A stretch of DNA of 64,000 bases. Source: Palleronia sp. THAF1 (lineage in GTDB: Bacteria > Pseudomonadota > Alphaproteobacteria > Rhodobacterales > Rhodobacteraceae). The stretch lies in contig NZ_CP045420.1 of assembly GCF_009363795.1 (NCBI RefSeq), positions 2,957,001 through 3,021,000 on the forward strand, written 5' to 3'. The position numbers and the translations under genes were made by a program. Below are positions 1-64,000 of this stretch, piece by piece (the stretch's first letter is position 1; the number at the start of each line of letters is the position of its first letter). Under the pieces are notes generated by a model that worked only from the letters and a program-made list of their open reading frames with translations, did no database searches and was not told the DNA's origin.

Positions 1-562
1 GAACTTCCCCGACACCGTGCCCGTCCACCGCGAGCCGCTGTATACCAACCGCCGAGACCTGCTGCCCAAGTTCGCCACCTACGACGACCGCCGCTCGTGG
101 CGCTTGCCGGTCAAGTTCGGCTCTATCCAGGAACAGGACTTCAGCCAGGACTTCCCGATGGTCCTCACCTCGGGCCGTCTGGTGGAATACGAAGGCGGCG
201 GCGACGAGACCCGCTCGAACAAGTGGCTGGCCGAGTTCCAGCAGGAAATGTTCGCAGAGGTGAACCCCCGGGACGCCGCGCTGCAGGGCATCACCGACGG
301 TGACATGATCTGGGTCGAAACCCCCGCCGGTCGGGTGCGCGTCGCCGCGATGGTCACGCCGCGCATCGGCGTCGGTACGGTGTTCATGCCGTTCCACTTC
401 GCGGGCTTCTTCCAGGGCGAAGACCTGACAGACCGCTACCCGCAGGGCACCGCGCCCGTCGTGGCGGGCGAGGCCGCGAACACTGCCTGGACCTACGGCT
501 ACGACGTCGTGACCCAGATGCAGGAAACCAAGGCCACCCTCTGCCGCATCGCGCAGGCGTAA
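1..562 (+). CDS. Formate dehydrogenase alpha subunit, C-terminal part (5'-truncated by window)
   Basis: The reading frame is open from base 2 and ends at 562, giving the last 186 residues of a molybdopterin oxidoreductase. The visible part matches the molybdopterin-dinucleotide binding domain: the segment PMVLTSGRLVEYEGGGDETR, then NPRDAALQGITDGD and VETPAGRV, is the usual cofactor-cradling C-terminal fold of formate dehydrogenase catalytic chains. The next two genes are the iron-sulfur and cytochrome b subunits, so this is the catalytic subunit of a membrane-bound FDH3/FDH-N-like enzyme that oxidises formate to CO2 and passes electrons to the quinone pool. The Fe4S4 site, the Sec/Cys ligand and any Tat signal lie upstream of the window. 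The beta-subunit start follows after 13 nt with an AAGGAG ribosome site that overlaps this gene's stop codon. Confidence 0.93.
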   Translation, partial: NFPDTVPVHREPLYTNRRDLLPKFATYDDRRSWRLPVKFGSIQEQDFSQDFPMVLTSGRLVEYEGGGDETRSNKWLAEFQQEMFAEVNPRDAALQGITDGDMIWVETPAGRVRVAAMVTPRIGVGTVFMPFHFAGFFQGEDLTDRYPQGTAPVVAGEAANTAWTYGYDVVTQMQETKATLCRIAQA

Positions 563-575
563 GGAGTAACCAGTT

Positions 576-1169
576 ATGGCAAGAGTAAAATTCCTCTGCG
601 ACACGGATCGCTGTATCGAATGCAACGCCTGCGCGACATCGTGCAAGAACGAGCATGAAGTCCCGTGGGGCATGGTTCGCCGCCGCGTCGTGACGATCAA
701 CGACGGTGAACCGGGCGAGAAATCCATCGCGATTTCCTGCATGCACTGCACCGATGCGCCTTGCGTCGCGGTGTGCCCCGTCTCGACCCTGTATCAAACC
801 GATCTGGGCGTCGTCCTGCATGACAAGGACACCTGCATCGGCTGCGGCTACTGCTTCTACGCCTGCCCGTTCGGCGCACCGCAGTTTCCCCGTGCCACCC
901 TGTTCGGCTCACGCGGCACGATGGACAAATGCACCTATTGCGCCGGTGGCCCGGAAGAGAACGGCTCGGAAGCCGAGTTCCAGAAATATGGACGTAACCG
1001 ACTGGCCGAGGGCAAGCTGCCCATCTGTGCCGAAGTCTGCTCGACCCGCGCACTTCTGGCCGGTGACGGAGAGGTCATCGGTGAAATCTACCGCGAGCGT
1101 GTGCTGACCCGCGGCTTCGGCTCCGGCGCTTGGGGCTGGAAAACGGCCTACTACCCAGAGGAGGCATAA
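576..1169 (+). CDS. Formate dehydrogenase beta subunit, four-cluster ferredoxin protein
   Basis: 197 residues. The protein carries the cysteine pattern of a 4x[4Fe-4S] electron-transfer subunit: C13/C16/C19/C23, C55/C58/C63/C67, C87/C90/C93/C97 and C119/C122/C151/C155. It passes electrons from the molybdenum subunit upstream to the cytochrome b subunit downstream. There is no C-terminal membrane anchor like that of E. coli FdnH, which fits the shorter FDH3-type beta chain of alphaproteobacteria. The ATG at 576 follows AAGGAG at 561-566. The gamma-subunit start is only 3 nt beyond the stop, so the three genes form one operon. Confidence 0.95.
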   Translation: MARVKFLCDTDRCIECNACATSCKNEHEVPWGMVRRRVVTINDGEPGEKSIAISCMHCTDAPCVAVCPVSTLYQTDLGVVLHDKDTCIGCGYCFYACPFGAPQFPRATLFGSRGTMDKCTYCAGGPEENGSEAEFQKYGRNRLAEGKLPICAEVCSTRALLAGDGEVIGEIYRERVLTRGFGSGAWGWKTAYYPEEA

Positions 1170-1172
1170 GAC

Positions 1173-2450
1173 ATGACGATGATGCACGCCTCCGACACGG
1201 ACATGGGTGCCCCTAACAAGGCAACGCCGGATAGCGGACACGGCCACCAGCCCCCGCACCAGACTTTCTGGCGCATCGTCGGCGCGATCTTCGCGCTGAT
1301 CTTCGCGCTACTGCTGGTCATTCAGGTCTTCGAGATCTTCGACGGCGACAACCAGACCGTCCCCGAAGTCCGTTGGGGCACGCCGCCCATATCTGACGTG
1401 CAGACCGGCCTGTCTGGCGTGCAAACCGAAGACATCCTGCGCGACCGTGCCACGCTACAGGCCGACCGTCAGGAATTCGGGCCGTCTCCCGATGCGCCCC
1501 GCACATTCCAGGTCGGCCCGGAGGTTCAGCTGCAAACCGAAGAGATCGAAAACACCTCGCCCTTCCTGACCAACAGCTGGGCCAATCCCGGCGAGGGTGA
1601 GACCGCCATGGTGCGCGGCACCGACCGTGTCGAAGGCGTGTCGTCCCTGCCCTACAACGGCGCGGAAATCTTCGAGCGTCCCTTCGCTCGCGATTGGCGT
1701 CTGGGCCTTGCCGATTTCTCCACCCACTTAGGCGCTCTCGCCATCCTTGGCTTCGCCTTCCTGCTGTCCTTCTTCCTGGCCGTCCGGGGTCGCGTCCCGA
1801 TCGCTTCGGGTCGCTCCAGCAAGCCCCGCGTCAAGCGCTTCGGCCTGCTGGAACGCGCAACGCACTGGATGACCTCTGCATCGTTCCTGATGCTGGCGCT
1901 GACGGGCATCGTGATCGCCTACGGCGACACCCTGATCCTGCCCTTCGGCGGCGATATCCTTGGCCAAGCCGGTTGGCTGGCGACGTGGGGCCACATGATG
2001 TTCTTCCCGTCCTTCGCCATCGGCGTCGTGCTGATGTTCATCATGTGGGTTGGTCGCAACCTGCCCGACCGCTATGACGCCAACTGGCTGAAGAAAGCGG
2101 GCGGCATGTTGTCTGACACCACCCACCCGTCCGCCAAGAAATTTAACGCCGGGCAAAAGCTGATCTTCTGGTCTGTCATCCTCGGCGGCGGTGCGCTTAT
2201 CGCGACTGGAATCGTGCTGATGTTCCCCTTCGTTCTGGGCATCAATGTCACCAGCTGGGCCATGCTGGCCCACGCGATCATTGCGGTTCTCATGATCGCG
2301 GTTATCCTTGGTCACATCTACATCGGCTCGGTCGGCATGGAAGGCGCGTTCGCCGCAATGTGGTCCGGCAAGGTCGATCGCAACTGGGCCGCCGAGCACC
2401 ATGACGTGTGGCTCGCGGAAATGGAGCAAGGCAAGGAGACGCGCCAATGA
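1173..2450 (+). CDS. Formate dehydrogenase gamma subunit, cytochrome b membrane anchor
   Basis: 425 residues. A transmembrane helix near residues 35-52 is followed by about 120 hydrophilic residues, probably periplasmic. A second hydrophobic helix near 190-210 leads into a cytochrome b561-like four-helix region that starts at the basic segment before ERATHWMTSAS. Histidines in ERATHW, TWGHMMF, LAHAII and ILGHIY are the likely haem ligands. The role is to anchor the enzyme and pass electrons to quinone. The long extra N-terminal segment is normal for the FDH3 gamma family but absent from short FdnI-type subunits. The stop overlaps the start of the next small gene (ATGA at 2447-2450). Confidence 0.92.
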   Translation: MTMMHASDTDMGAPNKATPDSGHGHQPPHQTFWRIVGAIFALIFALLLVIQVFEIFDGDNQTVPEVRWGTPPISDVQTGLSGVQTEDILRDRATLQADRQEFGPSPDAPRTFQVGPEVQLQTEEIENTSPFLTNSWANPGEGETAMVRGTDRVEGVSSLPYNGAEIFERPFARDWRLGLADFSTHLGALAILGFAFLLSFFLAVRGRVPIASGRSSKPRVKRFGLLERATHWMTSASFLMLALTGIVIAYGDTLILPFGGDILGQAGWLATWGHMMFFPSFAIGVVLMFIMWVGRNLPDRYDANWLKKAGGMLSDTTHPSAKKFNAGQKLIFWSVILGGGALIATGIVLMFPFVLGINVTSWAMLAHAIIAVLMIAVILGHIYIGSVGMEGAFAAMWSGKVDRNWAAEHHDVWLAEMEQGKETRQ

Positions 2451-2617
2451 TCGGGTTTCTCGCAGGCGTCGTTACCGCCGCCGTCCTGTCGGTCGTGATG
2501 CTGGTGGGCATGCAGACGCTCTATGTGCCAACGGAAATGCTCTACTCCGGCCCCAACCTGCAACTGAACGACCACCTGATCGAACAGACAGTCGGTGGTG
2601 GGACAGAAAGCGATTGA
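2447..2617 (+). CDS. 56-residue single-span membrane protein of the formate dehydrogenase operon
   Basis: The ATG at 2447 overlaps the gamma-subunit stop as ATGA, and GGAGA lies about 10 nt upstream, so translation is probably coupled. The product has one strongly hydrophobic segment (residues 2-24, beginning MIGFLAGVVTAAV) and a polar C-terminal tail ending GGGTESD. I do not recognise the family. Its position suggests an accessory or stabilising peptide of the formate dehydrogenase membrane complex, comparable in style to the small subunits of other respiratory enzymes. This is inference from position, size and topology only. The stop overlaps the putative TTG start of the next gene. Confidence 0.65.
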   Translation: MIGFLAGVVTAAVLSVVMLVGMQTLYVPTEMLYSGPNLQLNDHLIEQTVGGGTESD

Positions 2618-3252
2618 GCGAGCCGCTTGAAATACACCTTCTGAACGCGACCGGCCGTCTTCGGCCGGTCGTGTCGTTTCTGCACTCACGCATCCGCGCC
2701 GCGGTCGAAGAAACCGCCCGCCACCTGCCGCTTGGCCCGCTGGATGTGGTGGTCGAAGCTGGCCCCCGGGTCATTCCCGAAAAAGGCGCGGTCGGCTACA
2801 CGCCCCATGCCAACGCCATCTTCGTGACCGTCGACCCCGACAATCCCGCGCTGGTCGCGGACGAGAACCGCGCCTTCGAAAGGATGATCGCGCATGAGCT
2901 GCACCACGCCGTGCGCTGGACCGGCCCCGGTTACGGCACGCATCTGGGCGAGGGGCTGATCTCTGAAGGTCTCGCCTGCCGATTCGTCCGCGAAGTCTAC
3001 GGCCCACCGTTCGAGCCTTGGGAAAAGGCGTTCCACCCTTTCGATCTTGCGCCACATCGCGATGCCGCACTCGAACGATGGGACAAGGCCTACAACCACC
3101 CGCGCTGGTTCATGGGCACCGGGGACCTGCCACGCTGGCTCGGCTACTCACTGGGCACCGACCTTGTCGAGCGCCACCTTGCCGACCACCCCCACGACAG
3201 CGCGACCGGCCTTGTCCACGCCGACGCGGACCGCTTCAGACCATCCGCTTGA
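2614..3252 (+). CDS. Putative zinc metalloprotease, DUF2268-like
   Basis: 212 residues from a TTG at 2614. That start overlaps the stop of the 56-residue gene, and the frame upstream of it has no homologous character. A gluzincin-type site is visible: H94-E95-L-H-H98 followed about 20 residues later by E118 in LGEGLISEGLA. This matches the HExxH...E arrangement of DUF2268-type putative Zn-dependent proteases. No signal peptide or membrane helix is seen, so it is probably cytoplasmic. It is the last gene of the formate dehydrogenase run and meets the reverse-strand crotonase gene tail to tail with a 17-nt overlap. The substrate is unknown; protease activity is inferred from the motif alone. 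The TTG start is the least certain point. Confidence 0.7.
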   Translation: MSEPLEIHLLNATGRLRPVVSFLHSRIRAAVEETARHLPLGPLDVVVEAGPRVIPEKGAVGYTPHANAIFVTVDPDNPALVADENRAFERMIAHELHHAVRWTGPGYGTHLGEGLISEGLACRFVREVYGPPFEPWEKAFHPFDLAPHRDAALERWDKAYNHPRWFMGTGDLPRWLGYSLGTDLVERHLADHPHDSATGLVHADADRFRPSA

Positions 3253-3832
3253 TCGCCGCCGCGTGCCCGTCCTTGGCGGCCAAAGCGGCCTCTGACACCT
3301 CCGCCACCGCGCCGTCCAGATCATCGACGATCCGATCCACCAGCCCCATCGCCAGCGCCTCTTCAGCCCCGATCTTCACGGCGCCCATCAGGATCAGCTT
3401 CGCGCGTGCAGGCCCGACCAACGCCACAAGCCGCCCCGGATCGTCAGGCTGCGGCAGATAGCCCAGCTTCATCACCGGGTAGAAGAACCGCGCGCCCGGC
3501 ACGGCGATCCGCAGGTCGCAGGCCAGCATCATCCCCATCGCACCGCCCGCACAAGGCCCGTTCAACGCGGCTATCGTCAGCCCGGCGAATCCCGCCACCG
3601 CGTCCGACACCTCTTTCCAAAGCGGCGAAACGGCCAGCCCCGCCCTTGCCGCCTCCAGATCCGCCCCGGCGGAAAAGACGGACCCCGCGCCGGTCAGAAC
3701 CAACACCCGCGCATCGCAGGCCGCCGCGTCGCGCACCGCTTCCAGCATCTCCGCCGTCAGCGCGTTGGCCTTGGCCGAGCGGTCCAGCACCACGCGCCGC
3801 AGCGCACCGTCGTCTTCGATCCGCACCGTCAT
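3236..3832 (-). CDS. Enoyl-CoA hydratase/isomerase (crotonase) family protein, short and lacking catalytic glutamates
   Basis: 198 residues, against about 255-260 for typical crotonases. The CoA-binding and oxyanion features are present: FSAGADLE near residues 53-60 and NGPCAGGAMGMMLACDLRI near 91-109. By eye, the position of the first catalytic Glu of hydratases (the PE before the LG motif) is P119-V120 and the second (in the AMEM segment) is K145. Water addition to enoyl-CoA is therefore doubtful, and an isomerase, a hydrolase or another crotonase reaction is more likely. The C-terminal trimerisation helices are also shortened. It lies 49 nt downstream of the reverse-strand SDR gene and may share its transcript. 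Confidence 0.8.
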   Translation of the reverse strand: MTVRIEDDGALRRVVLDRSAKANALTAEMLEAVRDAAACDARVLVLTGAGSVFSAGADLEAARAGLAVSPLWKEVSDAVAGFAGLTIAALNGPCAGGAMGMMLACDLRIAVPGARFFYPVMKLGYLPQPDDPGRLVALVGPARAKLILMGAVKIGAEEALAMGLVDRIVDDLDGAVAEVSEAALAAKDGHAAAIKRMV

Positions 3833-3881
3833 GGCTCTTTGCTCTCCGAACTACCCAAGACCAACCACGCAAAACACGCCA

Positions 3882-4640
3882 TCAGTCGATCAGACCCACC
3901 GCCCGGCGCACATCCTCGTCCCGCAGGCGCACTTCCTGCCCGCCAAGACTGTCCCCGGCAGGTCCAGCCATCCACACCAAGGCGCGGCCGACCCACTCCG
4001 GCGGGATGTGATCGTCCCAGTCCAACTGGCTAACCGGGTTCACGCCCGACGCCTTGATCTCGCGCTGCATCTCTGTCGCCACGGTGCCCGGCGACAGGCC
4101 CATCACCCGCACGCCCCTGTCGCGCAGTTCCAGATCGGCAGCCTCTGTCAGCATCTTCGCGCCCGCCTTCGACGTGCAATAGGCCGACCATCCCTCCAAC
4201 GCGTTGTGCGCCGCACCCGAGGATATGGTGATGATCCTCCCCGATCCCTGCGCCTCCATCACCGGGGCGGCAGCGCGGATGCCGTGGAAGACACCTTTGA
4301 CGTTGATATCGATGGTCTGTCCCCAGGCGTCCGGGTCGGCTTCGGACAGGCGTGCGATGGGCTGGATCACGCCCGCGTTGTTCACCACGACATCCAAGCG
4401 CCCGAAGGTGTCCACCGCCGCCTCCACGGCCTGGCTGACCTCCCAGAACCGAGAGATGTCACAGGGCACCGCAAGCGCCTGATCCGGCCCCAGATCGCCG
4501 GCAATCTCTGCGATATCCCCGCGAGAGCGCGCCAGCAGCACGACTCGCGCGCCTTCTGCCGCGAAAGCCCGTACTGCCGCTTCTCCGATTCCACGGCTTG
4601 CTCCGGTGACCAGCACCACCTTGTCGTCCATCGTGCCCAT
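3882..4640 (-). CDS. SDR family NAD(P)-dependent oxidoreductase
   Basis: 252 residues, a standard classical short-chain dehydrogenase. Visible motifs are the nucleotide-binding TGASRGIG (residues 12-19), NNAG (87-90), the catalytic serine in ISSGA (about 140) and Y154-C-T-S-K158. The segment AEGARVVLLARSR suggests NADP preference through the arginines after beta-2. The substrate cannot be read from the sequence. The ATG at 4640 is preceded by GAAGGA about 9 nt upstream. It probably heads a two-gene reverse-strand unit with the crotonase-like gene, so a small acyl or keto substrate is conceivable, but this is not shown. Confidence 0.88.
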   Translation of the reverse strand: MGTMDDKVVLVTGASRGIGEAAVRAFAAEGARVVLLARSRGDIAEIAGDLGPDQALAVPCDISRFWEVSQAVEAAVDTFGRLDVVVNNAGVIQPIARLSEADPDAWGQTIDINVKGVFHGIRAAAPVMEAQGSGRIITISSGAAHNALEGWSAYCTSKAGAKMLTEAADLELRDRGVRVMGLSPGTVATEMQREIKASGVNPVSQLDWDDHIPPEWVGRALVWMAGPAGDSLGGQEVRLRDEDVRRAVGLID

Positions 4641-4767
4641 GTCGTGCGTCCTTCAATCAGTCACCTTGCCGCGAGCCTAGGGCGATGTGCCGCCCTGTCC
4701 ATCGCTTCTTGCTTGACGCGCGCGCAGCAAGCGCCACCCTTTGCGCTCTGTCTCGAAAGGATGATCC

Positions 4768-6114
4768 ATGATCCGCCTAGCCCCCGTCGCCGCTGCCGTG
4801 TGGCTTGCATCCAGCCCCCTCGCCATCGCGCAGGTAGCTCCGGATGCACTGTGGTCCGCCTGGCAACAGGGCGCCGGGTTCGTCAGCGCCACCGGCACCG
4901 CTGAACCCGACGGCGATGCTTTGGTTGTCGAAGGCCCGCGCATCAATATCGGCGCCTTGCGGCTGGAGGCCGGCAGCCTGCGGCTGGTGCCCGATGGCGA
5001 CGCGACGGTGATCGACCTGCCCGACACCTTCACCATGACGCAGGGCGACATCAGCGCCGATGTCTCTGCCGCCGATCTGACCTTGCGCGCAGCGGGTGAT
5101 CCAACGAATCCAACCTATACGCTGATCGCGCCGCAGATGGACGCGGCCCTCAGCGGACAAAGCCTGACCGCCGATCTGATCGCCACCGCCGTCGATGCGA
5201 CCATCGCCCCCGACGCAACGCAAGCCAACATCGACCGCCTGGCCATCACCAGCGAGACCGCCGGTTTCAGCGCCAGCCGCGATGGCGTCGACCTGCTGAT
5301 CGACGGCCCGCTCGACGCGCTCACGGCCCTTGCCGCCGGTGAAGCCGGGTCCGACGTGGCGATCACGCTGAACGCTAGCGAAACCGCGCAGACAAGCACG
5401 CTGCCCGATGGGCGCGGCACGTTGCGCACGGTCACTGGCCCGTCGGAGGAGGCCGCCAGCGCGTCGGACGGCACCGTATCCCTGTCGCAAAGCGTCTCGG
5501 CCATTGACCTGTCGCTCGACACAGCTGCCCTGCCGATCGAAGCCGCAACCTTCGCCATAGATACCGCCACCTGGTCCGTCACCGGCCCTGCCGCCACCCG
5601 GTCAGAGCCATCACCCATGGCGGTCGATCTTGCGCTGAACGGCATCACGGCCTCTGAAGACCTGTGGCAGCTCTTCGATCCCGCCGAAACGCTTAGCCGC
5701 GACCCCGCCGAACTGCGCCTTGCCTTCAGCGCTGACGTCACCCGCGACAGCGCATCCAGTTACACAGCGCAACGCGCCGCGCTGGAAACCTTGCGCCTGT
5801 CGGTCCTAGGCACCGAGCTGACCGGACAGGGCGCCGCCATCTTCAGCCGTCCCGACGCGCCCTACGGTCGCCCGGTCGGCACCTTCGCCTTCACCCTGAC
5901 CGGCGCGGTCGAGCTTCTGGATCGCCTGCAAGCACTTGGCACCCTGCCCGGCGGCCCGCTGATGGGCGCGCGCATGGGGCTGGGCTTCTTCACGCGTCCC
6001 GGATCGGAAGACGGCGAACTGACCAGCAGCGTCAAGATCGGCCCCGACGGCATCGTGACCGTGAACGAACAGCAGATTTACCAGATCCCCCTGCGTGCGG
6101 CACCGGGGCAATAG
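4768..6114 (+). CDS. DUF2125 domain-containing exported protein
   Basis: 448 residues with an N-terminal signal peptide (MIRLAPVAAAVWL, then a probable cleavage after SPLAIAQ near residue 22). The rest is rich in Ala, Asp and Thr and reads as repeated beta-strand segments of the LPDGDATVIDLPDTF kind. This matches my recollection of the alphaproteobacterial DUF2125 family, thought to be periplasmic or outer-membrane associated. A possible parallel with AsmA-like long beta-sheet proteins is only an impression. The ATG follows AAAGGATG at about 4757-4764. It is followed 56 nt later by the pmbA-like gene in the same direction. Function unknown. Confidence 0.75.
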   Translation: MIRLAPVAAAVWLASSPLAIAQVAPDALWSAWQQGAGFVSATGTAEPDGDALVVEGPRINIGALRLEAGSLRLVPDGDATVIDLPDTFTMTQGDISADVSAADLTLRAAGDPTNPTYTLIAPQMDAALSGQSLTADLIATAVDATIAPDATQANIDRLAITSETAGFSASRDGVDLLIDGPLDALTALAAGEAGSDVAITLNASETAQTSTLPDGRGTLRTVTGPSEEAASASDGTVSLSQSVSAIDLSLDTAALPIEAATFAIDTATWSVTGPAATRSEPSPMAVDLALNGITASEDLWQLFDPAETLSRDPAELRLAFSADVTRDSASSYTAQRAALETLRLSVLGTELTGQGAAIFSRPDAPYGRPVGTFAFTLTGAVELLDRLQALGTLPGGPLMGARMGLGFFTRPGSEDGELTSSVKIGPDGIVTVNEQQIYQIPLRAAPGQ

Positions 6115-6170
6115 GGCTTGGCCCCGCGCGGCTGGCCCCCTACATCAGGCAAGCCGCAAAAGGACGACCC

Positions 6171-7523
6171 ATGACCCAAGCCGCGACCCTATCCCAACTC
6201 TCCGCTGATCTCCTGGCAGCAGCGACACGCGCCGGGGCCGATGCCGCCGACGCCATCGCGGTCCGTGACGCATCGCTGTCGATCAACGTCCGCGCCGGAG
6301 CATTGGAAGATGCCGAGCGCAGCGAAGGAGTCGAGATCGGGTTGCGCGTCCTGATCGGTCAGCGACAGGCCTGCGTGTCGGCGTCCGACCTGACGCCCGC
6401 CACGATGCAGGACATGGCAGAGCGCGCCGTCGCCATGGCCCGCGAAGCCCCGGAAGACCCCGGCGCAGGCCTTGCCGATCCGTCACAACTCGCAACCGAC
6501 TTCGACGCCGCAGCCCTTGAGTTGGCCGACGATGCGGCGGAGCCGGACCCCGCGCATCTGGAACGGCTTGCGCTGGAAGCCGAGGCCGCCGCACTCGCGG
6601 TCAAAGGCGTCTCCCGAAGCCAAGGCGCTTCGGCCAGCTACGGCTGGCGCGACATGCACCTTGCCGCGACCAATGGCTTCTCCGCCGGCTATCGTCGCAC
6701 CGGATCCTCCATCTCTGCCGTCGCCATCTCGGGCGAGGGCACCAAGATGGAGCGTGAATACCACGGCGAAAGCCGCACCCACGCCGCCGATCTGCCCGCC
6801 GCCGCCGGAATCGGCACGCTTGCAGGCGAACGTGCCGTCGCCATGCAAGGCGCGCGGCAGGCCAAGACCGGTGCCTACCCCGTTCTGTATGACGAACGCA
6901 TCTCGTCCTCGTTGATCGGCCACCTGCTGATCGCCACCAACGGCAGCTCCATCGCGCGCGGCTCGTCCTGGGCGCGTGATTTGCTGGGCGAAGAGGTGTT
7001 GCCGACCGGCCTGTCGCTTACCGAAGACCCGCACCGCCCGCGCATCGCGGGCTCTCGCCCCTTCGACGCGGAAGGCCTTGCTACCCGACCGCGCGACATC
7101 GTGCGTGACGGTGTGCTGCAAGGCTGGACGCTGGACCTTGCCACCGCCCGCAAGCTGGGCCTGCAAAGCACGGCCAGCGCCGCGCGCGGCACCTCCGCCC
7201 CTCCGTCCCCATCGGTCACCAACGTCACCCTGACCCCCGGCACGCACACCCGCGACAACCTGATCGCGCAGATGGGCACCGGCCTGCTGGTCACCTCGAT
7301 GATCGGCTCGACCATCAACCCCAACACCGGCGACTACTCGCGCGGAGCCTCGGGGTTCTGGGTCGAGAACGGCCAGATCGCCTACCCGGTGAACGAAATT
7401 ACCATCGCCGGCAATCTGCGCGACATGCTGCGCCGCATCACGCCCGCCAACGACGCGCGCGACCACCTTTCGCGCCGCGTGCCGTCCTTGCTGGTCGAAG
7501 GCCTGACGCTTGCCGGCGCATGA
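6171..7523 (+). CDS. TldD/PmbA (TldE) family metalloprotease-like protein
   Basis: 450 residues, the usual length of the family. Characteristic segments include the N-terminal domain (RSEGVEIGLRVLIGQRQA), the central HLLIATNGSSIARGSSW, LSLTEDPHRP followed by SRPFDAEGLATRP, and the C-terminal GTGLLVTSMIGST with ASGFWVENGQIAYPVNEITIAGN. PmbA (TldE) pairs with TldD to form the heterodimeric protease known for microcin B17 maturation and antitoxin turnover. The HExxxH zinc motif of TldD is not seen, which fits the TldE-type partner. No tldD is in the window. The downstream phosphatase gene starts 14 nt before this gene ends. Confidence 0.88.
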   Translation: MTQAATLSQLSADLLAAATRAGADAADAIAVRDASLSINVRAGALEDAERSEGVEIGLRVLIGQRQACVSASDLTPATMQDMAERAVAMAREAPEDPGAGLADPSQLATDFDAAALELADDAAEPDPAHLERLALEAEAAALAVKGVSRSQGASASYGWRDMHLAATNGFSAGYRRTGSSISAVAISGEGTKMEREYHGESRTHAADLPAAAGIGTLAGERAVAMQGARQAKTGAYPVLYDERISSSLIGHLLIATNGSSIARGSSWARDLLGEEVLPTGLSLTEDPHRPRIAGSRPFDAEGLATRPRDIVRDGVLQGWTLDLATARKLGLQSTASAARGTSAPPSPSVTNVTLTPGTHTRDNLIAQMGTGLLVTSMIGSTINPNTGDYSRGASGFWVENGQIAYPVNEITIAGNLRDMLRRITPANDARDHLSRRVPSLLVEGLTLAGA

Positions 7524-8274
7524 CCTGGCCCTTCTGACCGATGCCGCAGAAATGGGAGGCAAGATCGCGCTGCAACACTGGCAGCGCGATCCCAAGGTCT
7601 GGACCAAGGACGACGACAGCCCCGTCTCGGCCGCCGACCTCGCGGTCGACGAAGCCATCCGCGACGCCCTGCTGGCCGAACGCTCCTACGCGTGGATGTC
7701 AGAGGAGACGCCCGACGACCTGTCGCGCCTGAATGCCCAACACTGCTTCATTCTCGACCCCATCGACGGCACGCGTGCCTTTCTGAAGGGCGAAGAAAGC
7801 TGGTCCGTCTCGCTTGCCGTCACGACTGGGCCAGATGTCACCGCCGCCGTCGTTCATCTGCCCGCGCGGGGCCTGACCTATACCGCCGACACCACCGGCG
7901 CCTGGCTGAACGGTGATCCGATCACCTGCGCGGACCTTGCGGAAACCCGAGGCGCCCGCGTCCTTGCCAACAAAGCGGTTTTCGATGCCAAACACTGGCG
8001 CACAGACCCCGGCTTCAAACGTATCTTCCGCCCGTCCATCGCCTACCGCATGGCCTGCGTCGCCCATCCCAAGGCCGACGCCATGCTGACCTTCCGAAAC
8101 GCTTGGGATTGGGACATCGCCGCCGGGACCCTGATCGCCCAAAGCGCCGGGGCCCGCGTGACCTCCCGCACAGGCGCGGCGTTGCGGTTCAACTCGGCCT
8201 CCCGCACCAATGACGGCGTCATCGCCGCGAACCCTACGCTGCACGCGGCAATCCTGGGCTGCGTTTCTAGCTAG
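7510..8274 (+). CDS. Inositol monophosphatase / CysQ-like phosphatase
   Basis: 254 residues. The Mg-dependent phosphatase signature is complete: DDDSPVSAADLAVDEAI, SEETPDD, DPIDGTRAFLKG (metal ligands Asp, Asp and the following GT) and AWDWDIAAG near the C-terminus. Members of this family act on inositol phosphates, 3'-phosphoadenosine 5'-phosphate or histidinol phosphate; the sequence does not decide which. I chose the TTG at 7510 because it keeps the whole first helix (LLTDAAEMGGKIAL). The first ATG, at about 7551, would cut into it. The 14-nt overlap with pmbA suggests translational coupling. Confidence 0.88.
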   Translation: MPAHDLALLTDAAEMGGKIALQHWQRDPKVWTKDDDSPVSAADLAVDEAIRDALLAERSYAWMSEETPDDLSRLNAQHCFILDPIDGTRAFLKGEESWSVSLAVTTGPDVTAAVVHLPARGLTYTADTTGAWLNGDPITCADLAETRGARVLANKAVFDAKHWRTDPGFKRIFRPSIAYRMACVAHPKADAMLTFRNAWDWDIAAGTLIAQSAGARVTSRTGAALRFNSASRTNDGVIAANPTLHAAILGCVSS

Positions 8275-8364
8275 CACTACCGCGCATGGGTATTGCCAGA
8301 TGCACCCCGATATCTGATTACAAAAGAGAAAAGCGGGCGCTACCCGAAGGATAAGTCACCCTTC

Positions 8365-8394
8365 TGGACAAAATCTCGTCACACTCCATATACT
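8365..8394 (+). promoter_or_regulatory. Candidate sigma-70 promoter of the RsbQ-like/HWE kinase operon
   Basis: In the 189-nt gap before the hydrolase gene, TGGACA (8365-8370) and TATACT (8389-8394) stand 18 nt apart. Each hexamer differs from the consensus by one base. The predicted start would lie about 60 nt upstream of the ATG at 8464. The surrounding 8320-8400 stretch is richer in A and T than the flanking genes. Confidence 0.5.
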
Positions 8395-8463
8395 AGCATC
8401 GCAGCAATCACACACCTTACGCAGGGAAGAACCTGCTCGATCCAAAACGGGAGCTGAGAGCCG

Positions 8464-9270
8464 ATGCGGTTCGTTGAACGCAATGCTGTTTCTGTCAGCG
8501 GGCGCGGCGCGGTACCGATTGTCTTTCTGCACGGCTATGGCTGCGACAGCGGTATGTGGCGCGCCGTCCTTCCGGCCTTTCAGGACGATTTCAAGGCCAT
8601 CACCTACGATCTGACGGGATACGGACGCTCTCATACCGCCGACTACGATCCCGAGCGCTACGCCTCTCTCGAAGCCCACGCCGACGATCTGATCGCGATC
8701 ATCGAAGAGCTTGATCTGCGCGATGTCATTGCAGTCGGCCATTCTGTCAGTGCCATGACCGTCGGACTGGCCGCGAAACGGCGGCCTGACCTGATCTCGC
8801 GCCTTGTCATGGTCTGCCCCTCTCCCAGCTACGTCGACGACGGCGACTACGTTGGCGGCTTTCTTCAGGAAGACCTGCATAGCCTTCTAGATATCGTGGA
8901 TTCGAACTATCTGGGCTGGTCGCGACAGATGGCGCCGCAGTTCATGGGCGCGCCGTCCCAACCCAAGCTGGGCGAAGAACTGGTCGACAGCTTTTGTCGG
9001 ACCGATCCGGATATCGCGCGGCATTTTGCGAAGGTGACCTTTCTGCACGACCACCGCGCCGAGGTGAAGGATATCAAGCAGCCGACCCTGATCCTGCAAT
9101 GCCACGATGATGTCCTTGTACCACCGCAGGTCGGCGACTGGATGGTGGCCAACATGCACGACGCCACGCTGACCGTTCTGGAGGCAACAGGCCACTGCCC
9201 GCATATGAGCGCGCCGAACAGGACGTCTGACGCCATCCTGACCTTCCTGCACGCGCCCGCCGCAGCCTGA
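8464..9270 (+). CDS. RsbQ-like alpha/beta hydrolase (stress-signalling type)
   Basis: 268 residues. The fold is shown by VFLHGYGCDSGMW, the nucleophile elbow G-H-S94-V-S (residues 92-96), an Asp in the CHDDVLVPP segment near 215 and the GHCPH histidine motif near 244-247. Several stretches are hallmarks of RsbQ and its plant relatives D14/KAI2: DLTGYGRS, SPSYVDDGDYVGGF, NYLGWSRQMAP and GHCPHMSAP. In Bacillus subtilis, RsbQ is needed for the PAS-domain phosphatase RsbP to activate sigma-B under energy stress. Here the next gene, 6 nt downstream, is a two-PAS histidine kinase, so this protein probably supplies or processes a small ligand for that sensor. The ligand is unknown. A promoter-like sequence precedes it at 8365-8394. 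Confidence 0.9.
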   Translation: MRFVERNAVSVSGRGAVPIVFLHGYGCDSGMWRAVLPAFQDDFKAITYDLTGYGRSHTADYDPERYASLEAHADDLIAIIEELDLRDVIAVGHSVSAMTVGLAAKRRPDLISRLVMVCPSPSYVDDGDYVGGFLQEDLHSLLDIVDSNYLGWSRQMAPQFMGAPSQPKLGEELVDSFCRTDPDIARHFAKVTFLHDHRAEVKDIKQPTLILQCHDDVLVPPQVGDWMVANMHDATLTVLEATGHCPHMSAPNRTSDAILTFLHAPAAA

Positions 9271-9276
9271 TCGCGT

Positions 9277-10611
9277 ATGCAGCCAACAAGCGATCTTGAA
9301 GATTGGCCATGCGGATTGATCGATCTCGACGGCGCGGGGCGCGTGTTGACCATGAACGGCCAGATGAAAGCATGGCTTGGCCTGGACGACGATCAACCCG
9401 GCCTGACCCTGCACGACCTGCTGCCGCGCGCCGTGCGCATCTATTTCGAAACGCACCTGCGTCCGTTGCTGATCGTCGAAGGCAAGCTGAGCGAAGTTTC
9501 CGTCGATTTCCTATGCAGCGACGGCACCCGCTTGGGAACATACCTGAACGCCGTTGCGGATCGTTTGGACGGCAAGCTGACTCGCATTCGGATGGCGGTC
9601 TTTCGCAACGAAACCCGCAAGGCGTTCGAGCAAGAGCTGATTGCACGCCGCCGGGAAAGCGACCTGTTCAAGGTACTCGTGGCGTCATCGCCTCAGGCCA
9701 TCGTCTCGATCGACGACGGGCAAATGATCCGCAGTTGGAACCCCGCCGCGACAAGACTCTTCGGATACGACGCGGAGTCGGTCATCGGGCAGCCCATCCG
9801 ATCCATCCTGCTGTCATCCGAGATGCACGCGCCGTTCGAGGCCGCACTTGCACGGGCCACGGCCGGTGAAATCGTGCGCGACGAGACGGTACGCATCCAC
9901 CAGAACGGGCACCCGGTCGACGTCGAAGTCTCGATCGCCGTCGTCCACGATGAAATCGGCAAGGTCTCCGGCTTCATGCTGACCTTCATCGACATCAGTC
10001 ATCGTAAGGCGGCCGAAGCCGAAGCCAGCAACTTGCTTGAGGAACTCAACCACCGGTCCAAGAATATCCTCTCCATCGTTCAGGTGATCGCACGGCAGAC
10101 CGGGCGTTTCCACGACGGCCCCGAGTTTCACAATGTGCTGTCGCAGCGCCTCGCCAGCCTGATCTCCAATCAGGAAAGCCTGATTCACAAGCAGGGCCGC
10201 ACCGCCGACCTGGGTCATTTGGCAAAAACGCAGTTTTCGCATTTGATCGATCCCAAGGGCGATATCGTGACACTCGAAGGACCGCCAGTTCAGCTGAATC
10301 AGCAAGCGGCGCAGGCCATCGGAATGGCGATCTTCGAGCTGGTGACCAACGCCGTGAAATACGGCTCGCTGTCACAACCTGATGGCCGCGTCCTGCTGAC
10401 ATGGACGGTCGTGGAAGAGGATGAACCAGGGCTGAAGATGACGTGGCAGGAGGAAGGCGGCCCTGCGATAGCTGCCCCCGCACGTCGGGGCTTCGGCTCG
10501 CAGGTCACCGGACCAATCCTGGAGGGCGTGACTCATGGCCAGACAACGCGCGACTACGTGGCAAGCGGCTTTGTATGGACATTTTCCGCGCCGTTGGATC
10601 GACTCTGCTGA
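9277..10611 (+). CDS. PAS-PAS sensor histidine kinase of the HWE/HisKA_2 group
   Basis: 444 residues, no transmembrane helix, so a cytosolic sensor. A first PAS-like domain spans about 8-110 and a canonical one about 128-245 (SSPQAIVSIDDGQMIRSWN through MLTFIDISHRKAAE). The phospho-acceptor is H259 in EELNHRSKN. The ATP lid region has N358 in FELVTNAVKYGSLS, and W390-Q-E392 in the MTWQEEGGP segment gives the Trp-x-Glu that names the HWE group. RRGFGSQV is the G box. No receiver domain is attached and no response regulator is adjacent. Kinases of this type in alphaproteobacteria often act on PhyR of the general stress response or on single-domain receivers. Pairing with an RsbQ-like hydrolase suggests its PAS domain reads a ligand made by that enzyme. 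Confidence 0.92.
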   Translation: MQPTSDLEDWPCGLIDLDGAGRVLTMNGQMKAWLGLDDDQPGLTLHDLLPRAVRIYFETHLRPLLIVEGKLSEVSVDFLCSDGTRLGTYLNAVADRLDGKLTRIRMAVFRNETRKAFEQELIARRRESDLFKVLVASSPQAIVSIDDGQMIRSWNPAATRLFGYDAESVIGQPIRSILLSSEMHAPFEAALARATAGEIVRDETVRIHQNGHPVDVEVSIAVVHDEIGKVSGFMLTFIDISHRKAAEAEASNLLEELNHRSKNILSIVQVIARQTGRFHDGPEFHNVLSQRLASLISNQESLIHKQGRTADLGHLAKTQFSHLIDPKGDIVTLEGPPVQLNQQAAQAIGMAIFELVTNAVKYGSLSQPDGRVLLTWTVVEEDEPGLKMTWQEEGGPAIAAPARRGFGSQVTGPILEGVTHGQTTRDYVASGFVWTFSAPLDRLC

Positions 10612-10647
10612 AGACGATGTGCCGGGCATAACCTTGGGACGTCTTTT
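10611..10647 (+). terminator. Weak candidate intrinsic terminator after the HWE kinase
   Basis: AAGACG at 10611-10616 can pair with CGTCTT at 10640-10645 and the right arm runs into TTTT. The stem is only 6 bp and the loop is long, although TGCC-G-GGCA inside the loop can form a second small stem. Placement directly after the stop codon is right for a terminator, but the energy is likely modest. Confidence 0.3.
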
Positions 10648-10916
10648 GCTCCCTGCACTCTGCGAACACTCTCGCTGAACGCCGAAGATATCGCTCTCCG
10701 GGTAGACTGGCCGGCGGGACCGCGGGACGACGAGCGGACAGATCATGCCCACTCTCGTCGGGCCACCTTGCTGTACATCGGCCAGACGCTGCCACGACAT
10801 CCACCCACCAAATGCCCTACGCACACCCTACCCGCGCTGCACATTTGCCCGACGTCCGCTGCACGCTTGCGGGACGGATGCGGGACGGCCTAGACACAGA
10901 TCAAAGGAGAACCCCC
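10648..10916. other. Intergenic region without a recognisable gene
   Basis: The 305 bases between the kinase stop and the DUF4170 start contain no frame with protein-like composition. Apart from the weak terminator at its left end and AAAGGAGA just before 10917, I see only C-rich sequence (for example around 10800-10870). A promoter for the lipid A operon is expected here, but no convincing -35/-10 pair stands out. Confidence 0.4.
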
Positions 10917-11162
10917 ATGACCCAACGCCTGCACCTCGTTTTCGGCGGTGAGCTGATCGATCCGTCCAAGAATGCCTTCAAGGACATCAAGGACATCCAC
11001 ATCGTCGGCATGTTCCCCGACTACGCCAGCGCCTATGACGCGTGGAAGACCAACGCCCAGAAGACCGTCGACAACGCCCACATGCGCTACTTCATCGCCC
11101 ATCTGCACCGCATGATCGACGAAGAGATCGACGGCTCGCCGACAGAGGCGCTCGACGGCTGA
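10917..11162 (+). CDS. DUF4170 domain-containing protein
   Basis: 81 residues. The ATG at 10917 follows AAAGGAGA with ideal spacing, and the frame upstream of it is low-complexity and not protein-like. The segments LHLVFGGELIDPSKNAF, VGMFPDYASAYDAWK and MRYFIAHLHRMIDEE match the small alphaproteobacterial DUF4170 family, which is commonly found just before waaA-like and lpxK genes. The same order occurs here, with the waaA-like start 10 nt downstream. A role in lipid A or LPS assembly is suggested by this linkage only. No catalytic motif is visible. Confidence 0.8.
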   Translation: MTQRLHLVFGGELIDPSKNAFKDIKDIHIVGMFPDYASAYDAWKTNAQKTVDNAHMRYFIAHLHRMIDEEIDGSPTEALDG

Positions 11163-11172
11163 TCGCCGGTCC

Positions 11173-12309
11173 ATGCCAGACCTGTCCCTGACCTTGCTGC
11201 GCCACCGGCTGGCCGCCAGCCGGGAATCGGCACGCCGCCCGCACCCTGCCATGGCAAGCGCACCGCGTCCCGATGGGCGGCTTTTGTGGGTACATTACGG
11301 CGCAGGGGCCAGCGTTCACCCCACGGGGCTGGTGTTGGACCGCCTGCGCGACGAGCTGTCGGATCTGTCCATCCTGACCACCGGAATGGGCGCGCCAGAG
11401 CGCCTGACTGCTCTCGCCCCCGCCGATACCGCCACCGATGCCGTGGCGTTTTTGGATCACTGGCGCCCCTCTGCCGCGCTGTTCTGCGGGGCCGACCCCT
11501 TCCCGCTTCTGTGGGAGATCGCCCTGTCGCGCGGCATTCCCCTGCTGGCCGCTGACACCGATCCCGCGCGGATGGCGCTGGCTTTGGTCAAGCCCATGGC
11601 GCAGTTCGACGCGGTGATGGCCCGCGCCCCCGATCCGCGCCTCGGAGCGGTGGTCGAGGTCTCCGGCCCTTTTGCACAGGTCGCCGCGCCGCCCGCCGTT
11701 GCAGCGAAGGTGCTCCAGGCAGCCATCGACCGTATCGGAGCGCGGCCCATCTGGCTGGCGTTGAACACCGCGCCAGAGGAGGTGTCGCTGGTGCTGGACG
11801 CGCACCGCCGCGCGGCACAGATGACCCACCGTTTGCTACTGATACTGATGACCGAGGATGACGCAGAGGCCGGTGAGGCGCTAGAGGCGTCCGGTTTGCG
11901 CTGGCAGGTGACCAATACGGCCCCAGTTGCCCCCGATACGCAGGTCATCCTGGCAGATCGCGATCCGGGTCTGTGGCTGCGCCTTGCGCCAGTTGCCTTC
12001 TTGGGCGGCACGCTTGCGACCACCGGCCCCGTCGCACCCGTTGCGATGCCGGCCGGGCTTGGTGCAGCGATCCTGACCGGCCCACGCCTGGGGGACGATC
12101 CGGACATGCTGCAAAGTCTGCTGGACGCCGATGGCGCACGTCGCGTGACCGATGCGGACAGCCTTGGCACGCAGGTGGAACGCCTGCTGAACCCGGAAGA
12201 AGCCGCAGCGCTTGCACACAACGCGTGGACCGTGACGACCGAAGGCGCAGAGGCCAGCGCGCGCCTGTTTTCATTGCTGGACGACACGCTGGCGGGCGTG
12301 CCCGAATGA
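11173..12309 (+). CDS. WaaA/KdtA-like glycosyltransferase, probably catalytically altered
   Basis: 378 residues, shorter than classical Kdo transferase (about 420), with no N-terminal membrane anchor. Overall order and spacing follow WaaA: RLLWVHYGAGASVHP at about 37-50, LTTGMGAPERL, a second domain starting RPIWLALNTAPEEVSLVLDAHR, and a VAFLGGTLATTGPVAP segment. Key family motifs are eroded. The HxxSxGE motif with the catalytic Glu reads HYGAGAS here, and the GGHNxLEP-type motif before the last helix is absent. It may be a non-catalytic partner, a divergent transferase or a second WaaA paralogue. It sits between DUF4170 and lpxK and overlaps lpxK by ATGA at 12306-12309, so it is co-translated with a lipid A kinase. 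Confidence 0.75.
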   Translation: MPDLSLTLLRHRLAASRESARRPHPAMASAPRPDGRLLWVHYGAGASVHPTGLVLDRLRDELSDLSILTTGMGAPERLTALAPADTATDAVAFLDHWRPSAALFCGADPFPLLWEIALSRGIPLLAADTDPARMALALVKPMAQFDAVMARAPDPRLGAVVEVSGPFAQVAAPPAVAAKVLQAAIDRIGARPIWLALNTAPEEVSLVLDAHRRAAQMTHRLLLILMTEDDAEAGEALEASGLRWQVTNTAPVAPDTQVILADRDPGLWLRLAPVAFLGGTLATTGPVAPVAMPAGLGAAILTGPRLGDDPDMLQSLLDADGARRVTDADSLGTQVERLLNPEEAAALAHNAWTVTTEGAEASARLFSLLDDTLAGVPE

Positions 12310-13295
12310 GCAGCCCGCCGCGCTTCTGGTCCGCACCGCCGGACGCGCCGGGCCTTGCAGCGCGCGTTCTGTCGCCGCTGGGTGCGCTCTACGGTGCTGC
12401 GACCGCGCGGCGTGTGGCGCAGCCGGGTGCGTCCGTCGGAGTGCCGGTGATCTGCGTCGGAAACATTAACGCGGGCGGGACGGGCAAGACGCCAACCGTG
12501 ATCGAGATCATCCAGCGCCTGACCGCGCGCGGTGTGGCGGCGCAGGTCATCAGCCGCGGATACGGTGGCTCGAACAAAGACACGCGCAAGGTCAGCACCA
12601 GCGACGATGCCGCGGTAGTAGGCGATGAGCCGCTTCTGTTATCGGCCTTCGCGTCCACATGGGTCGGTCCCGATCGGCTGGCGCTGGCCCGAGCAGCGGT
12701 AGCAGATGGCGCGCAGGCGATTGTCATGGATGACGGCTTCCAAAACCCGGCGCTGGCCAAGGATTTGTCCTTGGTCATCGTTGATGCGCAGGCTGGCTTC
12801 GGCAACGGGCGCGTGATCCCGGCGGGACCGCTGAGAGAGCCTGTGGCCGCCGGTCTGGCGCGCGCCGACCTGCTGCTGTCCATCGGCGATTCATCTGCCC
12901 AAACCGCCTTCCATGATCTGTGGGGCCATGCCATTCATCTGCCCCACCTGACCGGCGCTTTGGAACCACTGCCGACTGGGATGCCATGGGCCGGGCTGCG
13001 GGCCTTCGCATTTGCGGGCATCGGACGGCCCGCCAAGTTTTTCGAAACGTTGCGAGGGCTTGGTGCAGAGATCGTCGGCCAGCGCCCACTGGACGATCAT
13101 CAGCCGCTGTCATCCGCCCTGCTGCAACGCCTGACGGCAGAGGCTCAGGCGGCGAACGCGCAGCTTGTCACAACGGAAAAGGACGCGGTGCGCTTGCCCG
13201 CGTCCTACCGTGCGTCGGTTCTGACTCTGCCCGTGCGATTGCAGATTGCAGACGCGACGCCCTTGGACGCCGCGCTGGACCGCATCGGGCTTTAG
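12306..13295 (+). CDS. lpxK: Tetraacyldisaccharide 4'-kinase
   Basis: 329 residues. LpxK phosphorylates the 4' position of tetraacyldisaccharide-1-phosphate to give lipid IVA at the inner membrane. The Walker A region is clear: GNINAGGTGKTPTV near residues 51-64. It is followed by VISRGYGGS, DEPLLLS, the DDGFQNPAL segment and GRVIPAGPLREP, all typical of LpxK. The C-terminal part (AFAGIGRPAKFFETLRGLGA, then TTEKDAVRLP) is also conserved. The ATG at 12306 overlaps the stop of the WaaA-like gene. The 3' end overlaps the convergent DsbA-like gene by 4 nt. Confidence 0.93.
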   Translation: MSSPPRFWSAPPDAPGLAARVLSPLGALYGAATARRVAQPGASVGVPVICVGNINAGGTGKTPTVIEIIQRLTARGVAAQVISRGYGGSNKDTRKVSTSDDAAVVGDEPLLLSAFASTWVGPDRLALARAAVADGAQAIVMDDGFQNPALAKDLSLVIVDAQAGFGNGRVIPAGPLREPVAAGLARADLLLSIGDSSAQTAFHDLWGHAIHLPHLTGALEPLPTGMPWAGLRAFAFAGIGRPAKFFETLRGLGAEIVGQRPLDDHQPLSSALLQRLTAEAQAANAQLVTTEKDAVRLPASYRASVLTLPVRLQIADATPLDAALDRIGL

Positions 13296-13966
13296 CTGTC
13301 TTCGTCGAGCTTCTCGTCGAGGATACGCGAGAACTCGTCATACGGCATGTTCGAGAACTTCTCGCCGTCGATGATGAAGCTGGGGGTGGATGTGATGTCA
13401 TCCGCCTCGGCGTTCTGTTGGAAGTTGGCATACAGCGCCTCGGCCTTCGTTCCATCGGACAGGCAGGCAGTCAGCTGATCGTCGGTCAGACCGGCGGTCT
13501 TGCCCAGCGTTTTCAGGTTCTCGGCGATTTCTGCCGGTTCACCTTGTGTCCAGTCGCGCTGGCGCTCGTAGATCAGGTCCGAGATGCCGAAGAAGCGGTC
13601 GGTCGAGCCTTCGCAGCGCGCGACCATGTCGGCCCACAGGCCGTAGCGGTCGAAGTAGACGCCGCGATAGGTGAAGCCGATCTTGCCGGTGTCGATGTAA
13701 TCGGCCTTCAGCTCTTCGAACACGGTGTCGTGGAACGTCGCGCAATGGGGGCAGGTAAACGACGCGTATTCGATCACCTGGATATCTGCGTCGGGGTTGC
13801 CCAGCGTCATTTCCTGGATGTCCACTTCTGCGGCGACGGCGCTGCTTTCCTGCGCGTTGGCGGCAGCGAAGGGTGTCGAGGCCGGGTTCGCGGTGGGCTG
13901 AGACATATACCATGCGCCCCCTGCAACGGCGGCAACGGCAATGGCGGCAAGGGGAAGCGTCTTCAT
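13292..13966 (-). CDS. DsbA family thiol:disulfide oxidoreductase
   Basis: 224 residues. An N-terminal signal or anchor (residues 1-20) is followed by a linker and a thioredoxin-like domain. The redox site is C72-P-H-C75 in ASFTCPHCATF. The helical insertion and a cis-proline segment (DDITSTPSFIIDG) follow, as in DsbA/Com1-type proteins. It should act in the periplasm in disulfide formation or isomerisation. Its start overlaps the stop of the upstream DUF721 gene as ATGA (13963-13966), so the two are translationally coupled. Confidence 0.9.
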   Translation of the reverse strand: MKTLPLAAIAVAAVAGGAWYMSQPTANPASTPFAAANAQESSAVAAEVDIQEMTLGNPDADIQVIEYASFTCPHCATFHDTVFEELKADYIDTGKIGFTYRGVYFDRYGLWADMVARCEGSTDRFFGISDLIYERQRDWTQGEPAEIAENLKTLGKTAGLTDDQLTACLSDGTKAEALYANFQQNAEADDITSTPSFIIDGEKFSNMPYDEFSRILDEKLDEDS

Positions 13967-14478
13967 GGTCGGTCCTTTTTCTTCGACAGCACATTCGTGC
14001 CAAGGCGTTCTAGGGCGGCGCGCAGATCTGCGTCGCCGACGTCAGTTGCGGTCTCTCGCGCAGCTTTGATGACAGCGGGATCAAGCGTGCGTTCCGGCGG
14101 TGTGTAGCCAGCCGCCGTTTCGCCAAAGCCCGTGGGCGCGGTTTGCGTGATGTGAATGCGGCGGATCGCCTGATAGCCGTAGCAGGCGTTCACACGCTCA
14201 CGCAGTTGTTCCTTCTGCATTTCCAGCATCGGTGCCTGCGCGCCGGTGGTCAGAACGGTCAGAGTGGCCCCAAGTGGGCCGCGTCCGAACGACACTTCGA
14301 CGGGTTGGCAAATCTTGGCGATCGCCTCGCCCGCCACCTCTGGCCAGCAGGTCAACAGGCGCGACACGGCAAAGCCACGGCTCTCGCCGACGGTGCGGAT
14401 GCTCCGCTCCATCAGGCTGGCGGCGCGCACGGCCCCCTTGCGGAACCTGCGGCGATGTGGCGTCTGGGCTTGGCTCAT
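13963..14478 (-). CDS. DUF721 / DciA-like protein
   Basis: 171 residues from the ATG at 14478; the frame continues upstream but there overlaps the divergent mutY gene and loses family character. The N-terminal half has the DciA signature: LLTCWPEVAGEAIAKICQPVEV followed by LTVLTTGAQAPMLEMQKEQL and INACYG-like helices. DciA-type proteins help load the DnaB helicase in bacteria without DnaC. This version has the Rhodobacterales C-terminal extension (ETAAGYTPPERTLDPAVIKAA). It is divergent from mutY with a 63-nt shared promoter region and coupled to the DsbA gene. Confidence 0.8.
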   Translation of the reverse strand: MSQAQTPHRRRFRKGAVRAASLMERSIRTVGESRGFAVSRLLTCWPEVAGEAIAKICQPVEVSFGRGPLGATLTVLTTGAQAPMLEMQKEQLRERVNACYGYQAIRRIHITQTAPTGFGETAAGYTPPERTLDPAVIKAARETATDVGDADLRAALERLGTNVLSKKKDRP

Positions 14479-14541
14479 GACCGGCAATCTATGCCTTGGA
14501 GCACGGGACGGAAGAGCAAACCCGGATCGAGGGCATAAAAC

Positions 14542-15624
14542 ATGCGTGACGCGCTGACACGATCCTTGCTGGACTGGTACGACGCCAACGCGCGCGAGAT
14601 GCCGTGGCGCGTGGGTCCAACCGACCGGAAGGCGGGCGTGCGGCCCGATCCCTACGCCGTCTGGCTGTCCGAGGTGATGCTTCAGCAGACGACCGTCGCC
14701 GCCGTGCGCGCCTATCACCAACGGTTCATCGCGATCTGGCCGACCGTGGGCGATCTGGCGGCGGCTGACGATGCGGCGGTCATGGCCGAATGGGCGGGCC
14801 TTGGCTACTACGCCCGCGCCCGCAACCTTCTGAAATGCGCGCGCGCCGTGGTTGCGGATCATGGTGGACGCTTCCCAGACACCTATGACGCGCTGCTGAC
14901 CCTACCGGGGATCGGCCCCTACACCGCCGCCGCGATCTCTGCCATCGCGTTCGACCGAGCGTCAGTGGTGGTGGACGGCAACGTCGAACGTGTGATGGCG
15001 CGGATGTATGCGGTTCAGACGCCGCTGCCCGCAGCGAAACCCGAGCTTACGGCGCTGGCTGCCGCACTGACGCCCGACACACGCCCCGGAGACTACGCGC
15101 AAGCGGTCATGGATCTTGGCGCAACCATCTGCACGCCGCGCAGCCCCGCCTGCGGCATCTGCCCGTGGATGAGCGACTGCGCCGCCCGCAAGCAGGGCAT
15201 CGCGGCAGAGCTGCCGAAGAAGACACCGAAAGCGCCGAAGCCCGTGCGGCGGGGCGTCGTCTACGCCGGTCGGCGCCCTGACGGCGCCTGGCTGCTAGAG
15301 ACGCGGCCCGACAAGGGTCTGCTGGGCGGGATGGTCGGCTTTCCCGGATCGGACTGGGCCGAGGTGCCGGAGGACACAGCGCCCCCCGCCGACGCCCGCT
15401 GGCAGGACGCCGGAGAGGTGCGCCATATCTTCACCCATTTCCACCTGATCCTGCTCGTCCGCGCCGCGACGGTCGAAGGCCCCGCGCAACGGGGCAGATT
15501 CACACCCGCAAATGCCTTCAACCCCCGCGATCTGCCTACATTGATGCGCAAGGTCCTTAACGCAGCCCTTGCGGCATTGCCGCCGCTTGAGCGGACGCCC
15601 GACACGGATGTAGAAGACACGTAA
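14542..15624 (+). CDS. mutY: A/G-specific adenine DNA glycosylase
   Basis: 360 residues. MutY removes adenine mispaired with 8-oxoguanine. Motifs are the EVMLQQT segment with E44, the helix-hairpin-helix LPGIGPYTAAAI (121-132), D145 in VVVDGNVER and a C-x6-C-x2-C-x5-C iron-sulfur loop (CTPRSPACGICPWMSDC) near residue 200. A Nudix-like C-terminal domain that recognises 8-oxoG follows (VRRGVVYAGRR, then LLGGMVGFPGSDW). The stop TAA shares its last base with the ATG of the alkB-like gene, giving TAATG coupling. An Fpg-family gene lies just beyond that gene, so two parts of the oxidised-guanine repair system are close together. Confidence 0.95.
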   Translation: MRDALTRSLLDWYDANAREMPWRVGPTDRKAGVRPDPYAVWLSEVMLQQTTVAAVRAYHQRFIAIWPTVGDLAAADDAAVMAEWAGLGYYARARNLLKCARAVVADHGGRFPDTYDALLTLPGIGPYTAAAISAIAFDRASVVVDGNVERVMARMYAVQTPLPAAKPELTALAAALTPDTRPGDYAQAVMDLGATICTPRSPACGICPWMSDCAARKQGIAAELPKKTPKAPKPVRRGVVYAGRRPDGAWLLETRPDKGLLGGMVGFPGSDWAEVPEDTAPPADARWQDAGEVRHIFTHFHLILLVRAATVEGPAQRGRFTPANAFNPRDLPTLMRKVLNAALAALPPLERTPDTDVEDT

Positions 15625-16736
15625 TGACCCACCTGTCCAAAGCCCTGCCGTTCTGGCTATCGCTGCTGCTTGTCCCAGTGATCCTGGTGTCGGCGGCGCT
15701 AGGGGGGTGGTGGCTGATGCTTGTGCCTGCGCTGACGTGGTGGCTGTTCTCGATCATCGACAGTTTCGCTGGTCTGAACGAAGCCAATGAAGACCCCCAA
15801 ACCCCAGACAGCCAGCTGTTCTGGTATCGCACAGTCACACTGATCTGGTTTCCAATCCAGTTCACGCTGACATTCGGCTTGATCTGGTACGCCACACACG
15901 CGGACTATTCGGGCGCGGAACAGTTCTGGCTGTTCTTCGGCATGGGCGTCTTGTCCGGCACCGTCGGCATCAACTACGCGCATGAGTTGATGCACCAGCG
16001 CAACCGCGCCGAACGCTGGCTCGCCGATCTGCTTCTGGCGATCGTTTTCTATTCCCACTTCCGGTCAGAGCATCTGCTGGTCCATCACCGTTACGTCGGC
16101 ACGCGCCGCGACCCCGTGACGGCGCGCTATAACGAGGGCTTCCACCGTTACTACCCGCGCGTCCTGCGGCAATCGCTGATGTCGTCCTTCCGCGCCGAAG
16201 CTGCCATGCTGGCCCGCAAATCGCTGCCGTGGTTCCACCGCAGCAACCCGTTCTGGCGCTACTGGGCGTTGCAGGCAGGCTTCTTGATCCTCGCCTTCGC
16301 CCTTGGCAGCTGGACGGGCGTCGGCCTTTTGCTGGTTCAGGCGGGCGTTGCGATCTGGCAGCTGGAGTTGGTGAATTACGTCGAGCACTACGGCCTGACG
16401 CGCAAACATCTTGGCGACGGCAAGTACGAGCACGTGCAGCCCCGCCATTCGTGGAACGCGTCGCAGAAGGCGTCGAACTGGCTGCTCATCAACCTGCAGC
16501 GCCATTCGGACCATCACTACAAGCCGGACCGCCGTTTTCCGCTGTTGCAGACCTTCGACGATACGCAGGCTCCGCAACTACCGGCAGGCTACCCGATCAT
16601 GACCTTCGCCGCGATGATTCCGCCCCTGTGGAAGCGGATCATGAATCCGCGCGTGAAGGCGTGGCGCGCGCAATTCTATCCAGAAATCGAGGATTGGCAG
16701 CCCTACAACAAGGCGCTGAACCCCGCGCCGCGCTAG
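15624..16736 (+). CDS. alkB: AlkB-type alkane 1-monooxygenase (membrane di-iron)
   Basis: 370 residues with about six hydrophobic helices. The histidine boxes of AlkB are all present: HELMH in the NYAHELMHQRN segment, HLLVHH in SEHLLVHHRYVG, and HSDHH in NLQRHSDHHYKPDR. The family signature NYVEHYGL also occurs. The enzyme would hydroxylate the terminal carbon of alkanes or fatty chains, drawing electrons from rubredoxin. No rubredoxin domain is fused and none is adjacent. The gene is translationally linked to mutY (TAATG) and its end overlaps the convergent Fpg gene by 4 nt. Confidence 0.92.
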   Translation: MTHLSKALPFWLSLLLVPVILVSAALGGWWLMLVPALTWWLFSIIDSFAGLNEANEDPQTPDSQLFWYRTVTLIWFPIQFTLTFGLIWYATHADYSGAEQFWLFFGMGVLSGTVGINYAHELMHQRNRAERWLADLLLAIVFYSHFRSEHLLVHHRYVGTRRDPVTARYNEGFHRYYPRVLRQSLMSSFRAEAAMLARKSLPWFHRSNPFWRYWALQAGFLILAFALGSWTGVGLLLVQAGVAIWQLELVNYVEHYGLTRKHLGDGKYEHVQPRHSWNASQKASNWLLINLQRHSDHHYKPDRRFPLLQTFDDTQAPQLPAGYPIMTFAAMIPPLWKRIMNPRVKAWRAQFYPEIEDWQPYNKALNPAPR

Positions 16737-17518
16737 GTCTGGTGGCTGTCGCACGCGAAGGCCGAACGCCCGCCAACCTTGGACTTGCGGATCGTGCCAT
16801 CGCACTTCGGACAGGCCCCGCCGTCTTCGCGGTGGTGAATGATCCAATCGTTCGGCAGCTGAGCATAATCGGCATCGGTATCCGACACTGCATTCAGCAC
16901 TTCATGCATCGCGTCGAACAGCGCGTCGATCTGCGCGTCTTCAAGCTCGTTGGCATTCCGATCCGGCGCAATGCCCGTGCGATACAGCATCTCGTCCGAC
17001 CACAGGTTGCCGATTCCGGCCACCTTCTTCTGCGCCATCAGCGCCGACTTCACCGCGCCGTTCGTTCCGCCGATCACGGCACGGAACACATCGCGCTCAA
17101 TACCCAGCGCATCCGGCCCCCAGCCCTCATCGTTCAGAAACGCATCGGGATCGTCGATCACCCTCACCCAGCCCAGCTTGCGCGGGCAGCGATAGGCCAG
17201 CCGGCGCGTTCCCTCGAACGCTATCAACAGCTTGGTGTAGTCCGGTGGCTCACGCTCGCCCTCGTCGAAGGCGTATAGCTCGCCGGTCATCCCCAGATGT
17301 ACAACGATCCAAGGGCCCGCGGCCGAGCCCGCAAAGATCAGTTTGCCGTGGCGCCGCGTCTCGGTGAACTGCCGCCCGACCAGCCGTCCGCGCTCGTTGT
17401 CGCCCGGCAGGTCGATGTATTCGACGTCATCGGACAGCGTCACCGCCTCGATGGTGCGGTTGAGGCAGTCGCGTTCGATCCGGCGGCGATTGGCTTCGGC
17501 TTCGGGCAGTTCTGGCAT
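16733..17518 (-). CDS. Fpg/Nei family DNA glycosylase
   Basis: 261 residues. The N-terminal P2-E3 catalytic pair is visible in MPELPEAEANRR, as is a lysine equivalent to the Fpg Lys58 (K59 in TRRHGKL). The helix-two-turn-helix segment reads VAGIGNLWSDEMLYRTGI. The C-terminal zinc finger is CPKC then, about 17 residues later, CDSH; the last ligand is therefore His where Fpg usually has Cys. It should remove oxidised purines or pyrimidines from DNA. It differs enough from standard MutM (for example EAEANRR for EVETVRR) that it may be a second paralogue. It starts 4 nt after the mscS stop and ends the long reverse-strand operon. Confidence 0.88.
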   Translation of the reverse strand: MPELPEAEANRRRIERDCLNRTIEAVTLSDDVEYIDLPGDNERGRLVGRQFTETRRHGKLIFAGSAAGPWIVVHLGMTGELYAFDEGEREPPDYTKLLIAFEGTRRLAYRCPRKLGWVRVIDDPDAFLNDEGWGPDALGIERDVFRAVIGGTNGAVKSALMAQKKVAGIGNLWSDEMLYRTGIAPDRNANELEDAQIDALFDAMHEVLNAVSDTDADYAQLPNDWIIHHREDGGACPKCDGTIRKSKVGGRSAFACDSHQT

Positions 17519-17522
17519 CGGC

Positions 17523-18467
17523 TCAGGTCAGCTCTTCGTCTGCCTTTGCGCTGTCTTCCGAGGTCTCGGGATCGTCCGAGCGCTCGGTCTCGTCCCCCCC
17601 CGACTCCGGGATGTGATGCACGATGGTGCGCGTCGGGAACGGAATATCCAGACCCTCGGCGTCCAGCGCCTCTTTCACCTTGCGCTTGATGTCGGCCTGA
17701 TAGGCGAAATAGTCATCCGCATCGACCCAAGCGCGGCACATGAAATCGACCGAGCTGTCGTTGAGATTGTTCACCTGCAGCCACAGATCCTCGTCCGTCA
17801 TGGTGCGCTTATCGCCCAGAACAGTCTCTCGGATGACCCGTTCGGCATCGGCAAGGTTCACACCGTAACCCACGCCAAACGTCCACTCTGCCCGCCGATG
17901 CGGGTAGACAGAGTAGTTGACGATGGTGTTCCCCCACACGTCCTTGTTCGGGATGATGATCTGCACGTTGCCGATGCTGGCCAGTTCCGTGAAGTTCAGC
18001 GTGACTTCCTTCACCGTGCCCATCTGGCCGTTCACCTCGACGAAATCGCCTTCTTTGATGGGCCGGAAGAAGATGATCATCACGCCCGCCGCGATGTTTG
18101 TCAGCGTGCCCTGCAATGCCAGGCCGATGGCCAGACCGGCGGCACCGATGGCCGCGACGATACTGGTCGTCTGCACCCCGAAGGTGTTCAGAACAAAGAG
18201 GAACGTGAATGCGAGGATCGCGTAGCGTGCAAGGTTGCCCAGGAAGTTGAACAGCGTCGTGTCCATGTCCGGCCGGGCGGTGCCGATGGACCGGATGCGG
18301 CGCTTGACCCACCCAGCGATCGTGTACCCCACAAGCAGGATGAAGATCGCGGACAGGACATTGCCAGCGATCGACAGCAGGAAGTCCAGCGTCAGAATGT
18401 CGCCGATGGTCTGGTCCCCAAGCGAGAAGTTCAGGATCGGGTTCAGAATGGGGTCTAGGAAATCCAT
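17523..18467 (-). CDS. Small-conductance mechanosensitive channel, MscS family
   Basis: 314 residues with three N-terminal transmembrane helices. The pore-lining TM3 is rich in Gly and Ala (IVAAIGAAGLAIGLALQG, about residues 105-122). It is followed by the cytoplasmic beta domain (GTVKEVTLNFTELASIG, then IIIPNKDVWGNTIVNYS), both family signatures. The C-terminal tail is acidic and probably disordered. It would release solutes on hypo-osmotic shock. The ATG at 18467 shares its A with the stop of the pterin dehydratase gene (TGATG). The frame extends further upstream but there lies inside that gene. Confidence 0.92.
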   Translation of the reverse strand: MDFLDPILNPILNFSLGDQTIGDILTLDFLLSIAGNVLSAIFILLVGYTIAGWVKRRIRSIGTARPDMDTTLFNFLGNLARYAILAFTFLFVLNTFGVQTTSIVAAIGAAGLAIGLALQGTLTNIAAGVMIIFFRPIKEGDFVEVNGQMGTVKEVTLNFTELASIGNVQIIIPNKDVWGNTIVNYSVYPHRRAEWTFGVGYGVNLADAERVIRETVLGDKRTMTDEDLWLQVNNLNDSSVDFMCRAWVDADDYFAYQADIKRKVKEALDAEGLDIPFPTRTIVHHIPESGGDETERSDDPETSEDSAKADEELT

Positions 18468-18760
18468 CACGTCAGCGCGTCCATCTTTTCGGCCAAGTCT
18501 ATATCTCGCGCGCTCAAACCCTTTACGTCGTGGCTCGTCAAGGTAACGGAAACGCGATTGTAGACGTTCGACCACTCTGGGTGATGGTCGACGGCCTGCG
18601 CATGGATCGCGGCGCGCGTCATCCAACCGAAGGCCTCGATGAAGTCGGCGAACTTGTAGTCCTTGGTGATCGCGTCTCGACCTTCGACCTCTGACCATCC
18701 TCGTTCGGCCAACCTCGCCAGCGCCTCCGTGCGCGCTTGGCCTTCTAGCTTGTCGCTCAT
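18467..18760 (-). CDS. 4a-hydroxytetrahydrobiopterin dehydratase (pterin-4a-carbinolamine dehydratase)
   Basis: 97 residues, the normal size of PCD/PhhB. The family core is present: [20 protein letters not shown] followed by [15 protein letters not shown], containing the active-site His-His pair. The enzyme dehydrates the carbinolamine formed by aromatic amino acid hydroxylases; homologues without a hydroxylase partner have been linked to molybdopterin metabolism. No phenylalanine hydroxylase is in the window. It overlaps the FemAB-like gene by ATGA (18757-18760) and the mscS gene by TGATG, so its protein is made in step with two unrelated envelope functions. Confidence 0.92.
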
Positions 18761-19935
18761 TCCGGCTCTCCCTTGTCCTTTCGGAACGGACCGTAGCTGG
18801 TCAGAACCTCTATCTCTTCGTCCACCGCGCGACGTTCGGCGGTTAGAAACTGCTCGACTGCCGTGCGGAACCCCGGATCGGCAATCCAGTGCAGCGAGTG
18901 CACCGCGTGGGGTAGGTAGCCGCGCGCGATTTTATGCTCGCCCTGCGCGCCCGCCTCGACCCGTGTGCGACCATGCGCCAGCGCCCAGTCGATGGCCTGA
19001 TAGTAACACAGCTCGAAATGCAGGAACGGCACGTCCTCGATACAGCCCCAATAGCGGCCATAGAGTGTATCGCGACCGATGAAGTTCAGAGCACCGGCAA
19101 TCGGCGTGCCTTCGTCCAGCGCGAGCATCAGCAACATGTCATCGCGCAGGTTCGCCTGCGCTTCCTCGAAGAACGCGCGCGTCAAATAGGGTGTGCCCCA
19201 CTTCCGCGCGCCGGTGTCCTGGTAGAACTGCCAGAAGGCATCCCAATGGTGAGGCTTCAGCTCATCGCCGGTCAGATGCACGATCTCCAGCCCGGCCTCT
19301 TGCGCAGAGCGGCGTTCCTTGCGGATCGTCTTGCGCTTGCGCGATGACAAAGCGGCAAGGAAGCCGTCGAAGTCGCCGTAATCCTCGTCGATCCAGTGAT
19401 ACTGCTGGCCAAGGCGGTGCAGAAGGCCCATCTCAACACCCGCCTGCGCCTCGGCCTCTGTGCAGAAGGTCGCATGCAGGGTGGCGATGTCATTCTGATC
19501 GGCGATGCGCACCGCGCCCTCGACCAAAGCGGCATAGCCGATCTCATCGTGGTCCGGGTGCGTCAGGAACCGCCGCCCCGTGGCCGGCGTGAACGGCGCG
19601 GCGATCTGAAGCTTCGGGTAGTAGCTGCCGCCCGCGCGCTCATAGGCATGGGCCCATGAATGGTCGAAGACATATTCACCCTGACTGTGTCCCTTGGCGT
19701 AAAGCGGCGCGCAGGCGATGATCTGCCCATCGGCCTCGGCCGTCAGGTAATGCGGTGACCAGCCGGTGCCCGGCCCGACAGAGCCCGAAACCTCCAGCGC
19801 CTTCAGAAAGCGGTGCGTCGTAAAGGGATCGACCGGCACCCCGCCATCCGGGTTCGCGCAGGCATCCCAGTCGGCCGCGTCGATGGCGGTCAGGCTGTGG
19901 TGGCTGGAAACGGCGATCTGCGGCTGGTCGGACAT
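18757..19935 (-). CDS. FemAB-like (DUF482/PF04339) GNAT-fold acyltransferase
   Basis: 392 residues. Segments such as [47 protein letters not shown] and the C-terminal [20 protein letters not shown] match the proteobacterial family called peptidogalycan biosynthesis or FemAB-like proteins. [15 protein letters not shown] is the basic segment seen in the middle of these proteins. They share the GNAT-type fold with Fem peptidyltransferases, but the bacterial reaction is not established. It is the third or later gene of a reverse-strand run, 30 nt after the GDPD stop, and is coupled to the PCD gene. Confidence 0.85.
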
Positions 19936-19965
19936 GGCCGAGAGGTGTGGCGGGAGGCGCCAAGA

Positions 19966-20664
19966 TCAAGCGGGCGCGAAACCTTCGAACGTGATCTGAT
20001 CGGCATATTGCAGCGCTGCGTCGGCCTGTTGTTGGCCGCGGATGGTCCAGCACAGCACCGATCCACCGTGCTGCTTCACCTGCGCCACGGCAGCGGAGGA
20101 TAGGGTAGTGTGGTCGTGGCTGATGAAGTCCAGCGCGTCGCGCCAGCCCTCGATGGGGCCGTCCCCCTCGGTCGTCAGCCCCAGATGCACCCCGGCGGGT
20201 AGCCAGTCGAGCGCGTGAATGTAGGTGTGCCGGAACGACATCACCGCCAGCCGCGCCCCGCCGCGCGCAACTTCGGCCACCACCTGCCCGACGGCCTGTT
20301 CTGGACCCAGGTCGCAGGTCTGATCCTTGATCTCGACCAGCACCGGCACACGGTCACCGATCTGCGCCAAAACATCGGCCAGCGGCAAGATCACATCGTC
20401 CGACCCGGTCAGCCGCACGGTGGCCAGTTGTTCGGCGGTCAGGCTGCGCACGGGCCCTTCCAGATCAGTCAGGCGATCCAGCCGGGGATCGTGGAACACC
20501 ACCGGCACACCATCGCGCGACATCTGCACGTCCAGTTCGATCCCATAGCCCTGCGCCACGGCGGCATCGAAAGCGGAGCGGGTGTTCTCGATCACGCCGT
20601 TCCGGCGGTCGTGCAGCCCGCGATGCGCAAAGGGTCGGGCAAGGCAATCAGCGGGAAGTGTCAT
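19966..20664 (-). CDS. Glycerophosphodiester phosphodiesterase
   Basis: 232 residues from the ATG at 20664, which overlaps the RidA stop by ATGA; the frame upstream is the shadow of ridA. The GDPD core is visible: FAHRGLHDRR with ENTRSAF, then GIELDVQMSRDGVPVVFHD, which supplies the metal-binding Glu, Asp and His residues. PVLVEIKDQ and the C-terminal SVLCWTIR complete the TIM-barrel pattern. It would split glycerophosphodiesters into glycerol 3-phosphate and an alcohol. There is no signal peptide, so it is cytoplasmic. Confidence 0.9.
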   Translation of the reverse strand: MTLPADCLARPFAHRGLHDRRNGVIENTRSAFDAAVAQGYGIELDVQMSRDGVPVVFHDPRLDRLTDLEGPVRSLTAEQLATVRLTGSDDVILPLADVLAQIGDRVPVLVEIKDQTCDLGPEQAVGQVVAEVARGGARLAVMSFRHTYIHALDWLPAGVHLGLTTEGDGPIEGWRDALDFISHDHTTLSSAAVAQVKQHGGSVLCWTIRGQQQADAALQYADQITFEGFAPA

Positions 20665-21122
20665 GCGATCTGGAAGATACCCTCGATCTCGACCCGCACG
20701 CCCATTGGCAGGGCCGCGACGCCGACGGCAGAGCGGGTGTGCCGCCCTGCGTCGCCCAGCACTTCGGCCATCAGGTCGGACGCGCCGTTCACGACCTTGG
20801 GTTGGTCGGTGAACTCGGGCGTAGAGGCGACGAAGCCGGTCAATTTCACCACCTGCACCAGTCGGTCGAGATCCCCATCGCAAGCCTTGCGCACCTGAGC
20901 CAACAAGGACAGCGCACAGGCGCGTGCCGCGGCCACTCCCGCGTCGATATCTTCCGGTCCGTTACAGATACCGGTCATCAGGCCGTCCGGCCCGGCGCTG
21001 ATCTGACCGGATACGTACAGAAGGTCGCCCATAAACAGGAATGGCACGTAGTTGGCCGCCGGGGCGGGTGCGTCGGGCAGTGTGATGCCCAGTTCATTCA
21101 GTCTGTCGTCGATCTTGCCCAT
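20661..21122 (-). CDS. RidA/YjgF family protein
   Basis: 153 residues, typical of the longer RidA subfamily (YjgH/TdcF-like). Family segments are VPFLFMGDLLYVSGQIS, EDIDAGVAAARACALSLLAQV and RHTRSAVGVAALPMGVRVEIEGIF. RidA proteins hydrolyse reactive enamine and imine intermediates. The arginine that binds the carboxylate in true RidA lies in the segment ending TRSAVGV. It lies 49 nt downstream of the hlyD-like gene and overlaps the GDPD gene by ATGA. Confidence 0.9.
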   Translation of the reverse strand: MGKIDDRLNELGITLPDAPAPAANYVPFLFMGDLLYVSGQISAGPDGLMTGICNGPEDIDAGVAAARACALSLLAQVRKACDGDLDRLVQVVKLTGFVASTPEFTDQPKVVNGASDLMAEVLGDAGRHTRSAVGVAALPMGVRVEIEGIFQIA

Positions 21123-21171
21123 GTCATCCTCCGGTGCTTACAGGCCACCCAATCCCCACGCCACGTCCGCG

Positions 21172-22464
21172 TCAACCTTCGCGGAAGGCACGGGTGAAAT
21201 AGTCGGTCAGAGGCTTGGTCAGGTAGGCGATGGGCGTGCGGTCGGCGGTGCGCAGATACGCCTCTACCGGCATGCCGGGGATCAGCGACAGTCCTTCGGG
21301 CAGCTTGTCGATCTCTCCCGGAGACAGCACCAGTTCGGCGCGGTAGAACGCCGCTTGGCTGGTATCGTCGACAAATGCGTCCGCGGATACCAGGATCACC
21401 TGCCCGGATAGTTCCGGCGTCGTGCGCGCATCGAAGGCGGGGAAGCGCAGGATGACCTCTTGCCCCTCTGACACCTGATCGATGTGAATCGGCGGCACGC
21501 GGGCCTGGATAACCAGCGCGCGGTCCTGCGGCACGATGTATAGAACCGGCGCAGCGGGTGTGACCACGGCCTGCGGGCCGAAGACGCTCATGTCGTAGAC
21601 CACGCCGCCGACAGGAGCCGTGATCGCTGTGCGGGCACGTTGTTCGGCCAGACCGGCGACGCGCTCTGCGATCTCGGTCTGGCGCACGCGCAGGTCGCGC
21701 AGTTCGGTGATCGCCTGCTCGCGGCGCTGAACGGTGTAGACCAGCACTTGATTGTCGATCTCGGAAATTCGCTCACCCGCCTCGGCCCGGCCTGCGATCA
21801 ATTCGCCGATCTGGCCCTGCAAGCGCGCCGCCTCCCGGCGCAGCGACAGGACGCGACTGGCCTGTGCAAGACCCCGATCCAGCAGCGTTTGCTGGCTCTC
21901 CAGTTCTTCGCCGATCAGCGACACCTGCTCGCGCAGCGATTCTTCCTGCGCGCCAAGCCCGTCGATCTGGCGGTCGATCTGGGCGCGGCGACGTTCAAGC
22001 TGGCCCAGCGTCATCTTCGCCGTCTCGCGCCGCGCTTCGAACAGATCGCGCTGGCCCGTGACAAGATCGGCGACCTCGGGTTCGAGATCGGCCAAAGCCA
22101 GCAGGTCGTCGGGAAAGGTAATTGCCTCCGAATCCGCCTGCTCGGCTTCCAGCCGGGCGCGGCGGGCGCGAAGCTCATTCAGTTGTGCGCGCGCGGCGGT
22201 CAGCTGGCTGTCGAGCAGCTTGGTATCCAGAACCACCAGCAGATCGCCTGCCTCGACGGTATCGCCCTCCCGCACCAACACCTGTTCCACGACGCCGCCG
22301 TCGGGGTGCTGCACGATCTGGCGGTTCTGATCGACCTCGATCTGACCGGACACGACGACCGCACCGGAAATCTGCGAAAACGCCGCCCAAGATCCGAAGC
22401 CGGCGACCAACAGCAGCAAGGTGAAGAGACCCAGCAGAATGGGGCCGCGGGCGGACCAACTCAT
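21172..22464 (-). CDS. HlyD family type I secretion membrane-fusion protein
   Basis: 430 residues. One N-terminal membrane helix ([17 protein letters not shown], about 10-27) is followed by a lipoyl/biotinyl half-domain ([12 protein letters not shown], then [17 protein letters not shown]). A long alpha-helical hairpin spans about 80-280, and the second lipoyl half with the beta-barrel follows ([14 protein letters not shown]). The C-terminal [19 protein letters not shown] is the family signature. It bridges the ABC exporter and an outer-membrane TolC-type channel, which is not in the window. It overlaps the ABC transporter gene by ATGA (22461-22464). Confidence 0.93.
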
Positions 22465-24191
22465 GAGACGCCTCCGGGATCGGCGGTGATCTGGCGGTGG
22501 TTCTGCGTGACCTGCCGCAACACCTCATCGCGGGGACCGAACGCGCGGCGCATTCCGTTTTCCAGCATCACCAGCGTATCGCACCCGGCGATGGCGGACG
22601 GACGATGCGCCATCAGCACGACCGCGCCGCCCGATGCCTTCATCTCAGCAATAGCGATGTTCAGCGCCTGCGTTCCCTCGTTGTCGAGGTTTGAGTTCGG
22701 CTCATCCAGCACCAGCAGCACCGGATCGCCATACATGGCGCGGGCAAGTCCGATCCGCTGCATCTGCCCGCCCGACAGCCGCCCGCCCGCGCTGGAAACC
22801 GGCGTGTCATAGCCCTGCGGCAGCTTCAGGATCATCTCATGCGCCGCTGCCTTCTGCGCGGCTTTCACCACAGCCTCGGACGATACCTGCGGGCTAAGGC
22901 GCGCGATATTCTCGGCGATGGTGCCGTCGAACAGCTGCACGCGCTGGGGCAGATAGCCGATGTGCTGACCCAGAGTATCGGGCTCATACTGATCCAGCGC
23001 GGCGCCGCCGAGGCGGATCTTGCCGCCCGCGCTGCGCCACACTCCGGTCAGCGCCCGTGCAAGGGTGGATTTGCCAGAGCCTGACTGGCCGATAACGCCC
23101 AGCGCCTGCCCCGGCTTCACCTCGAACGAGACCATGCGCAGCGACGCTTGCGGCTGGCCCGGCGGGATCACCGTGATCTGATCCACCACAAGATGCGCAG
23201 AGGGGCGCGGCAGTGCGGTGCGCGCGGGTTCCTGACCCTGAGCGCTGAGCAATTCGGCCAGCCCGGCCCAGCCCTGTCGCGCGCGCTGCACCAAGGGCCA
23301 TTGCCCAAGCGCTTGGTCGATGGGCGCCAATGCACGACCCATCATAATAGAGGCTGCAATCATGCCGCCCGGTGTCAGTTGCTCTTGCAGAACAAGCCAC
23401 GCGCCCAATGCGAGCATCAGAGATTGCAGAAAGATGCGCGACGTGCGCGTCAGAACCGTGAAGCCACCCGTCGTCTCGGTACCCGTCATCGACTGGGTCA
23501 ATGCACGCTCGCGCAGGTCCTGCCAGCGCGAGAACGCGGCATCCTGCATGCCAAGAGAGCGCACCATTTCAGCCTCTTGCCGGACCTGTTCGGACATTCG
23601 GTGCGCCTGAACCTGAGCCATTTGCGCCTGCGATTGAACGCCTTTGGACAGAAGCTGGTTCAGGGCCGCGATCCCCGTCAGAACGATCAGCGCGCCAAGC
23701 GCCAGCCAACCCAGCAAAGGGTGGAAGATAAAGATCAGCGCAAGGAAAAGGGGCGTCCAAGGAAGGTCGAACAGCGCGGTCAGAACCGGGGAGGCCAGAA
23801 GGCGTTGCACCGATTCCAGATCGCTCAGGTAATTTCGGACGTTCGCGTCGGGGTTCGTGGCGGCCGCGCGCACCGTTGCTTCGAACACCCGCCGGTCCAG
23901 CCGGGACTGAAACCGCGCCCCGATGCGGCCAAGGATGCGGCTGCGCGCAAGATCCAAGAGGCCCATCATGATGAACAGGAACGCCATCAGGAGCGTCAGC
24001 GCCACCAGGGTGGATTCGGACCGAGAGCCCAAAACGCGGTCATAGACCTGCAGCATGAACAGCGGACCCGTCAGCATCAGCAGGTTCACTAACATGGAAA
24101 ACAGGCCGACAGCCAGGAACAGGCCGCGGCTTTCGGACCGGACCTGCGCCAGTTCAGCCCGCCCCCTGCTTAGATCCGCCCGTCCCGCCAT
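22461..24191 (-). CDS. Type I secretion system permease/ATPase (PrtD/AprD-like)
   Basis: 576 residues. An N-terminal six-helix exporter domain (starting [22 protein letters not shown]) is joined to an ABC domain with GQSGSGKST (Walker A), [15 protein letters not shown] (signature) and [13 protein letters not shown] (Walker B). There is no N-terminal C39 peptidase-like domain, as in PrtD/AprD rather than HlyB. With the HlyD-like protein it would export an unfolded protein with a C-terminal signal, often an RTX protein, in one step. No RTX protein, protease or TolC gene is nearby. It heads the reverse-strand run that extends to 16733. Confidence 0.93.
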
Positions 24192-24297
24192 GAGCCAGCC
24201 CCGCTTGAGTTGCCCGCGTCACACTCTATCGTGCAATACCTACAGCGGGATTAAAGATTATGGAATTCATGCCGCTAAAACGATGAAAGGTGTGACC

Positions 24298-24696
24298 ATG
24301 CGACTTGCATTGATCCTGTCACTGGCTCCGATGCCGTTGATTGCGCAGGAAACCTTGGACTTCAGCGGTCTGTGGCGCGCTAACCCCACGGCGCAATGCG
24401 TCTACACCGGCGGTGACGGAAGTGCCCTCAAGATCGAGGACAACACGCTTTTCGGCGTCGAAAACCGCTGCGACATGACCAATCCTGTCAACGTGAACGA
24501 CATGAACGCGCAGCTTTTCGATATGGAGTGCGCCGGCGAAGGTGAACGTTTCGAAGGCCGCGCCATGTTCATGGAAGCCAGCGACGGCGGCCTGTACCTG
24601 ATCTGGGACGGTATCGCGTTCAAATACGAGCGCTGTGGCGAGGATGCCGCCGTCGGCACCGTCACCACATCGGAAGAGCTGGGAATCACCCAGTAA
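24298..24696 (+). CDS. Small exported protein of unknown function
   Basis: 132 residues. The ATG at 24298 follows AAAGG at 24286-24290 with good spacing; another in-frame ATG at 24283 lacks such a site. The first 17 residues form a short signal peptide ending at LIAQ. The mature part has four cysteines (AQCVYTG, ENRCDMT, DMECAGE, YERCGED), enough for two disulfides, and alternating strands suggesting a small beta-sandwich. I do not recognise the family. It is divergent from the type I secretion genes, with a 106-nt gap, and its end abuts the convergent lytic transglycosylase with no spacer. Confidence 0.7.
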   Translation: MRLALILSLAPMPLIAQETLDFSGLWRANPTAQCVYTGGDGSALKIEDNTLFGVENRCDMTNPVNVNDMNAQLFDMECAGEGERFEGRAMFMEASDGGLYLIWDGIAFKYERCGEDAAVGTVTTSEELGITQ

Positions 24697-26655
24697 TCAA
24701 CGACCCTTCAGCGCACTGGTCAGGTCGATGGTGGCGTCGGGTCGCCCAAGCCGGGCGCGATAGACCGGCAACGATTCGGCGACGCGCATGACGTAGTTTC
24801 GGGTCTCGTCGAAGGGGATCATCTCGATCCAGTCGATCACATCCACATCCTGCTCACGCGGATCGCCGCGCCGATCCATCCACTGCAAGGGACGGCCCGG
24901 ACCAGCGTTGTAGCCTGCCGACACCAAGACCGGGTTCACGCCGAACCGACGCTCCAGCCCCGCCAGATAGGCCGTGCCAAGGCGCGCGTTGTAGGTCGGA
25001 TCGGCATAGAGCCGGTCGCGCGAATAGCGAATGCCCAACTCACGCGTCACATCCTGCGCTGTGCCGGGCATAAGCTGCATCAACCCGCCCGCACCCACGC
25101 GAGACGAGACCACGGGATCGAACTCGCTTTCGCGCCGCGCGATGGCCAAAGCCAGCTCTTCCGAGACCGGCATTTCTTCCAGTCCCAGGTCGACGACCGG
25201 GAAGTAGGCGCGCGGGATAACGATCCCGTTCTGCGCCGCACGCTTCGCGACCCGCACGGCGATATGCGGCTCGCCCAAGGACAGAACCAGATCGCCCAGC
25301 GCCGCAACCTCATCCGCATCTAGATCATCGGCAAGATGGGTGAAGAATGTTTCCGCATAGTTCCGCTCACCCGCCGCTTGAAGGATCAGCGCGGCCTCCA
25401 GAACGCTGCTGTCGCGAAACGAAACCTCTTCCAGCGGTGGCGCTTCGGGCGGGTCGATCAGGTCGGGATCGGCGCCCGCGCCGATACGTTCGGCGGCGAG
25501 CAGGCCGTAGAAGCTGGTCTGGTGCAGCGCTCCTGCCGCATAGGCTGCGGCGGCTTCATCCTCTTGCCCCAAGGCTTCATGCGCCCGGCCCACCCAGTAG
25601 TGTCCCCGCCCCAAAGAGATCGGGGTAAACACCGCTGCGCGCATCCGCTCGAAGTGACGCAGCGCATCCTCGGGGCGATCAAGGAACCGCAGCGCCAGGA
25701 AGCCCGACAGCCACTCCAACGCGGCGTAGTCCGACCCTTCGGTCAGCCAGTGGGGAGATGCGACGGCGTAGGCGGTATCGTAGTCACCTTCCCGCATCAG
25801 TGCACGCGCCAGATCTTCGCGGTAACCGCCCCAGCTCGCCGGATCGCCCAGTCGTGCGGCTTCGGTGGACTGCCGGCGCAGCAGCGCGATCGCTTCCGAA
25901 TCACGGTCACGCGCTAAAGCCTGCCGGAAGGCGCGGTAGGCCAGTCCCGCATCGCCACGCTGCGCGGTGTCCAAGTCTTCGGCAACGGCCGCGGCATCGC
26001 TGCCCCGCAAGGCACTCAGTCGCGCCTGCACCACGGCGGCCAGATCCCCATCCAAGCGCTCGACACTGCGCGCCAAAGCGCTTTCAGAGCCGTTCCAGAA
26101 CATCTGCTCCGCACGTTCGGCTTCCAGCGGCTCCAAGACATTTGGATACAACTTCAGCAGCCGCTGCTCTGCGCGCCCTGTCATCGACCGCTCGACCCAC
26201 GCCAGCGCCGCGGTGCCGCTTGCGTCGCCATCGCGACCCAACACGCGGTAGGCATCGACCAGCGCTGTCACGCCCTGGCCCGTCACGGGGGTGGCATCGC
26301 CGAAGAAAGCAAGCACGTCACCCGCCGTTTCTTCGGACAGATCGCCCGTGGGCAGGTGCTGTTCGGCATTCGCGCGCAGCCCCGACAGGCCGGGCCAATC
26401 GGGATTGCGCTTCACGAAAGCCAGCGCCGCTTCGAAATCGCCGAAGCCTTCGCGCAGCCACAGCCAATCCACGATATCACCGGCGACAGGCCCCGCCCGC
26501 GACGCCGCTGTTTCGGCGGCGAGCCACCGCCCGCCCCTGACAGCTTCCATCGCGGCAGAAATGCCGTCGTCAAAACCGGACCGGGCGGGGGTCTGCGCTT
26601 GGGCCGGAAGGCCCAAACAGATCAGCACTGAAAATACAATTGCACGCATAGGCAT
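24697..26655 (-). CDS. slt: Soluble lytic murein transglycosylase, Slt70-like
   Basis: 652 residues with a signal peptide (first 20, ending AQA). The long N-terminal alpha-superhelical domain is rich in Ala-Leu repeats (for example [21 protein letters not shown]). The C-terminal SLT domain carries the catalytic Glu in [11 protein letters not shown], then [28 protein letters not shown] and [11 protein letters not shown]. It cleaves the MurNAc-GlcNAc bond of peptidoglycan in the periplasm, giving 1,6-anhydro products. It is divergent from dapA, another cell-wall gene, with a 114-nt gap. Confidence 0.94.
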
Positions 26656-26769
26656 GAGATACGCCCCAGCCGCACGATGTCCAATTCACGACCTTGGCAA
26701 GAGGCCGTGTGCGGCATAGGGTCCGCGCGCCGGAAATCCCCGGTTCATCGCAATCAGGAAGGATACCTC

Positions 26770-27645
26770 ATGTTTCACGGGTCCATCGTCGCACTGGTCA
26801 CGCCGTTCAAGGACGGCAAGCTGGATCTCGACGCCCTGAAACGGCTGGTGGACTGGCATGTCGAAGAGGGCACCAGCGGCATCGTGCCCGTCGGCACCAC
26901 CGGTGAGACACCCACGCTTAGCCATTCTGAGCATGAGACCGTAGTGGCCGAAGTGGTCAAGCATGCCAACGGGCGCGTGAAGGTCATGGCGGGCGCCGGG
27001 TCCAACAACACGGTCGAGGCGATCAGGCTGGCCAAGCACGCGCAGGACGTGGGCGCGGACGGCGCGCTGGTCGTCACACCCTACTACAACAAGCCCACGC
27101 AAGCGGGGCTCTACGCGCATTTCCAAGCCGTGCACGACGCCACCGACATCCCGATCGTGATCTACAACATCCCCGGTCGGTCCATCGTCGATATGTCACC
27201 CGCCACCATGGGCGAACTGGCGAAACTGCCGCGCATCGTGGGCGTGAAGGACTCCACCGGCGATGTCGTGCGCGTGTCCGAGCAGCGGATCACCTGCGGC
27301 GCCGATTTCATCCAGCTATCGGGGGAAGACGCATCAGCCCTTGGCTTCAACATCCACGGCGGCGTCGGCTGTATTTCCGTCACGGCCAACGTCGCGCCGA
27401 AGCTATGCGCTGACTTCCAGAAGCTAATGGCCGACGGCGACTGGATGGCCGCGCGCGATCTGCACGACCGGCTGATGCCCTTGCACGAGGCCGTGTTCAC
27501 CGAGCCGGGCCTTGTCGGCGCGAAATACGCGCTGTCGCTGCTGGGTCGCTGTCAGGACGAAGTGCGCCTGCCGCTGGTGCCGCTGACCGAGGGTACGCGC
27601 CTTGTAATGAAGTCCACGATGGAGCGTCTGGGCCTGATCGGCTAG
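26770..27645 (+). CDS. dapA: 4-hydroxy-tetrahydrodipicolinate synthase
   Basis: 291 residues. DapA condenses pyruvate with aspartate semialdehyde in the lysine/diaminopimelate pathway. Visible are the TTGETPTLS active-site threonines (about 44-45), [11 protein letters not shown] with the catalytic Tyr, and the Schiff-base lysine in VGVKDSTGD (about 161). The ATG at 26770 follows AGGAA at 26757-26761. The frame upstream has no homology character. Confidence 0.96.
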
Positions 27646-27654
27646 GCGATCTGT

Positions 27655-27682
27655 GGGCGGGGCTGCTGGACAGACCCCGCCC
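27655..27682 (+). terminator. Strong GC hairpin between dapA and smpB
   Basis: GGGCGGGG (27655-27662) pairs perfectly with CCCCGCCC (27675-27682) over a 12-nt loop, 9 nt after the dapA stop. There is no following T run, so it may pause or partly terminate transcription rather than fully separate dapA from smpB. Confidence 0.4.
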
Positions 27683-27701
27683 GCCTGCCTATCTGCACCG
27701 A

Positions 27702-28175
27702 ATGGCAAAACCCAAGGACAACCCGAATTACAAGGTGATCGCCGAGAATCGGCGCGCGCGCTACGACTATGCAATCGAGGACGACCTTGAGTGCGGGATT
27801 ATCCTGCAGGGGTCCGAAGTAAAGTCCCTACGCACCGGTCAATCCAACATCGCCGAAAGCTATGCCACTGTCGATGACGGAGAGCTGTGGCTGGTGAACG
27901 CGTACATCGCTCCGTACGAGCAGGCGATGTTTGGCCACGAAGATCGCGCCCGTCGCAAGTTGCTGGTCAATCGCAAGGAACTGGCGCGGCTATGGTCAGA
28001 CACCCAGCGCAAGGGCATGACGCTTGTGCCTTTGGTGCTGTACTTCAATCACCGCGGCATGGCGAAGCTGAAGATTGGGATCGCAAAGGGCAAGAAAGCG
28101 CCCGACAAGCGCGCGACAGAGGCCAAGCGCGACTGGCAGCGCCAAAAGCAGCGGCTGCTGAAAGACCATGGTTGA
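27702..28175 (+). CDS. smpB: SsrA-binding protein
   Basis: 157 residues. SmpB binds tmRNA and brings it to stalled ribosomes. Family landmarks are [41 protein letters not shown] and [22 protein letters not shown]. The basic C-terminal tail ([19 protein letters not shown]) is the part that enters the mRNA channel. No ssrA RNA is found in the window. The stop is 9 nt from the end of a convergent AHL-binding-domain gene. Confidence 0.96.
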
Positions 28176-28184
28176 GCGGAAAGC

Positions 28185-28685
28185 TCAGGACTTTCCACGC
28201 TTGTGGCTCATGCGCGCGGATAAAGTGGAAAGGTAGTCCGCAAAGGCGGCATCCTTCGTGGCGGACAGGGTCAAACGGTGGGTGTCTGTAAGCAGTTCAA
28301 GCGCCTGCTCTTTCTCCGCATCGGAAAACGGCGCATCCGTGCGCGCGAATGCCCCCATACTCTGCGACCCCTCGGCAGAAGTTGAGACAACCACCCAATG
28401 GTTCATCCCGAAGTCGCGAGCAGCGCCGAAAATGTTCTTTTCGTCCAGCTTTATCAAGGCGTTCCACTCGGCAATACCGGCGTTCGCCAAGCTCCAGCGC
28501 ACGGCTGGGTCGTCCATCACAACACCTTGGGAGAAATAGTATTCCACCCATTCAGGTGAGTATGTCTGGAACAGGTAAGTCGGACCGGCAAACTTCAAAT
28601 GAAGCGCCGCTGCAAATCCCGCGGGTGCCAATTTCCGCATCTCTTCTATGAGCGAGTCGATTTGGTTCGTTTTACTCGTTGTCAC
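28185..28685 (-). CDS. LuxR-type autoinducer-binding-domain protein lacking the DNA-binding domain
   Basis: 166 residues from a GTG at 28685, chosen because GGGGAG lies 7 nt upstream; the open frame beyond it is not homologous. The protein matches the N-terminal AHL-binding domain of LuxR regulators. The invariant pocket residues keep the TraR spacing: W46, Y50, D59, W74 (offsets +4, +9, +15). The C-terminal helix-turn-helix is completely absent. The frame ends RMSHKRGKS, and only 9 nt separate it from the intact smpB gene, so there is no remnant. It is the third gene in a luxR-luxI cluster and could dimerise with, and inhibit, the full LuxR, like the truncated TraR proteins (TrlR) of Agrobacterium. 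This function is inferred. Confidence 0.85.
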   Translation of the reverse strand: MTTSKTNQIDSLIEEMRKLAPAGFAAALHLKFAGPTYLFQTYSPEWVEYYFSQGVVMDDPAVRWSLANAGIAEWNALIKLDEKNIFGAARDFGMNHWVVVSTSAEGSQSMGAFARTDAPFSDAEKEQALELLTDTHRLTLSATKDAAFADYLSTLSARMSHKRGKS

Positions 28686-28975
28686 GCCGTTCTCCCCAGC
28701 ATTGCTGCCCAAGCAAGCACGTACCACTGGAACTGAACGATAGAGCGGCGTGCGGGCCGTCAATGTCAAGAATTCTTCGGCGCCGCAATGCAGCGCCGAA
28801 CAGGTCGATTGAGGTTAGCCGCGGGCACCAGAAGAACATGCTCATCCCATTCCAGACAGCATGGGATGTTCTTAGGCATGATATAATCCATCTTTCTCAT
28901 GAACGGCACGCTCCCCATCACGGCAATGACCCACGCAACATAACATACAATCGGGCTTCGTGTCCTTTATGTCCG
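28686..28975. other. 290-nt gap between luxI and the HTH-less luxR-like gene
   Basis: No protein-like frame is present. The gap holds the GGGGAG ribosome site for the downstream gene at its left end and a bulged hairpin at 28832-28873. Base composition is more AT-rich than in the neighbouring metabolic genes. A promoter for the HTH-less gene is likely here, because luxI ends 290 nt before it. Confidence 0.45.
28832..28873 (-). repeat. Bulged inverted repeat downstream of luxI
   Basis: AAGAACAT (28832-28839) pairs with ATGTTCTT (28866-28873), and inside it CCCAT pairs with ATGGG, leaving a 6-nt bulge on one side and a 10-nt loop. The total is 13 paired bases. No T run follows on either strand, so this is probably not a plain terminator. 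It may be an operator or a structured RNA element in the leader of the HTH-less luxR-like gene. Confidence 0.5.
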
Positions 28976-29608
28976 TCAAACACTCACACGTCGCGCCGTT
29001 TCCACCGTTTCATGCTCCACTGGAACCTGCAGGACTGCGTAGCTGCGTCCGTCCTGCGCACTGCGCCACCGATCACCAATCTGACTGACATTGCCGTATC
29101 CCAGCTTTCGTAAGGAACGTGTAAACGCCGGAACTGTAAGAGCAACCATCTCGGCAGCATTAAGAGTAACCGCGCACGCGACAAGCCCGGCGACCACCGT
29201 TGCCAATGCCTCTTCACGCTCTGCAGCCGACACCAGACTCTCGCAAAGCAAGAGACGCGTGATCTCAGCGGCATCGGCGAAGTCCCGCCCGGCCGGTATG
29301 GCGGTTGGCGGGATGTCGGCTAGCGCGCCACGAGCGGCATCTGCCATCATGCAGCCGGTTTGCCCCCAGCGCGCGTCGTAACGCATGATTCGCGCTCCGC
29401 CGATGACTCGCCCACCTATCATCGCGACGGAATAGAGGGCAGTAGGATTGTCGTATTGGTCCATTTCCATGTCGTGGTCATGGGGGATCGACCACGACAA
29501 TGTATCCACGAAGAACCGCTTTCGCAGTTGCAGGAATTGCGAATATGAACCACCATGGGTTGCGAAGTCACGAAAGCCGAAGGTCGCGCCGGTAATTGTC
29601 TGTGGCAT
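28976..29608 (-). CDS. luxI: Acyl-homoserine-lactone synthase, LuxI family
   Basis: 210 residues from the ATG at 29608, preceded by a weak GGAA; an in-frame ATG at 29620 would add four residues. Conserved LuxI positions align exactly by spacing: R29, F33 and W39 (RKRFF and DTLSW), then D50, D53 and R73 (GGARIM), with the E115-x2-R118 pair in AAEITRLL. The enzyme makes N-acyl-homoserine lactone from acyl-ACP and S-adenosylmethionine. The acyl chain length cannot be predicted from the sequence. It lies 90 nt downstream of luxR on the same strand, with an AT-rich inverted repeat between them. Confidence 0.92.
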   Translation of the reverse strand: MPQTITGATFGFRDFATHGGSYSQFLQLRKRFFVDTLSWSIPHDHDMEMDQYDNPTALYSVAMIGGRVIGGARIMRYDARWGQTGCMMADAARGALADIPPTAIPAGRDFADAAEITRLLLCESLVSAAEREEALATVVAGLVACAVTLNAAEMVALTVPAFTRSLRKLGYGNVSQIGDRWRSAQDGRSYAVLQVPVEHETVETARRVSV

Positions 29609-29623
29609 TGGAGTTTCCATCTG

Positions 29624-29653
29624 AAGTTGCAGTATAATATTTATCTACAACTT
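29624..29653 (-). promoter_or_regulatory. Inverted repeat upstream of luxI, candidate regulator-binding site
   Basis: The arms AAGTTG (29624-29629) and CAACTT (29648-29653) bound a 30-nt AT-rich element. Matching continues inward for a few bases with one mismatch (AAGTTGtAG against AAGTTGcAG). It does not match the canonical Vibrio lux box. Location directly between luxR and luxI suggests a site for the adjacent LuxR. It lies very close to the luxI start, so it could also act as a repressor site or leader structure. Confidence 0.5.
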
Positions 29654-29698
29654 TAGATTTAATCCGCACAGCCGTGTTTTACTGTTTCCTGCGCCGCA

Positions 29699-30319
29699 TC
29701 AATCCAGCCAACCAAGACGTGTTGCATCCATCACGGCCTGCATATTCGTGCGCGCAGACAGCTTGCCACGCCCGTTCGTCAGTCTCTGCTTCACGGCGCT
29801 TTCGCTGATTCCAAGCTCAAAGGCGATCTCTTTCAGCATGCGCCCCTCGCCCAGCAGACGAAACGCCTCTTGTTCGGCCCTCGTCAGCAGATTTTCGGGG
29901 CGTACGTCCCTGTCCACACCTTGCAGATTCGCGATCAGCGAACGCAGCTCATCGTCCGTGAACTCACGATCGGACCGGGCAAAGCTTCCGAAAGAGCGCA
30001 GAGAGGTGTCTTTGTCGTGCGACAGGCAAACCGCTGCGCCGAAAGTCAGTCCATGATCTGCGGCGTCGGCAAGAATGCCGCGCGGATCGTTCGCTGCAAG
30101 CGTGCTCCACCGGATCGCACCGGTGTTCCGGTAAATCCAGCGCATAACCGGATCATCGAGCATATAGCCCCGGCGGGTATAGGTGTCTGCCCAGGCTGCG
30201 GGATAGGTGTTCTGCTCAAACTCCGGGAAGGCGAACCCGACGCGCAGCGCGATGTGGTAACCAGCGGGCGCCAAGAATGCCACGGCGTCGACAGCCTTGA
30301 TGTGCGTGGCTTCGTCCAT
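29699..30319 (-). CDS. luxR: LuxR family AHL-responsive transcriptional regulator
   Basis: 206 residues, somewhat shorter than the usual 235-250. The AHL-binding domain covers about 5-135 with W43, Y47, D56 and W71 at canonical spacing. The C-terminal helix-turn-helix starts at LLTRAEQEAFRLLGEG and continues KEIAFELGISESAVKQRL and then ends MDATRLGWLD, as in GerE-type domains. It should sense the product of the adjacent luxI. The start ATG at 30319 has AGGGGCG close upstream and GGAGG further away. It lies upstream of luxI in the same direction. Confidence 0.93.
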   Translation of the reverse strand: MDEATHIKAVDAVAFLAPAGYHIALRVGFAFPEFEQNTYPAAWADTYTRRGYMLDDPVMRWIYRNTGAIRWSTLAANDPRGILADAADHGLTFGAAVCLSHDKDTSLRSFGSFARSDREFTDDELRSLIANLQGVDRDVRPENLLTRAEQEAFRLLGEGRMLKEIAFELGISESAVKQRLTNGRGKLSARTNMQAVMDATRLGWLD

Positions 30320-30570
30320 ACGCCCCTATCAATATCCTCCACCAATCAACTGCAATGTCGGGTCTCATGAATTGATGGAGATTCGCGAAAGATCCCGGAC
30401 ACGTTTCTGCTATAACGACCTGCCGTCACTTTCCGCAAAGGTTAAATACGACCAGAAGTTGCGCCAAACACGCGTCCGGTATCGCAATATTTCGTTTGCG
30501 ATCCGCCGGTCTTGCACCTGCGTGGCTGGTGATCTAGCGCCGAATGCGACCGCCGCACAGGACGCATTCC

Positions 30571-31425
30571 ATGACCGACGATCCCCGTACGCTCGTTTCG
30601 ACCGACTGGTTGGCTAAACACATCAACGATCCGGACCTGAGGATTGTCGATGCCTCGTGGCACATGCCCGATCAGAACCGCGACGCACGCGCCGAATACG
30701 ACGCAGCCCACATTCCCGGTGCCCGTTTCTTTGACATCGACGAAATTTCGGACCAGCGCTCAGAGTTGCCGCACATGGCCCCGCCGCCAGAGAAGTTCAT
30801 CAGCCGGATGCGCGCTATGGGCATCGGCGACGGCCATCAGGTCATCGTGTACGACACCCACGGGATGCTGTCGGCCGCGCGCGTCTGGTGGACCTTCAAG
30901 CTGATGGGCAAGGACGACGTGGCCGTTCTGGATGGTGGCCTGCCCAAATGGCAGGCCGAGGGCCGCGAGATCGAGGATATGCCCCCCGTCATCCGCGACC
31001 GCCACATGACCGTGACCCGCCGCAACCACCTTGTGCGCGACGTGACGCAGGTGGCAGAGGCGTCGAAGCTGGACACGCCGCAAATCCTTGACGCCCGCGC
31101 CGCCGAGCGGTTCGCCGGATCGGTGAAGGAGCCGCGTGAAGGACTGCGGGCGGGCCATATCCCCGGATCGAAGAACCTGCCCTTCAACCGGCTGTTGCAC
31201 GACGATGGCACGATGAAGGACGAAGCAGGCCTGCGCGCCGAATTCGACGCAGCCGGCATCGACCTTGGGCGGCCCGTCATCACCACTTGCGGGTCCGGCA
31301 TCACGGCCGCGGTGCTAGCCCTTGGACTTGCCCGGATCGGCCACGACGACTGGTCGGTCTACGATGGATCATGGACGGAATGGGGCGCGTTCGCCGACCT
31401 TCCCGTCGCAACCGGAGACGCCTGA
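30571..31425 (+). CDS. sseA: 3-mercaptopyruvate sulfurtransferase
   Basis: 284 residues with two rhodanese domains. The N-terminal inactive one contains DPDLRIVDASWHMP and YDAAHIPGARFFDID. The C-terminal domain ends with the active cysteine loop TTCGSGITAAVLALGL; CGSGIT is the mercaptopyruvate-specific form rather than the CRKGVT of thiosulfate sulfurtransferases. The enzyme moves sulfur from 3-mercaptopyruvate to an acceptor. Its stop overlaps the aminotransferase start as TGATG. The ATG at 30571 is preferred over an upstream in-frame ATG at 30544 because the family begins near TDDPRTLVST. Confidence 0.93.
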   Translation: MTDDPRTLVSTDWLAKHINDPDLRIVDASWHMPDQNRDARAEYDAAHIPGARFFDIDEISDQRSELPHMAPPPEKFISRMRAMGIGDGHQVIVYDTHGMLSAARVWWTFKLMGKDDVAVLDGGLPKWQAEGREIEDMPPVIRDRHMTVTRRNHLVRDVTQVAEASKLDTPQILDARAAERFAGSVKEPREGLRAGHIPGSKNLPFNRLLHDDGTMKDEAGLRAEFDAAGIDLGRPVITTCGSGITAAVLALGLARIGHDDWSVYDGSWTEWGAFADLPVATGDA

Positions 31426-32606
31426 TGTTTTCCAATCTCAAGGACCAGCCCGCAGACAAGATCCTGATGCTAATGGCCAGCTACAAGGAGGACGCGCGGT
31501 CGGACAAGCTCGACCTTGGCGTCGGCGTCTATAAGGATGCGCAGGGCAATACGCCCGTCATGCGTGCCGTGAAAGCCGCTGAAAAGCGTATCTGGGAAGA
31601 GCAGACCACCAAAAGCTACGTCGCGCTCGCCGGTGATTCCGCCTTTGCCGACGCCATGCGTGATCTTGTGCTAGGCGACAGTGTGTCAGCCGACCGCGTG
31701 GCCGCCATCGCCACGCCCGGCGGCACCGGCGCCTTCCGGCAGGGCGTAGACCTGATCCGCACGGCCAATCCCGACGCGACCGTCTGGATTTCGGCCCCCA
31801 CCTGGCCGAACCACGTCTCGATCCTGAAAACCGTGGGACAGGCATTCAAGGAATACCGCTACTTCGACACCACCACCGGTGAGGTCGATTTCGACGGCAT
31901 GATGGCGGACCTCGACGGCATCAAGGAAGGCGATGTCGTCCTGCTGCACGGCTGCTGCCACAACCCCACCGGCGCGAACCTGTCCGGCGAGCAGTGGAGC
32001 GGCGTGGCCCAGCTTCTGCGCCAGAAAAAGGCGCTGCCCTTTGTCGATATCGCCTACCAGGGCTTCGGCGACGGTCTGGACGAGGACGCCGCAGGCACGC
32101 GTATTCTGGCCGAGACCCAGCCCGAAATGCTGATCGGTGCGTCATGTTCGAAGAACTTCGGTGTCTATCGTGACCGGGTCGGCTTGCTGATGGCCGTGGG
32201 CGACTCGGCGAACAAGAAGACCACGCAGGGCAACCTGAACCACCTGAACCGGCAGAACTACTCGTTCCCGCCGGACCATGGCGCTCGCGTTGTCACCACC
32301 ATCCTGACCGACCCCGATCTGCGTGCCGACTGGCAGGCGGAGCTGGAAGACATGCGCACCGGCATGCTGGTCTTGCGCCAGCAACTCGCCGATGAACTGC
32401 GCCAGCGCCTGAACGATGATCGGTTTGATTTCATCGCTCGGCACCGGGGCATGTTCAGCCGCCTTGGCGTGGACGAAGCGAAGGTCGAGGCCATGCGCAA
32501 AGATCACGGCGTTTACATGGTGTCCGACAGCCGCATGAACATCGCAGGTCTGAACGCTCAAACCGTCCCGATCTTGGCGGACGCTATCGCCAAGACCTGC
32601 CGCTGA
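31425..32606 (+). CDS. Class I aromatic/aspartate aminotransferase (TyrB/AspC type)
   Basis: 393 residues. The N-terminus (LKDQPADKILMLMASYKED, then LDLGVGVYKDAQG) is typical of AspC/TyrB. GGTGAFRQGVDLI, CCHNPTGANLSGEQW and the PLP lysine in GASCSKNFGVYRDRVG are all visible, as is the C-terminal substrate arginine region (SDSRMNIAGL). It transfers amino groups between aromatic or acidic amino acids and 2-oxoglutarate. Since it is translationally coupled to 3-mercaptopyruvate sulfurtransferase, cysteine may be a substrate (making 3-mercaptopyruvate); this is inference. Confidence 0.93.
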   Translation: MFSNLKDQPADKILMLMASYKEDARSDKLDLGVGVYKDAQGNTPVMRAVKAAEKRIWEEQTTKSYVALAGDSAFADAMRDLVLGDSVSADRVAAIATPGGTGAFRQGVDLIRTANPDATVWISAPTWPNHVSILKTVGQAFKEYRYFDTTTGEVDFDGMMADLDGIKEGDVVLLHGCCHNPTGANLSGEQWSGVAQLLRQKKALPFVDIAYQGFGDGLDEDAAGTRILAETQPEMLIGASCSKNFGVYRDRVGLLMAVGDSANKKTTQGNLNHLNRQNYSFPPDHGARVVTTILTDPDLRADWQAELEDMRTGMLVLRQQLADELRQRLNDDRFDFIARHRGMFSRLGVDEAKVEAMRKDHGVYMVSDSRMNIAGLNAQTVPILADAIAKTCR

Positions 32607-32642
32607 TCTACCCTCCTGTCCGACACCGGACAGGAGAGCCCC

Positions 32643-33023
32643 ATGGAGACCGAACAGATCGAGACGGGCACATTCGAGCGCTGGACGCCGGATGACGTCG
32701 AGGCCGCGCTCGCGAATCACGAGATTGTCGTGATCGACGTACGCTCGCCGCAGGAATTCGCGGTCGAGCATATCGAAGGCGCGATGCTGATGCCCATGCC
32801 GTTCTTCCGCGCCGACCACCTGCCGACGCAGGATGGCAAGCGTATCGTTCTGCACTGCGGTAGTGGCCTGCGATCAGAGCGGATGGCCAAGATCGCGTCA
32901 GAGGCGGGGATTGATCCCATCGCCCACCTCGAAGGCGGCTTCACCGCGTGGAAAGAGGCCAAGAAGCCCCACATTGGGACCGATTTCATGTCGGGTGCTC
33001 CGAAAAAGGTCATGCCGAAATAG
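32643..33023 (+). CDS. Single-domain rhodanese-like protein
   Basis: 126 residues. One rhodanese domain: DVEAALANHEIVVIDVRSPQ, EHIEGAMLMP, and the active cysteine in LHCGSGLRSERMA (about residue 79), then HLEGGFTAWKEA. The C-terminal tail (KKPHIGTDFMSGAPKKVMPK) is an extension. It would carry sulfur as a persulfide. It is 36 nt downstream of the aminotransferase with an AGGAGAG site before ATG 32643, so it probably belongs to the same sulfur-transfer operon. Confidence 0.9.
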   Translation: METEQIETGTFERWTPDDVEAALANHEIVVIDVRSPQEFAVEHIEGAMLMPMPFFRADHLPTQDGKRIVLHCGSGLRSERMAKIASEAGIDPIAHLEGGFTAWKEAKKPHIGTDFMSGAPKKVMPK

Positions 33024-33212
33024 ACACCGGTATGCCGCAGAAGGACAGGTTAGCGCCCTGTTTCTCTTTGCTTTTCTAATTTCCCATCCCGATCCATCAA
33101 CCGGCCAAAACGACTGATCCGTCGTGCCTAGGCGTGAAAATGCCGGTTCGGGTGATGACATCGCCCTCATGGGCTCCATGGTTAACGCCTTACCATTGTA
33201 AAGGAGTTGCCC

Positions 33213-34682
33213 ATGTCCATCGGTATATGGATCAGCCTAGCTGCCTACTTCGTCCTGATGCTCGGCATCGGACTATATGCGTGGCGAAAATCCACGTCCA
33301 ACTCCGAAGAATACGTGTTGGGCGGTCGCAACCTTCCCCCCGCCGTCGCGGCGTTGTCGGCAGGTGCGTCGGATATGTCCGGCTGGTTGCTGTTGGGCCT
33401 TCCGGGCGCGCTGTACGCCGCTGGCCTGATCGAGGCTTGGATCGGCATCGGCCTCTTCTTCGGCGCGCTGGCGAACTGGATCATCGTCGCCCCGCGCCTG
33501 CGTGAACAGACAGAACGTTATGACAACTCGCTGACGATCCCCGCCTTCCTTGCCAACCGCTTCCCGTCTCAGGCCACCGTGCTGCGCGTCGTGTCGGCGG
33601 TCATCATCGTGATCTTCTTCTCCGTCTACACAGCCTCCGGCTTGGTCGGGGGCGGCAAGCTGGTGCAGTCGGCATTCGACGGCAACTATCAGGTCGGCGT
33701 CTGGCTGACGCTGGGCGTCGTGCTGGCCTACACGGTCGTCGGCGGCTTTCTTGCTGTGTCACTGACCGACTTCGTGCAGGGCTGCATCATGGTGTCCGCA
33801 CTCGTCATCATGCCGCTGATCGTCCTGTACGCCGGTGAGGGCGGCGGTTTCGACCAAGCCGCGAACACCCTGTCAGAGGTGGACGGCTTCACCTTATCAC
33901 TGTTCGACGGGCTGACGCTGTTCGGCTGGTTATCCGCGGTCACGTGGGGCTTGGGCTACTTCGGGCAACCGCACATCATCGTGCGCTTCATGGCGATCAA
34001 ATCGGTTCCGGCCGTCGCCACCGCGCGCAACATCGGCATGACGTGGATGGGCATCTCGCTGATCGGCGCCATCGGCATCGGCATCTTGGGCCGCGCCTAT
34101 GTCGAGCGGAACGGCGTGACGGTGGACGACCCCGAGACGATCTTCGTCGTCCTGTCGAACCTGCTGTTCCACCCGCTTGTCACCGGCTTCCTCTACGCCG
34201 CGTTGTTGGCCGCGATCATGTCCACGGTCTCGTCACAGCTTCTGGTCGCGTCGTCGTCGCTGGCAGAGGACTTCTACCGACTGTTCGTCCGCCGCAACGC
34301 GTCGGAGACCGAGGTGGTGAACATCGGTCGTCTTGCCGTCGTGGCGGTCGGCGTCGTCGCCGCCTTCATCGCGCGCGATCCCGACAGTCAGGTGCTGGGA
34401 CTGGTGTCGAATGCCTGGGCCGGCTTCGGTGCCGCGTTCGGCCCGCTGATCATCCTGTCGCTGACGTGGAGCCGTATGACCGGCGCAGGCGCCGTCGCGG
34501 GCCTTGTGGTCGGTGCGGGTGTCGTGGGCCTGTGGATCCTGATGGGCTGGGGCTCCAGCTTCCTTGGCGGACCGGGCATCTACTCGATCATCCCCGGCTT
34601 CATCGCCGCCTTCATCGCGATCATTGCCGTCAGCCTGGCGACCGAGGACAGCGGAGAACACCGCGCGGTCGCGGCGGAGTAA
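33213..34682 (+). CDS. putP: Sodium/proline symporter
   Basis: 489 residues with about 13 transmembrane helices of the sodium:solute symporter family. The segment LSAGASDMSGWLLLGLPGALY (about 50-70) is the PutP sodium-binding signature. Also visible are GGFLAVSLTDFVQGCIM and WGLGYFGQPHIIVRFMA. It imports proline with Na+, as carbon/nitrogen source or osmoprotectant. The ATG at 33213 follows AAGGAG at 33201-33206; a TTG at 33207 is also in frame but has no spacing. A strong terminator follows at 34709. No putA is adjacent. Confidence 0.94.
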   Translation: MSIGIWISLAAYFVLMLGIGLYAWRKSTSNSEEYVLGGRNLPPAVAALSAGASDMSGWLLLGLPGALYAAGLIEAWIGIGLFFGALANWIIVAPRLREQTERYDNSLTIPAFLANRFPSQATVLRVVSAVIIVIFFSVYTASGLVGGGKLVQSAFDGNYQVGVWLTLGVVLAYTVVGGFLAVSLTDFVQGCIMVSALVIMPLIVLYAGEGGGFDQAANTLSEVDGFTLSLFDGLTLFGWLSAVTWGLGYFGQPHIIVRFMAIKSVPAVATARNIGMTWMGISLIGAIGIGILGRAYVERNGVTVDDPETIFVVLSNLLFHPLVTGFLYAALLAAIMSTVSSQLLVASSSLAEDFYRLFVRRNASETEVVNIGRLAVVAVGVVAAFIARDPDSQVLGLVSNAWAGFGAAFGPLIILSLTWSRMTGAGAVAGLVVGAGVVGLWILMGWGSSFLGGPGIYSIIPGFIAAFIAIIAVSLATEDSGEHRAVAAE

Positions 34683-34708
34683 ACCTGCTTTTCCAAGCTG
34701 AATGACGA

Positions 34709-34738
34709 AGGGCCCGTTCCGAAAGGATCGGGCCCTTA
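34709..34738 (+). terminator. Intrinsic terminator after putP
   Basis: AAGGGCCCG (34709-34717) pairs with CGGGCCCTT (34730-34738), 26 nt after the putP stop, followed by ATTGATT. The stem is 9 bp and GC-rich. The T content of the tail is modest, but the arm itself ends in TT. Confidence 0.75.
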
Positions 34739-34894
34739 TTGATTCCATCCCCAGTCTGACATCAGTTGATCATGACGCGCGGCTACGAAAGGTTCGGGAA
34801 CTGCCTGCGCTTGCGTGCCAATCCTCGCACAGCGATCAGACCTTCAGTCTCACCGGCCCCGCCACTTCACATAGTCGACGCCAAGAAACGCGAA

Positions 34895-34923
34895 AAGGCC
34901 CGGATCGCGATGATCCGGGCCTT
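34895..34923 (-). terminator. Intrinsic terminator after amtB
   Basis: AAGGCCCGGATC (34895-34906) pairs with GATCCGGGCCTT (34912-34923) over a 5-nt loop. Read on the reverse strand, the 12-bp stem is followed by TTTTCG, the right shape for ending the glnK-amtB transcript about 50 nt after the amtB stop. Together with the putP terminator it insulates the two convergent units; the rest of 34683-34972 has no gene. Confidence 0.8.
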
Positions 34924-34972
34924 CCGCTTTACGGTGCCGGGCGGGGGAGGAGGTCCGCCTGGAACCGATCTC

Positions 34973-36298
34973 TTATCCCTTCGAGAAGTCGGGATAGGCT
35001 TCCATGCCCAGCTCGGCCACGTCGAGGCCCATGACCTCGGCCTCTTCGCTGACGCGGATACCGACCACGGCCTTCAGGATGAACCACAGCACAAGACTGA
35101 CCACGAAGGTGAACACACCGTAAGCAATGATGCCCGTCAGCTGAGTCACCAAAGCGGCATCGCCGTTGTAGAAGACGACCGCGATTGTGCCCCAGATACC
35201 GGCGAACAAGTGGACCGGGATGGCACCGACGACGTCGTCGATCTTCATCTTGTCCAGCATCGGCACGGTCAGCACCACGATGATACCACCGATCGCCCCG
35301 ATCCACAGCGCACCGAACAGCGACGGCGCAAGGGGTTCGGCGGTGATCGACACCAGACCGGCAAGACAGCCGTTCAGGATCATCGTCAGGTCGGGCTTCT
35401 TGTACATCACCTGCGTCATGATCAGTGCAGCGATGGCACCCGAAGCAGCGGCCATGTTGGTGTTGGCGAAGATGCGACCCACATCGGTGATGTCACCCAC
35501 GGTGCCCGCAGCCAGCTGCGAACCGCCGTTGAAGCCGAACCAACCCAACCACAGGATGAACGTACCCAGAGTGGCGAGCGCAAGATTGGAACCCGGCATC
35601 GGATTGGTGCGGCCGTCCTTGTACTTGCCCAGACGCGGACCCAGCACGATGGCACCGGCCAGAGCAGCCCAGCCGCCGACAGAGTGCACGATGGTCGAAC
35701 CGGCGAAGTCAGAGAAGCCGGCTTCCGACAACCAGCCGCCGCCCCACTGCCAGGAGCCCGAGATCGGGTACATGAAACCGGTCAGGATGATGACGAAGAA
35801 CAGGAAGGGCCACAGCTTGATACGCTCGGCCAGAACGCCCGACACGATGGACGCCGTGGCGGCTACGAACATCAACTGGAAGAAGAAGTCCGACGCGACG
35901 GAGGCGTAGTCCAGCGCAGCATCGCCGGCAGCAAGACCCACAGGCTCCAGCACCGTCGGTACGAAGTTAAAGGCGAAATAGCCGTTGAAGTCGCCCGGAT
36001 ACATCAGGTTGAAGCCAACCAGCCAATACATCAGCGACGCGATGGAAAAGAGCGCGATGTTCTTGGTCAGCTGCATGGTCACGTTCTTCGAACGCACCAG
36101 ACCCGCTTCCAGCATGGCGAAGCCTGCCGCCATCCAGAACACTAGGAAGCCGCCCACAAGGAACAGCAGCGTGGTCATGATGTAGGGGCCGATTTCGTCG
36201 AAGCCGGGGGCGGCAGCCTCGGCAGCCTCCTGCGCGAACGCAGCGACCGGCAGCGCTGTCAGCGCGGCGGTCGTCAGTATGCGATTGATGGTTTTCAT
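34973..36298 (-). CDS. amtB: Ammonium transporter
   Basis: 441 residues with a cleavable signal peptide (MKTINRILTTAALTALPVAAFAQ) and eleven membrane helices. Family marks are FWMAAGFAMLEAGLVRSKN, DFAGSTIVHSVGGWAALAGA (one of the twin pore histidines), GWFGFNGGS, and HLFAGIWGTIAV with the second histidine. The C-terminal cytoplasmic tail that binds PII ends with SEEAEVMGLDVAELGMEAYP. It moves ammonium at low concentration and is closed by the upstream-encoded PII protein. The glnK gene lies 29 nt upstream in the same operon. Confidence 0.96.
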   Translation of the reverse strand: MKTINRILTTAALTALPVAAFAQEAAEAAAPGFDEIGPYIMTTLLFLVGGFLVFWMAAGFAMLEAGLVRSKNVTMQLTKNIALFSIASLMYWLVGFNLMYPGDFNGYFAFNFVPTVLEPVGLAAGDAALDYASVASDFFFQLMFVAATASIVSGVLAERIKLWPFLFFVIILTGFMYPISGSWQWGGGWLSEAGFSDFAGSTIVHSVGGWAALAGAIVLGPRLGKYKDGRTNPMPGSNLALATLGTFILWLGWFGFNGGSQLAAGTVGDITDVGRIFANTNMAAASGAIAALIMTQVMYKKPDLTMILNGCLAGLVSITAEPLAPSLFGALWIGAIGGIIVVLTVPMLDKMKIDDVVGAIPVHLFAGIWGTIAVVFYNGDAALVTQLTGIIAYGVFTFVVSLVLWFILKAVVGIRVSEEAEVMGLDVAELGMEAYPDFSKG

Positions 36299-36327
36299 TG
36301 TCTTCTTTCCGTTTTCCCTGGGGACGC

Positions 36328-36666
36328 TCAGATCGCGTCGGCGTCGGTTTCGCCGGTCCGCACGCGGGTGGCGCTGGCGACATCGAGGACGAAGACCTTG
36401 CCGTCGCCGATCTTGTCGGTCTTGGCTGTCTTCACGATCGTCTCGACCACCTGGTCGGCCATGTCGGAGGTCACGACGACCTCCAGCTTGATCTTCGGCA
36501 CGAAGTTCACGGCGTATTCCGCGCCACGGTAGATTTCGGTGTGACCGGACTGCGAGCCGAAGCCCTTGATCTCGGTCACCATCATACCGCGCACGCCGAT
36601 GGTGGTCAGCGCTTCGCGGACCTCCTCCAGCTTGAACGGCTTGATCGCTGCGATGATGAGTTTCAC
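36328..36666 (-). CDS. glnK: Nitrogen regulatory protein PII (GlnK type)
   Basis: 112 residues. The sequence shows KPFKLEEVREAL, the T-loop with the uridylylation tyrosine Y51 (RGAEYAVNFVPK), and the B/C-loop KIGDGKVFV with TGETDADAI at the C-terminus. One deviation is GSQSGHTE at 37-44, where most PII proteins have a Lys before GHTE. GlnK senses 2-oxoglutarate, ATP/ADP and glutamine status, and blocks AmtB when nitrogen is plentiful. A candidate NtrC-type site lies 117 nt upstream. Confidence 0.96.
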   Translation of the reverse strand: MKLIIAAIKPFKLEEVREALTTIGVRGMMVTEIKGFGSQSGHTEIYRGAEYAVNFVPKIKLEVVVTSDMADQVVETIVKTAKTDKIGDGKVFVLDVASATRVRTGETDADAI

Positions 36667-36694
36667 GTCTATCCCCTCGTCAGTTATCTTTGAC

Positions 36695-36707
36695 GGACCA
36701 GTGGTCC
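36695..36707. repeat. Perfect short inverted repeat in the glnK leader
   Basis: GGACCA and TGGTCC flank a single G (36695-36707), 29 nt before the glnK start. It could be a half of a leader hairpin or a protein site. Nothing more can be said from the sequence. Confidence 0.35.
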
Positions 36708-36782
36708 ACGCGGCCTAGACACTCTGCCCGGATCGCGATCACAACGAATCCGAGTGCTTAAACGTATTGCACTTCCGGTTAT

Positions 36783-36801
36783 TTGCACAATTTATGCGCA
36801 A
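36783..36801 (-). promoter_or_regulatory. Candidate NtrC-binding site upstream of glnK-amtB
   Basis: TTGCACA-N5-TGCGCAA is an inverted repeat with 7-bp arms and one mismatch, resembling the TGCACC-N5-GGTGCA form of NtrC operators. It lies 117 nt before the glnK start inside an AT-rich patch (36770-36810). This distance suits an activator of the glnK-amtB operon, and the operon is a classic nitrogen-controlled target. Confidence 0.5.
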
Positions 36802-36925
36802 TTTTAGGGCTTAGCCCAAAAGTTAAGCGATCAAGAATCGGTTGGCGCTTTGCATTGCGGTTCTATCGGCGTGCGCTACGGCGTATGGTGCCGCAGAGCA
36901 GAATGACACGAAGCGGAGCCCACGC

Positions 36926-39130
36926 ATGGCCCGACGCCCCCTGACCGCCCCGAAGCGCACGACGAAGCCCACCAAGCGCGCACCGGCCAAAACACCGCCC
37001 ACGCGCCGCGGCAAGGCCAAGCGCACCACCCGCCGGTCCCGTCCGCGCGGGCCTCTGGGTTTGGTCCTGATGCCGTTCAACTGGCTGTTCCGCCTGATCT
37101 TCCGCCTTGTATGGCGCGGTGCGGCCGTGGCCCTGCTGATTCTGGGCCTGGCCGTCGGCTACGTCTACACCACCCTGCCAGAGCCGCAGGCGCTTCTGGA
37201 TGGCCGCGCGCGCGGCTCTGTCACGCTGCTGGACCGCTACGGGGATATTTTCGCGTGGCGCGGTGAGCAGTTCGGCGGCCAGATCACCGCAGACACGGTG
37301 TCCGAACACCTGCGCAACGCCATCATCGCCACCGAGGACCGCCGCTTCATGTATCACCCCGGCGTCGATCCCATCGGCGTGGCCAGCGCCGTGAAGATCA
37401 ACCTTGCCGAAGGACGCGGCCCGCTGTCTGGCCACGGCGGCTCTACCATCACCCAGCAGACCGCAAAGCTTCTGTGCCTTGGTGTGCCCTACGATCCCGA
37501 CACGTGGGAATCGGAGACCGCGTACGAGGCTGACTGCCGCGAGGGGTCTTTGTGGCGGAAGATGAAGGAAGCCGTCTACGCGATGGCGATGGAGGCGCGC
37601 TATACCAAGGACGAGATCCTCACGATCTACATGAATCGCGCGTTCCTTGGCGCTGGCAGCCGCGGGTTCGAGGCCGCCGCCCAGCGCTATTTCGGCAAAT
37701 CCGCGAACGTCGTCGATCCGGCGGAAGCCGCAATGCTGGCCGGTCTTCTCGTCGCCCCCACCCGCTACGCGCCCACCGCCGACCTGGAGCGCAGCCAGAA
37801 CCGCGCGTCTGTCATCGTGTCGCTGATGGAAAGCCAAGGCTACCTGACCGACGCCGAAGCGACCTTTGCGCAGGACAACCCCGCGCGCCTGTCCGAAGCG
37901 GCAGAGGCCCGCGCGGGCGGCTATTTCGCGGACTGGGTCATGTCGTCGGCTCCCGACTTCCTGACCCGAAAGACGACCGAAGATGTGTTGCTGACCACAA
38001 CCTTCGACGCCCGCATCCAGCGCGCCGCCGAAACCGCGCTGCAGCAAGTGTTCGACACCAAGGTCAATCCAAGCTCCAAGGCGCAGGCCGCTATCGTGGT
38101 GATGAGCGCGGACGGCGCGGTGCGCGGCATGGTCGGCGGGCGTAAGTTCAAAGGTGTCGCAGGCCAGTTCAACCGCGCGATCCAAGCCAACCGACAGACC
38201 GGATCGGCCTTCAAACCCTTTGTCTTCGCCGCCGCGCTCGACATGGGGTATTCGCCGCTCGATCAGGTCATAGATGAGCCGTTGACGATGAACATCCCCG
38301 GTTCCGGCCCATGGTCGCCGGAAAACTACACCCGCGATTTCAAAGGCCCGATGACGCTGGTCGATGCGCTGAAAGAGTCGCGCAACATCCCCGCCGTAAA
38401 GGTCTCGGAAGGCGCAGGGCGCGATAACGTCCGCCGGATTGCGTCCGAATTCGGGCTAAACAGCGACTTGGCCGACGGCCCCTCGCTGGCGCTTGGCGTG
38501 TCCGAATCCACGTTGATCAACATGACGGGCGCCTACGCTGGCATCCTGAACGGCGGCTCGGCCGTCGATCCCTACGGCATCTTGGAACTGCGCGTGAAGG
38601 GCGACGACACCCCCCTGATCGGTCAGGAAGGCGGCCTTGGCCAGCGCGTCATCACCGAGGATGCCGCGCGCCAGCTGGTCTACATGATGTCCCGCGTGAT
38701 CGAGGATGGCACCGGCGCCCGCGCGCGACTTGACCGACCCGCAGCCGGCAAGACAGGCACCACACAGGCCGCGCGCGATGCGTGGTTCGTGGGCTTCACC
38801 GCAGATTACGTCACCGGCGTCTGGATGGGCTACGACGACAATACCCCACTGAAAGGCGTCACCGGCGGTGGCCTGCCCGCCGAGATCTGGCGCGAGACCA
38901 TGGTCCGCGTGCATCAGGGCCTACCGGTGAACCAGCTTCCGATGGATGCCCCCGAGCCGCCGCGATACGAGCCCGAACCGCAGCCGCAACCCCAGCAGCA
39001 GCCTCAGGTCGCCAACGGACCAGAATCTCCAAACGACGTTCTGGTCGGCCCGGTGGAGCAGGTGCAGCAGCCGAACGTCGCCGAGCAGATCATCAACGAT
39101 GTTCTGGGATCGATCTTCGGGCGGAACTGA
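36926..39130 (+). CDS. Class A penicillin-binding protein (PBP1 type)
   Basis: 734 residues from the ATG at 36926 with GGAG 6 nt upstream; an earlier in-frame ATG at 36842 has no ribosome site. A very basic cytoplasmic N-terminus (about 1-50, Lys/Arg/Pro/Thr-rich) precedes one membrane helix. The glycosyltransferase domain has EDRRFMYHPGVDP (catalytic Glu) and GGSTITQQTAK. The transpeptidase domain has SAFK in RQTGSAFKPF, SRN in KESRNIPAVKV and KTGTT. The C-terminal tail is Pro/Gln-rich (PQPQPQQQPQ). It polymerises and cross-links peptidoglycan. It is divergent from glnK. Confidence 0.94.
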   Translation: MARRPLTAPKRTTKPTKRAPAKTPPTRRGKAKRTTRRSRPRGPLGLVLMPFNWLFRLIFRLVWRGAAVALLILGLAVGYVYTTLPEPQALLDGRARGSVTLLDRYGDIFAWRGEQFGGQITADTVSEHLRNAIIATEDRRFMYHPGVDPIGVASAVKINLAEGRGPLSGHGGSTITQQTAKLLCLGVPYDPDTWESETAYEADCREGSLWRKMKEAVYAMAMEARYTKDEILTIYMNRAFLGAGSRGFEAAAQRYFGKSANVVDPAEAAMLAGLLVAPTRYAPTADLERSQNRASVIVSLMESQGYLTDAEATFAQDNPARLSEAAEARAGGYFADWVMSSAPDFLTRKTTEDVLLTTTFDARIQRAAETALQQVFDTKVNPSSKAQAAIVVMSADGAVRGMVGGRKFKGVAGQFNRAIQANRQTGSAFKPFVFAAALDMGYSPLDQVIDEPLTMNIPGSGPWSPENYTRDFKGPMTLVDALKESRNIPAVKVSEGAGRDNVRRIASEFGLNSDLADGPSLALGVSESTLINMTGAYAGILNGGSAVDPYGILELRVKGDDTPLIGQEGGLGQRVITEDAARQLVYMMSRVIEDGTGARARLDRPAAGKTGTTQAARDAWFVGFTADYVTGVWMGYDDNTPLKGVTGGGLPAEIWRETMVRVHQGLPVNQLPMDAPEPPRYEPEPQPQPQQQPQVANGPESPNDVLVGPVEQVQQPNVAEQIINDVLGSIFGRN

Positions 39131-39140
39131 CCGGCCGAAG

Positions 39141-39764
39141 CTACACGATCCTCCAGTCTGTCGCTGTGTTTTCCTGCCAGCCGTTCTCATGCAGAACCGG
39201 CGTTTCGGTCGCTTCTACAGCGCGGCCCAGGCACAGATAGCCCGTTAAAAACCAGTCGGAGGGCACATCCAGCACCCGCGCGACCGCAACGGGGTCTAGA
39301 ATCGAGACCCACCCCAACCCGACATTCTCGGCACGCGCGGCAAGCCACAGTGTGTGGATCGCCATCACCGTGGAGTAGTCCAGCATTTCCGCCATCGTCT
39401 GTCGCCCCAGTCCGCGTCCTTCTGTCACACCATGATCGGTGAAAACCGCCAAATGCACCGGGGCTTCTTTCAGCCCGGCCAGCTTGAGCGCGACATATTC
39501 CCGACGCGTCTCTGCATCGTAGGCGCCAGCGGCGTCGGCATTACAGGTTTCGAATATCTCGACCACCTGCGCCCGCTTGGCCCTGTCCTCGACCTGAAGC
39601 ACACGCCAAGGCCGCGCATTCCCCACCGATGGCGCGCACTCGACGCTTCGGCGCAACCGATCCATCAGGGCCTGATCCAAAGGCTCGGGGCTGAAGTGCC
39701 TGACATCCCTGCGCCATCGCAAGATGTCAGCCAAAGCGGTGCGGTGCGTAACAGTCAGATCCAT
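39141..39764 (-). CDS. bluB: 5,6-dimethylbenzimidazole synthase (BluB) / nitroreductase family
   Basis: 207 residues from the ATG at 39764; a GTG at 39809 would add 15. BluB landmarks are WRRDVRHFSPEPLD (FMN-phosphate binding), APSVGNARPWRVLQVED, and ENVGLGWVSILDP before the C-terminal YLCLGRA. BluB splits FMN with O2 to form the lower ligand of vitamin B12. The fold is shared with other nitroreductases, but RRDVRHF and GLGWVSI are specific to BluB as I know the family. No cobalamin genes or riboswitch are nearby. It is convergent with the PBP gene (10-nt gap). Confidence 0.85.
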   Translation of the reverse strand: MDLTVTHRTALADILRWRRDVRHFSPEPLDQALMDRLRRSVECAPSVGNARPWRVLQVEDRAKRAQVVEIFETCNADAAGAYDAETRREYVALKLAGLKEAPVHLAVFTDHGVTEGRGLGRQTMAEMLDYSTVMAIHTLWLAARAENVGLGWVSILDPVAVARVLDVPSDWFLTGYLCLGRAVEATETPVLHENGWQENTATDWRIV

Positions 39765-39832
39765 ACCGCGCGTCTCGCAGTCTGCGCCGTTCAGGGCCAG
39801 TGCTTTCACCGATCAGCGAAAGAGTGAATGGC

Positions 39833-39909
39833 TGGTGACCCCGGCGTGATTCGAACACGCGACCTACGGTTTAGGAAACCGGTGCTCTATCCAGCTGAGC
39901 TACGGGGCC
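39833..39909 (-). tRNA. tRNA-Arg (anticodon CCT)
   Basis: Folding on the reverse strand gives acceptor GGCCCCG pairing with CGGGGTC (one G-T wobble), D stem GCTC/GAGC, anticodon stem CCGGT/ACCGT with loop TTCCTAA, and a GCGTG-TTCGAAT-CACGC T arm. The anticodon CCT reads AGG arginine codons. CCA is encoded (39833-39835). One mismatch sits at the top of the anticodon stem. Confidence 0.95.
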
Positions 39910-39950
39910 ATCGGTTGTGGTCCTAACGCACGGACGGGCGCGGCGTCCAG

Positions 39951-40964
39951 TCAGATGGCAAGGTCTTCGCGCTCCAGAACGCCTGCGACTTCGCTGAAGT
40001 CAGCGCCATGTGCGACGATCACGCCCAACCTGCGCATCGCTGCCATCGCAACGCGGCTGGCCTCATCCGCGCCCGTGCCCGGTTCGCGCAGGATGACGGC
40101 CAGAACGCGGCTGCCATGGCGATGGCAGGCCTCTAGATAAATCTCTGCGTCATGCTGGCCGGTGTCACCGATCAATACGAAAGGCAAATCGGGGTTCGCG
40201 GCCATGATCCGATCGATCGCGTCGCCCTTGTGATTGCTGTGACCGCGCGTGATGAACTGATCTTCACTGATCCCCAGATCCCGCAGGAAGATCGGACCGG
40301 CCACAAGGCCCGCGCGGTCGAACACCTTTTCCAGAAACGAATGCATGTTCCAAGGCGAAGAGGAAACGAAGAACACCGGGTTGCGACCGTGATCGCTCAG
40401 GTGGTCCATCAGGACGGTCGCGTCCGGGAACACGCGCCGGGTCGTGGCCGATCCGGTGAAGGTCGTCCACAGGTTCTTGGCCAGCGAATAGGCCCCAGTC
40501 TGCATGATCGTATCGTCGATATCGGAGACAACCCCCAGCTTGGCTTCGGGCGAGGGCACCAGAGCACGCGCCGATACCCGGCTGCTGTCGTCATCGTCGA
40601 TCTGTAGTGCCACATCATGCCAGCCGGGGGCGAAGTTGCCCGGTATCGTCAGCATGACGTAGCCTTCATCGTCGCTGAATGCCTCGGCCCCACTGTCAAT
40701 AGCGACGACGCGGACGTTCGCAACCTCTCTGGTCAGGAACAACGAAGCCATCTCGCGCAGGTTTTGCCAGCGGCTTTGTCCGGGATCGGGCGTGGTGCGT
40801 CGCAGGCTGGCCAGAACGCGGGCGCGCATCACAAGGCCGTCCGGTGTGCCGAATCCGCGATAGGTGTCCAGCACCGGACGTTCGGGCGCATCACGCTGGA
40901 ACACACGCTCGACAGCGCGTTCCCCCCAAATCGCCAAACGGTGCAAAACCGGTTTCAGCCGCAC
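39951..40964 (-). CDS. App1-like phosphatase (DUF2183, HAD fold)
   Basis: 337 residues. The HAD nucleophile motif is SDIDDTIMQTGAYS (about 145-158), followed by FPDATVLMDHL, the FFVSSSPWNMHSFLE segment (motif II) and LPFVLIGDTGQHDAEIY (motif III). This is the catalytic domain of yeast App1 phosphatidate phosphatase, widely found in bacteria as a single cytoplasmic protein. The likely substrate is phosphatidate or a related phospholipid, but bacterial members are little studied. The gene is 12 nt downstream of queG in the same direction. Confidence 0.88.
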   Translation of the reverse strand: MRLKPVLHRLAIWGERAVERVFQRDAPERPVLDTYRGFGTPDGLVMRARVLASLRRTTPDPGQSRWQNLREMASLFLTREVANVRVVAIDSGAEAFSDDEGYVMLTIPGNFAPGWHDVALQIDDDDSSRVSARALVPSPEAKLGVVSDIDDTIMQTGAYSLAKNLWTTFTGSATTRRVFPDATVLMDHLSDHGRNPVFFVSSSPWNMHSFLEKVFDRAGLVAGPIFLRDLGISEDQFITRGHSNHKGDAIDRIMAANPDLPFVLIGDTGQHDAEIYLEACHRHGSRVLAVILREPGTGADEASRVAMAAMRRLGVIVAHGADFSEVAGVLEREDLAI

Positions 40965-40976
40965 TGCACATCCCCC

Positions 40977-42026
40977 CTACATCACAGAAAGTCTAACCCT
41001 AGCCCAGCGTGCCGCATCCGCAACGGCTGCATCCGCGTCATCGCACAAGCCTTCGGCCACCTGTGACAGGGACGCATCGCCCGAGTTACCAATGGCATAG
41101 CAGACGTTGCGCACCATGCGGTCGCGCCCGATCCGCTTGATGGGCGAACCGACGAAGCGCTCGCGAAATGCTGTGTCATCCAGCGCGGCCAACTCCGTCA
41201 GCAACGGCGCGCGGCGACCCGGTTGCGGGGCCAGCCGCATATCGCGCGCTTTCACCGCGAACTTGTTCCACGGACAGACGGCAAGGCAGTCGTCGCAGCC
41301 GTAGATGCGGTTGCCCAGACCGGGGCGCAGCGACTCATCCACCGGGCCTTTGTGTTCAATGGTCAGGTAAGAGACGCACCGCCGCGCATCCAGTTGGAAG
41401 GGCGCGGGGAAGGCATCGGTCGGACAGATATCCAAGCATTTGCGACAGCTTCCGCAGTGCTCCTGCTCGGCATCGTCAGCCGGGAAATCCAGTGTCGTGA
41501 AGATTGCGCCAAGGAACACCCAGTTGCCCAGATCGCGGCCCAACAGATTGGTGTGCTTGCCTTGCCACCCAAGCCCCGCCGCCTGCGCCAAGGGCTTCTC
41601 CATCACAGGTGCCGTATCGACGAAGACCTTTATCTCATGTTCCGGAGCCTGCTCCAGCAACCAGCGCCCCACGCGCTTCAACCGTTTCTTCACGACGTCA
41701 TGGTAGTCGCGGCCCTGCGCATAGACGCTGACCGCCCCGCGATCGCGCAGTTCCACATCATCCAGCGGGTCATGCCCCGGCGTATAGCTTTCGGCCAGCA
41801 TCACGACGGACCGCGCCTCTGGCCACAAGCTGCGCGGATCGCTACGCCATGCGCGCTTCTCCGCCATCCAGTGCATCTGGCCCTGATACCCGGCGTCGAG
41901 AAAGGAACCCAGACGCGCACCCGCCTCCGACACCGCGTCGGGGCGACAGACACCCATCGCCACGAAGCCCGCCTCATCGGCATACGCGTGCAGCGCCTGC
42001 TTCAAAGCAGCCCCGTCGGGCTTCAT
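40977..42026 (-). CDS. queG: Epoxyqueuosine reductase
   Basis: 349 residues. QueG makes the last step of tRNA queuosine synthesis, using cobalamin and two [4Fe-4S] clusters. The clusters are coordinated by [16 protein letters not shown] and by the [13 protein letters not shown] segment plus a cysteine from the first motif. The N-terminal cobalamin domain includes [14 protein letters not shown] and [15 protein letters not shown]. The C-terminal HEAT-like helices ([16 protein letters not shown]) match the family. The ATG at 42026 lies inside a short repeated element (42021-42042) shared with the gltD-gltB gap. The enzyme depends on B12, whose lower ligand is made by BluB encoded three features away. 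Confidence 0.94.
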
Positions 42027-42042
42027 CGTTCTAAAAATACCT
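42021..42042 (-). repeat. Short intergenic repeat, copy 1 (overlaps queG start)
   Basis: On the reverse strand this reads AGGTATTT, four variable bases, then AACGATGAAG. It is 20/22 identical to 48805-48826. It begins 17 nt after the GST stop, and the ATG within GATGAAG is the queG start codon. Confidence 0.6.
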
Positions 42043-42058
42043 TAATCCGACGCATCGC

Positions 42059-42724
42059 CTAAAAATCCAAATCGGCGTAATGCGGTGGCGGCATGAAACC
42101 GGGCACCTGATCGCTCAGGATGCCACGGAAGGCGGGGCGCGACTTGATCGTGGCGTACCAGTTCTTCACGCCCTCGTTCCGGCCCCAATCCACGTCGCTG
42201 GTGTAGTCGAGCGCGGACAGGTGCGCGGCGGCGGCGAAATCGGCCAAGGTCATCTCGTCGCCCGCAAGCCAACGGCGCTTGTCGAGCAACCACGCCATGT
42301 AATCGAGGTGGAACTTGATCGCCTTGGTGCCCGCCTTGACCTTCCCGCTGTCGGGATAGCCTGCGCCCTGAATCTTCTTGTTCACCCGTTCGTATAGAAG
42401 GTTCGATGTGACCTCGCGAAAGAACCCATCGTCGAACCACGCGCAAAGACGCCGGACTTCATAGCGTGCATCCGCGTCCTTTGGCAGCAGCGCGGGCGTC
42501 GGCACCGTTTCTTCCAGGTATTCACAGATTGCTTGGCTTTCGGCCAGATTGCGCCCGTCGACTCGCAGGATCGGCACCTTGCCCGCCGGGTTGCGGCGCA
42601 GGAAGTCAGAGGACCGCTCCCAGTAGCGCTCTTCCAGCAGTTCTGCCTCGATCCGCTTTTCGGCCAGAACCAGACGCACTTTACGGCAGAAGGGCGAAAG
42701 CGGTGCGTGATACAGTCGATACAT
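42059..42724 (-). CDS. Glutathione S-transferase family protein
   Basis: 221 residues from the ATG at 42724, which has GGAGG at ideal spacing. The thioredoxin-like N-terminal domain shows YHAPLSPFCRKVRLVLAEK (a CRKV-type active site with Ser/Cys), NPAGKVPIL and the ESQAICEYLEE glutathione-binding segment. The C-terminal helical domain contains LADFAAAAHLSALDYTSDV. The substrate is unknown. It is 48 nt downstream of mtgA and 32 nt upstream of queG. Confidence 0.9.
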   Translation of the reverse strand: MYRLYHAPLSPFCRKVRLVLAEKRIEAELLEERYWERSSDFLRRNPAGKVPILRVDGRNLAESQAICEYLEETVPTPALLPKDADARYEVRRLCAWFDDGFFREVTSNLLYERVNKKIQGAGYPDSGKVKAGTKAIKFHLDYMAWLLDKRRWLAGDEMTLADFAAAAHLSALDYTSDVDWGRNEGVKNWYATIKSRPAFRGILSDQVPGFMPPPHYADLDF

Positions 42725-42772
42725 GAAACCTCCGGGAAACCGCCTTCTTCCTGCCTGCAACGGCGCTGCGCT

Positions 42773-43504
42773 TCAATCCTCGAAACAATCCGAGCGGCCG
42801 TCCGCCGCGATTGTCGCCGCGCCGCTCTCGATCTGCGCGACCCGCCGTTGCATCGGGGTTGAAGGCGAGTTGGCGGACCGCTCCTTCGGGTTCGGCAAGA
42901 CAGAGGCCAGCCGCGCAGCCTCGCGCGCCGACAGTTGCGCGGGGGGCTTTTGGAAGGCGGCATAGCTCGCGGCGTCGATCCCGAACACGCCTTCGCCGAA
43001 TTCGGCGACGTTCAGATAGACCTCCAGGACGCGCCGCTTGGACCAGACGGCCTCGACCAGCGGCGTCAACAGCGCCTCCAGCGCCTTGCGCGGCCAACTG
43101 CGGCCCTGCCAGAGATAGACGTTCTTCACGACCTGCTGGCTGATGGTCGATCCGCCGCGCGTCCCGCCTTCTTCGATGGCAGCGCGGATGGCCGCCACAT
43201 CGAAGCCCCAGTGATTGCAGAAATTTGCATCCTCTGCCGCCACGACGGACCGCGCCATGACCGGCGCGATCTCTTCCAGCCCGATCCATTGATGATCGAG
43301 CGTGCCCAGCCGCCGCGTCTCGGATGCCATGTAGGGGGTCGTCGGCGGATTGAAGACGGCAAACAGCGCGACCGCACCCAGCACGACAACCACGATGCTC
43401 AGCGCGATGCGCAGCACGACGCGGCGCACACCGCCCTTCACGGCAGCGCGTTTGCGCCCGCGCGTCTTGGTCTGCTTGGTCTGTTTCTTTGCCTGCTTCG
43501 CCAT
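42773..43504 (-). CDS. mtgA: Monofunctional biosynthetic peptidoglycan transglycosylase
   Basis: 243 residues. A basic N-terminus (KQTKQTKTRGRKRAAVKGG) precedes one membrane helix (residues 30-52). The GT51 domain shows VAAEDANFCNHWGFDVAA with the catalytic Glu, then GGSTISQQVVKNVYLWQG and FGEGVFGIDAASYAAF. There is no transpeptidase domain. It polymerises lipid II without cross-linking. It is the second GT51 enzyme in the window besides the class A PBP. Confidence 0.94.
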   Translation of the reverse strand: MAKQAKKQTKQTKTRGRKRAAVKGGVRRVVLRIALSIVVVVLGAVALFAVFNPPTTPYMASETRRLGTLDHQWIGLEEIAPVMARSVVAAEDANFCNHWGFDVAAIRAAIEEGGTRGGSTISQQVVKNVYLWQGRSWPRKALEALLTPLVEAVWSKRRVLEVYLNVAEFGEGVFGIDAASYAAFQKPPAQLSAREAARLASVLPNPKERSANSPSTPMQRRVAQIESGAATIAADGRSDCFED

Positions 43505-43545
43505 GCCGCCTGACTAGCGGGACGCGTCCGCAGGGGAAAGACGCC

Positions 43546-44178
43546 TTACCGCAATGCGTCGACGATCAGTGCCCCGATGGCAGCAGACCCGGACGGCGAC
43601 GGATGCACGTTGTCAGGGTCATACAGCGACGGATCGGTCATTACTTGCCCTGTCTCGACGAAACGCACGCCCGGATCGCGGGCGGCAAGGCGGCCGGCGC
43701 GGGCGTCAAGTTCAGCCAGTTCCTCGCGGCAGGCGTCCATGCCACCACCGCGACCGGACGGCCCGTAGTATCCGACGATCAGCACCTTCGCCCCCATCGC
43801 CCGCAGTTGTCCCACGATCTGCGCGATGGCCCCATTCCGCCCATCCGACGTCAGCAGCGTATTCAACTCGGCATCGCACCGGGCACATCGACAGCTGCCG
43901 CTTAGATCGTTCGCGCCGCCGTTCAGGATCACCCAGTCCCACGATCCACGCTTGTACTGACGCGGTATCTCCAGTCCTGCCGCCCGCAGCAGCGGGTTCG
44001 GCTGCACGATGCGGGCACCGGAGCGCGCGCCTTTGACCACCCGTTGCCCGGTCCGTGCCGCCACCACGTCACCGACGGATTGCGACCCGTTCCATGCAAG
44101 AACCGAGTCGCCCATCACCAATATATCGCCCCGCGCCATTCCGGCGCAGAGCATCAAGACACAGAACAAGCGGATCAT
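43546..44178 (-). CDS. Secreted SGNH/GDSL hydrolase
   Basis: 210 residues from the ATG at 44178 with GGAGAG upstream. A signal peptide (first 18 residues, ending ARG) is followed by ILVMGDSVLAW (block I, nucleophile Ser), GARSGARI, WVILNGGANDLSG (block III with Asn) and DNVHPSPSGSAAIG (block V with Asp and His). Two pairs of cysteines (SCRCARC and the later DACREE) are unusual for the family and suggest disulfides. It would act as an esterase or acyl hydrolase in the periplasm; the substrate is unknown. Confidence 0.85.
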   Translation of the reverse strand: MIRLFCVLMLCAGMARGDILVMGDSVLAWNGSQSVGDVVAARTGQRVVKGARSGARIVQPNPLLRAAGLEIPRQYKRGSWDWVILNGGANDLSGSCRCARCDAELNTLLTSDGRNGAIAQIVGQLRAMGAKVLIVGYYGPSGRGGGMDACREELAELDARAGRLAARDPGVRFVETGQVMTDPSLYDPDNVHPSPSGSAAIGALIVDALR

Positions 44179-44199
44179 TATTACTCTCCAAAAGCGGAA

Positions 44200-44219
44200 C
44201 GGGGCCCCGAAGGGCCCCG
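44200..44219 (-). terminator. Intrinsic terminator after gltB with UUCG loop
   Basis: CGGGGCCC (44200-44207) and GGGCCCCG (44212-44219) form an 8-bp GC stem; on the reverse strand the loop is TTCG, an exceptionally stable tetraloop. It lies 5 nt after the gltB stop, and TTCCGCTTTT follows, so it should end the gltD-gltB transcript. Confidence 0.75.
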
Positions 44220-44224
44220 CCAAA

Positions 44225-47200
44225 TCACTCTGCCGGAACGGCCTGGTCTTCGATCCCGATGGGATGCTCCAGCTTGTGGACCATCTCTGTCGAGCAAACC
44301 TGCAAGAACTTCGGCAGCTCGCTCTCCCAATGTTGCAGGATCTCGGACGCGCGGGACGATCCCGTCTCCTTCTGGTGCCGTTCGATCAGATCACGCAGAA
44401 CGCCGGTCCAGTGATCCGTGGTCACGTCGCAGGTCACGAGCGTTTCCATGTTCATCAGGCTGGGAGCGACGCCCTCGGGATCATAGATGAAGGCCATGCC
44501 GCCGGTCATCCCCGCACCGAAGTTCGCGCCGATGGACCCAAGGATCACGGCCACGCCGCCGGTCATGTACTCGCACCCGTTCGATCCACAGCCCTCGACC
44601 ACCACGGTGGCGCCAGAGTTGCGCACCGCGAAGCGCTCGCCCGCACGACCAGCCGCGAAGAGGTAGCCGTCGGTCGCGCCGTAGAGCACCGTGTTGCCGA
44701 TGATCGTGTTCTCGGCCGCCTTGAGCGGAGAGACCATTGGCGGACGCACTACGATGGTGCCCCCCGACAGGCCCTTGCCCACGTAGTCGTTGGCATCGCC
44801 CGACACTTCCAGCTTCAGGCCGGGTGCTGCGAAGGCCCCCAACGACTGGCCCGCGCTGCCCGTCAGCTTGACGTGCAGGTGGTCGGGTTGCAGCTGGTTG
44901 CGCATCCCGAACCGCTTGACGATGTGGCTGGCCGTCCGCGTGCCCACGGTGCGGTGCGTGTTCCGAACGGCATAGGACAGCTGCATCTTCTCGCCATCCT
45001 CCAGGAACCGCTGCGCGTCGCGCACGATTTCTGCGTCCAGCGTGTCCAGCACGGCCTGACGTGGTTGATCGCGGTCGTAGACGATCTCTCCGGCGTCATC
45101 GACGGTGATCAGAAGCGGGTTCAGGTCCAGATCGTCAAGATGCGCCGAACCACGGCTGACCTGAGACAACAGGTCGGCCCGGCCGATCACGTCATCCAGT
45201 GACTTCGCCCCGATCTCTGCCAGGATTTCGCGCACTTCCTGGGCGTAGAAGGTGATCAGGTTCACCACCTTCTCGGCGTTGCCGGTGAACTTGTCGCGCA
45301 GCGCGTCATCCTGCGTGCAGACGCCCACCGGGCAGGTGTTCGACTGGCACTGACGCACCATGATGCAGCCCATCGCGATCAACGCCGCGGTGCCGATGCC
45401 GTATTCCTCGGCCCCCATCATCGCCGCCATCACCACGTCGCGGCCCGTGCGCAAACCACCGTCGGTGCGCAGCGTCACGCGGCTGCGCAGGTCGTTCATC
45501 GCCAGAACCTGATGCGCTTCGGTCAGACCCATCTCCCACGGCAGGCCCGCATACTTGATCGACGTCGCGGGCGACGCCCCGGTGCCGCCGTTATGGCCCG
45601 AAATCAGGATGATGTCCGCCTTTGCCTTCGCCACGCCAGCGGCGATGGTGCCGACGCCCGACGACGCCACCAGCTTTACCGTCACCTTGGCACGCGGGTT
45701 GATCTGCTTGAGGTCGTAGATCAGCTGCGCAAGGTCCTCGATCGAGTAAATGTCGTGGTGCGGCGGCGGCGAGATCAGCGTCACACCGGGGGTGGAGTGC
45801 CGCAGCTTCGCGATCAGAGACGTTACCTTCATGCCGGGCAACTGCCCGCCCTCACCGGGCTTGGCACCCTGCGCGACCTTGATCTCCAACTCTTCGCAAT
45901 GCAGCAGATATTCCGCCGTCACACCGAAGCGACCGCTTGCCACCTGCTTGATCTTCGCGCTCGCGTTGTCGCCATTTGGCTCCGGCGTGAAGTCATCCGG
46001 GCTTTCGCCCCCTTCACCCGAATCCGACTTCGCCCCGATCCGGTTCATCGCGATGGACAGCGTCCGGTGCGCTTCCGGCGACAGAGCACCCAAGGACATT
46101 CCCGGCGTCACGAACCGCTTGCGGATAGAGGTGATGCTTTCGACCTCTTCGATGGGGATCGACTTGCCGACCGCCTTGAAGGCCATCAGATCGCGCAGGT
46201 GGATCGGTTCAGCACTGGTCATCTTGGCCGAATACTGCTTCCACATCTGATAGCTGGCCGTGTTGCAGGCCATTTGCAGCATGTGCATCGACGTCGCTTC
46301 CCACGCGTGGCGCTCACCAGAGCGGCGCGACTTGTAGAAGCCACCGATGGGCAGAACGTCCTTGCCGCCTTGGAAGGCGCGGGCGTGGACCTCTTCCGTC
46401 TTCATCTGGATGCCGTTCACGCCGATACCGCTGATCCGCGACTGCATGCCGGGGAAGTACTCGGCGCACATGGCGCGGGATAGACCCACAGCCTCGAAGT
46501 TCAGGCCACCACGATAGCTGGAGATCACGCTGATCCCCATCTTCGACATGATCTTCAGCAGACCCGCATCGATGGCCTTGCGATACCGCGCGACGGCCTC
46601 GGTCAGCGTGCAATCCAACAATCCCCGGCCGATCCGATCGGCCAGCGAATCCTCGGCCAGATAGGCGTTCACGGTGGTGGCGCCGCAGCCGATCAGAACC
46701 GCGAAGTAATGCGGATCGATGCACTCGGCAGAGCGCACATTGATAGACGTGAACGTCCGCAGACCTTGCTTGGTCAGGCCCGAATGCACCGCGCTGGTCG
46801 CCAGGATCATCGGCATGGCCACGCGATCCGCCGACACGCCCTGATCCGTCAGCACCAGATGACCGGCACCCGACCGAACGGCGTCCTCGGCCTCGCGCCG
46901 GATGCGCTCCAGTCCCGCACGCAGCGTGCCCGGACCTTGACCGGGTGCGAAGGTGCAGTCGATCTCGACCGAGTCAGAGGTGAACGCCTCGACCATCCGA
47001 TCGAACTGGGCGTTGCCGATGAACGGGCTGTCCAGGATGATCACGTCGGTTTGGCTGCTGCTTTCGTCCAGCACGTTCTTCAGGTTTCCGAACCGGGTCT
47101 TCAAGCTCATCACGCGGAATTCGCGCAAGCTGTCGATGGGCGGGTTCGTCACCTGGCTGAAGTTCTGCCGGAAGAAGTGCGACAGCGGACGATACTGCTT

Positions 47201-48763
47201 GGACAGCACCGCCGAGGGCGTGTCGTCGCCCATCGACGCGATCATCTCCTTGCCGTCTTCGGCCATGGGCGCCAGCACTTGCTCCAGCTCTTCGATGGAG
47301 TAGCCTGCCGCGATCTGGCGGCGCTTGAGCGCTTCGCCCTGATACTCCGCGACCTCGGTCACCTTCGCCAGTTCAGAGTCCAGTTCGGTGATCTTGCCGA
47401 CCCATTCGCCGAAGGGCTGACTGGCGGCCAGCTTGTCCTTGATCTCGGCGTCGTGGAACAGCTTGCCCTCCTGGATATCGACGGCCAGCATCTGACCCGG
47501 GCCCAGCGCGCCCTTCTCGACGACACTGGATTCATCCACGGGGACCATGCCCGCTTCCGAACCCGCGATCACAAGGCCATCACCCGTCACGACATAGCGC
47601 ATCGGGCGCAGACCGTTGCGATCCAGACCGGCGCACACCCAGCGCCCATCAGTCATCGCCAAGGCGGCGGGGCCGTCCCACGGCTCCATCACCGAGTTGC
47701 AGTAGGAATACATGTCGCGCCACGCCTCGGGCAGCTCGTTGGCCTGCTTCGACCACGACTCCGGCACCAGCAGGGTCTTCGCCATGGGCGCGGACCGGCC
47801 AGAGCGCACCAGAACCTCGAACACCGCGTCCAGCGCGGCGGAGTCAGAAGACCCCAATGCGACGATCGGCTTGATATCGTCGGCCAGATCCCCGAACGCC
47901 GAAGAGGCCATGCGGATCTCGTGCGACTTCATCCAGTTCAGGTTGCCCTTCAGCGTGTTGATCTCACCGTTGTGAGCCAGCATGCGGAACGGCTGGGCCA
48001 GCCACCACTGCGGGAAGGTATTGGTGGAATAGCGCTGGTGGTAGATCGCAAACGCGCTCTCGAACCGCTCGTCCTTCAGGTCCGGGTAGAATTCGGCCAC
48101 GTCCTGCGCCAGCATCATGCCTTTGTAGATGATCGACCGACACGACAGCGACGCGATATACAGCTCCTTCACGCCAGCAGCGGCGCTCGCCTTCTCGATC
48201 CGGCGGCGGATGACATAAAGCTCACGCTCGAACGTCTCTTCGTCCACGCCCTTGGCGTTGGAAATCAGGATCTGCTCGATCTCGGGCCGCGTCGCGTTGG
48301 CCTTGCGGCCAAGGCAGGCGATATCGACCGGCACGTGACGCCAGCCATAGATGTAGTAGCCCATCCGCAGAACTTCGGTCTCGACGATGGTCCGGCAGGT
48401 CTCTTGCGCGCCGAAGTCTGTGCGCGGCAGGAAGACCTGACCCACGGCCAGCGTCTGCCCCTCAATGGGCGTGTGGCCGGTGCGGGCGATCTGGTCCGCG
48501 AAGAATGCCGCCGGGATCTGCACGTGAATACCCGCGCCGTCGCCGGTCTTGCCGTCGGCATCCACCGCACCCCGATGCCAGATCGACTTCAGCGCGTCGA
48601 TGGCATTGGCGACGACCTTGCGGCTGCGCTGCCCGTCCTTGGCGACTACGAGGCCCACGCCACAGGACGCGTGTTCCTCTTCCTCGCGATACAGCGAATG
48701 CTCGGACATCCAGGCGCGCTTGGCTTCCTGAGCAGCAACCCACTTTGCGTCGAACTCGGTCAT
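44225..48763 (-). CDS. gltB: Glutamate synthase (NADPH) large subunit
   Basis: 1512 residues from the ATG at 48763, which has AAGGAGAG upstream. The mature N-terminus would be C34 (HASCGVGLV), the amidotransferase nucleophile freed by cleavage of a short propeptide. Domains in order are a class II glutaminase (about 34-440), a central domain, the FMN-binding synthase domain (SGHNGGTGASPATSIKYAG), a [3Fe-4S] loop in CIMVRQCQSNTCPVGVC, and a GXGXG-type C-terminal beta-helix (GEDANDYVGKGLSGG-like). It converts glutamine and 2-oxoglutarate to two glutamates with GltD. It lies 113 nt after gltD. Confidence 0.97.
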   Translation of the reverse strand: MTEFDAKWVAAQEAKRAWMSEHSLYREEEEHASCGVGLVVAKDGQRSRKVVANAIDALKSIWHRGAVDADGKTGDGAGIHVQIPAAFFADQIARTGHTPIEGQTLAVGQVFLPRTDFGAQETCRTIVETEVLRMGYYIYGWRHVPVDIACLGRKANATRPEIEQILISNAKGVDEETFERELYVIRRRIEKASAAAGVKELYIASLSCRSIIYKGMMLAQDVAEFYPDLKDERFESAFAIYHQRYSTNTFPQWWLAQPFRMLAHNGEINTLKGNLNWMKSHEIRMASSAFGDLADDIKPIVALGSSDSAALDAVFEVLVRSGRSAPMAKTLLVPESWSKQANELPEAWRDMYSYCNSVMEPWDGPAALAMTDGRWVCAGLDRNGLRPMRYVVTGDGLVIAGSEAGMVPVDESSVVEKGALGPGQMLAVDIQEGKLFHDAEIKDKLAASQPFGEWVGKITELDSELAKVTEVAEYQGEALKRRQIAAGYSIEELEQVLAPMAEDGKEMIASMGDDTPSAVLSKQYRPLSHFFRQNFSQVTNPPIDSLREFRVMSLKTRFGNLKNVLDESSSQTDVIILDSPFIGNAQFDRMVEAFTSDSVEIDCTFAPGQGPGTLRAGLERIRREAEDAVRSGAGHLVLTDQGVSADRVAMPMILATSAVHSGLTKQGLRTFTSINVRSAECIDPHYFAVLIGCGATTVNAYLAEDSLADRIGRGLLDCTLTEAVARYRKAIDAGLLKIMSKMGISVISSYRGGLNFEAVGLSRAMCAEYFPGMQSRISGIGVNGIQMKTEEVHARAFQGGKDVLPIGGFYKSRRSGERHAWEATSMHMLQMACNTASYQMWKQYSAKMTSAEPIHLRDLMAFKAVGKSIPIEEVESITSIRKRFVTPGMSLGALSPEAHRTLSIAMNRIGAKSDSGEGGESPDDFTPEPNGDNASAKIKQVASGRFGVTAEYLLHCEELEIKVAQGAKPGEGGQLPGMKVTSLIAKLRHSTPGVTLISPPPHHDIYSIEDLAQLIYDLKQINPRAKVTVKLVASSGVGTIAAGVAKAKADIILISGHNGGTGASPATSIKYAGLPWEMGLTEAHQVLAMNDLRSRVTLRTDGGLRTGRDVVMAAMMGAEEYGIGTAALIAMGCIMVRQCQSNTCPVGVCTQDDALRDKFTGNAEKVVNLITFYAQEVREILAEIGAKSLDDVIGRADLLSQVSRGSAHLDDLDLNPLLITVDDAGEIVYDRDQPRQAVLDTLDAEIVRDAQRFLEDGEKMQLSYAVRNTHRTVGTRTASHIVKRFGMRNQLQPDHLHVKLTGSAGQSLGAFAAPGLKLEVSGDANDYVGKGLSGGTIVVRPPMVSPLKAAENTIIGNTVLYGATDGYLFAAGRAGERFAVRNSGATVVVEGCGSNGCEYMTGGVAVILGSIGANFGAGMTGGMAFIYDPEGVAPSLMNMETLVTCDVTTDHWTGVLRDLIERHQKETGSSRASEILQHWESELPKFLQVCSTEMVHKLEHPIGIEDQAVPAE

Positions 48764-48804
48764 CACATCTCTCCTTCGCGGGGAAGGAAGCGACCACGCC
48801 GCCC

Positions 48805-48826
48805 CTTCATCGTTCTTGAAATACCT
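48805..48826 (-). repeat. Short intergenic repeat, copy 2 (gltD-gltB gap)
   Basis: 20/22 identical to the element at 42021-42042. Here it lies in non-coding sequence 50 nt after the gltD stop and 42 nt before the gltB start, and is followed on the reverse strand by a GGGGCGGCG stretch. Confidence 0.6.
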
Positions 48827-48876
48827 CGGGGGCTGCGCAGCAGCGGGGCAGCGCCCCTCCCCCATAGAAGTTTACC

Positions 48877-50313
48877 TTACTCGGCGGCGACCGATCCGGC
48901 CTGACCGATCTGCGCCATGATCGCTTGAGCCGCCTCGCGTCCGTCGCGGATCGCCCAAACGACAAGCGACGCACCGCGCTGTATATCGCCGCAGGCATAG
49001 ACGCCCGGCAGGCTGGTCTCATGCGTCTGGAAATCGGCAAGCACCGTCCCCCAGCGCGTCACTTCCAAGCCGTCCACGCCCCAAAGCTTCGGCAGTTCTT
49101 CCGGTTCGAAGCCCAGCGCCTTGATCACCAAGTCCGCCTCTTCGACATAGTCCGATCCCTCGATGATCTCGGGAACGCGGCGACCCGTCGCATCGGGCTG
49201 CCCCAGACGCATCTTCTGGACCATGACGCCTTCGACGGTTTCGCCAGTGAAGCCTTTGGGCGCGCTCAGCCAGACGAACTCGACACCCTCTTCCTCGGCG
49301 TTCTGCACTTCGCGCTGGGATCCGGGCATGTTGTCCCGGTCCCGACGATACAGGCATTTCACGCTTGTCGCGCCCTGCCGGATAGAGGTCCGCAGGCAGT
49401 CCATCGCGGTATCGCCACCGCCAATCACGACGACCTTCTTACCCTTGGCATTCAGTTCACCGCTGTCGAATTCCGGCACGCTGTCACAGAAGTTCATCGC
49501 GCGGTTGGAGGCTGTCAGGAAGTCGATGGCGTTGACGATCCCCTTCGCGCCGACGCCCGGAGCTTGCAGGTCGCGCGTCTTGTAGACACCCGTGGCGATC
49601 AACACGGCGTCGTGGCCTTCGCGGATCTCTTCGAAGGTGATGTCGGTGCCCACGTTGCAGTTCAGCTTGAAGGTCACGCCGCCTTTTTCCAACTGCTCGA
49701 TCCGGCGCATGACGACGTCCTTCTCCAGCTTGAAGCCGGGGATGCCGTAGGTCAGCAGGCCGCCCGCACGGTCGTAGCGATCATACACGGTGACCTGAAC
49801 GCCCTCGCGTCGCAGCATGTCGGCACAGGCCAGGCCGCCGGGGCCGGCACCGATGATGCCGACACTCTCGGGCCGTTCGACCGATGGGTTCGGAAAATCC
49901 ACCCAGCCTTCATCCCACGCAGTGTCGGTGATGTATTTCTCGACAGCGCCGATGGTGACGGTGCCATGACCGGACTGCTCGATGACGCAGTTGCCTTCGC
50001 ACAGACGGTCCTGCGGGCAGATGCGGCCGCAGATTTCGGGGAAGGTATTGGTCATCTGGGCGATGTCATACGCCTCGCGCAGACGCCCTTCGGCGGTCAG
50101 GCGCAGCCAATCGGGAATATTGTTGTGGAGCGGGCAATGCGACTGGCAATACGGCACACCGCACTGGCTGCACCGGCCCGATTGCTCGGCGGCCTTTTCG
50201 GTCGCGAACTCTCCATAGATTTCTGCGAAATCTTCCCGGCGCTCGTCCGCAGTGCGCTTTTCGGGCATGTCGCGCGAAATCTTGGTGAACTTCAGCATTT
50301 TCTGACTGGCCAC
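48877..50313 (-). CDS. gltD: Glutamate synthase (NADPH) small subunit
   Basis: 478 residues. The N-terminal part holds two cysteine clusters (CSQCGVPYCQSHCPLHNNIP and EICGRICPQDRLCEGNC) for [4Fe-4S] centres. FAD binding is shown by IGAGPGGLACADMLRREG and NADPH binding by VIGGGDTAMDCLR. The C-terminal GVYACGDIQRGASLVVWAI closes the flavin site. It passes electrons from NADPH to GltB. With gltB and glnK-amtB in the same 16 kb, this is a nitrogen-assimilation block. The order here is gltD first, then gltB. Confidence 0.96.
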   Translation of the reverse strand: MASQKMLKFTKISRDMPEKRTADERREDFAEIYGEFATEKAAEQSGRCSQCGVPYCQSHCPLHNNIPDWLRLTAEGRLREAYDIAQMTNTFPEICGRICPQDRLCEGNCVIEQSGHGTVTIGAVEKYITDTAWDEGWVDFPNPSVERPESVGIIGAGPGGLACADMLRREGVQVTVYDRYDRAGGLLTYGIPGFKLEKDVVMRRIEQLEKGGVTFKLNCNVGTDITFEEIREGHDAVLIATGVYKTRDLQAPGVGAKGIVNAIDFLTASNRAMNFCDSVPEFDSGELNAKGKKVVVIGGGDTAMDCLRTSIRQGATSVKCLYRRDRDNMPGSQREVQNAEEEGVEFVWLSAPKGFTGETVEGVMVQKMRLGQPDATGRRVPEIIEGSDYVEEADLVIKALGFEPEELPKLWGVDGLEVTRWGTVLADFQTHETSLPGVYACGDIQRGASLVVWAIRDGREAAQAIMAQIGQAGSVAAE

Positions 50314-50452
50314 GGCACATCTCTCCCAAAGCTGTTCCGCTGCACATACACCGCCCGCTACGTCGAATAAAGGGGTGAATCGCGATTTAGGTAACTAAAG
50401 CTGACCCTTTATTACAACCGGACGGACAAGAGTCGGCCAGCCAACCAACACA

Positions 50453-50497
50453 AGGCCAAGAAAAGGTCCGAACCGGATATTCCTTTTCACTTGGCCT
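50453..50497. promoter_or_regulatory. Long bulged hairpin in the gltD-uppP divergent region
   Basis: AGGCCAAG (50453-50460) pairs with CTTGGCCT (50490-50497), AAAAGG with CCTTTT, and TCCG with CGGA around an AAC loop, with a 2-nt and a 4-nt bulge on one side. This gives 18 paired bases. No T run follows in either direction. It lies about 53 nt before the uppP start, where a leader RNA structure would be expected, and 140 nt upstream of gltD on the other strand. Confidence 0.5.
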
Positions 50498-50549
50498 AAG
50501 CTCCTCTTTGCCGGACAACCGCCGCGACACCGCTTCCAAGGCTTAGATC

Positions 50550-51353
50550 ATGTCGCTCTTCTACCTCCTCCTCGTCGCCGTCGTGCAGGGGATCACAGAG
50601 TTTCTGCCGGTCTCTTCGTCCGGCCATCTCGTCCTGCTGCCCGCCCTGACGGGACAAGCCGACCAAGGCCTTGCCATCGATGTCGCGGCCCACGTGGGCA
50701 CGCTTGTCGCGGTGGTGATCTTCTTCTGGGCAGAGGTGCGCGTCGCCATAGGAGGCGTTCCATCACTTGCACGAGGTCAGATCGACAGCCGCGGCGCGTT
50801 TCTTGCGCTATGCCTGATCGTCGCGACGATCCCGGTGATCCTGATCGGCCTTGTTCTGAAAGTGACCGGCTTTGCCGATGCCATGCGCAGCGTCGCCGTC
50901 ATCGGGTGGAGCACGATCGTCTTCGGCCTGATCCTCTACTGGACCGACCACAAGGGAGAGGAAGCGCGCACCGCGCCCGAGTGGACGCTGAAACACGCCG
51001 TTACGATGGGTTTGTGGCAGGTGCTGGCACTGATCCCCGGCACGTCCCGTTCCGGCGTGACGATTTCCGGCGCGCGACTGCTGGGCTACCACCGGCGCGA
51101 TGCGGCAACGTTGTCGATGTTGATGTCGATTCCGACGATCCTGGCATCCGGTGCGATCCTGTCGCTGGACGTGATCGGACAGGCCAACGCGGCGCTGTTC
51201 CGCGACGCCGCGATTGCCGCCGTGTTCTCGGCCATCGCGGCGTTGATCGCGTTGAAGCTGATGTTCAAATTGCTCGAGTCGGTCAGTTTCACGCCCTACG
51301 TGATCTACCGTCTGTTCTTGGGCAGCGCGCTACTGATCTGGGCCTACAGTTAA
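50550..51353 (+). CDS. uppP: Undecaprenyl-diphosphatase (BacA type)
   Basis: 267 residues with about eight membrane helices. The catalytic motifs are present: VQGITEFLPVSSSGHLVLLP near the N-terminus and ALIPGTSRSGVTISGARLLG in the middle. The enzyme recycles undecaprenyl pyrophosphate to the monophosphate carrier used by peptidoglycan and O-antigen pathways and can confer bacitracin resistance. Its end overlaps the convergent NDUFA9-like gene by 4 nt. A hairpin lies in its leader. Confidence 0.96.
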   Translation: MSLFYLLLVAVVQGITEFLPVSSSGHLVLLPALTGQADQGLAIDVAAHVGTLVAVVIFFWAEVRVAIGGVPSLARGQIDSRGAFLALCLIVATIPVILIGLVLKVTGFADAMRSVAVIGWSTIVFGLILYWTDHKGEEARTAPEWTLKHAVTMGLWQVLALIPGTSRSGVTISGARLLGYHRRDAATLSMLMSIPTILASGAILSLDVIGQANAALFRDAAIAAVFSAIAALIALKLMFKLLESVSFTPYVIYRLFLGSALLIWAYS

Positions 51354-52372
51354 GAGAAGCCCGCCCGGTTCGATCCGCCCTTCATGCGCTCCGGCGCCTT
51401 GTGCAGGTTCTCGGCGCTGTCATTCGACTCGGCATACTGACCGGAGGGACGGAAACGCCACAGATAGTCGGGCAACACGGCCTCAGTCGCGATGGGTTGG
51501 ATGCCAAGGTCTGCAAAGGTCTTCACGCCTTCCCCAACGATATTGTCCTGCCCCAGATTGCGCACTTGATCGAGCGTCAACGGACCGGCGATCAGGCCGA
51601 AGGTCGCCGACTTTACCAGATCGAAGCCCCAGCCCATCAGCTTGGCGATGGGCATGGGCGTGTTCAGGATCAGCGCGCGACGGCGAATGGTCGCCAGCAT
51701 CTCGCGCATCCACTCGCGGAAATCGGAAACATCGGGCCCGCCAAGCTCGTAGATGCCCGGCTCCGCCTTGCCCAGAACGCCCAGCTCGATCGCGGCGGCG
51801 ACGTCGTCCACGTAGACCGGCTGGAACTTCGTCGACGCACCCACCAGCGGCAGCAACGGCGCCATACGGGCCATCCCGGCGAAGCGATTGAAGAACTCGT
51901 CCTCGTGCCCGAAGATGATGGACGGGCGCACGATCATCGCGCTGGGGAAGGCATCCAGAACCGCCTTCTCGCCAGCGGCCTTGGTGCGGGCATACTCGCT
52001 GGGGGCATTCTCGTCAGCGCCGATGGCAGAGACCAGAACGAACTGCGCGACACCAGCCTTCTTGGCCATCGTCGCGATACGCGCGGCACCCTTTTGCTGC
52101 AGCGCCTGGAACGTCTGCTTGCCAGTTTCTTCCAGCACACCGACGCAGTTCACCACGGCGTCCGATCCAGCGATCGCAGCGCGCACGCTGTCGTCATCGC
52201 GGATGTTGCAGAAGATCGGCTCGACCTGACCGACAGAGCCGTAGGTGCGCACGAAGGGTGCATCGTTGGGGCGACGGCACGCGCACCGCACGCGCCAGCC
52301 CTGCTTGGCCATACGCCGGGCGACATACCGCCCGACAAAGCCTGTTCCGCCGAAGATGGTGACGAGTTTCAT
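51350..52372 (-). CDS. NDUFA9-like NAD(P)-binding protein (atypical SDR)
   Basis: 340 residues. The N-terminal TIFGGTGFVGRYVARRMAKQG is a Rossmann glycine-rich motif, with RVRCACRRPNDAP suggesting NADP binding. VNCVGVLEETGKQTF, RTKAAGEKAVLDAFPSAMIVRPSIIFG and FQPVYVDDVAAAIELG match the complex I NDUFA9-like family of alphaproteobacteria. No catalytic YxxxK is obvious (the segment reads YARTKAAGEK). In mitochondria NDUFA9 is a structural complex I subunit; the bacterial protein has been reported as a supernumerary subunit. No nuo genes are in the window. Confidence 0.88.
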   Translation of the reverse strand: MKLVTIFGGTGFVGRYVARRMAKQGWRVRCACRRPNDAPFVRTYGSVGQVEPIFCNIRDDDSVRAAIAGSDAVVNCVGVLEETGKQTFQALQQKGAARIATMAKKAGVAQFVLVSAIGADENAPSEYARTKAAGEKAVLDAFPSAMIVRPSIIFGHEDEFFNRFAGMARMAPLLPLVGASTKFQPVYVDDVAAAIELGVLGKAEPGIYELGGPDVSDFREWMREMLATIRRRALILNTPMPIAKLMGWGFDLVKSATFGLIAGPLTLDQVRNLGQDNIVGEGVKTFADLGIQPIATEAVLPDYLWRFRPSGQYAESNDSAENLHKAPERMKGGSNRAGFS

Positions 52373-52469
52373 GGGCCGGTCCCTTGTCCTTCGCGTGCCT
52401 CCAGCGCGGTGTAAGCCGCGCCCCCTGTAGAAACAAGCGCCCGAACGTGAAGAAGGTCCCGAAATGGCG

Positions 52470-52498
52470 TTGACACCCCCTTGGGGCGTCGTTAGATC
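52470..52498 (+). promoter_or_regulatory. Promoter of the tRNA-Leu gene
   Basis: TTGACA (52470-52475) and TAGATC (52493-52498) are 17 nt apart and 17 nt before the mature tRNA 5' end. A perfect -35 with TAGAT-type -10 is usual for stable RNA genes of alphaproteobacteria. Confidence 0.65.
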
Positions 52499-52515
52499 GC
52501 GGCCTCACGACACCT

Positions 52516-52601
52516 GCCCAGGTGGCGGAATGGTAGACGCGCCAGCTTCAGGTGCTGGTGTCTGTATGGACGTGGAGGTTCGAGTCCTCTCCTGGGCACC
52601 A
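52516..52601 (+). tRNA. tRNA-Leu (anticodon CAG)
   Basis: 86 nt including an encoded CCA. Acceptor GCCCAGG pairs with CCTGGGC; the anticodon arm is CCAGC-TTCAGGT-GCTGG with anticodon CAG, reading CUG. A long variable arm (TGTCTGTATGGACG region) and a GAGG-TTCGAGT-CCTC T arm identify a class II tRNA. Confidence 0.97.
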
Positions 52602-52705
52602 ATTCCCATAAAATGGGAACATTGTCGTTCATCCGATATACAAACTTATCCTGCATGCTGCCCGCAAAGCGGCGCGCGCGCCGCGTCTTTCGCGGAGGAC
52701 GGATC

Positions 52706-52831
52706 ATGCGTGGTATGTTTGCAGCCTGGATCTACGGGCTGGCGTTGTTTTCAGGATTTACGCTTGGCGTGGCCGTGACCCCGCTCGACTTGGTGTCAGG
52801 CGCCGTCGGCTGGTTCTCGTCAGAGCACTAG
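52706..52831 (+). CDS. 41-residue membrane protein of unknown function
   Basis: An ATG at 52706 has GGAGG at 52694-52698 with 7-nt spacing, a textbook ribosome site. The product has one membrane-spanning segment (beginning MFAAWIYGLALFSGF, about residues 4-28) and a short tail ending VGWFSSEH. The open frame runs further upstream into the tRNA trailer, but the ribosome site decides the start. I do not recognise it. It stands alone between tRNA-Leu and the convergent Wza-like gene, so its transcript may read through from the tRNA promoter. Confidence 0.6.
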   Translation: MRGMFAAWIYGLALFSGFTLGVAVTPLDLVSGAVGWFSSEH

Positions 52832-52836
52832 AAATG

Positions 52837-52865
52837 GCCCCGCCTGCCCTGTTCGCAGGCAGGGC
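52837..52865 (-). terminator. Hairpin between the small membrane gene and the Wza-like gene
   Basis: GCCCCGCCTGC (52837-52847) pairs with GCAGGCAGGGC (52855-52865) with one mismatch over a 7-nt loop. It lies between two convergent genes, 7 nt after the Wza-like stop. The T content on either side is low (reverse strand: CCATTTC), so terminator activity is plausible but not certain. Confidence 0.5.
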
Positions 52866-52872
52866 ATGCGTA

Positions 52873-54213
52873 CTATTGCGAGATACGCGTGACCGAGATC
52901 AGATTCGGCAGCGCTTGGCTTATGGCTCGGTTGAACGACGTGATCGGCTGCGTCTCAATGAAGACGATATCGTTGGGGCGCATCTCGAACTGCGGTGCGA
53001 GCGCCAGGTTGATCGCGTTCGCCGCATTCAAGCGCCACGCCGTTACCGTGTCGCCACTAGCGCGGAGCACGTAGATCTCACGGGCATTGGCGGTCTCGGT
53101 CTCAAACCCTTCGGATGCAAACAGCACGTCCGCCAAGCTGGCCTGCCGCCCATAGGGCAGCGGGAACCTGGCTTGTGTCGCGACCTCTCCGGCGAGATAG
53201 ACGTAATCGCGATCTTCGCCGTCAAGTTCAGTCCGAGCACGGAAATTGTCGCGCTGCTCATTCAGGGCCGCGCGGCGCAAACCGATCTCTGTCTGCAGTT
53301 GCGACAGGGCCGCAGCCTGAGTCTGCTGCCGCAAGCCGATCACGTCAATTTGTTGCGAATAGAAGCGGAGCGCACGATCCAAATCGTAGGTCGTATCGAC
53401 GAACACCGCATCACCACCGGTCAACTGCGTATCCCGCAGTTCAGGACGCGCGAGGTACTGCTCATAGGGAATCTGATACAGGGTGCCATCGCGGTAGATG
53501 CGGATCGATGCGAACTCTTCATCAGGCGCGGTCACGCCGCCGGCACCCGCAATCGCCGTATCCAGTGTCAGATCGGTGATGGTGATCGGCAGGATCGCGG
53601 TCTGCGCAACCGCACCACCCACGACGACGCGCTGCGAGTTGAAATCGGCAATCTCCAGGCTGAAAGACGGGTTGAAACCGGCCTCGACCAGCGCCTGGAA
53701 CACGTTGGCTTCGGCCTCTTCCACGGTGGAACCGGCCACGTCGATCGTCCCAACGTCGGGGATTGAGATCGAGCCATCGTCACGGACCGTGTAGCCCTGC
53801 CGCTGATTTTGAGCAGCCAAGAGACCAGAGAGTTCTTCGACGGTGCTGGAAGCCGCTCGGGTGGCGATCAGGATCGAGTCGCCCACGCCAATCCGATACG
53901 GCCCGTTGTCGACCGGAGGCGGCAGGCGCAGGTCGGTCGGACGACGCTGTTCGTTTGGCACGAAGGGCGCGGCGGGGAGTCCGGAGACGCCAGCACCGGC
54001 ACTGCCGCCACCGGTCGCCTGATAGAAGACTTCCGGCAAAGTCTTGGGCGTGTAGGGCGCGTTATTGGCGATGGGAATCGTCTGAAGCGTGATCTGCGTG
54101 ACTTCGACGTTGGCAGAGGTGTTCCGCAGGCCCACAGCAGGATCGATATAGCTGATACCGCATCCCGACATGGATACGACGATCGCCAAGGCTCCGAGAA
54201 TACCACGCTTCAT
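52873..54213 (-). CDS. Wza-type polysaccharide export lipoprotein
   Basis: 446 residues from the ATG at 54213. A lipoprotein signal ends at VSMSGC (Cys about 18). A Poly_export domain begins PYRIGVGDSILIATRAAS, continues GYTVRDDGSISIPDVGTIDVAG, and is followed by two SLBB-type repeats (VVVGGAVAQTAILPITI and VYLAGEVATQARFPLPYGRQ). Between the second repeat region and residue 330 is a coiled-coil-like stretch (SQLQTEIGLRRAALNEQR). It would form the outer-membrane or periplasmic export channel for a surface polysaccharide. No Wzc-type kinase is next to it. Confidence 0.88.
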   Translation of the reverse strand: MKRGILGALAIVVSMSGCGISYIDPAVGLRNTSANVEVTQITLQTIPIANNAPYTPKTLPEVFYQATGGGSAGAGVSGLPAAPFVPNEQRRPTDLRLPPPVDNGPYRIGVGDSILIATRAASSTVEELSGLLAAQNQRQGYTVRDDGSISIPDVGTIDVAGSTVEEAEANVFQALVEAGFNPSFSLEIADFNSQRVVVGGAVAQTAILPITITDLTLDTAIAGAGGVTAPDEEFASIRIYRDGTLYQIPYEQYLARPELRDTQLTGGDAVFVDTTYDLDRALRFYSQQIDVIGLRQQTQAAALSQLQTEIGLRRAALNEQRDNFRARTELDGEDRDYVYLAGEVATQARFPLPYGRQASLADVLFASEGFETETANAREIYVLRASGDTVTAWRLNAANAINLALAPQFEMRPNDIVFIETQPITSFNRAISQALPNLISVTRISQ

Positions 54214-54411
54214 ATTACAACCCGCCAGGTTCAGTGCATGTCGGTAACTTCGGGCACAACGGCAAACGCCAAATGGTGACACGCGACCGACTTAATTCAG
54301 CCCGGTTGTAGTGATCACGAACGGCGGACTGCAACGCCTGCTGTCGGCAGATCGGCCCCGGATGCAGGAACGATGCGAAATTGCCACGCGGAGACCCGCC
54401 GAAATCAGGCC

Positions 54412-55971
54412 TTAGAAGCCGCTGACGGGGGGTTGATAGGTGAAGGTCACGCCCACTTGGGTCTCACCTGCGACCAGCGATCCGATGCCACTACGGCCAG
54501 AGGCGTTGGTAGCGTAGATGTCGATGGCCGAGATCGCTTCCCGGAAGGTACGGCGCAGGCCGAAGGCATAAATGTCGTCGGCACCGCTATCGCGGAAGGT
54601 AACTTCGGACAACAGCTTCACCCGGTCGGTCAGGTCAAAGCCCAAGCCGATGCCCGCACCGTAAAGCTCTTCGTCGCCGAAGACCGCCGCCTTGGGGTTC
54701 AGTGTAACATCGGCACGCTCGCCAAGATCCTTACGCACGGCCGCTTCGGCGAAGAACACGCCTACGGTCGGGGCGCTGAAATCGCGACCGAACATCACCC
54801 GCGCACCCAAGCTGAACGGGTCGCCTTCGGCCTCTGCCATCGCCTGATATCGAACGCCGACCCCGTAGCGAACGTCCTCTTCGGCTTCGGCGCGGAACTC
54901 TTCCGCATCTTCGAGGGCGTAATCTTCGAACGTGAATTCGACCTGGAAGTCCGGATCTGGCGAGATGAACGCCTCGATCCGGGCATTCCCGCTGGAGCCA
55001 TAGGATGCCGAGAACCGCGCCTCGTTTGATCCGATGGTCGCAGGGCCGATCAGCGTGATTCCATCCCCGAACGTCAGAACCTTGTCAGACGCCGCGACCT
55101 TCGTGCCGTAGCGCGGAATGTTGAAGCGCTTGCCCGACGGGATCAGCGACAGCGACGCGCCGTAGACGACATCGTCACTCGCGGTGAAGGCGGTCACGTC
55201 GTCCAGCAGCGGTGTATCGGAGTAACCGTTGGTGACGAAAACGCTTGCGGCCAGTTGCGGCGTCAGAGCGTATTGTGCGCCCAACGTCAGGATCGTGTCC
55301 TCGTCGCCTTCAATGCCATCGTCTATCTCGCGGAACAGCTTCTTCGCGCTACCCCAGAAGAGGAAGCGGTCGGATGGTTGCCAACCAAGACCAAGGGCAA
55401 CAAATCCGCGATCGCCCAGCGCGGGAAGGCCTTGGATTTCGTCAGGGAGGGATGTGTATCCCAGCTCGCCATTGGCGAACACGCGATCGGTCAAGCGGTA
55501 GGTGCCGGGCAGCGAAAGCGTTGCGCCCACCACGTCTTCCTTCTCAGACCCGTCGAAACCGTAGCGGAAGTAGGTGACGTTCCCCTCGATAGCCATTGCA
55601 TACCGCGACGTTTCGACCAAGCGGTACTTCATATTCAGACCAGCCGCACCGAGCGAGAAGTTTTGCGCCCGTCCCAGGAACGGCTCACCCAATGGATCAT
55701 CGAAGACGGAACCGCTGAAGCCCAGCTGGAACGGCCAGTATCCCCGCGCGCTGACCGTGCCGTCATAAACCTGCGTGCCGGTACCGGAACCTTGGCCCTC
55801 GGGCTGACGCGTGCCGATGACCAAGCGGTTGGTCGCTTGGGGCTGCAGGTACCCCGTCGACATGCCTGGCACGTTCGTCGGTACGAGCGCGAAAGGCTCC
55901 GCCGGAGTTTCAGCCATGGCCTGGCCTGTCATCAGGGCAATAGTGGCGACGGCAAACGTGCGGAGCATCAT
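54412..55971 (-). CDS. Predicted outer-membrane beta-barrel protein
   Basis: 519 residues from ATG ATG at 55971. The signal peptide (MMLRTFAVATIALMTGQAMA) is followed by many amphipathic strands (for example GFVALGLGWQPSDRFLFWG, RISFGRDFSAP-like turns) and a C-terminal end QVGVTFTYQPPVSGF with aromatic positions, as in autonomous beta-barrels. I do not recognise a named family. The Wza-like gene is the next gene downstream, 198 nt away on the same strand, so a role in surface polysaccharide export or anchoring is suggested by position. The 198-nt gap has no gene. Confidence 0.7.
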   Translation of the reverse strand: MMLRTFAVATIALMTGQAMAETPAEPFALVPTNVPGMSTGYLQPQATNRLVIGTRQPEGQGSGTGTQVYDGTVSARGYWPFQLGFSGSVFDDPLGEPFLGRAQNFSLGAAGLNMKYRLVETSRYAMAIEGNVTYFRYGFDGSEKEDVVGATLSLPGTYRLTDRVFANGELGYTSLPDEIQGLPALGDRGFVALGLGWQPSDRFLFWGSAKKLFREIDDGIEGDEDTILTLGAQYALTPQLAASVFVTNGYSDTPLLDDVTAFTASDDVVYGASLSLIPSGKRFNIPRYGTKVAASDKVLTFGDGITLIGPATIGSNEARFSASYGSSGNARIEAFISPDPDFQVEFTFEDYALEDAEEFRAEAEEDVRYGVGVRYQAMAEAEGDPFSLGARVMFGRDFSAPTVGVFFAEAAVRKDLGERADVTLNPKAAVFGDEELYGAGIGLGFDLTDRVKLLSEVTFRDSGADDIYAFGLRRTFREAISAIDIYATNASGRSGIGSLVAGETQVGVTFTYQPPVSGF

Positions 55972-56432
55972 GTGTATCCAAAGCTGACTTTGGTCTACAA
56001 TTAGATCATAGCACACGCGCGCTGAACCCCAGCCGAACCGAGATGCGATCTACGCCGCGCGATGCGTTGCAAGAAAGAACCATTCCCCAAGCCGGCGGGC
56101 CGAACGCTCGAAAACTGGTGTTTCTGCAAGTATCAGATTGCCCACGACTCAACCTGAAGACGTATCTCGTTTGAAAACAGGCGACATGCATCCGGAAACC
56201 GCGAGATTCGCGCACAAAGCTTGACCGGAATAGGCTCCCCGGTGCAAGCACCGCGTGGCGATTCGTGGGCGACGGGTGCATAGCTTTTCTGCTTGAGACA
56301 GGATGCGTGAGGCTGTGGTCGTCACGCTAAACATTTCGATGCTTTGCAAAGAGCAGTTTCCACAGAACGCGATGGGTTTGAACCAGTCGATTATTTTCAC
56401 GGGGATCATGGTCCATCCTCACGGAGGCAGGA
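55972..56432. other. 461-nt divergent intergenic region of the polysaccharide locus
   Basis: No protein-like frame is found. The region drives genes in both directions (barrel protein leftward, WbpM-like operon rightward) and is more AT-rich than its surroundings, especially 56140-56180 and 56320-56400. GGAGGCAGGA directly precedes the ATG at 56433. No clear operator or palindrome could be picked out by eye. Confidence 0.5.
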
Positions 56433-58334
56433 ATGTATAATCGCCTGATCCAGATGCCGCGTCGCTTTAAGCGCGCGATCTTGCTGGGAATAGATGTCGC
56501 GCTCGCGCCCGTCTCACTGGGTCTGGCCTTGGCCTTGCGCTACGGGATGACCTCCCCGTGGTCGCTATTGCTCGACTACCTGACGATCTTCGGTGTCGTG
56601 ACGGCGACGGCTCCCCTGGTGGTCATTCTCTTGGGCGTTCACCGCATCAAGCTGGAAAACCTGGAAGTTCGCGCCATAGGAATGCTTGCAATGTCAGCGG
56701 TCCTGCTAGGGGTCACCGCAATAACTGCAAGCTATCTTTTCAACGCGGGCACTCCGCGAAGCGTCCCTTTGATCTTCGCGGTCTTGTACTTTGTCTTGTG
56801 CCTGGCCGCGCGCTCTTTCCTGCTGGTCATCCTGAACCTGCTGTCGGAAACACGCGGCCAAAGACAACGCGCTGTCATCTATGGTGCAGGTTCGGCCGGC
56901 ATCCAGATCGCAGCCGCTTTGCGCGCCTCGAACACCCTGCGGCCAATCATGTTTGTGGATGACAGCCCGTCCCTACAAGGACTGCAGATCGCGGGCCTGC
57001 GGGTTCGGCGGCCATCCGAGTTGAAAACGCTTGTCGCGCGGCATCGGATCGACATCGTCGTCCTTGCGCTGCCCACAATCGACGCCGGTCGCCGCGAAAC
57101 GATCGTGCGAGAGATCGGCGCGCTCGACGTCGCCGTGAAGATGCTGCCAAGCCATGCCGAACTTCTGGAGCGTGGTGGGATCGAGGAAAAGCTGCGGCCA
57201 GTCGTTCCCGACGACCTTCTGGGGCGCGACAAGGTCGATCTGAATGTGCCGGAAGTCGCCAGAGCCTATGACGGACGCAACGTGATGGTCACGGGGGCCG
57301 GCGGCTCTATCGGATCAGAGCTGTGCCGTCAGCTTCTGGACTGCCGACCACGCCGGATCATCCTTTTCGAGCACTCTGAATTCGCGCTGTACCAGATCGA
57401 CCAAGAGTTGCGCGCCATGCTGCCCGCCGGGTCTGCTATCGAGATCTGCACCCGCATGGGGTCCGTCACCAACCCCGCGCGGGTGCGCACCGTGATCCGT
57501 GAGCAGGACGTTAACTTCATCCTGCACGCCGCTGCCTACAAGCACGTGCCGCTGGTGGAGGAAAACGAACTGGAGGGCGCGCGCAACAACATGCTGGGCA
57601 CCAGCATCGTTGCCGAGGCGGCCATCGCAGCAGGCGTAAAGCGTTTCGTTCTTGTCTCTACCGACAAGGCGGTGCGACCAACCAACGTCATGGGCGCGAC
57701 CAAACGGCTGGCAGAGATGGTCATTCAGGACCTTCAGACCCGCACATCCAGCACCAAGTTCGCGATGGTGCGCTTCGGCAATGTGCTGGGCTCTTCGGGG
57801 TCGGTCCTGCCGCTGTTCCAACGGCAGATCGAACGTGGGGGTCCCGTCACGGTCACGCACCCCGATGTGACGCGGTTCTTCATGACCATCCCCGAGGCCG
57901 CGCGTCTGGTTCTGCTGGCCGGAGCGTTCGCGGAAGGTGGGGATGTGTTTGTGCTGGATATGGGCCGCCCCATGCGCGTGATGGATATCGCGCGCCGCCT
58001 GATCGAACTGTCCGGGCGGCAGGTAAAAGGCCCGGGCACACCCGATGGAATCGCCATCGAAGTGACCGGGCTGCGGCCCGGCGAAAAGCTGTTCGAAGAA
58101 CTGTTGATCGACGAAGCCAGCGTGACCGCCACTCCACATCCGAAGATCATGCGGGCCAAGGAAGAGCGTCTGTCCCAGATCGAAACGGCAGCGATGATCC
58201 GCGGCGTATCCGCGTCGCTCGACTCCGGCGACTCCAGGGGGCTTCGTCGGATCATCAGCAGATACGTGCGCGGTTTCAGCTGTTCGGTTGCCCAAGAAGA
58301 AACCAAAGTGGAGGCCGTCGGTGCCAAAGACTAA
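56433..58334 (+). CDS. Membrane-anchored nucleotide-sugar 4,6-dehydratase (WbpM/CapD type)
   Basis: 633 residues. Four N-terminal membrane helices (about 15-125) precede a CoA-binding-like Rossmann domain (AVIYGAGSAGIQIAAALRASN) and a C-terminal SDR domain. The second Rossmann motif is MVTGAGGSIGSELCRQLL. The catalytic region reads RFVLVSTDKAVRPTNVMGATKR, with Thr-Asp-Lys and the Met/Lys typical of the WbpM/FlaA1 group rather than a Tyr-based site. It would make UDP-4-keto-6-deoxy-GlcNAc or a related sugar. The next gene starts 14 nt inside its end, with the GGAGG site inside this frame. Confidence 0.93.
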   Translation: MYNRLIQMPRRFKRAILLGIDVALAPVSLGLALALRYGMTSPWSLLLDYLTIFGVVTATAPLVVILLGVHRIKLENLEVRAIGMLAMSAVLLGVTAITASYLFNAGTPRSVPLIFAVLYFVLCLAARSFLLVILNLLSETRGQRQRAVIYGAGSAGIQIAAALRASNTLRPIMFVDDSPSLQGLQIAGLRVRRPSELKTLVARHRIDIVVLALPTIDAGRRETIVREIGALDVAVKMLPSHAELLERGGIEEKLRPVVPDDLLGRDKVDLNVPEVARAYDGRNVMVTGAGGSIGSELCRQLLDCRPRRIILFEHSEFALYQIDQELRAMLPAGSAIEICTRMGSVTNPARVRTVIREQDVNFILHAAAYKHVPLVEENELEGARNNMLGTSIVAEAAIAAGVKRFVLVSTDKAVRPTNVMGATKRLAEMVIQDLQTRTSSTKFAMVRFGNVLGSSGSVLPLFQRQIERGGPVTVTHPDVTRFFMTIPEAARLVLLAGAFAEGGDVFVLDMGRPMRVMDIARRLIELSGRQVKGPGTPDGIAIEVTGLRPGEKLFEELLIDEASVTATPHPKIMRAKEERLSQIETAAMIRGVSASLDSGDSRGLRRIISRYVRGFSCSVAQEETKVEAVGAKD

Positions 58335-59337
58335 TGAGCGCGTCCTGATCACAGGCGGAACCGGCTCTTTCGGGAAAACGATGCTGCGTGCCTTGCTCGA
58401 CGAGGGCGTTCAGGAGATCCGCATCCTCAGCCGCGACGAAGAGAAACAGGACGCCCTGCGCAATGATCTGCGAGACGATCGGGTGCGCTACTATATCGGC
58501 GACATCAGGGATCGCGACGCGGTTGAGCGGGCTGTCATGGGCGTCGATTCAATTTTTCACGCCGCCGCGCTGAAGCAGGTCCCGTCCTGCGAGTTCTTTC
58601 CGCACGAGGCAGTGCGCACCAATATCATCGGCTCCGAGAACGTGATCCGCGCGGCCATCCGCGCCGAGGTCGGTAGCCTTGTCTGCCTGTCCACCGACAA
58701 GGCCGTCTTCCCCGTCAACGCGATGGGAATGTCGAAGGCCATGATGGAAAAGGCGGCGCAGGCGGCCGCGCGTGATCTGGGCGACGGTGCCGCCACAACG
58801 ATCTCCTGCGTGCGCTACGGAAATGTCATGTATTCGCGAGGCTCGGCGATCCCGCTGTTCGTGCGCCAGATCAAGTCGGGTCAGCCGATCACCGTGACAG
58901 AGCCGACCATGACGCGTTTCCTGATGCCCTTGCGGGACTCGGTCTCCTTGGTCCGCTACGCCTTTGACCATGCCAACCAAGGCGATCTGTTCATAAAGAA
59001 AGCGCCAGCCTCCACGATCATCGATCTGGTCGAAGCAATGAAACAGCTTTTTAACGCACCGGATCACCCCGTCGAAGTGATCGGCTGGCGGCATGCTGAA
59101 AAGCTATACGAAACACTCGCAAGTGCTCAGGAGTTAACTCAGTCCGAGGATATGGGCGATTACCACCGCATCCGGATGGACACGCGGAACCTGAACTACA
59201 AGGCGTATTTCAGCGAAGGCGATGAGCGCACGCACACCTTCGAAGACTACCACTCGCACAACACCGAACGGCTGGATATAGACGGCATCAAATCACTGCT
59301 GCTCAGCCTTCCCGAAATTCAAGCTGAATTGGCTTGA
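58321..59337 (+). CDS. capE: UDP-GlcNAc 4,6-dehydratase/5-epimerase (CapE/WbjB/FnlA type)
   Basis: 338 residues from the GTG at 58321, chosen for GGAGG at 58310-58314 with 6-nt spacing. The Rossmann motif is LITGGTGSFGKTML, followed by RILSRDEEKQDALRN and HAAALKQVPSCEFFPHEAVRTN. The active region is CLSTDKAVFPVNAMGMSKAMMEK. It matches the short CapE-like enzymes that turn UDP-GlcNAc into the 4-keto-6-deoxy sugar with 5-epimerisation, first step to UDP-L-FucNAc. CapF and CapG homologues follow, which supports this over the general dehydratase. Confidence 0.93.
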   Translation: MPKTNERVLITGGTGSFGKTMLRALLDEGVQEIRILSRDEEKQDALRNDLRDDRVRYYIGDIRDRDAVERAVMGVDSIFHAAALKQVPSCEFFPHEAVRTNIIGSENVIRAAIRAEVGSLVCLSTDKAVFPVNAMGMSKAMMEKAAQAAARDLGDGAATTISCVRYGNVMYSRGSAIPLFVRQIKSGQPITVTEPTMTRFLMPLRDSVSLVRYAFDHANQGDLFIKKAPASTIIDLVEAMKQLFNAPDHPVEVIGWRHAEKLYETLASAQELTQSEDMGDYHRIRMDTRNLNYKAYFSEGDERTHTFEDYHSHNTERLDIDGIKSLLLSLPEIQAELA

Positions 59338-59365
59338 TCAGAACCACCAAAGAGGTGCCTATCCA

Positions 59366-60133
59366 ATGTCGTCGCAGCCTGCAGCCCCGGTCGAAAACCA
59401 GAAATCCCTTGCTCTTCGCATTAAGGGAGCGATCGGTCACAAAGCTTGGCGTCACGTCACGCGCCCAGTTGCTTGGGCGCTGAATAAGGTTCCGCAGACA
59501 ACGCTCTATTCTGCCGGCGTAAAGCTACGGCGCACCAGCTTTCCCTATAGCGTGCTGTCTGATGGCGACGTTGCAATTCAGGTCGGCGCGCCGCGCGACT
59601 TGCTGAAGGTGGGGCGAATACGCGCCGTCTATTTCGCGATGATGGTCGGTCCGCGCGGTCGGTTGTTTATTTTCGAACCCGAACCCAACAGCGCTGCCGA
59701 CATGGAAGCCTATTTGAAAAAGGCCGGTCTTGCGGATCGTGTGACCGTGATCGCCAAGGGGTGCTGGACCGAAGAGCGCGTGCTGCGCTTCTGGTCAAAT
59801 CCCAATCACGCCGCATCCAACCTGCTGGAAGACGTATCCGAATGGGACGAGGCCGAGTTGCGCGAGCGCGGCTACCAGCCCAGCGAAGTTCCGGTGACGA
59901 CCATAGACAAAGCATTGTCGGAGGCTGGGGTAACGAAGGTTCGGCTGATCAGTGTTACCACCAACGGATCGGAAGAACAGATTCTGCAAGGCGCGACCGA
60001 CACTCTTTCGCGAACCGAGTACGTCGCTCTGGCAGACACCGGTCCAGAAATTCATGCGCTTTCCGAACGTTTCGGTTTCCAGAATGTGGCCATTGACGAC
60101 CGGGGCTTTACCTCGCGTCGCTCCGAAGGCTAG
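59366..60133 (+). CDS. FkbM-like methyltransferase, motif-degenerate
   Basis: 255 residues. The SAM-binding part is recognisable by position: VLSDGDVAIQVGAPRDLL, GPRGRLFIFEPEPNSAADME, then VPVTTIDKALSEAG and QILQGATDTLSRTEYV. In ordinary FkbM proteins the stretch before the last helix reads IKIDVEGAE; here it is LISVTTNGSEEQ, without the DVEG motif. The DVGAN motif is replaced by QVGAPRD. It may be a methyltransferase with an altered site or may have lost catalysis. It lies 28 nt after capE and 5 nt before capF, inside the UDP-L-FucNAc gene set. Confidence 0.8.
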   Translation: MSSQPAAPVENQKSLALRIKGAIGHKAWRHVTRPVAWALNKVPQTTLYSAGVKLRRTSFPYSVLSDGDVAIQVGAPRDLLKVGRIRAVYFAMMVGPRGRLFIFEPEPNSAADMEAYLKKAGLADRVTVIAKGCWTEERVLRFWSNPNHAASNLLEDVSEWDEAELRERGYQPSEVPVTTIDKALSEAGVTKVRLISVTTNGSEEQILQGATDTLSRTEYVALADTGPEIHALSERFGFQNVAIDDRGFTSRRSEG

Positions 60134-60138
60134 TTGTC

Positions 60139-61263
60139 ATGAGGCGCATCGTTGTCACGGGAGCCGCCGGTCTGATCGGCTGGCACGCGCAAGCGCGACT
60201 GCACGCAGCGAATTGTGCGGCTTCCTTCCACGGCGACGAAAAACCTTATGATATCATAGCCCTGAACCGAAGCGCGTACAACAACGATGCGATCTTGCGC
60301 AACGCGTTGATCGGGGCGGATGCGGTCTTGCATTTCGCAGGTGTGAACCGTGCGCCTGATGACGACGTCGAGACCCAGAATCCAGCGATTGCGCATCGAC
60401 TGTTGGCCGCCTGCCGTGAAAGTGGCGCAACTCCCCATATCGTCTACGCCAATTCCACCCACTCCACGTCCAACACGCCCTACGGGCGCGGCAAGCGCCA
60501 TGCTGGAGACGTGCTGTCGAACGGACCGGGAGGCTACACCGATTTGGTGCTGCCTCACATCTTCGGAGAGGGCGCTCGGCCCTTCTATAACAATGTTACC
60601 GCAACCCTGATCCATCAGATCTTGGCGGAAGAAACGCCTGATCTGAACCCTGACGGACGCGTCAGTCTGGTGCACGCGGGTGATGCCGCCCAAGCCGCTA
60701 TCGACGCCGCGCTGATTGGAACCTCAGGCCGGGTCGCGCCCGAAGGACGTGAAATCGGCGTGCCTGCGCTGTTCGAGAAGCTGACAGCCTTCCATGCCTC
60801 TTATCTTGCGAACATTGTGCCAGACGTGTCGGATCCGTTCGACCTGGCGCTGTTCAACAGCTATCGCGCCGCCAGTTATCCGGAGCGATGGCCGCGCCCC
60901 ATGAAGTTGAACACCGACGCGCGTGGCACTCTGTTCGAAGCCGTGAAGGGCGGTGGTGGCGGCCAGACATTCCTCTCCACGACAAAACCCGGCATCACGC
61001 GTGGCAATCACTTCCATCTCCACAAAGTCGAGCGCTTCCTTGTCGTTCAAGGAGAAGCGGTGATCCGCGTTCGACGGGTCCTTGATGAAGAAATGTGGGA
61101 GTATCGAGTCAGCGGGGATGCGCCTGCTGCGGTAGATATGCCGACGCTACACACCCATTCCATCGAGAATATCGGCGATACCGACCTTCTTACGCTGTTC
61201 TGGACGCACGACCTGTTCAACCCTGCAACCCCCGACACTTACGCCGACAAGGTACTTGCATGA
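60139..61263 (+). CDS. capF: UDP-L-FucNAc pathway reductase/epimerase (CapF/WbjC/FnlB type)
   Basis: 374 residues in two domains. The N-terminal SDR domain (VVTGAAGLIGWHAQ, FAGVNRAPDD, YANSTHSTSNTPYGRGKRHAG) reduces the C4 keto group. The C-terminal cupin domain (ITRGNHFHLHKVERFLVVQG) carries the zinc-binding histidines of CapF and epimerises at C3. That fusion is diagnostic of CapF. The SDR site has S-x-x-Y-G-R-G-K, a normal Tyr/Lys pair. Its stop overlaps the start of the 2-epimerase gene (ATGA). Confidence 0.93.
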   Translation: MRRIVVTGAAGLIGWHAQARLHAANCAASFHGDEKPYDIIALNRSAYNNDAILRNALIGADAVLHFAGVNRAPDDDVETQNPAIAHRLLAACRESGATPHIVYANSTHSTSNTPYGRGKRHAGDVLSNGPGGYTDLVLPHIFGEGARPFYNNVTATLIHQILAEETPDLNPDGRVSLVHAGDAAQAAIDAALIGTSGRVAPEGREIGVPALFEKLTAFHASYLANIVPDVSDPFDLALFNSYRAASYPERWPRPMKLNTDARGTLFEAVKGGGGGQTFLSTTKPGITRGNHFHLHKVERFLVVQGEAVIRVRRVLDEEMWEYRVSGDAPAAVDMPTLHTHSIENIGDTDLLTLFWTHDLFNPATPDTYADKVLA

Positions 61264-62399
61264 CCAAACTGAAGGTGATGACGATCCTGGGCACTCGGCC
61301 AGAGATTATCCGGTTGGCCCGAGTAATGGACAGGTTGGATCGATATACCGACCACATCATAGTCCATACCGGACAGAACTGGGACTATGAGCTGAACGAA
61401 GTCTTTTTCGAGGATCTGGGCGTGCGCAGGCCGGATCACTTTCTTGGCGTTGGTGGCGGCACTCTGGGGGAAACGCTGGGCGGTATCCTCTCTAAGACAG
61501 AAACCGTATTGGCCGACGAGAAGCCCGACGCTGTCCTGATCCTTGGTGACACGAACTCTGCAATCTCGGCAATCATGGCGCGACGCATGAGGATCCCGGT
61601 CTACCATATGGAGGCGGGCAACAGATCCTTCGACCGCAACGTGCCGGAGGAAACGAACCGGCGGCTGGTCGATCACATCGCTGACTTCAACCTCGTCTAC
61701 ACTGAGCATGCGCGTCGACATCTTCTGTCAGAGGGGCTGGAGCATCGGCGTATCAACCTGACCGGCAGCCCCATGCGCGAGGTGCTGGAGCATTACCGCG
61801 ACCGGATCGAAGCATCAGATGTACTTGAACGGTTGGGATTGAAGCGACGCGGCTACTTCATCGTATCGTTGCACCGCGAAGAGAACGTAGACAGTCCCGA
61901 GCGTCTGACCGCGCTGGTAGAGACGTTGAACGCGTTGGCAGAACGGCACGACATGCCGGTGATCGTGTCTACGCATCCGCGCACACGAAAGCGGCTGGAC
62001 GCTTTGGATGTTGGGTTCGATCCGCGTATCCAGTGGTCCAAACCGTTCGGCTTCCACGACTATAACGCACTGCAGATGAACGCCTTTTGCGCGATCTCCG
62101 ACTCGGGCACGATTGCAGAGGAAGCATCGATCCTCGGCTTTCCTGCAATCACCCCGCGCGACGCAATCGAGCGGCCCGAGGGGCTGGACGTCGGCTGCCT
62201 GATCATGACCGGCCTCGACCGCGACACAATCCTCTCGGGCGTCGTCGCAATCACCCAAGCCTTTGCAGAGCGAGAGGCTCGTGACCTGCCGCATTCCGTA
62301 CCGGCAGACTACTGTGTCGCCAATACGTCCGAGCGGGTCGTCAATCTGATCCTCGGCACGGCACGCTTGTCGAACCAGTGGGACGGGATCCGCAGCTGA
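61260..62399 (+). CDS. capG: UDP-N-acetylglucosamine 2-epimerase family (CapG/WbjD/FnlC type)
   Basis: 379 residues. The fold and site are shown by VMTILGTRPEIIRLARVMD, HTGQNWDYELNEVFFEDLG, ILGDTNSAISAIMARRM, YHMEAGNRSFDRNVPEETNR (catalytic Asp/Glu) and CAISDSGTIAEEASILGFPAI. In this operon it is best read as the last step of UDP-L-FucNAc synthesis (2-epimerisation of the L-talo product), rather than as WecB of enterobacterial common antigen. It is coupled to capF (ATGA) and to the glycosyltransferase (TGATG). Confidence 0.93.
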   Translation: MTKLKVMTILGTRPEIIRLARVMDRLDRYTDHIIVHTGQNWDYELNEVFFEDLGVRRPDHFLGVGGGTLGETLGGILSKTETVLADEKPDAVLILGDTNSAISAIMARRMRIPVYHMEAGNRSFDRNVPEETNRRLVDHIADFNLVYTEHARRHLLSEGLEHRRINLTGSPMREVLEHYRDRIEASDVLERLGLKRRGYFIVSLHREENVDSPERLTALVETLNALAERHDMPVIVSTHPRTRKRLDALDVGFDPRIQWSKPFGFHDYNALQMNAFCAISDSGTIAEEASILGFPAITPRDAIERPEGLDVGCLIMTGLDRDTILSGVVAITQAFAEREARDLPHSVPADYCVANTSERVVNLILGTARLSNQWDGIRS

Positions 62400-63574
62400 T
62401 GGCATTCGTGCTGATCGTCCACCGCTACATTTGGCCGTCCGATGCCTCGACCTATGCCGCGATGTTGCGCGACATCGCCGAGCTGCATGGGGCGGAAGGC
62501 GACCGGGTCGCGATTTGCACCGCCTTTGCGAATAAGGCAGAGGCCGCGGCGCGGCAAGACTGGGCCGATGCGGAGGGGATTCAGCTGCACCACACTGAAT
62601 TGGCCCCTGATCGCGGGCGCACATCCCTTTCGCGACTGGGCGCGATGTTGCGTTTCTCGGCTTTCGCCCTGCGGGTGGCGCTTCAGGTGAAGCCCGACGC
62701 GATCACGGTGACCTCCTATCCGATCCTGACCCCCGCTTTGCCACTGGCAATCTGGGCTAAGGCGACCGGTCGGCGTGTGCTTTTCCACGTCCAGGATATT
62801 TTCGCGCAAAATTTGATCACGACAGGTGGTGCATCCAGGGTCATCGGGCGACTCTTGCACCGGCTCGAACGGATGATCGTGCGTCGCGCTGACGTGGTCG
62901 TGACGTTGTCTGCAGACATGAAAAAGTCACTTGGCGACGACACGCATATCGTCGAGCGACAGAACTACACCCCCACCGATGGCGCAATCCTGTCGCCCCA
63001 GCGCGATGCGCCTCTTTTCGTTTATGCAGGTAACCTTGGCGCGCTGCAAAACCTGTTGCACTTCATCAATGCCGCGACCCAAGCCCGCAAAATCGTGCCT
63101 TTTCGCATTCTTCTGCTGGGTGGCGGCTCTATGGCAGAAACGCTACACGACAAAATTACACGCAAGGGCCTAGATTTCATCGAGATGCGTGGGCCTGTCT
63201 CACGCGATGAGGCTGCGCAAATCGTGGCCGATTGCGACATCGGCGTGGTCTCAGCGCAGGCTCATCTTTTCAGTTACGCCTACCCCAGCAAGGTCTTCAC
63301 GTATTGGGCATCCGGCCTACCGGCGCTTGTGATGACCGAAACCGACTCGCAATTGGCGGCAGAGCTTGAACGCGACGGCTTGGGCCGCGCAGCGTCGCCT
63401 GTGAACACGGACGCCGCCGCCAAGACCATCGTTGCAATGGTGCGTGACTGGAAAATCCAAAGGCCCGACAGACAGGCAATCGCGGCCATCTCCACCGCCG
63501 CGTTCGGTCGTGATGCGTTCCTGAACGACTACCGGGCCCGCATCCGTCCGATGTGGCTGGGAGAATCCGCATGA
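62399..63574 (+). CDS. WbuB-like GT4 glycosyltransferase
   Basis: 391 residues. A GT-B fold is seen: LIVHRYIWPSDASTYAAMLR at the N-terminus, ITVTSYPILTPALPLAIWAK, RVLFHVQDIFAQNLITTGG and the C-terminal VYAGNLGALQNLLHFINAA, then FSYAYPSKVFTYWASGLPALV. This last segment (with the preceding ADCDIGVVS) is the donor-binding region. It resembles WbuB-type L-FucNAc transferases, which fits its place directly after the UDP-L-FucNAc genes. The exact linkage is unknown. The ATG at 62399 overlaps capG (TGATG). Confidence 0.88.
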   Translation: MAFVLIVHRYIWPSDASTYAAMLRDIAELHGAEGDRVAICTAFANKAEAAARQDWADAEGIQLHHTELAPDRGRTSLSRLGAMLRFSAFALRVALQVKPDAITVTSYPILTPALPLAIWAKATGRRVLFHVQDIFAQNLITTGGASRVIGRLLHRLERMIVRRADVVVTLSADMKKSLGDDTHIVERQNYTPTDGAILSPQRDAPLFVYAGNLGALQNLLHFINAATQARKIVPFRILLLGGGSMAETLHDKITRKGLDFIEMRGPVSRDEAAQIVADCDIGVVSAQAHLFSYAYPSKVFTYWASGLPALVMTETDSQLAAELERDGLGRAASPVNTDAAAKTIVAMVRDWKIQRPDRQAIAAISTAAFGRDAFLNDYRARIRPMWLGESA

Positions 63575-64000
63575 CTCCCCCACCCGTTTTCTTGATCGGT
63601 GCGGCGCGGTCCGGCACCAAGATCCTGCGCGATATACTCGCAAGCTCGGACGGCGTTTCTGCTGTGCCATACGATGTGAATTATGTCTGGCGCTTCGGCG
63701 CCGAAGACGTGTCACATGACCGGCTGGATCCATCGGAGCTAACCGAGCGGCGCGCTGCCTTCATCCGGCAAACCCTGCCGCGACAGGCTAAGGCGGCTCC
63801 CGGTGACGTGATCTTGGAAAAGAGCGTTTCCAACACCTTGCGCGTGCCTTTTGTGGACGCCGTGTTCCCAAATGCCGCATATGTCCATTTGGTGCGCGAC
63901 GGGCGCGATGTAGTGGAAAGCGCGATGCGGCAGTGGCAGGCCAAGCCCGACTTGCGCGCACTTTGGACCAAGCTGCGCGGGATGCCCTTGTCAAATGCTG
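63571..64000 (+). CDS. Sulfotransferase family protein, 3'-truncated by window
   Basis: The ATG at 63571 overlaps the glycosyltransferase stop (ATGA) and the frame is still open at 64000, giving 143 residues. VFLIGAARSGTKILRDILAS (about 6-25) is the 5'-phosphosulfate loop, and VHLVRDGRDVVESAMRQW is the 3'-phosphate region of PAPS-dependent sulfotransferases. The coupled position suggests sulfation of the polysaccharide or its lipid carrier. The rest of the protein lies beyond the window. Confidence 0.85.
   Translation, partial: MTPPPVFLIGAARSGTKILRDILASSDGVSAVPYDVNYVWRFGAEDVSHDRLDPSELTERRAAFIRQTLPRQAKAAPGDVILEKSVSNTLRVPFVDAVFPNAAYVHLVRDGRDVVESAMRQWQAKPDLRALWTKLRGMPLSNA

Follow-up and report, generated by a model that had tools for sequence, protein, structure and literature searches.

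The RsbQ-PAS module was described by Nadezhdin, Brody, and Price (2011, PMC3183031), who compiled 45 adjacent RsbQ and RsbP-PAS pairs with a phosphatase (PPM), a histidine kinase, or a GGDEF domain as output and with an extra PAS domain in five of the 45 proteins. In this module, the gene for the RsbQ-type hydrolase, its catalytic triad intact, lies directly upstream on the same strand, and the RsbP-type PAS domain is the most N-terminal domain of the partner and does not have the DIT ending. That work provides evidence that RsbQ touches RsbP-PAS via its F-alpha helix, reports that alanine mutants of RsbP L48, F55, Y59, and E72 are null, and considers two models, in which the hydrolase either delivers a product or is itself the sensor. 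As described there, a target of the module is known only in B. subtilis, and in 2011 it was not yet known which signal acts on the RsbQ-RsbP pair. The pairing of RsbQ with a PAS protein, including kinase outputs in Gram-negative bacteria, was thus already published, and we do not regard it as novel.

In alphaproteobacteria, HWE/HisKA2 kinases coordinate activation of the general stress response (PMC12148442). Of the LOV-HWE kinases, LOVHK passes phosphate to PhyR and LovR, and EL362 passes it to LovR only, not to PhyR (PMC4438053). For the HWE kinase PhyK of Brucella, earlier studies gave no evidence of direct regulation through EcfG, and the data of PMC12354254 itself on PhyK and EcfG are mixed; the same paper describes the HWE kinase RsiC of Sinorhizobium as both activating and repressing the response. 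R. sphaeroides PhyR is reported to have a narrow role (PMC5830050). In the accessible text of one review, RsbQ and the alphaproteobacterial systems are treated side by side and unlinked (PMC4598750), and neither HWE nor HisKA occurs in the main text of PMC3183031. A search covering mostly papers available without subscription returned no publication joining RsbQ and HWE, and the only match for PhyR, HWE, hydrolase, and PAS domain together concerns Brucella PhyK.

Here, we analyze a gene pair from Palleronia sp. THAF1 (Rhodobacteraceae), contained in a window of 64,000 nucleotides (contig NZ_CP045420.1, positions 2,957,001 to 3,021,000); coordinates refer to this window unless another record is named, and all features of the pair lie on the + strand. 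The pair comprises an RsbQ-type alpha/beta hydrolase of 268 amino acids (8464..9270), assigned by its reading frame, Pfam, and structure-database and alignment comparison, and a PAS-PAS-HWE histidine kinase of 444 amino acids (9277..10611), assigned by Pfam, alignment, and an AlphaFold model. Both reading frames lie where the initial annotation had placed them. Its spacing of 6 nt is likewise correct, but it had measured this distance from the start of the hydrolase gene, whereas it is the end of that gene, at 9270, that precedes the kinase start at 9277 by 6 nt. The stretch between the preceding cysQ-like gene and the pair (8275..8463, +) contains a likely ribosome-binding site, GGAG, recognized by eye at 8450-8453.

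In a sequence search of solved structures, B. subtilis RsbQ (1wom) was the top relative of the hydrolase (E 9.6e-75), followed by Olei00960 (3qvm), 7ukb, and plant KAI2/D14. The nucleophile S94 (codon 8743..8745, placed by alignment) and the motifs YVDDGDYVGGF, NYLGWS, and GHCPHMS, listed early on as RsbQ/D14/KAI2 hallmarks, are all present. Together with S94, the catalytic residues D216 (9109..9111; column invariant in 29/29) and H244 (9193..9195, by alignment) form a triad whose columns are kept in all 29 aligned hydrolases, a set consisting of the window protein, 23 proteins from sampled genomes, two from named genomes, and three from plasmids. By sequence, the protein is an intact RsbQ-type enzyme. 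KAI2 and D14 are the plant karrikin and strigolactone receptors, acting on other partner proteins. They belong to the same hydrolase family as the window protein and have what we take to be the same catalytic triad, but the window hydrolase is nearer to RsbQ than to the plant receptors and has a PAS kinase as its partner.

The kinase begins with an RsbP-type PAS domain, PAS1 (residues about 10-112; 9304..9612), delimited by the model and residue mapping, with a long helix at residues 51-68 that carries Y56, F57, H60, and P63. It is followed by PAS2 (residues 131-244; 9667..10008), an ordinary S-box PAS found by Pfam and ending DIS, and by the HWE phospho-acceptor domain, also found by Pfam (residues 256-336; 10042..10284), with the phospho-acceptor H259 (codon 10051..10053) identified by alignment. 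The HWE-type ATP-binding domain, with approximate limits at residues 337-440 (10285..10596), was recognized in the alignment by E354-x3-N358 and W390-Q-E392, the latter an instance of the W-x-E motif, which we take to be a mark of the HWE class. The HWE_HK profile matched with E 2.1e-15 and 57.6 bits, against a cut-off of 22.8, and the class marks are H259 in the H-box and E354 substituting for the first N-box Asn, following the HWE/HisKA2 definition of PMC12148442, together with W390-Q-E392. The definition in PMC12148442 also includes a long ATP lid and an R-box with a conserved Arg. W390-x-E392 and N358 are kept in all 11 aligned kinases, that of the window included, and H259 in 10 of them. 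In the partner kinase of locus L052 (7122-8471 of that record), the phospho-acceptor His is replaced by Ser and the next conserved residues are altered too, which, judging from the alignment, perhaps marks a pseudokinase or a decaying copy.

Pfam missed PAS1 in the window kinase, reporting a single PAS at 131-244. An N-terminal PAS was nevertheless found by Pfam in relatives (L041, residues 17-116; L043, 20-120; L103, 17-100), and in the AlphaFold model of the window kinase (mean pLDDT 83.4, pTM 0.45) residues 13-110 form strands and helices in PAS order. The two PAS domains, H259, and the W-x-E motif claimed at the outset were thus all recovered, PAS2 by Pfam, PAS1 by its relatives and the model, and the kinase motifs by alignment; the absence, by eye, of a hydrophobic N-terminal segment agrees with the further claim of a soluble kinase. 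The nearest structure, both by sequence (E 4.2e-32) and by fold (Foldseek E 4.8e-29), is the Brucella LOV-PAS-HWE kinase 6ph4, with a TM-score of only 0.45, perhaps owing to differing domain placement. Brucella abortus LOV-HK (6ph4, 5epv) and other LOV-HWE stress kinases share with the window kinase the order of sensor PAS, second PAS, and HWE core. They differ in that LOV-HK has a light-sensing LOV domain, whereas the window kinase has an RsbP-type PAS that would receive its input from a separate hydrolase.

How closely does the pair conform to the published module? As in PMC3183031, the hydrolase gene is directly upstream on the same strand with its triad intact, and the RsbP-type PAS is the most N-terminal domain; PAS1 ends FRNETRK and PAS2 ends FIDIS, so that by eye a DIT ending is absent. 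PAS1 fits eight of nine class residues (C12, I15 as a hydrophobic residue, L49, R54, Y56, F57, H60, and E73), with G87 at class position P86, or seven of nine if class position 13 must be Leu; class positions were assigned from the residue spacings given in the text of PMC3183031 rather than from the RsbP sequence, and the residue classes are partly a matter of interpretation. The matched positions include the counterparts of RsbP L48, F55, Y59, and E72. Class position P86 is occupied by G in the window protein and three close kin, by C in L031, and by Q in L040, and across the 25 proteins compared the fit was poor in L034, L036, L037, and L047-L049.

Hydrolase and PAS1 also co-vary. Over 19 genomes, their distances correlate with r 0.70, and with a partial r of 0.68 after removal of the PhyR distance, used as a stand-in for species distance (0/5000 permutations); correlations with PhyR itself were 0.21 for the hydrolase and 0.33 for PAS1. 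Among the HWE genomes only (n=10), r was 0.83 and partial r 0.82 (1/5000 permutations). The 19 genomes exclude L032, L036, L040, L041, and L050, for which the PhyR locus is absent from the data, and L037 (PhyR locus L087), where the N terminus of the partner is not alignable with PAS1. On these sequence features, it is close to certain that the window pair belongs to the RsbQ-PAS module. The hydrolase-to-PAS logic put forward in the initial annotation is supported by the module residues and the co-variation, and was already on record with kinase outputs (PMC3183031). The pair differs from the module as described in its HWE output, in the G at class P86, and in the second PAS between PAS1 and the output.

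The hydrolase was detected in 9 of 385 genomes of an Alphaproteobacteria sample (E <= 1e-40) and in 17 of 394 genomes of a Rhodobacteraceae sample (E <= 1e-30), hereafter the family sample; two genomes occur in both, leaving 24 distinct hydrolase genomes. In 23 of the 24, a kinase or GGDEF gene follows directly downstream on the same strand, which places the pairing beyond chance; in the exception, L038, the hydrolase is the most divergent of all, at about 30% identity. The partners are HWE kinases in nine genomes, HisKA kinases in ten, a HATPase-only protein in one (L035), and GGDEF proteins in three, with none in L038, and the idea that the module is tied to HWE outputs only is rejected by this spread. 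HWE partners with a second PAS were found in the window, L031, L039, L040, L043, L044, L045, L046, and L052, all within the family, where they account for 9 of 17 partners alongside 6 HisKA and 2 GGDEF; outside the family, none of seven hydrolase genomes has one. A search with the kinase of named genome contigs yielded four loci, one of which, L030, was dropped as a PAS match only. Three further HWE pairs come from named Rhodobacterales, Jannaschia helgolandensis (L028), Neptunicoccus sediminis (L029), and a Loktanella salsilacus plasmid (L102), and L027 and L039 are one locus, counted once. A similar hydrolase occurs on 68 plasmid records (E <= 1e-40); of the three whose partners were examined by Pfam, L102, L103, and L105, one has an HWE and two have HisKA kinases, and a plasmid search with the kinase itself matched one record. 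An absence of conserved co-occurrence, which the initial annotation had named as a refutation, was thus not observed: the pair with an HWE kinase is present at 12 loci (nine sampled and three named records). The HWE output of the RsbQ-PAS module is the new element here.

In a tree of the 29 hydrolases, the 12 HWE-coupled ones form one side of a branch with support 88/90 and fall into two subclades, each strongly supported at 100/99. When the kinase cores from these loci were placed with 26 other HWE/HisKA_2 kinases, they separated into two clades; of the 26, 20 were hand-picked from the family HWE_HK list and six come from the THAF1 genome; an AU test against a single kinase clade was borderline (p 0.047). 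On a single origin of HWE coupling, the hydrolase tree favors one group and the kinase cores two clades, and the case between them is borderline.

In the window, the pair is flanked by genes for a cysQ-like phosphatase and a DUF4170 protein, and the kinase is an orphan. The genes tldD, cysQ-like phosphatase, DUF4170, and waaA (kdtA)-like, the last named from sequence, form a block (6171-12309) that is split here by the pair and is contiguous in several sibling species. In 13 other species of the genus, DUF4170 was found shortly past cysQ in six, waaA without DUF4170 in two, and neither in the short stretches past cysQ of the remaining five. The hydrolase itself is absent from these 13 species at E <= 1e-30 and is thus found in 1 of 14. 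The GC contents of the pair, 0.61 and 0.60, lie inside the variation seen across the window (1-kb mean 0.630, sd 0.029), and its GC3 values of 0.735 and 0.743 compare with 0.775-0.819 in four neighbors. Composition and sporadic distribution in the genus are compatible with horizontal acquisition of the two genes as a cassette, without proving it. Around the 12 HWE loci, in stretches of differing length, no other ORF cluster is common to more than four, frames antisense to the pair aside. On the L. salsilacus plasmid (L102 6305-8795), the genes after the pair encode an ATPase, annotated as gvpD, and another HWE kinase. In genome G531 (L044 12762-16195), a large further ORF for an HWE-like kinase and a lone receiver domain similar to that of PhyR are both found at a distance of about 3.6 kb from the pair.

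The initial annotation had further proposed that the kinase may feed the PhyR-NepR-EcfG pathway. The THAF1 genome encodes the PhyR, NepR, and EcfG that a stress-response kinase requires: genes for a PhyK-like kinase, EcfG, NepR, and PhyR are grouped together some 130 kb away from the window (L002 5575-8945), NepR being named by Pfam and the others by their sequence and position. The PhyK-like kinase is a match to HisKA_2, and the genome has seven HWE_HK and five HisKA_2 matches in total. Among the 394 genomes of the family sample, NepR was found in 188 and HWE_HK in 195; 186 have both, 9 HWE only, 2 NepR only, and 197 neither, so that HWE kinases occur in 9 of 206 NepR-negative and 186 of 188 NepR-positive genomes, raw counts that ignore shared ancestry and are in part automatic through the kinase beside nepR. 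A stricter count required a best HWE match with an exponent of -13 or below, where the nepR-side kinases looked at reach only 1e-7 to 1e-10, and placed NepR in 117 of 123 strong-HWE genomes versus 71 of the other 271; four of the six strong-HWE genomes without NepR are under 90% complete. A smaller test within the sample found HWE kinases in 15/15 NepR-positive and 0/15 NepR-negative genomes. PhyR, sought in the nine HWE-only, the two NepR-only, and nine further genomes, was present in G578 and G540 only. Half of the sample (197/394) has neither NepR nor HWE kinases, which suggests that the general stress response and its sensors may be lost or gained as a whole.

HWE-pair genomes in the family sample are NepR positive in eight of nine cases (Fisher p 0.016 versus the rest, kinship ignored), the exception being G739 at 77% completeness; genomes with non-HWE modules are positive in six of eight (p 0.16, kinship ignored), and those of J. 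helgolandensis and N. sediminis are both positive. A NepR tie specific to the pair did not emerge, as 8/9 pair genomes is no stronger than 186/195 HWE genomes, and the NepR association belongs to HWE kinases at large. G771 (Pseudorhodobacter sp. E13) has only two HWE_HK matches, one of which is the pair kinase; the second is very likely the kinase beside nepR, itself matching HWE_HK.

Local evidence for the link was sought as well. In 11 HWE loci, some of them short stretches, BLAST found no EcfG, NepR, PhyR, or PhyK near the pair but only partial similarities, and none of the four is named in the annotation around the twelfth, L102. With a promoter motif that we assume to be GGAAC-N15..18-CGTT, at most one mismatch allowed, no EcfG promoter was found upstream of the pair in 11 of the 12 HWE loci; the sole match, at the window pair, has one mismatch and overlaps the start codon region. 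The nepR-phyR gap of the THAF1 genome contains the motif with one mismatch. A phyR, nepR, or ecfG neighbor or an EcfG promoter, a mark that would support a PhyR-activating kinase and is not required of one, was therefore not found for the window pair. The proposed link has circumstantial support (HWE-NepR co-occurrence, the THAF1 stress locus, and the known PhyR phosphotransfer of the architectural relative), whereas in the stretches examined gene linkage and an EcfG promoter were not found. Because of the family-wide co-occurrence and the relatives, the module probably feeds PhyR.

We thus favor, with a probability of about 60%, a bipartite cytoplasmic RsbQ-PAS sensor whose HWE kinase acts on PhyR-NepR-EcfG, adding an input to that of the PhyK-like kinase whose gene lies next to phyR. 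By analogy with B. subtilis, the hydrolase would bind or turn over a small molecule and contact PAS1 at its F-alpha helix, whether to deliver a product or to signal that the pocket is occupied; from there, the change would pass through helix 114-136, PAS2, and helix 241-278 to the HWE core and set H259 autophosphorylation. From the family context, phosphate would reach PhyR either straight from the kinase or with the participation of a single-domain regulator, and phosphorylated PhyR would bind NepR and free EcfG. In this way, the alphaproteobacterial general stress response would here be driven by the same input module that Bacillus uses for sigma-B.

The main competitor keeps the sensor but sends the phosphate to a response regulator other than PhyR, of either the single-domain or the DNA-binding kind. 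We consider this clearly less likely, though worth serious attention, as the kinase is an orphan between a cysQ-like phosphatase and a DUF4170 gene, EL362 offers a precedent in which LovR and not PhyR receives the phosphate (PMC4438053), and 14 of the 24 hydrolase genomes have a HisKA, GGDEF, or HATPase-only partner. In three good genomes, G481, G542, and G547 (96-100% complete), HWE kinases occur in the absence of both NepR and PhyR; against this stands the near disappearance of HWE kinases where NepR is missing (9/206 versus 186/188). Alternatively, the kinase might act mainly as a PhyR phosphatase or brake, so that the hydrolase signal would switch the general stress response off. RsiC, an HWE kinase of both signs (PMC12354254), lends this some substance, but we hold it improbable: the retention of N358 and W390-x-E392 in 11/11 aligned kinases and of H259 in 10/11 fits working kinases, although it does not address the net sign.

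That the two genes are mere neighbors, the hydrolase being a metabolic enzyme without functional coupling to the kinase, might be read from the sporadic occurrence of the pair (hydrolase in one of 14 genus species) and from its position within the otherwise unrelated tldD-cysQ-DUF4170-waaA block. Yet the pair stays together in 12 loci around which no other ORF cluster recurs in more than four, frames antisense to the pair aside, and hydrolase and PAS1 co-vary, which leaves coincidental neighborhood a very slim prospect. The reading in which an RsbQ-PAS sensor feeds PhyR remains the one that we prefer.

The pair is a variant of the published module, plausibly one in which the sensor has been wired a second time, to an unrelated general stress response. 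Somewhat short of an even chance, and thus tentatively, we propose that RsbQ and RsbP-type PAS have been connected to two unrelated stress responses, in Bacillus to sigma-B by way of a PPM phosphatase and in Rhodobacteraceae, perhaps twice, to PhyR-NepR-EcfG by way of HWE kinases. If this is true, the RsbQ ligand would be a stress or starvation signal common across phyla; the natural ligand of the plant relative KAI2 is likewise still undiscovered (PMC10504578). The Rhodobacteraceae would then provide a second system for finding the RsbQ signal, in culturable strains and with a predicted and easily measured output, the EcfG regulon, and the general stress responses of distant phyla would have a common sensor despite their unrelated switches.
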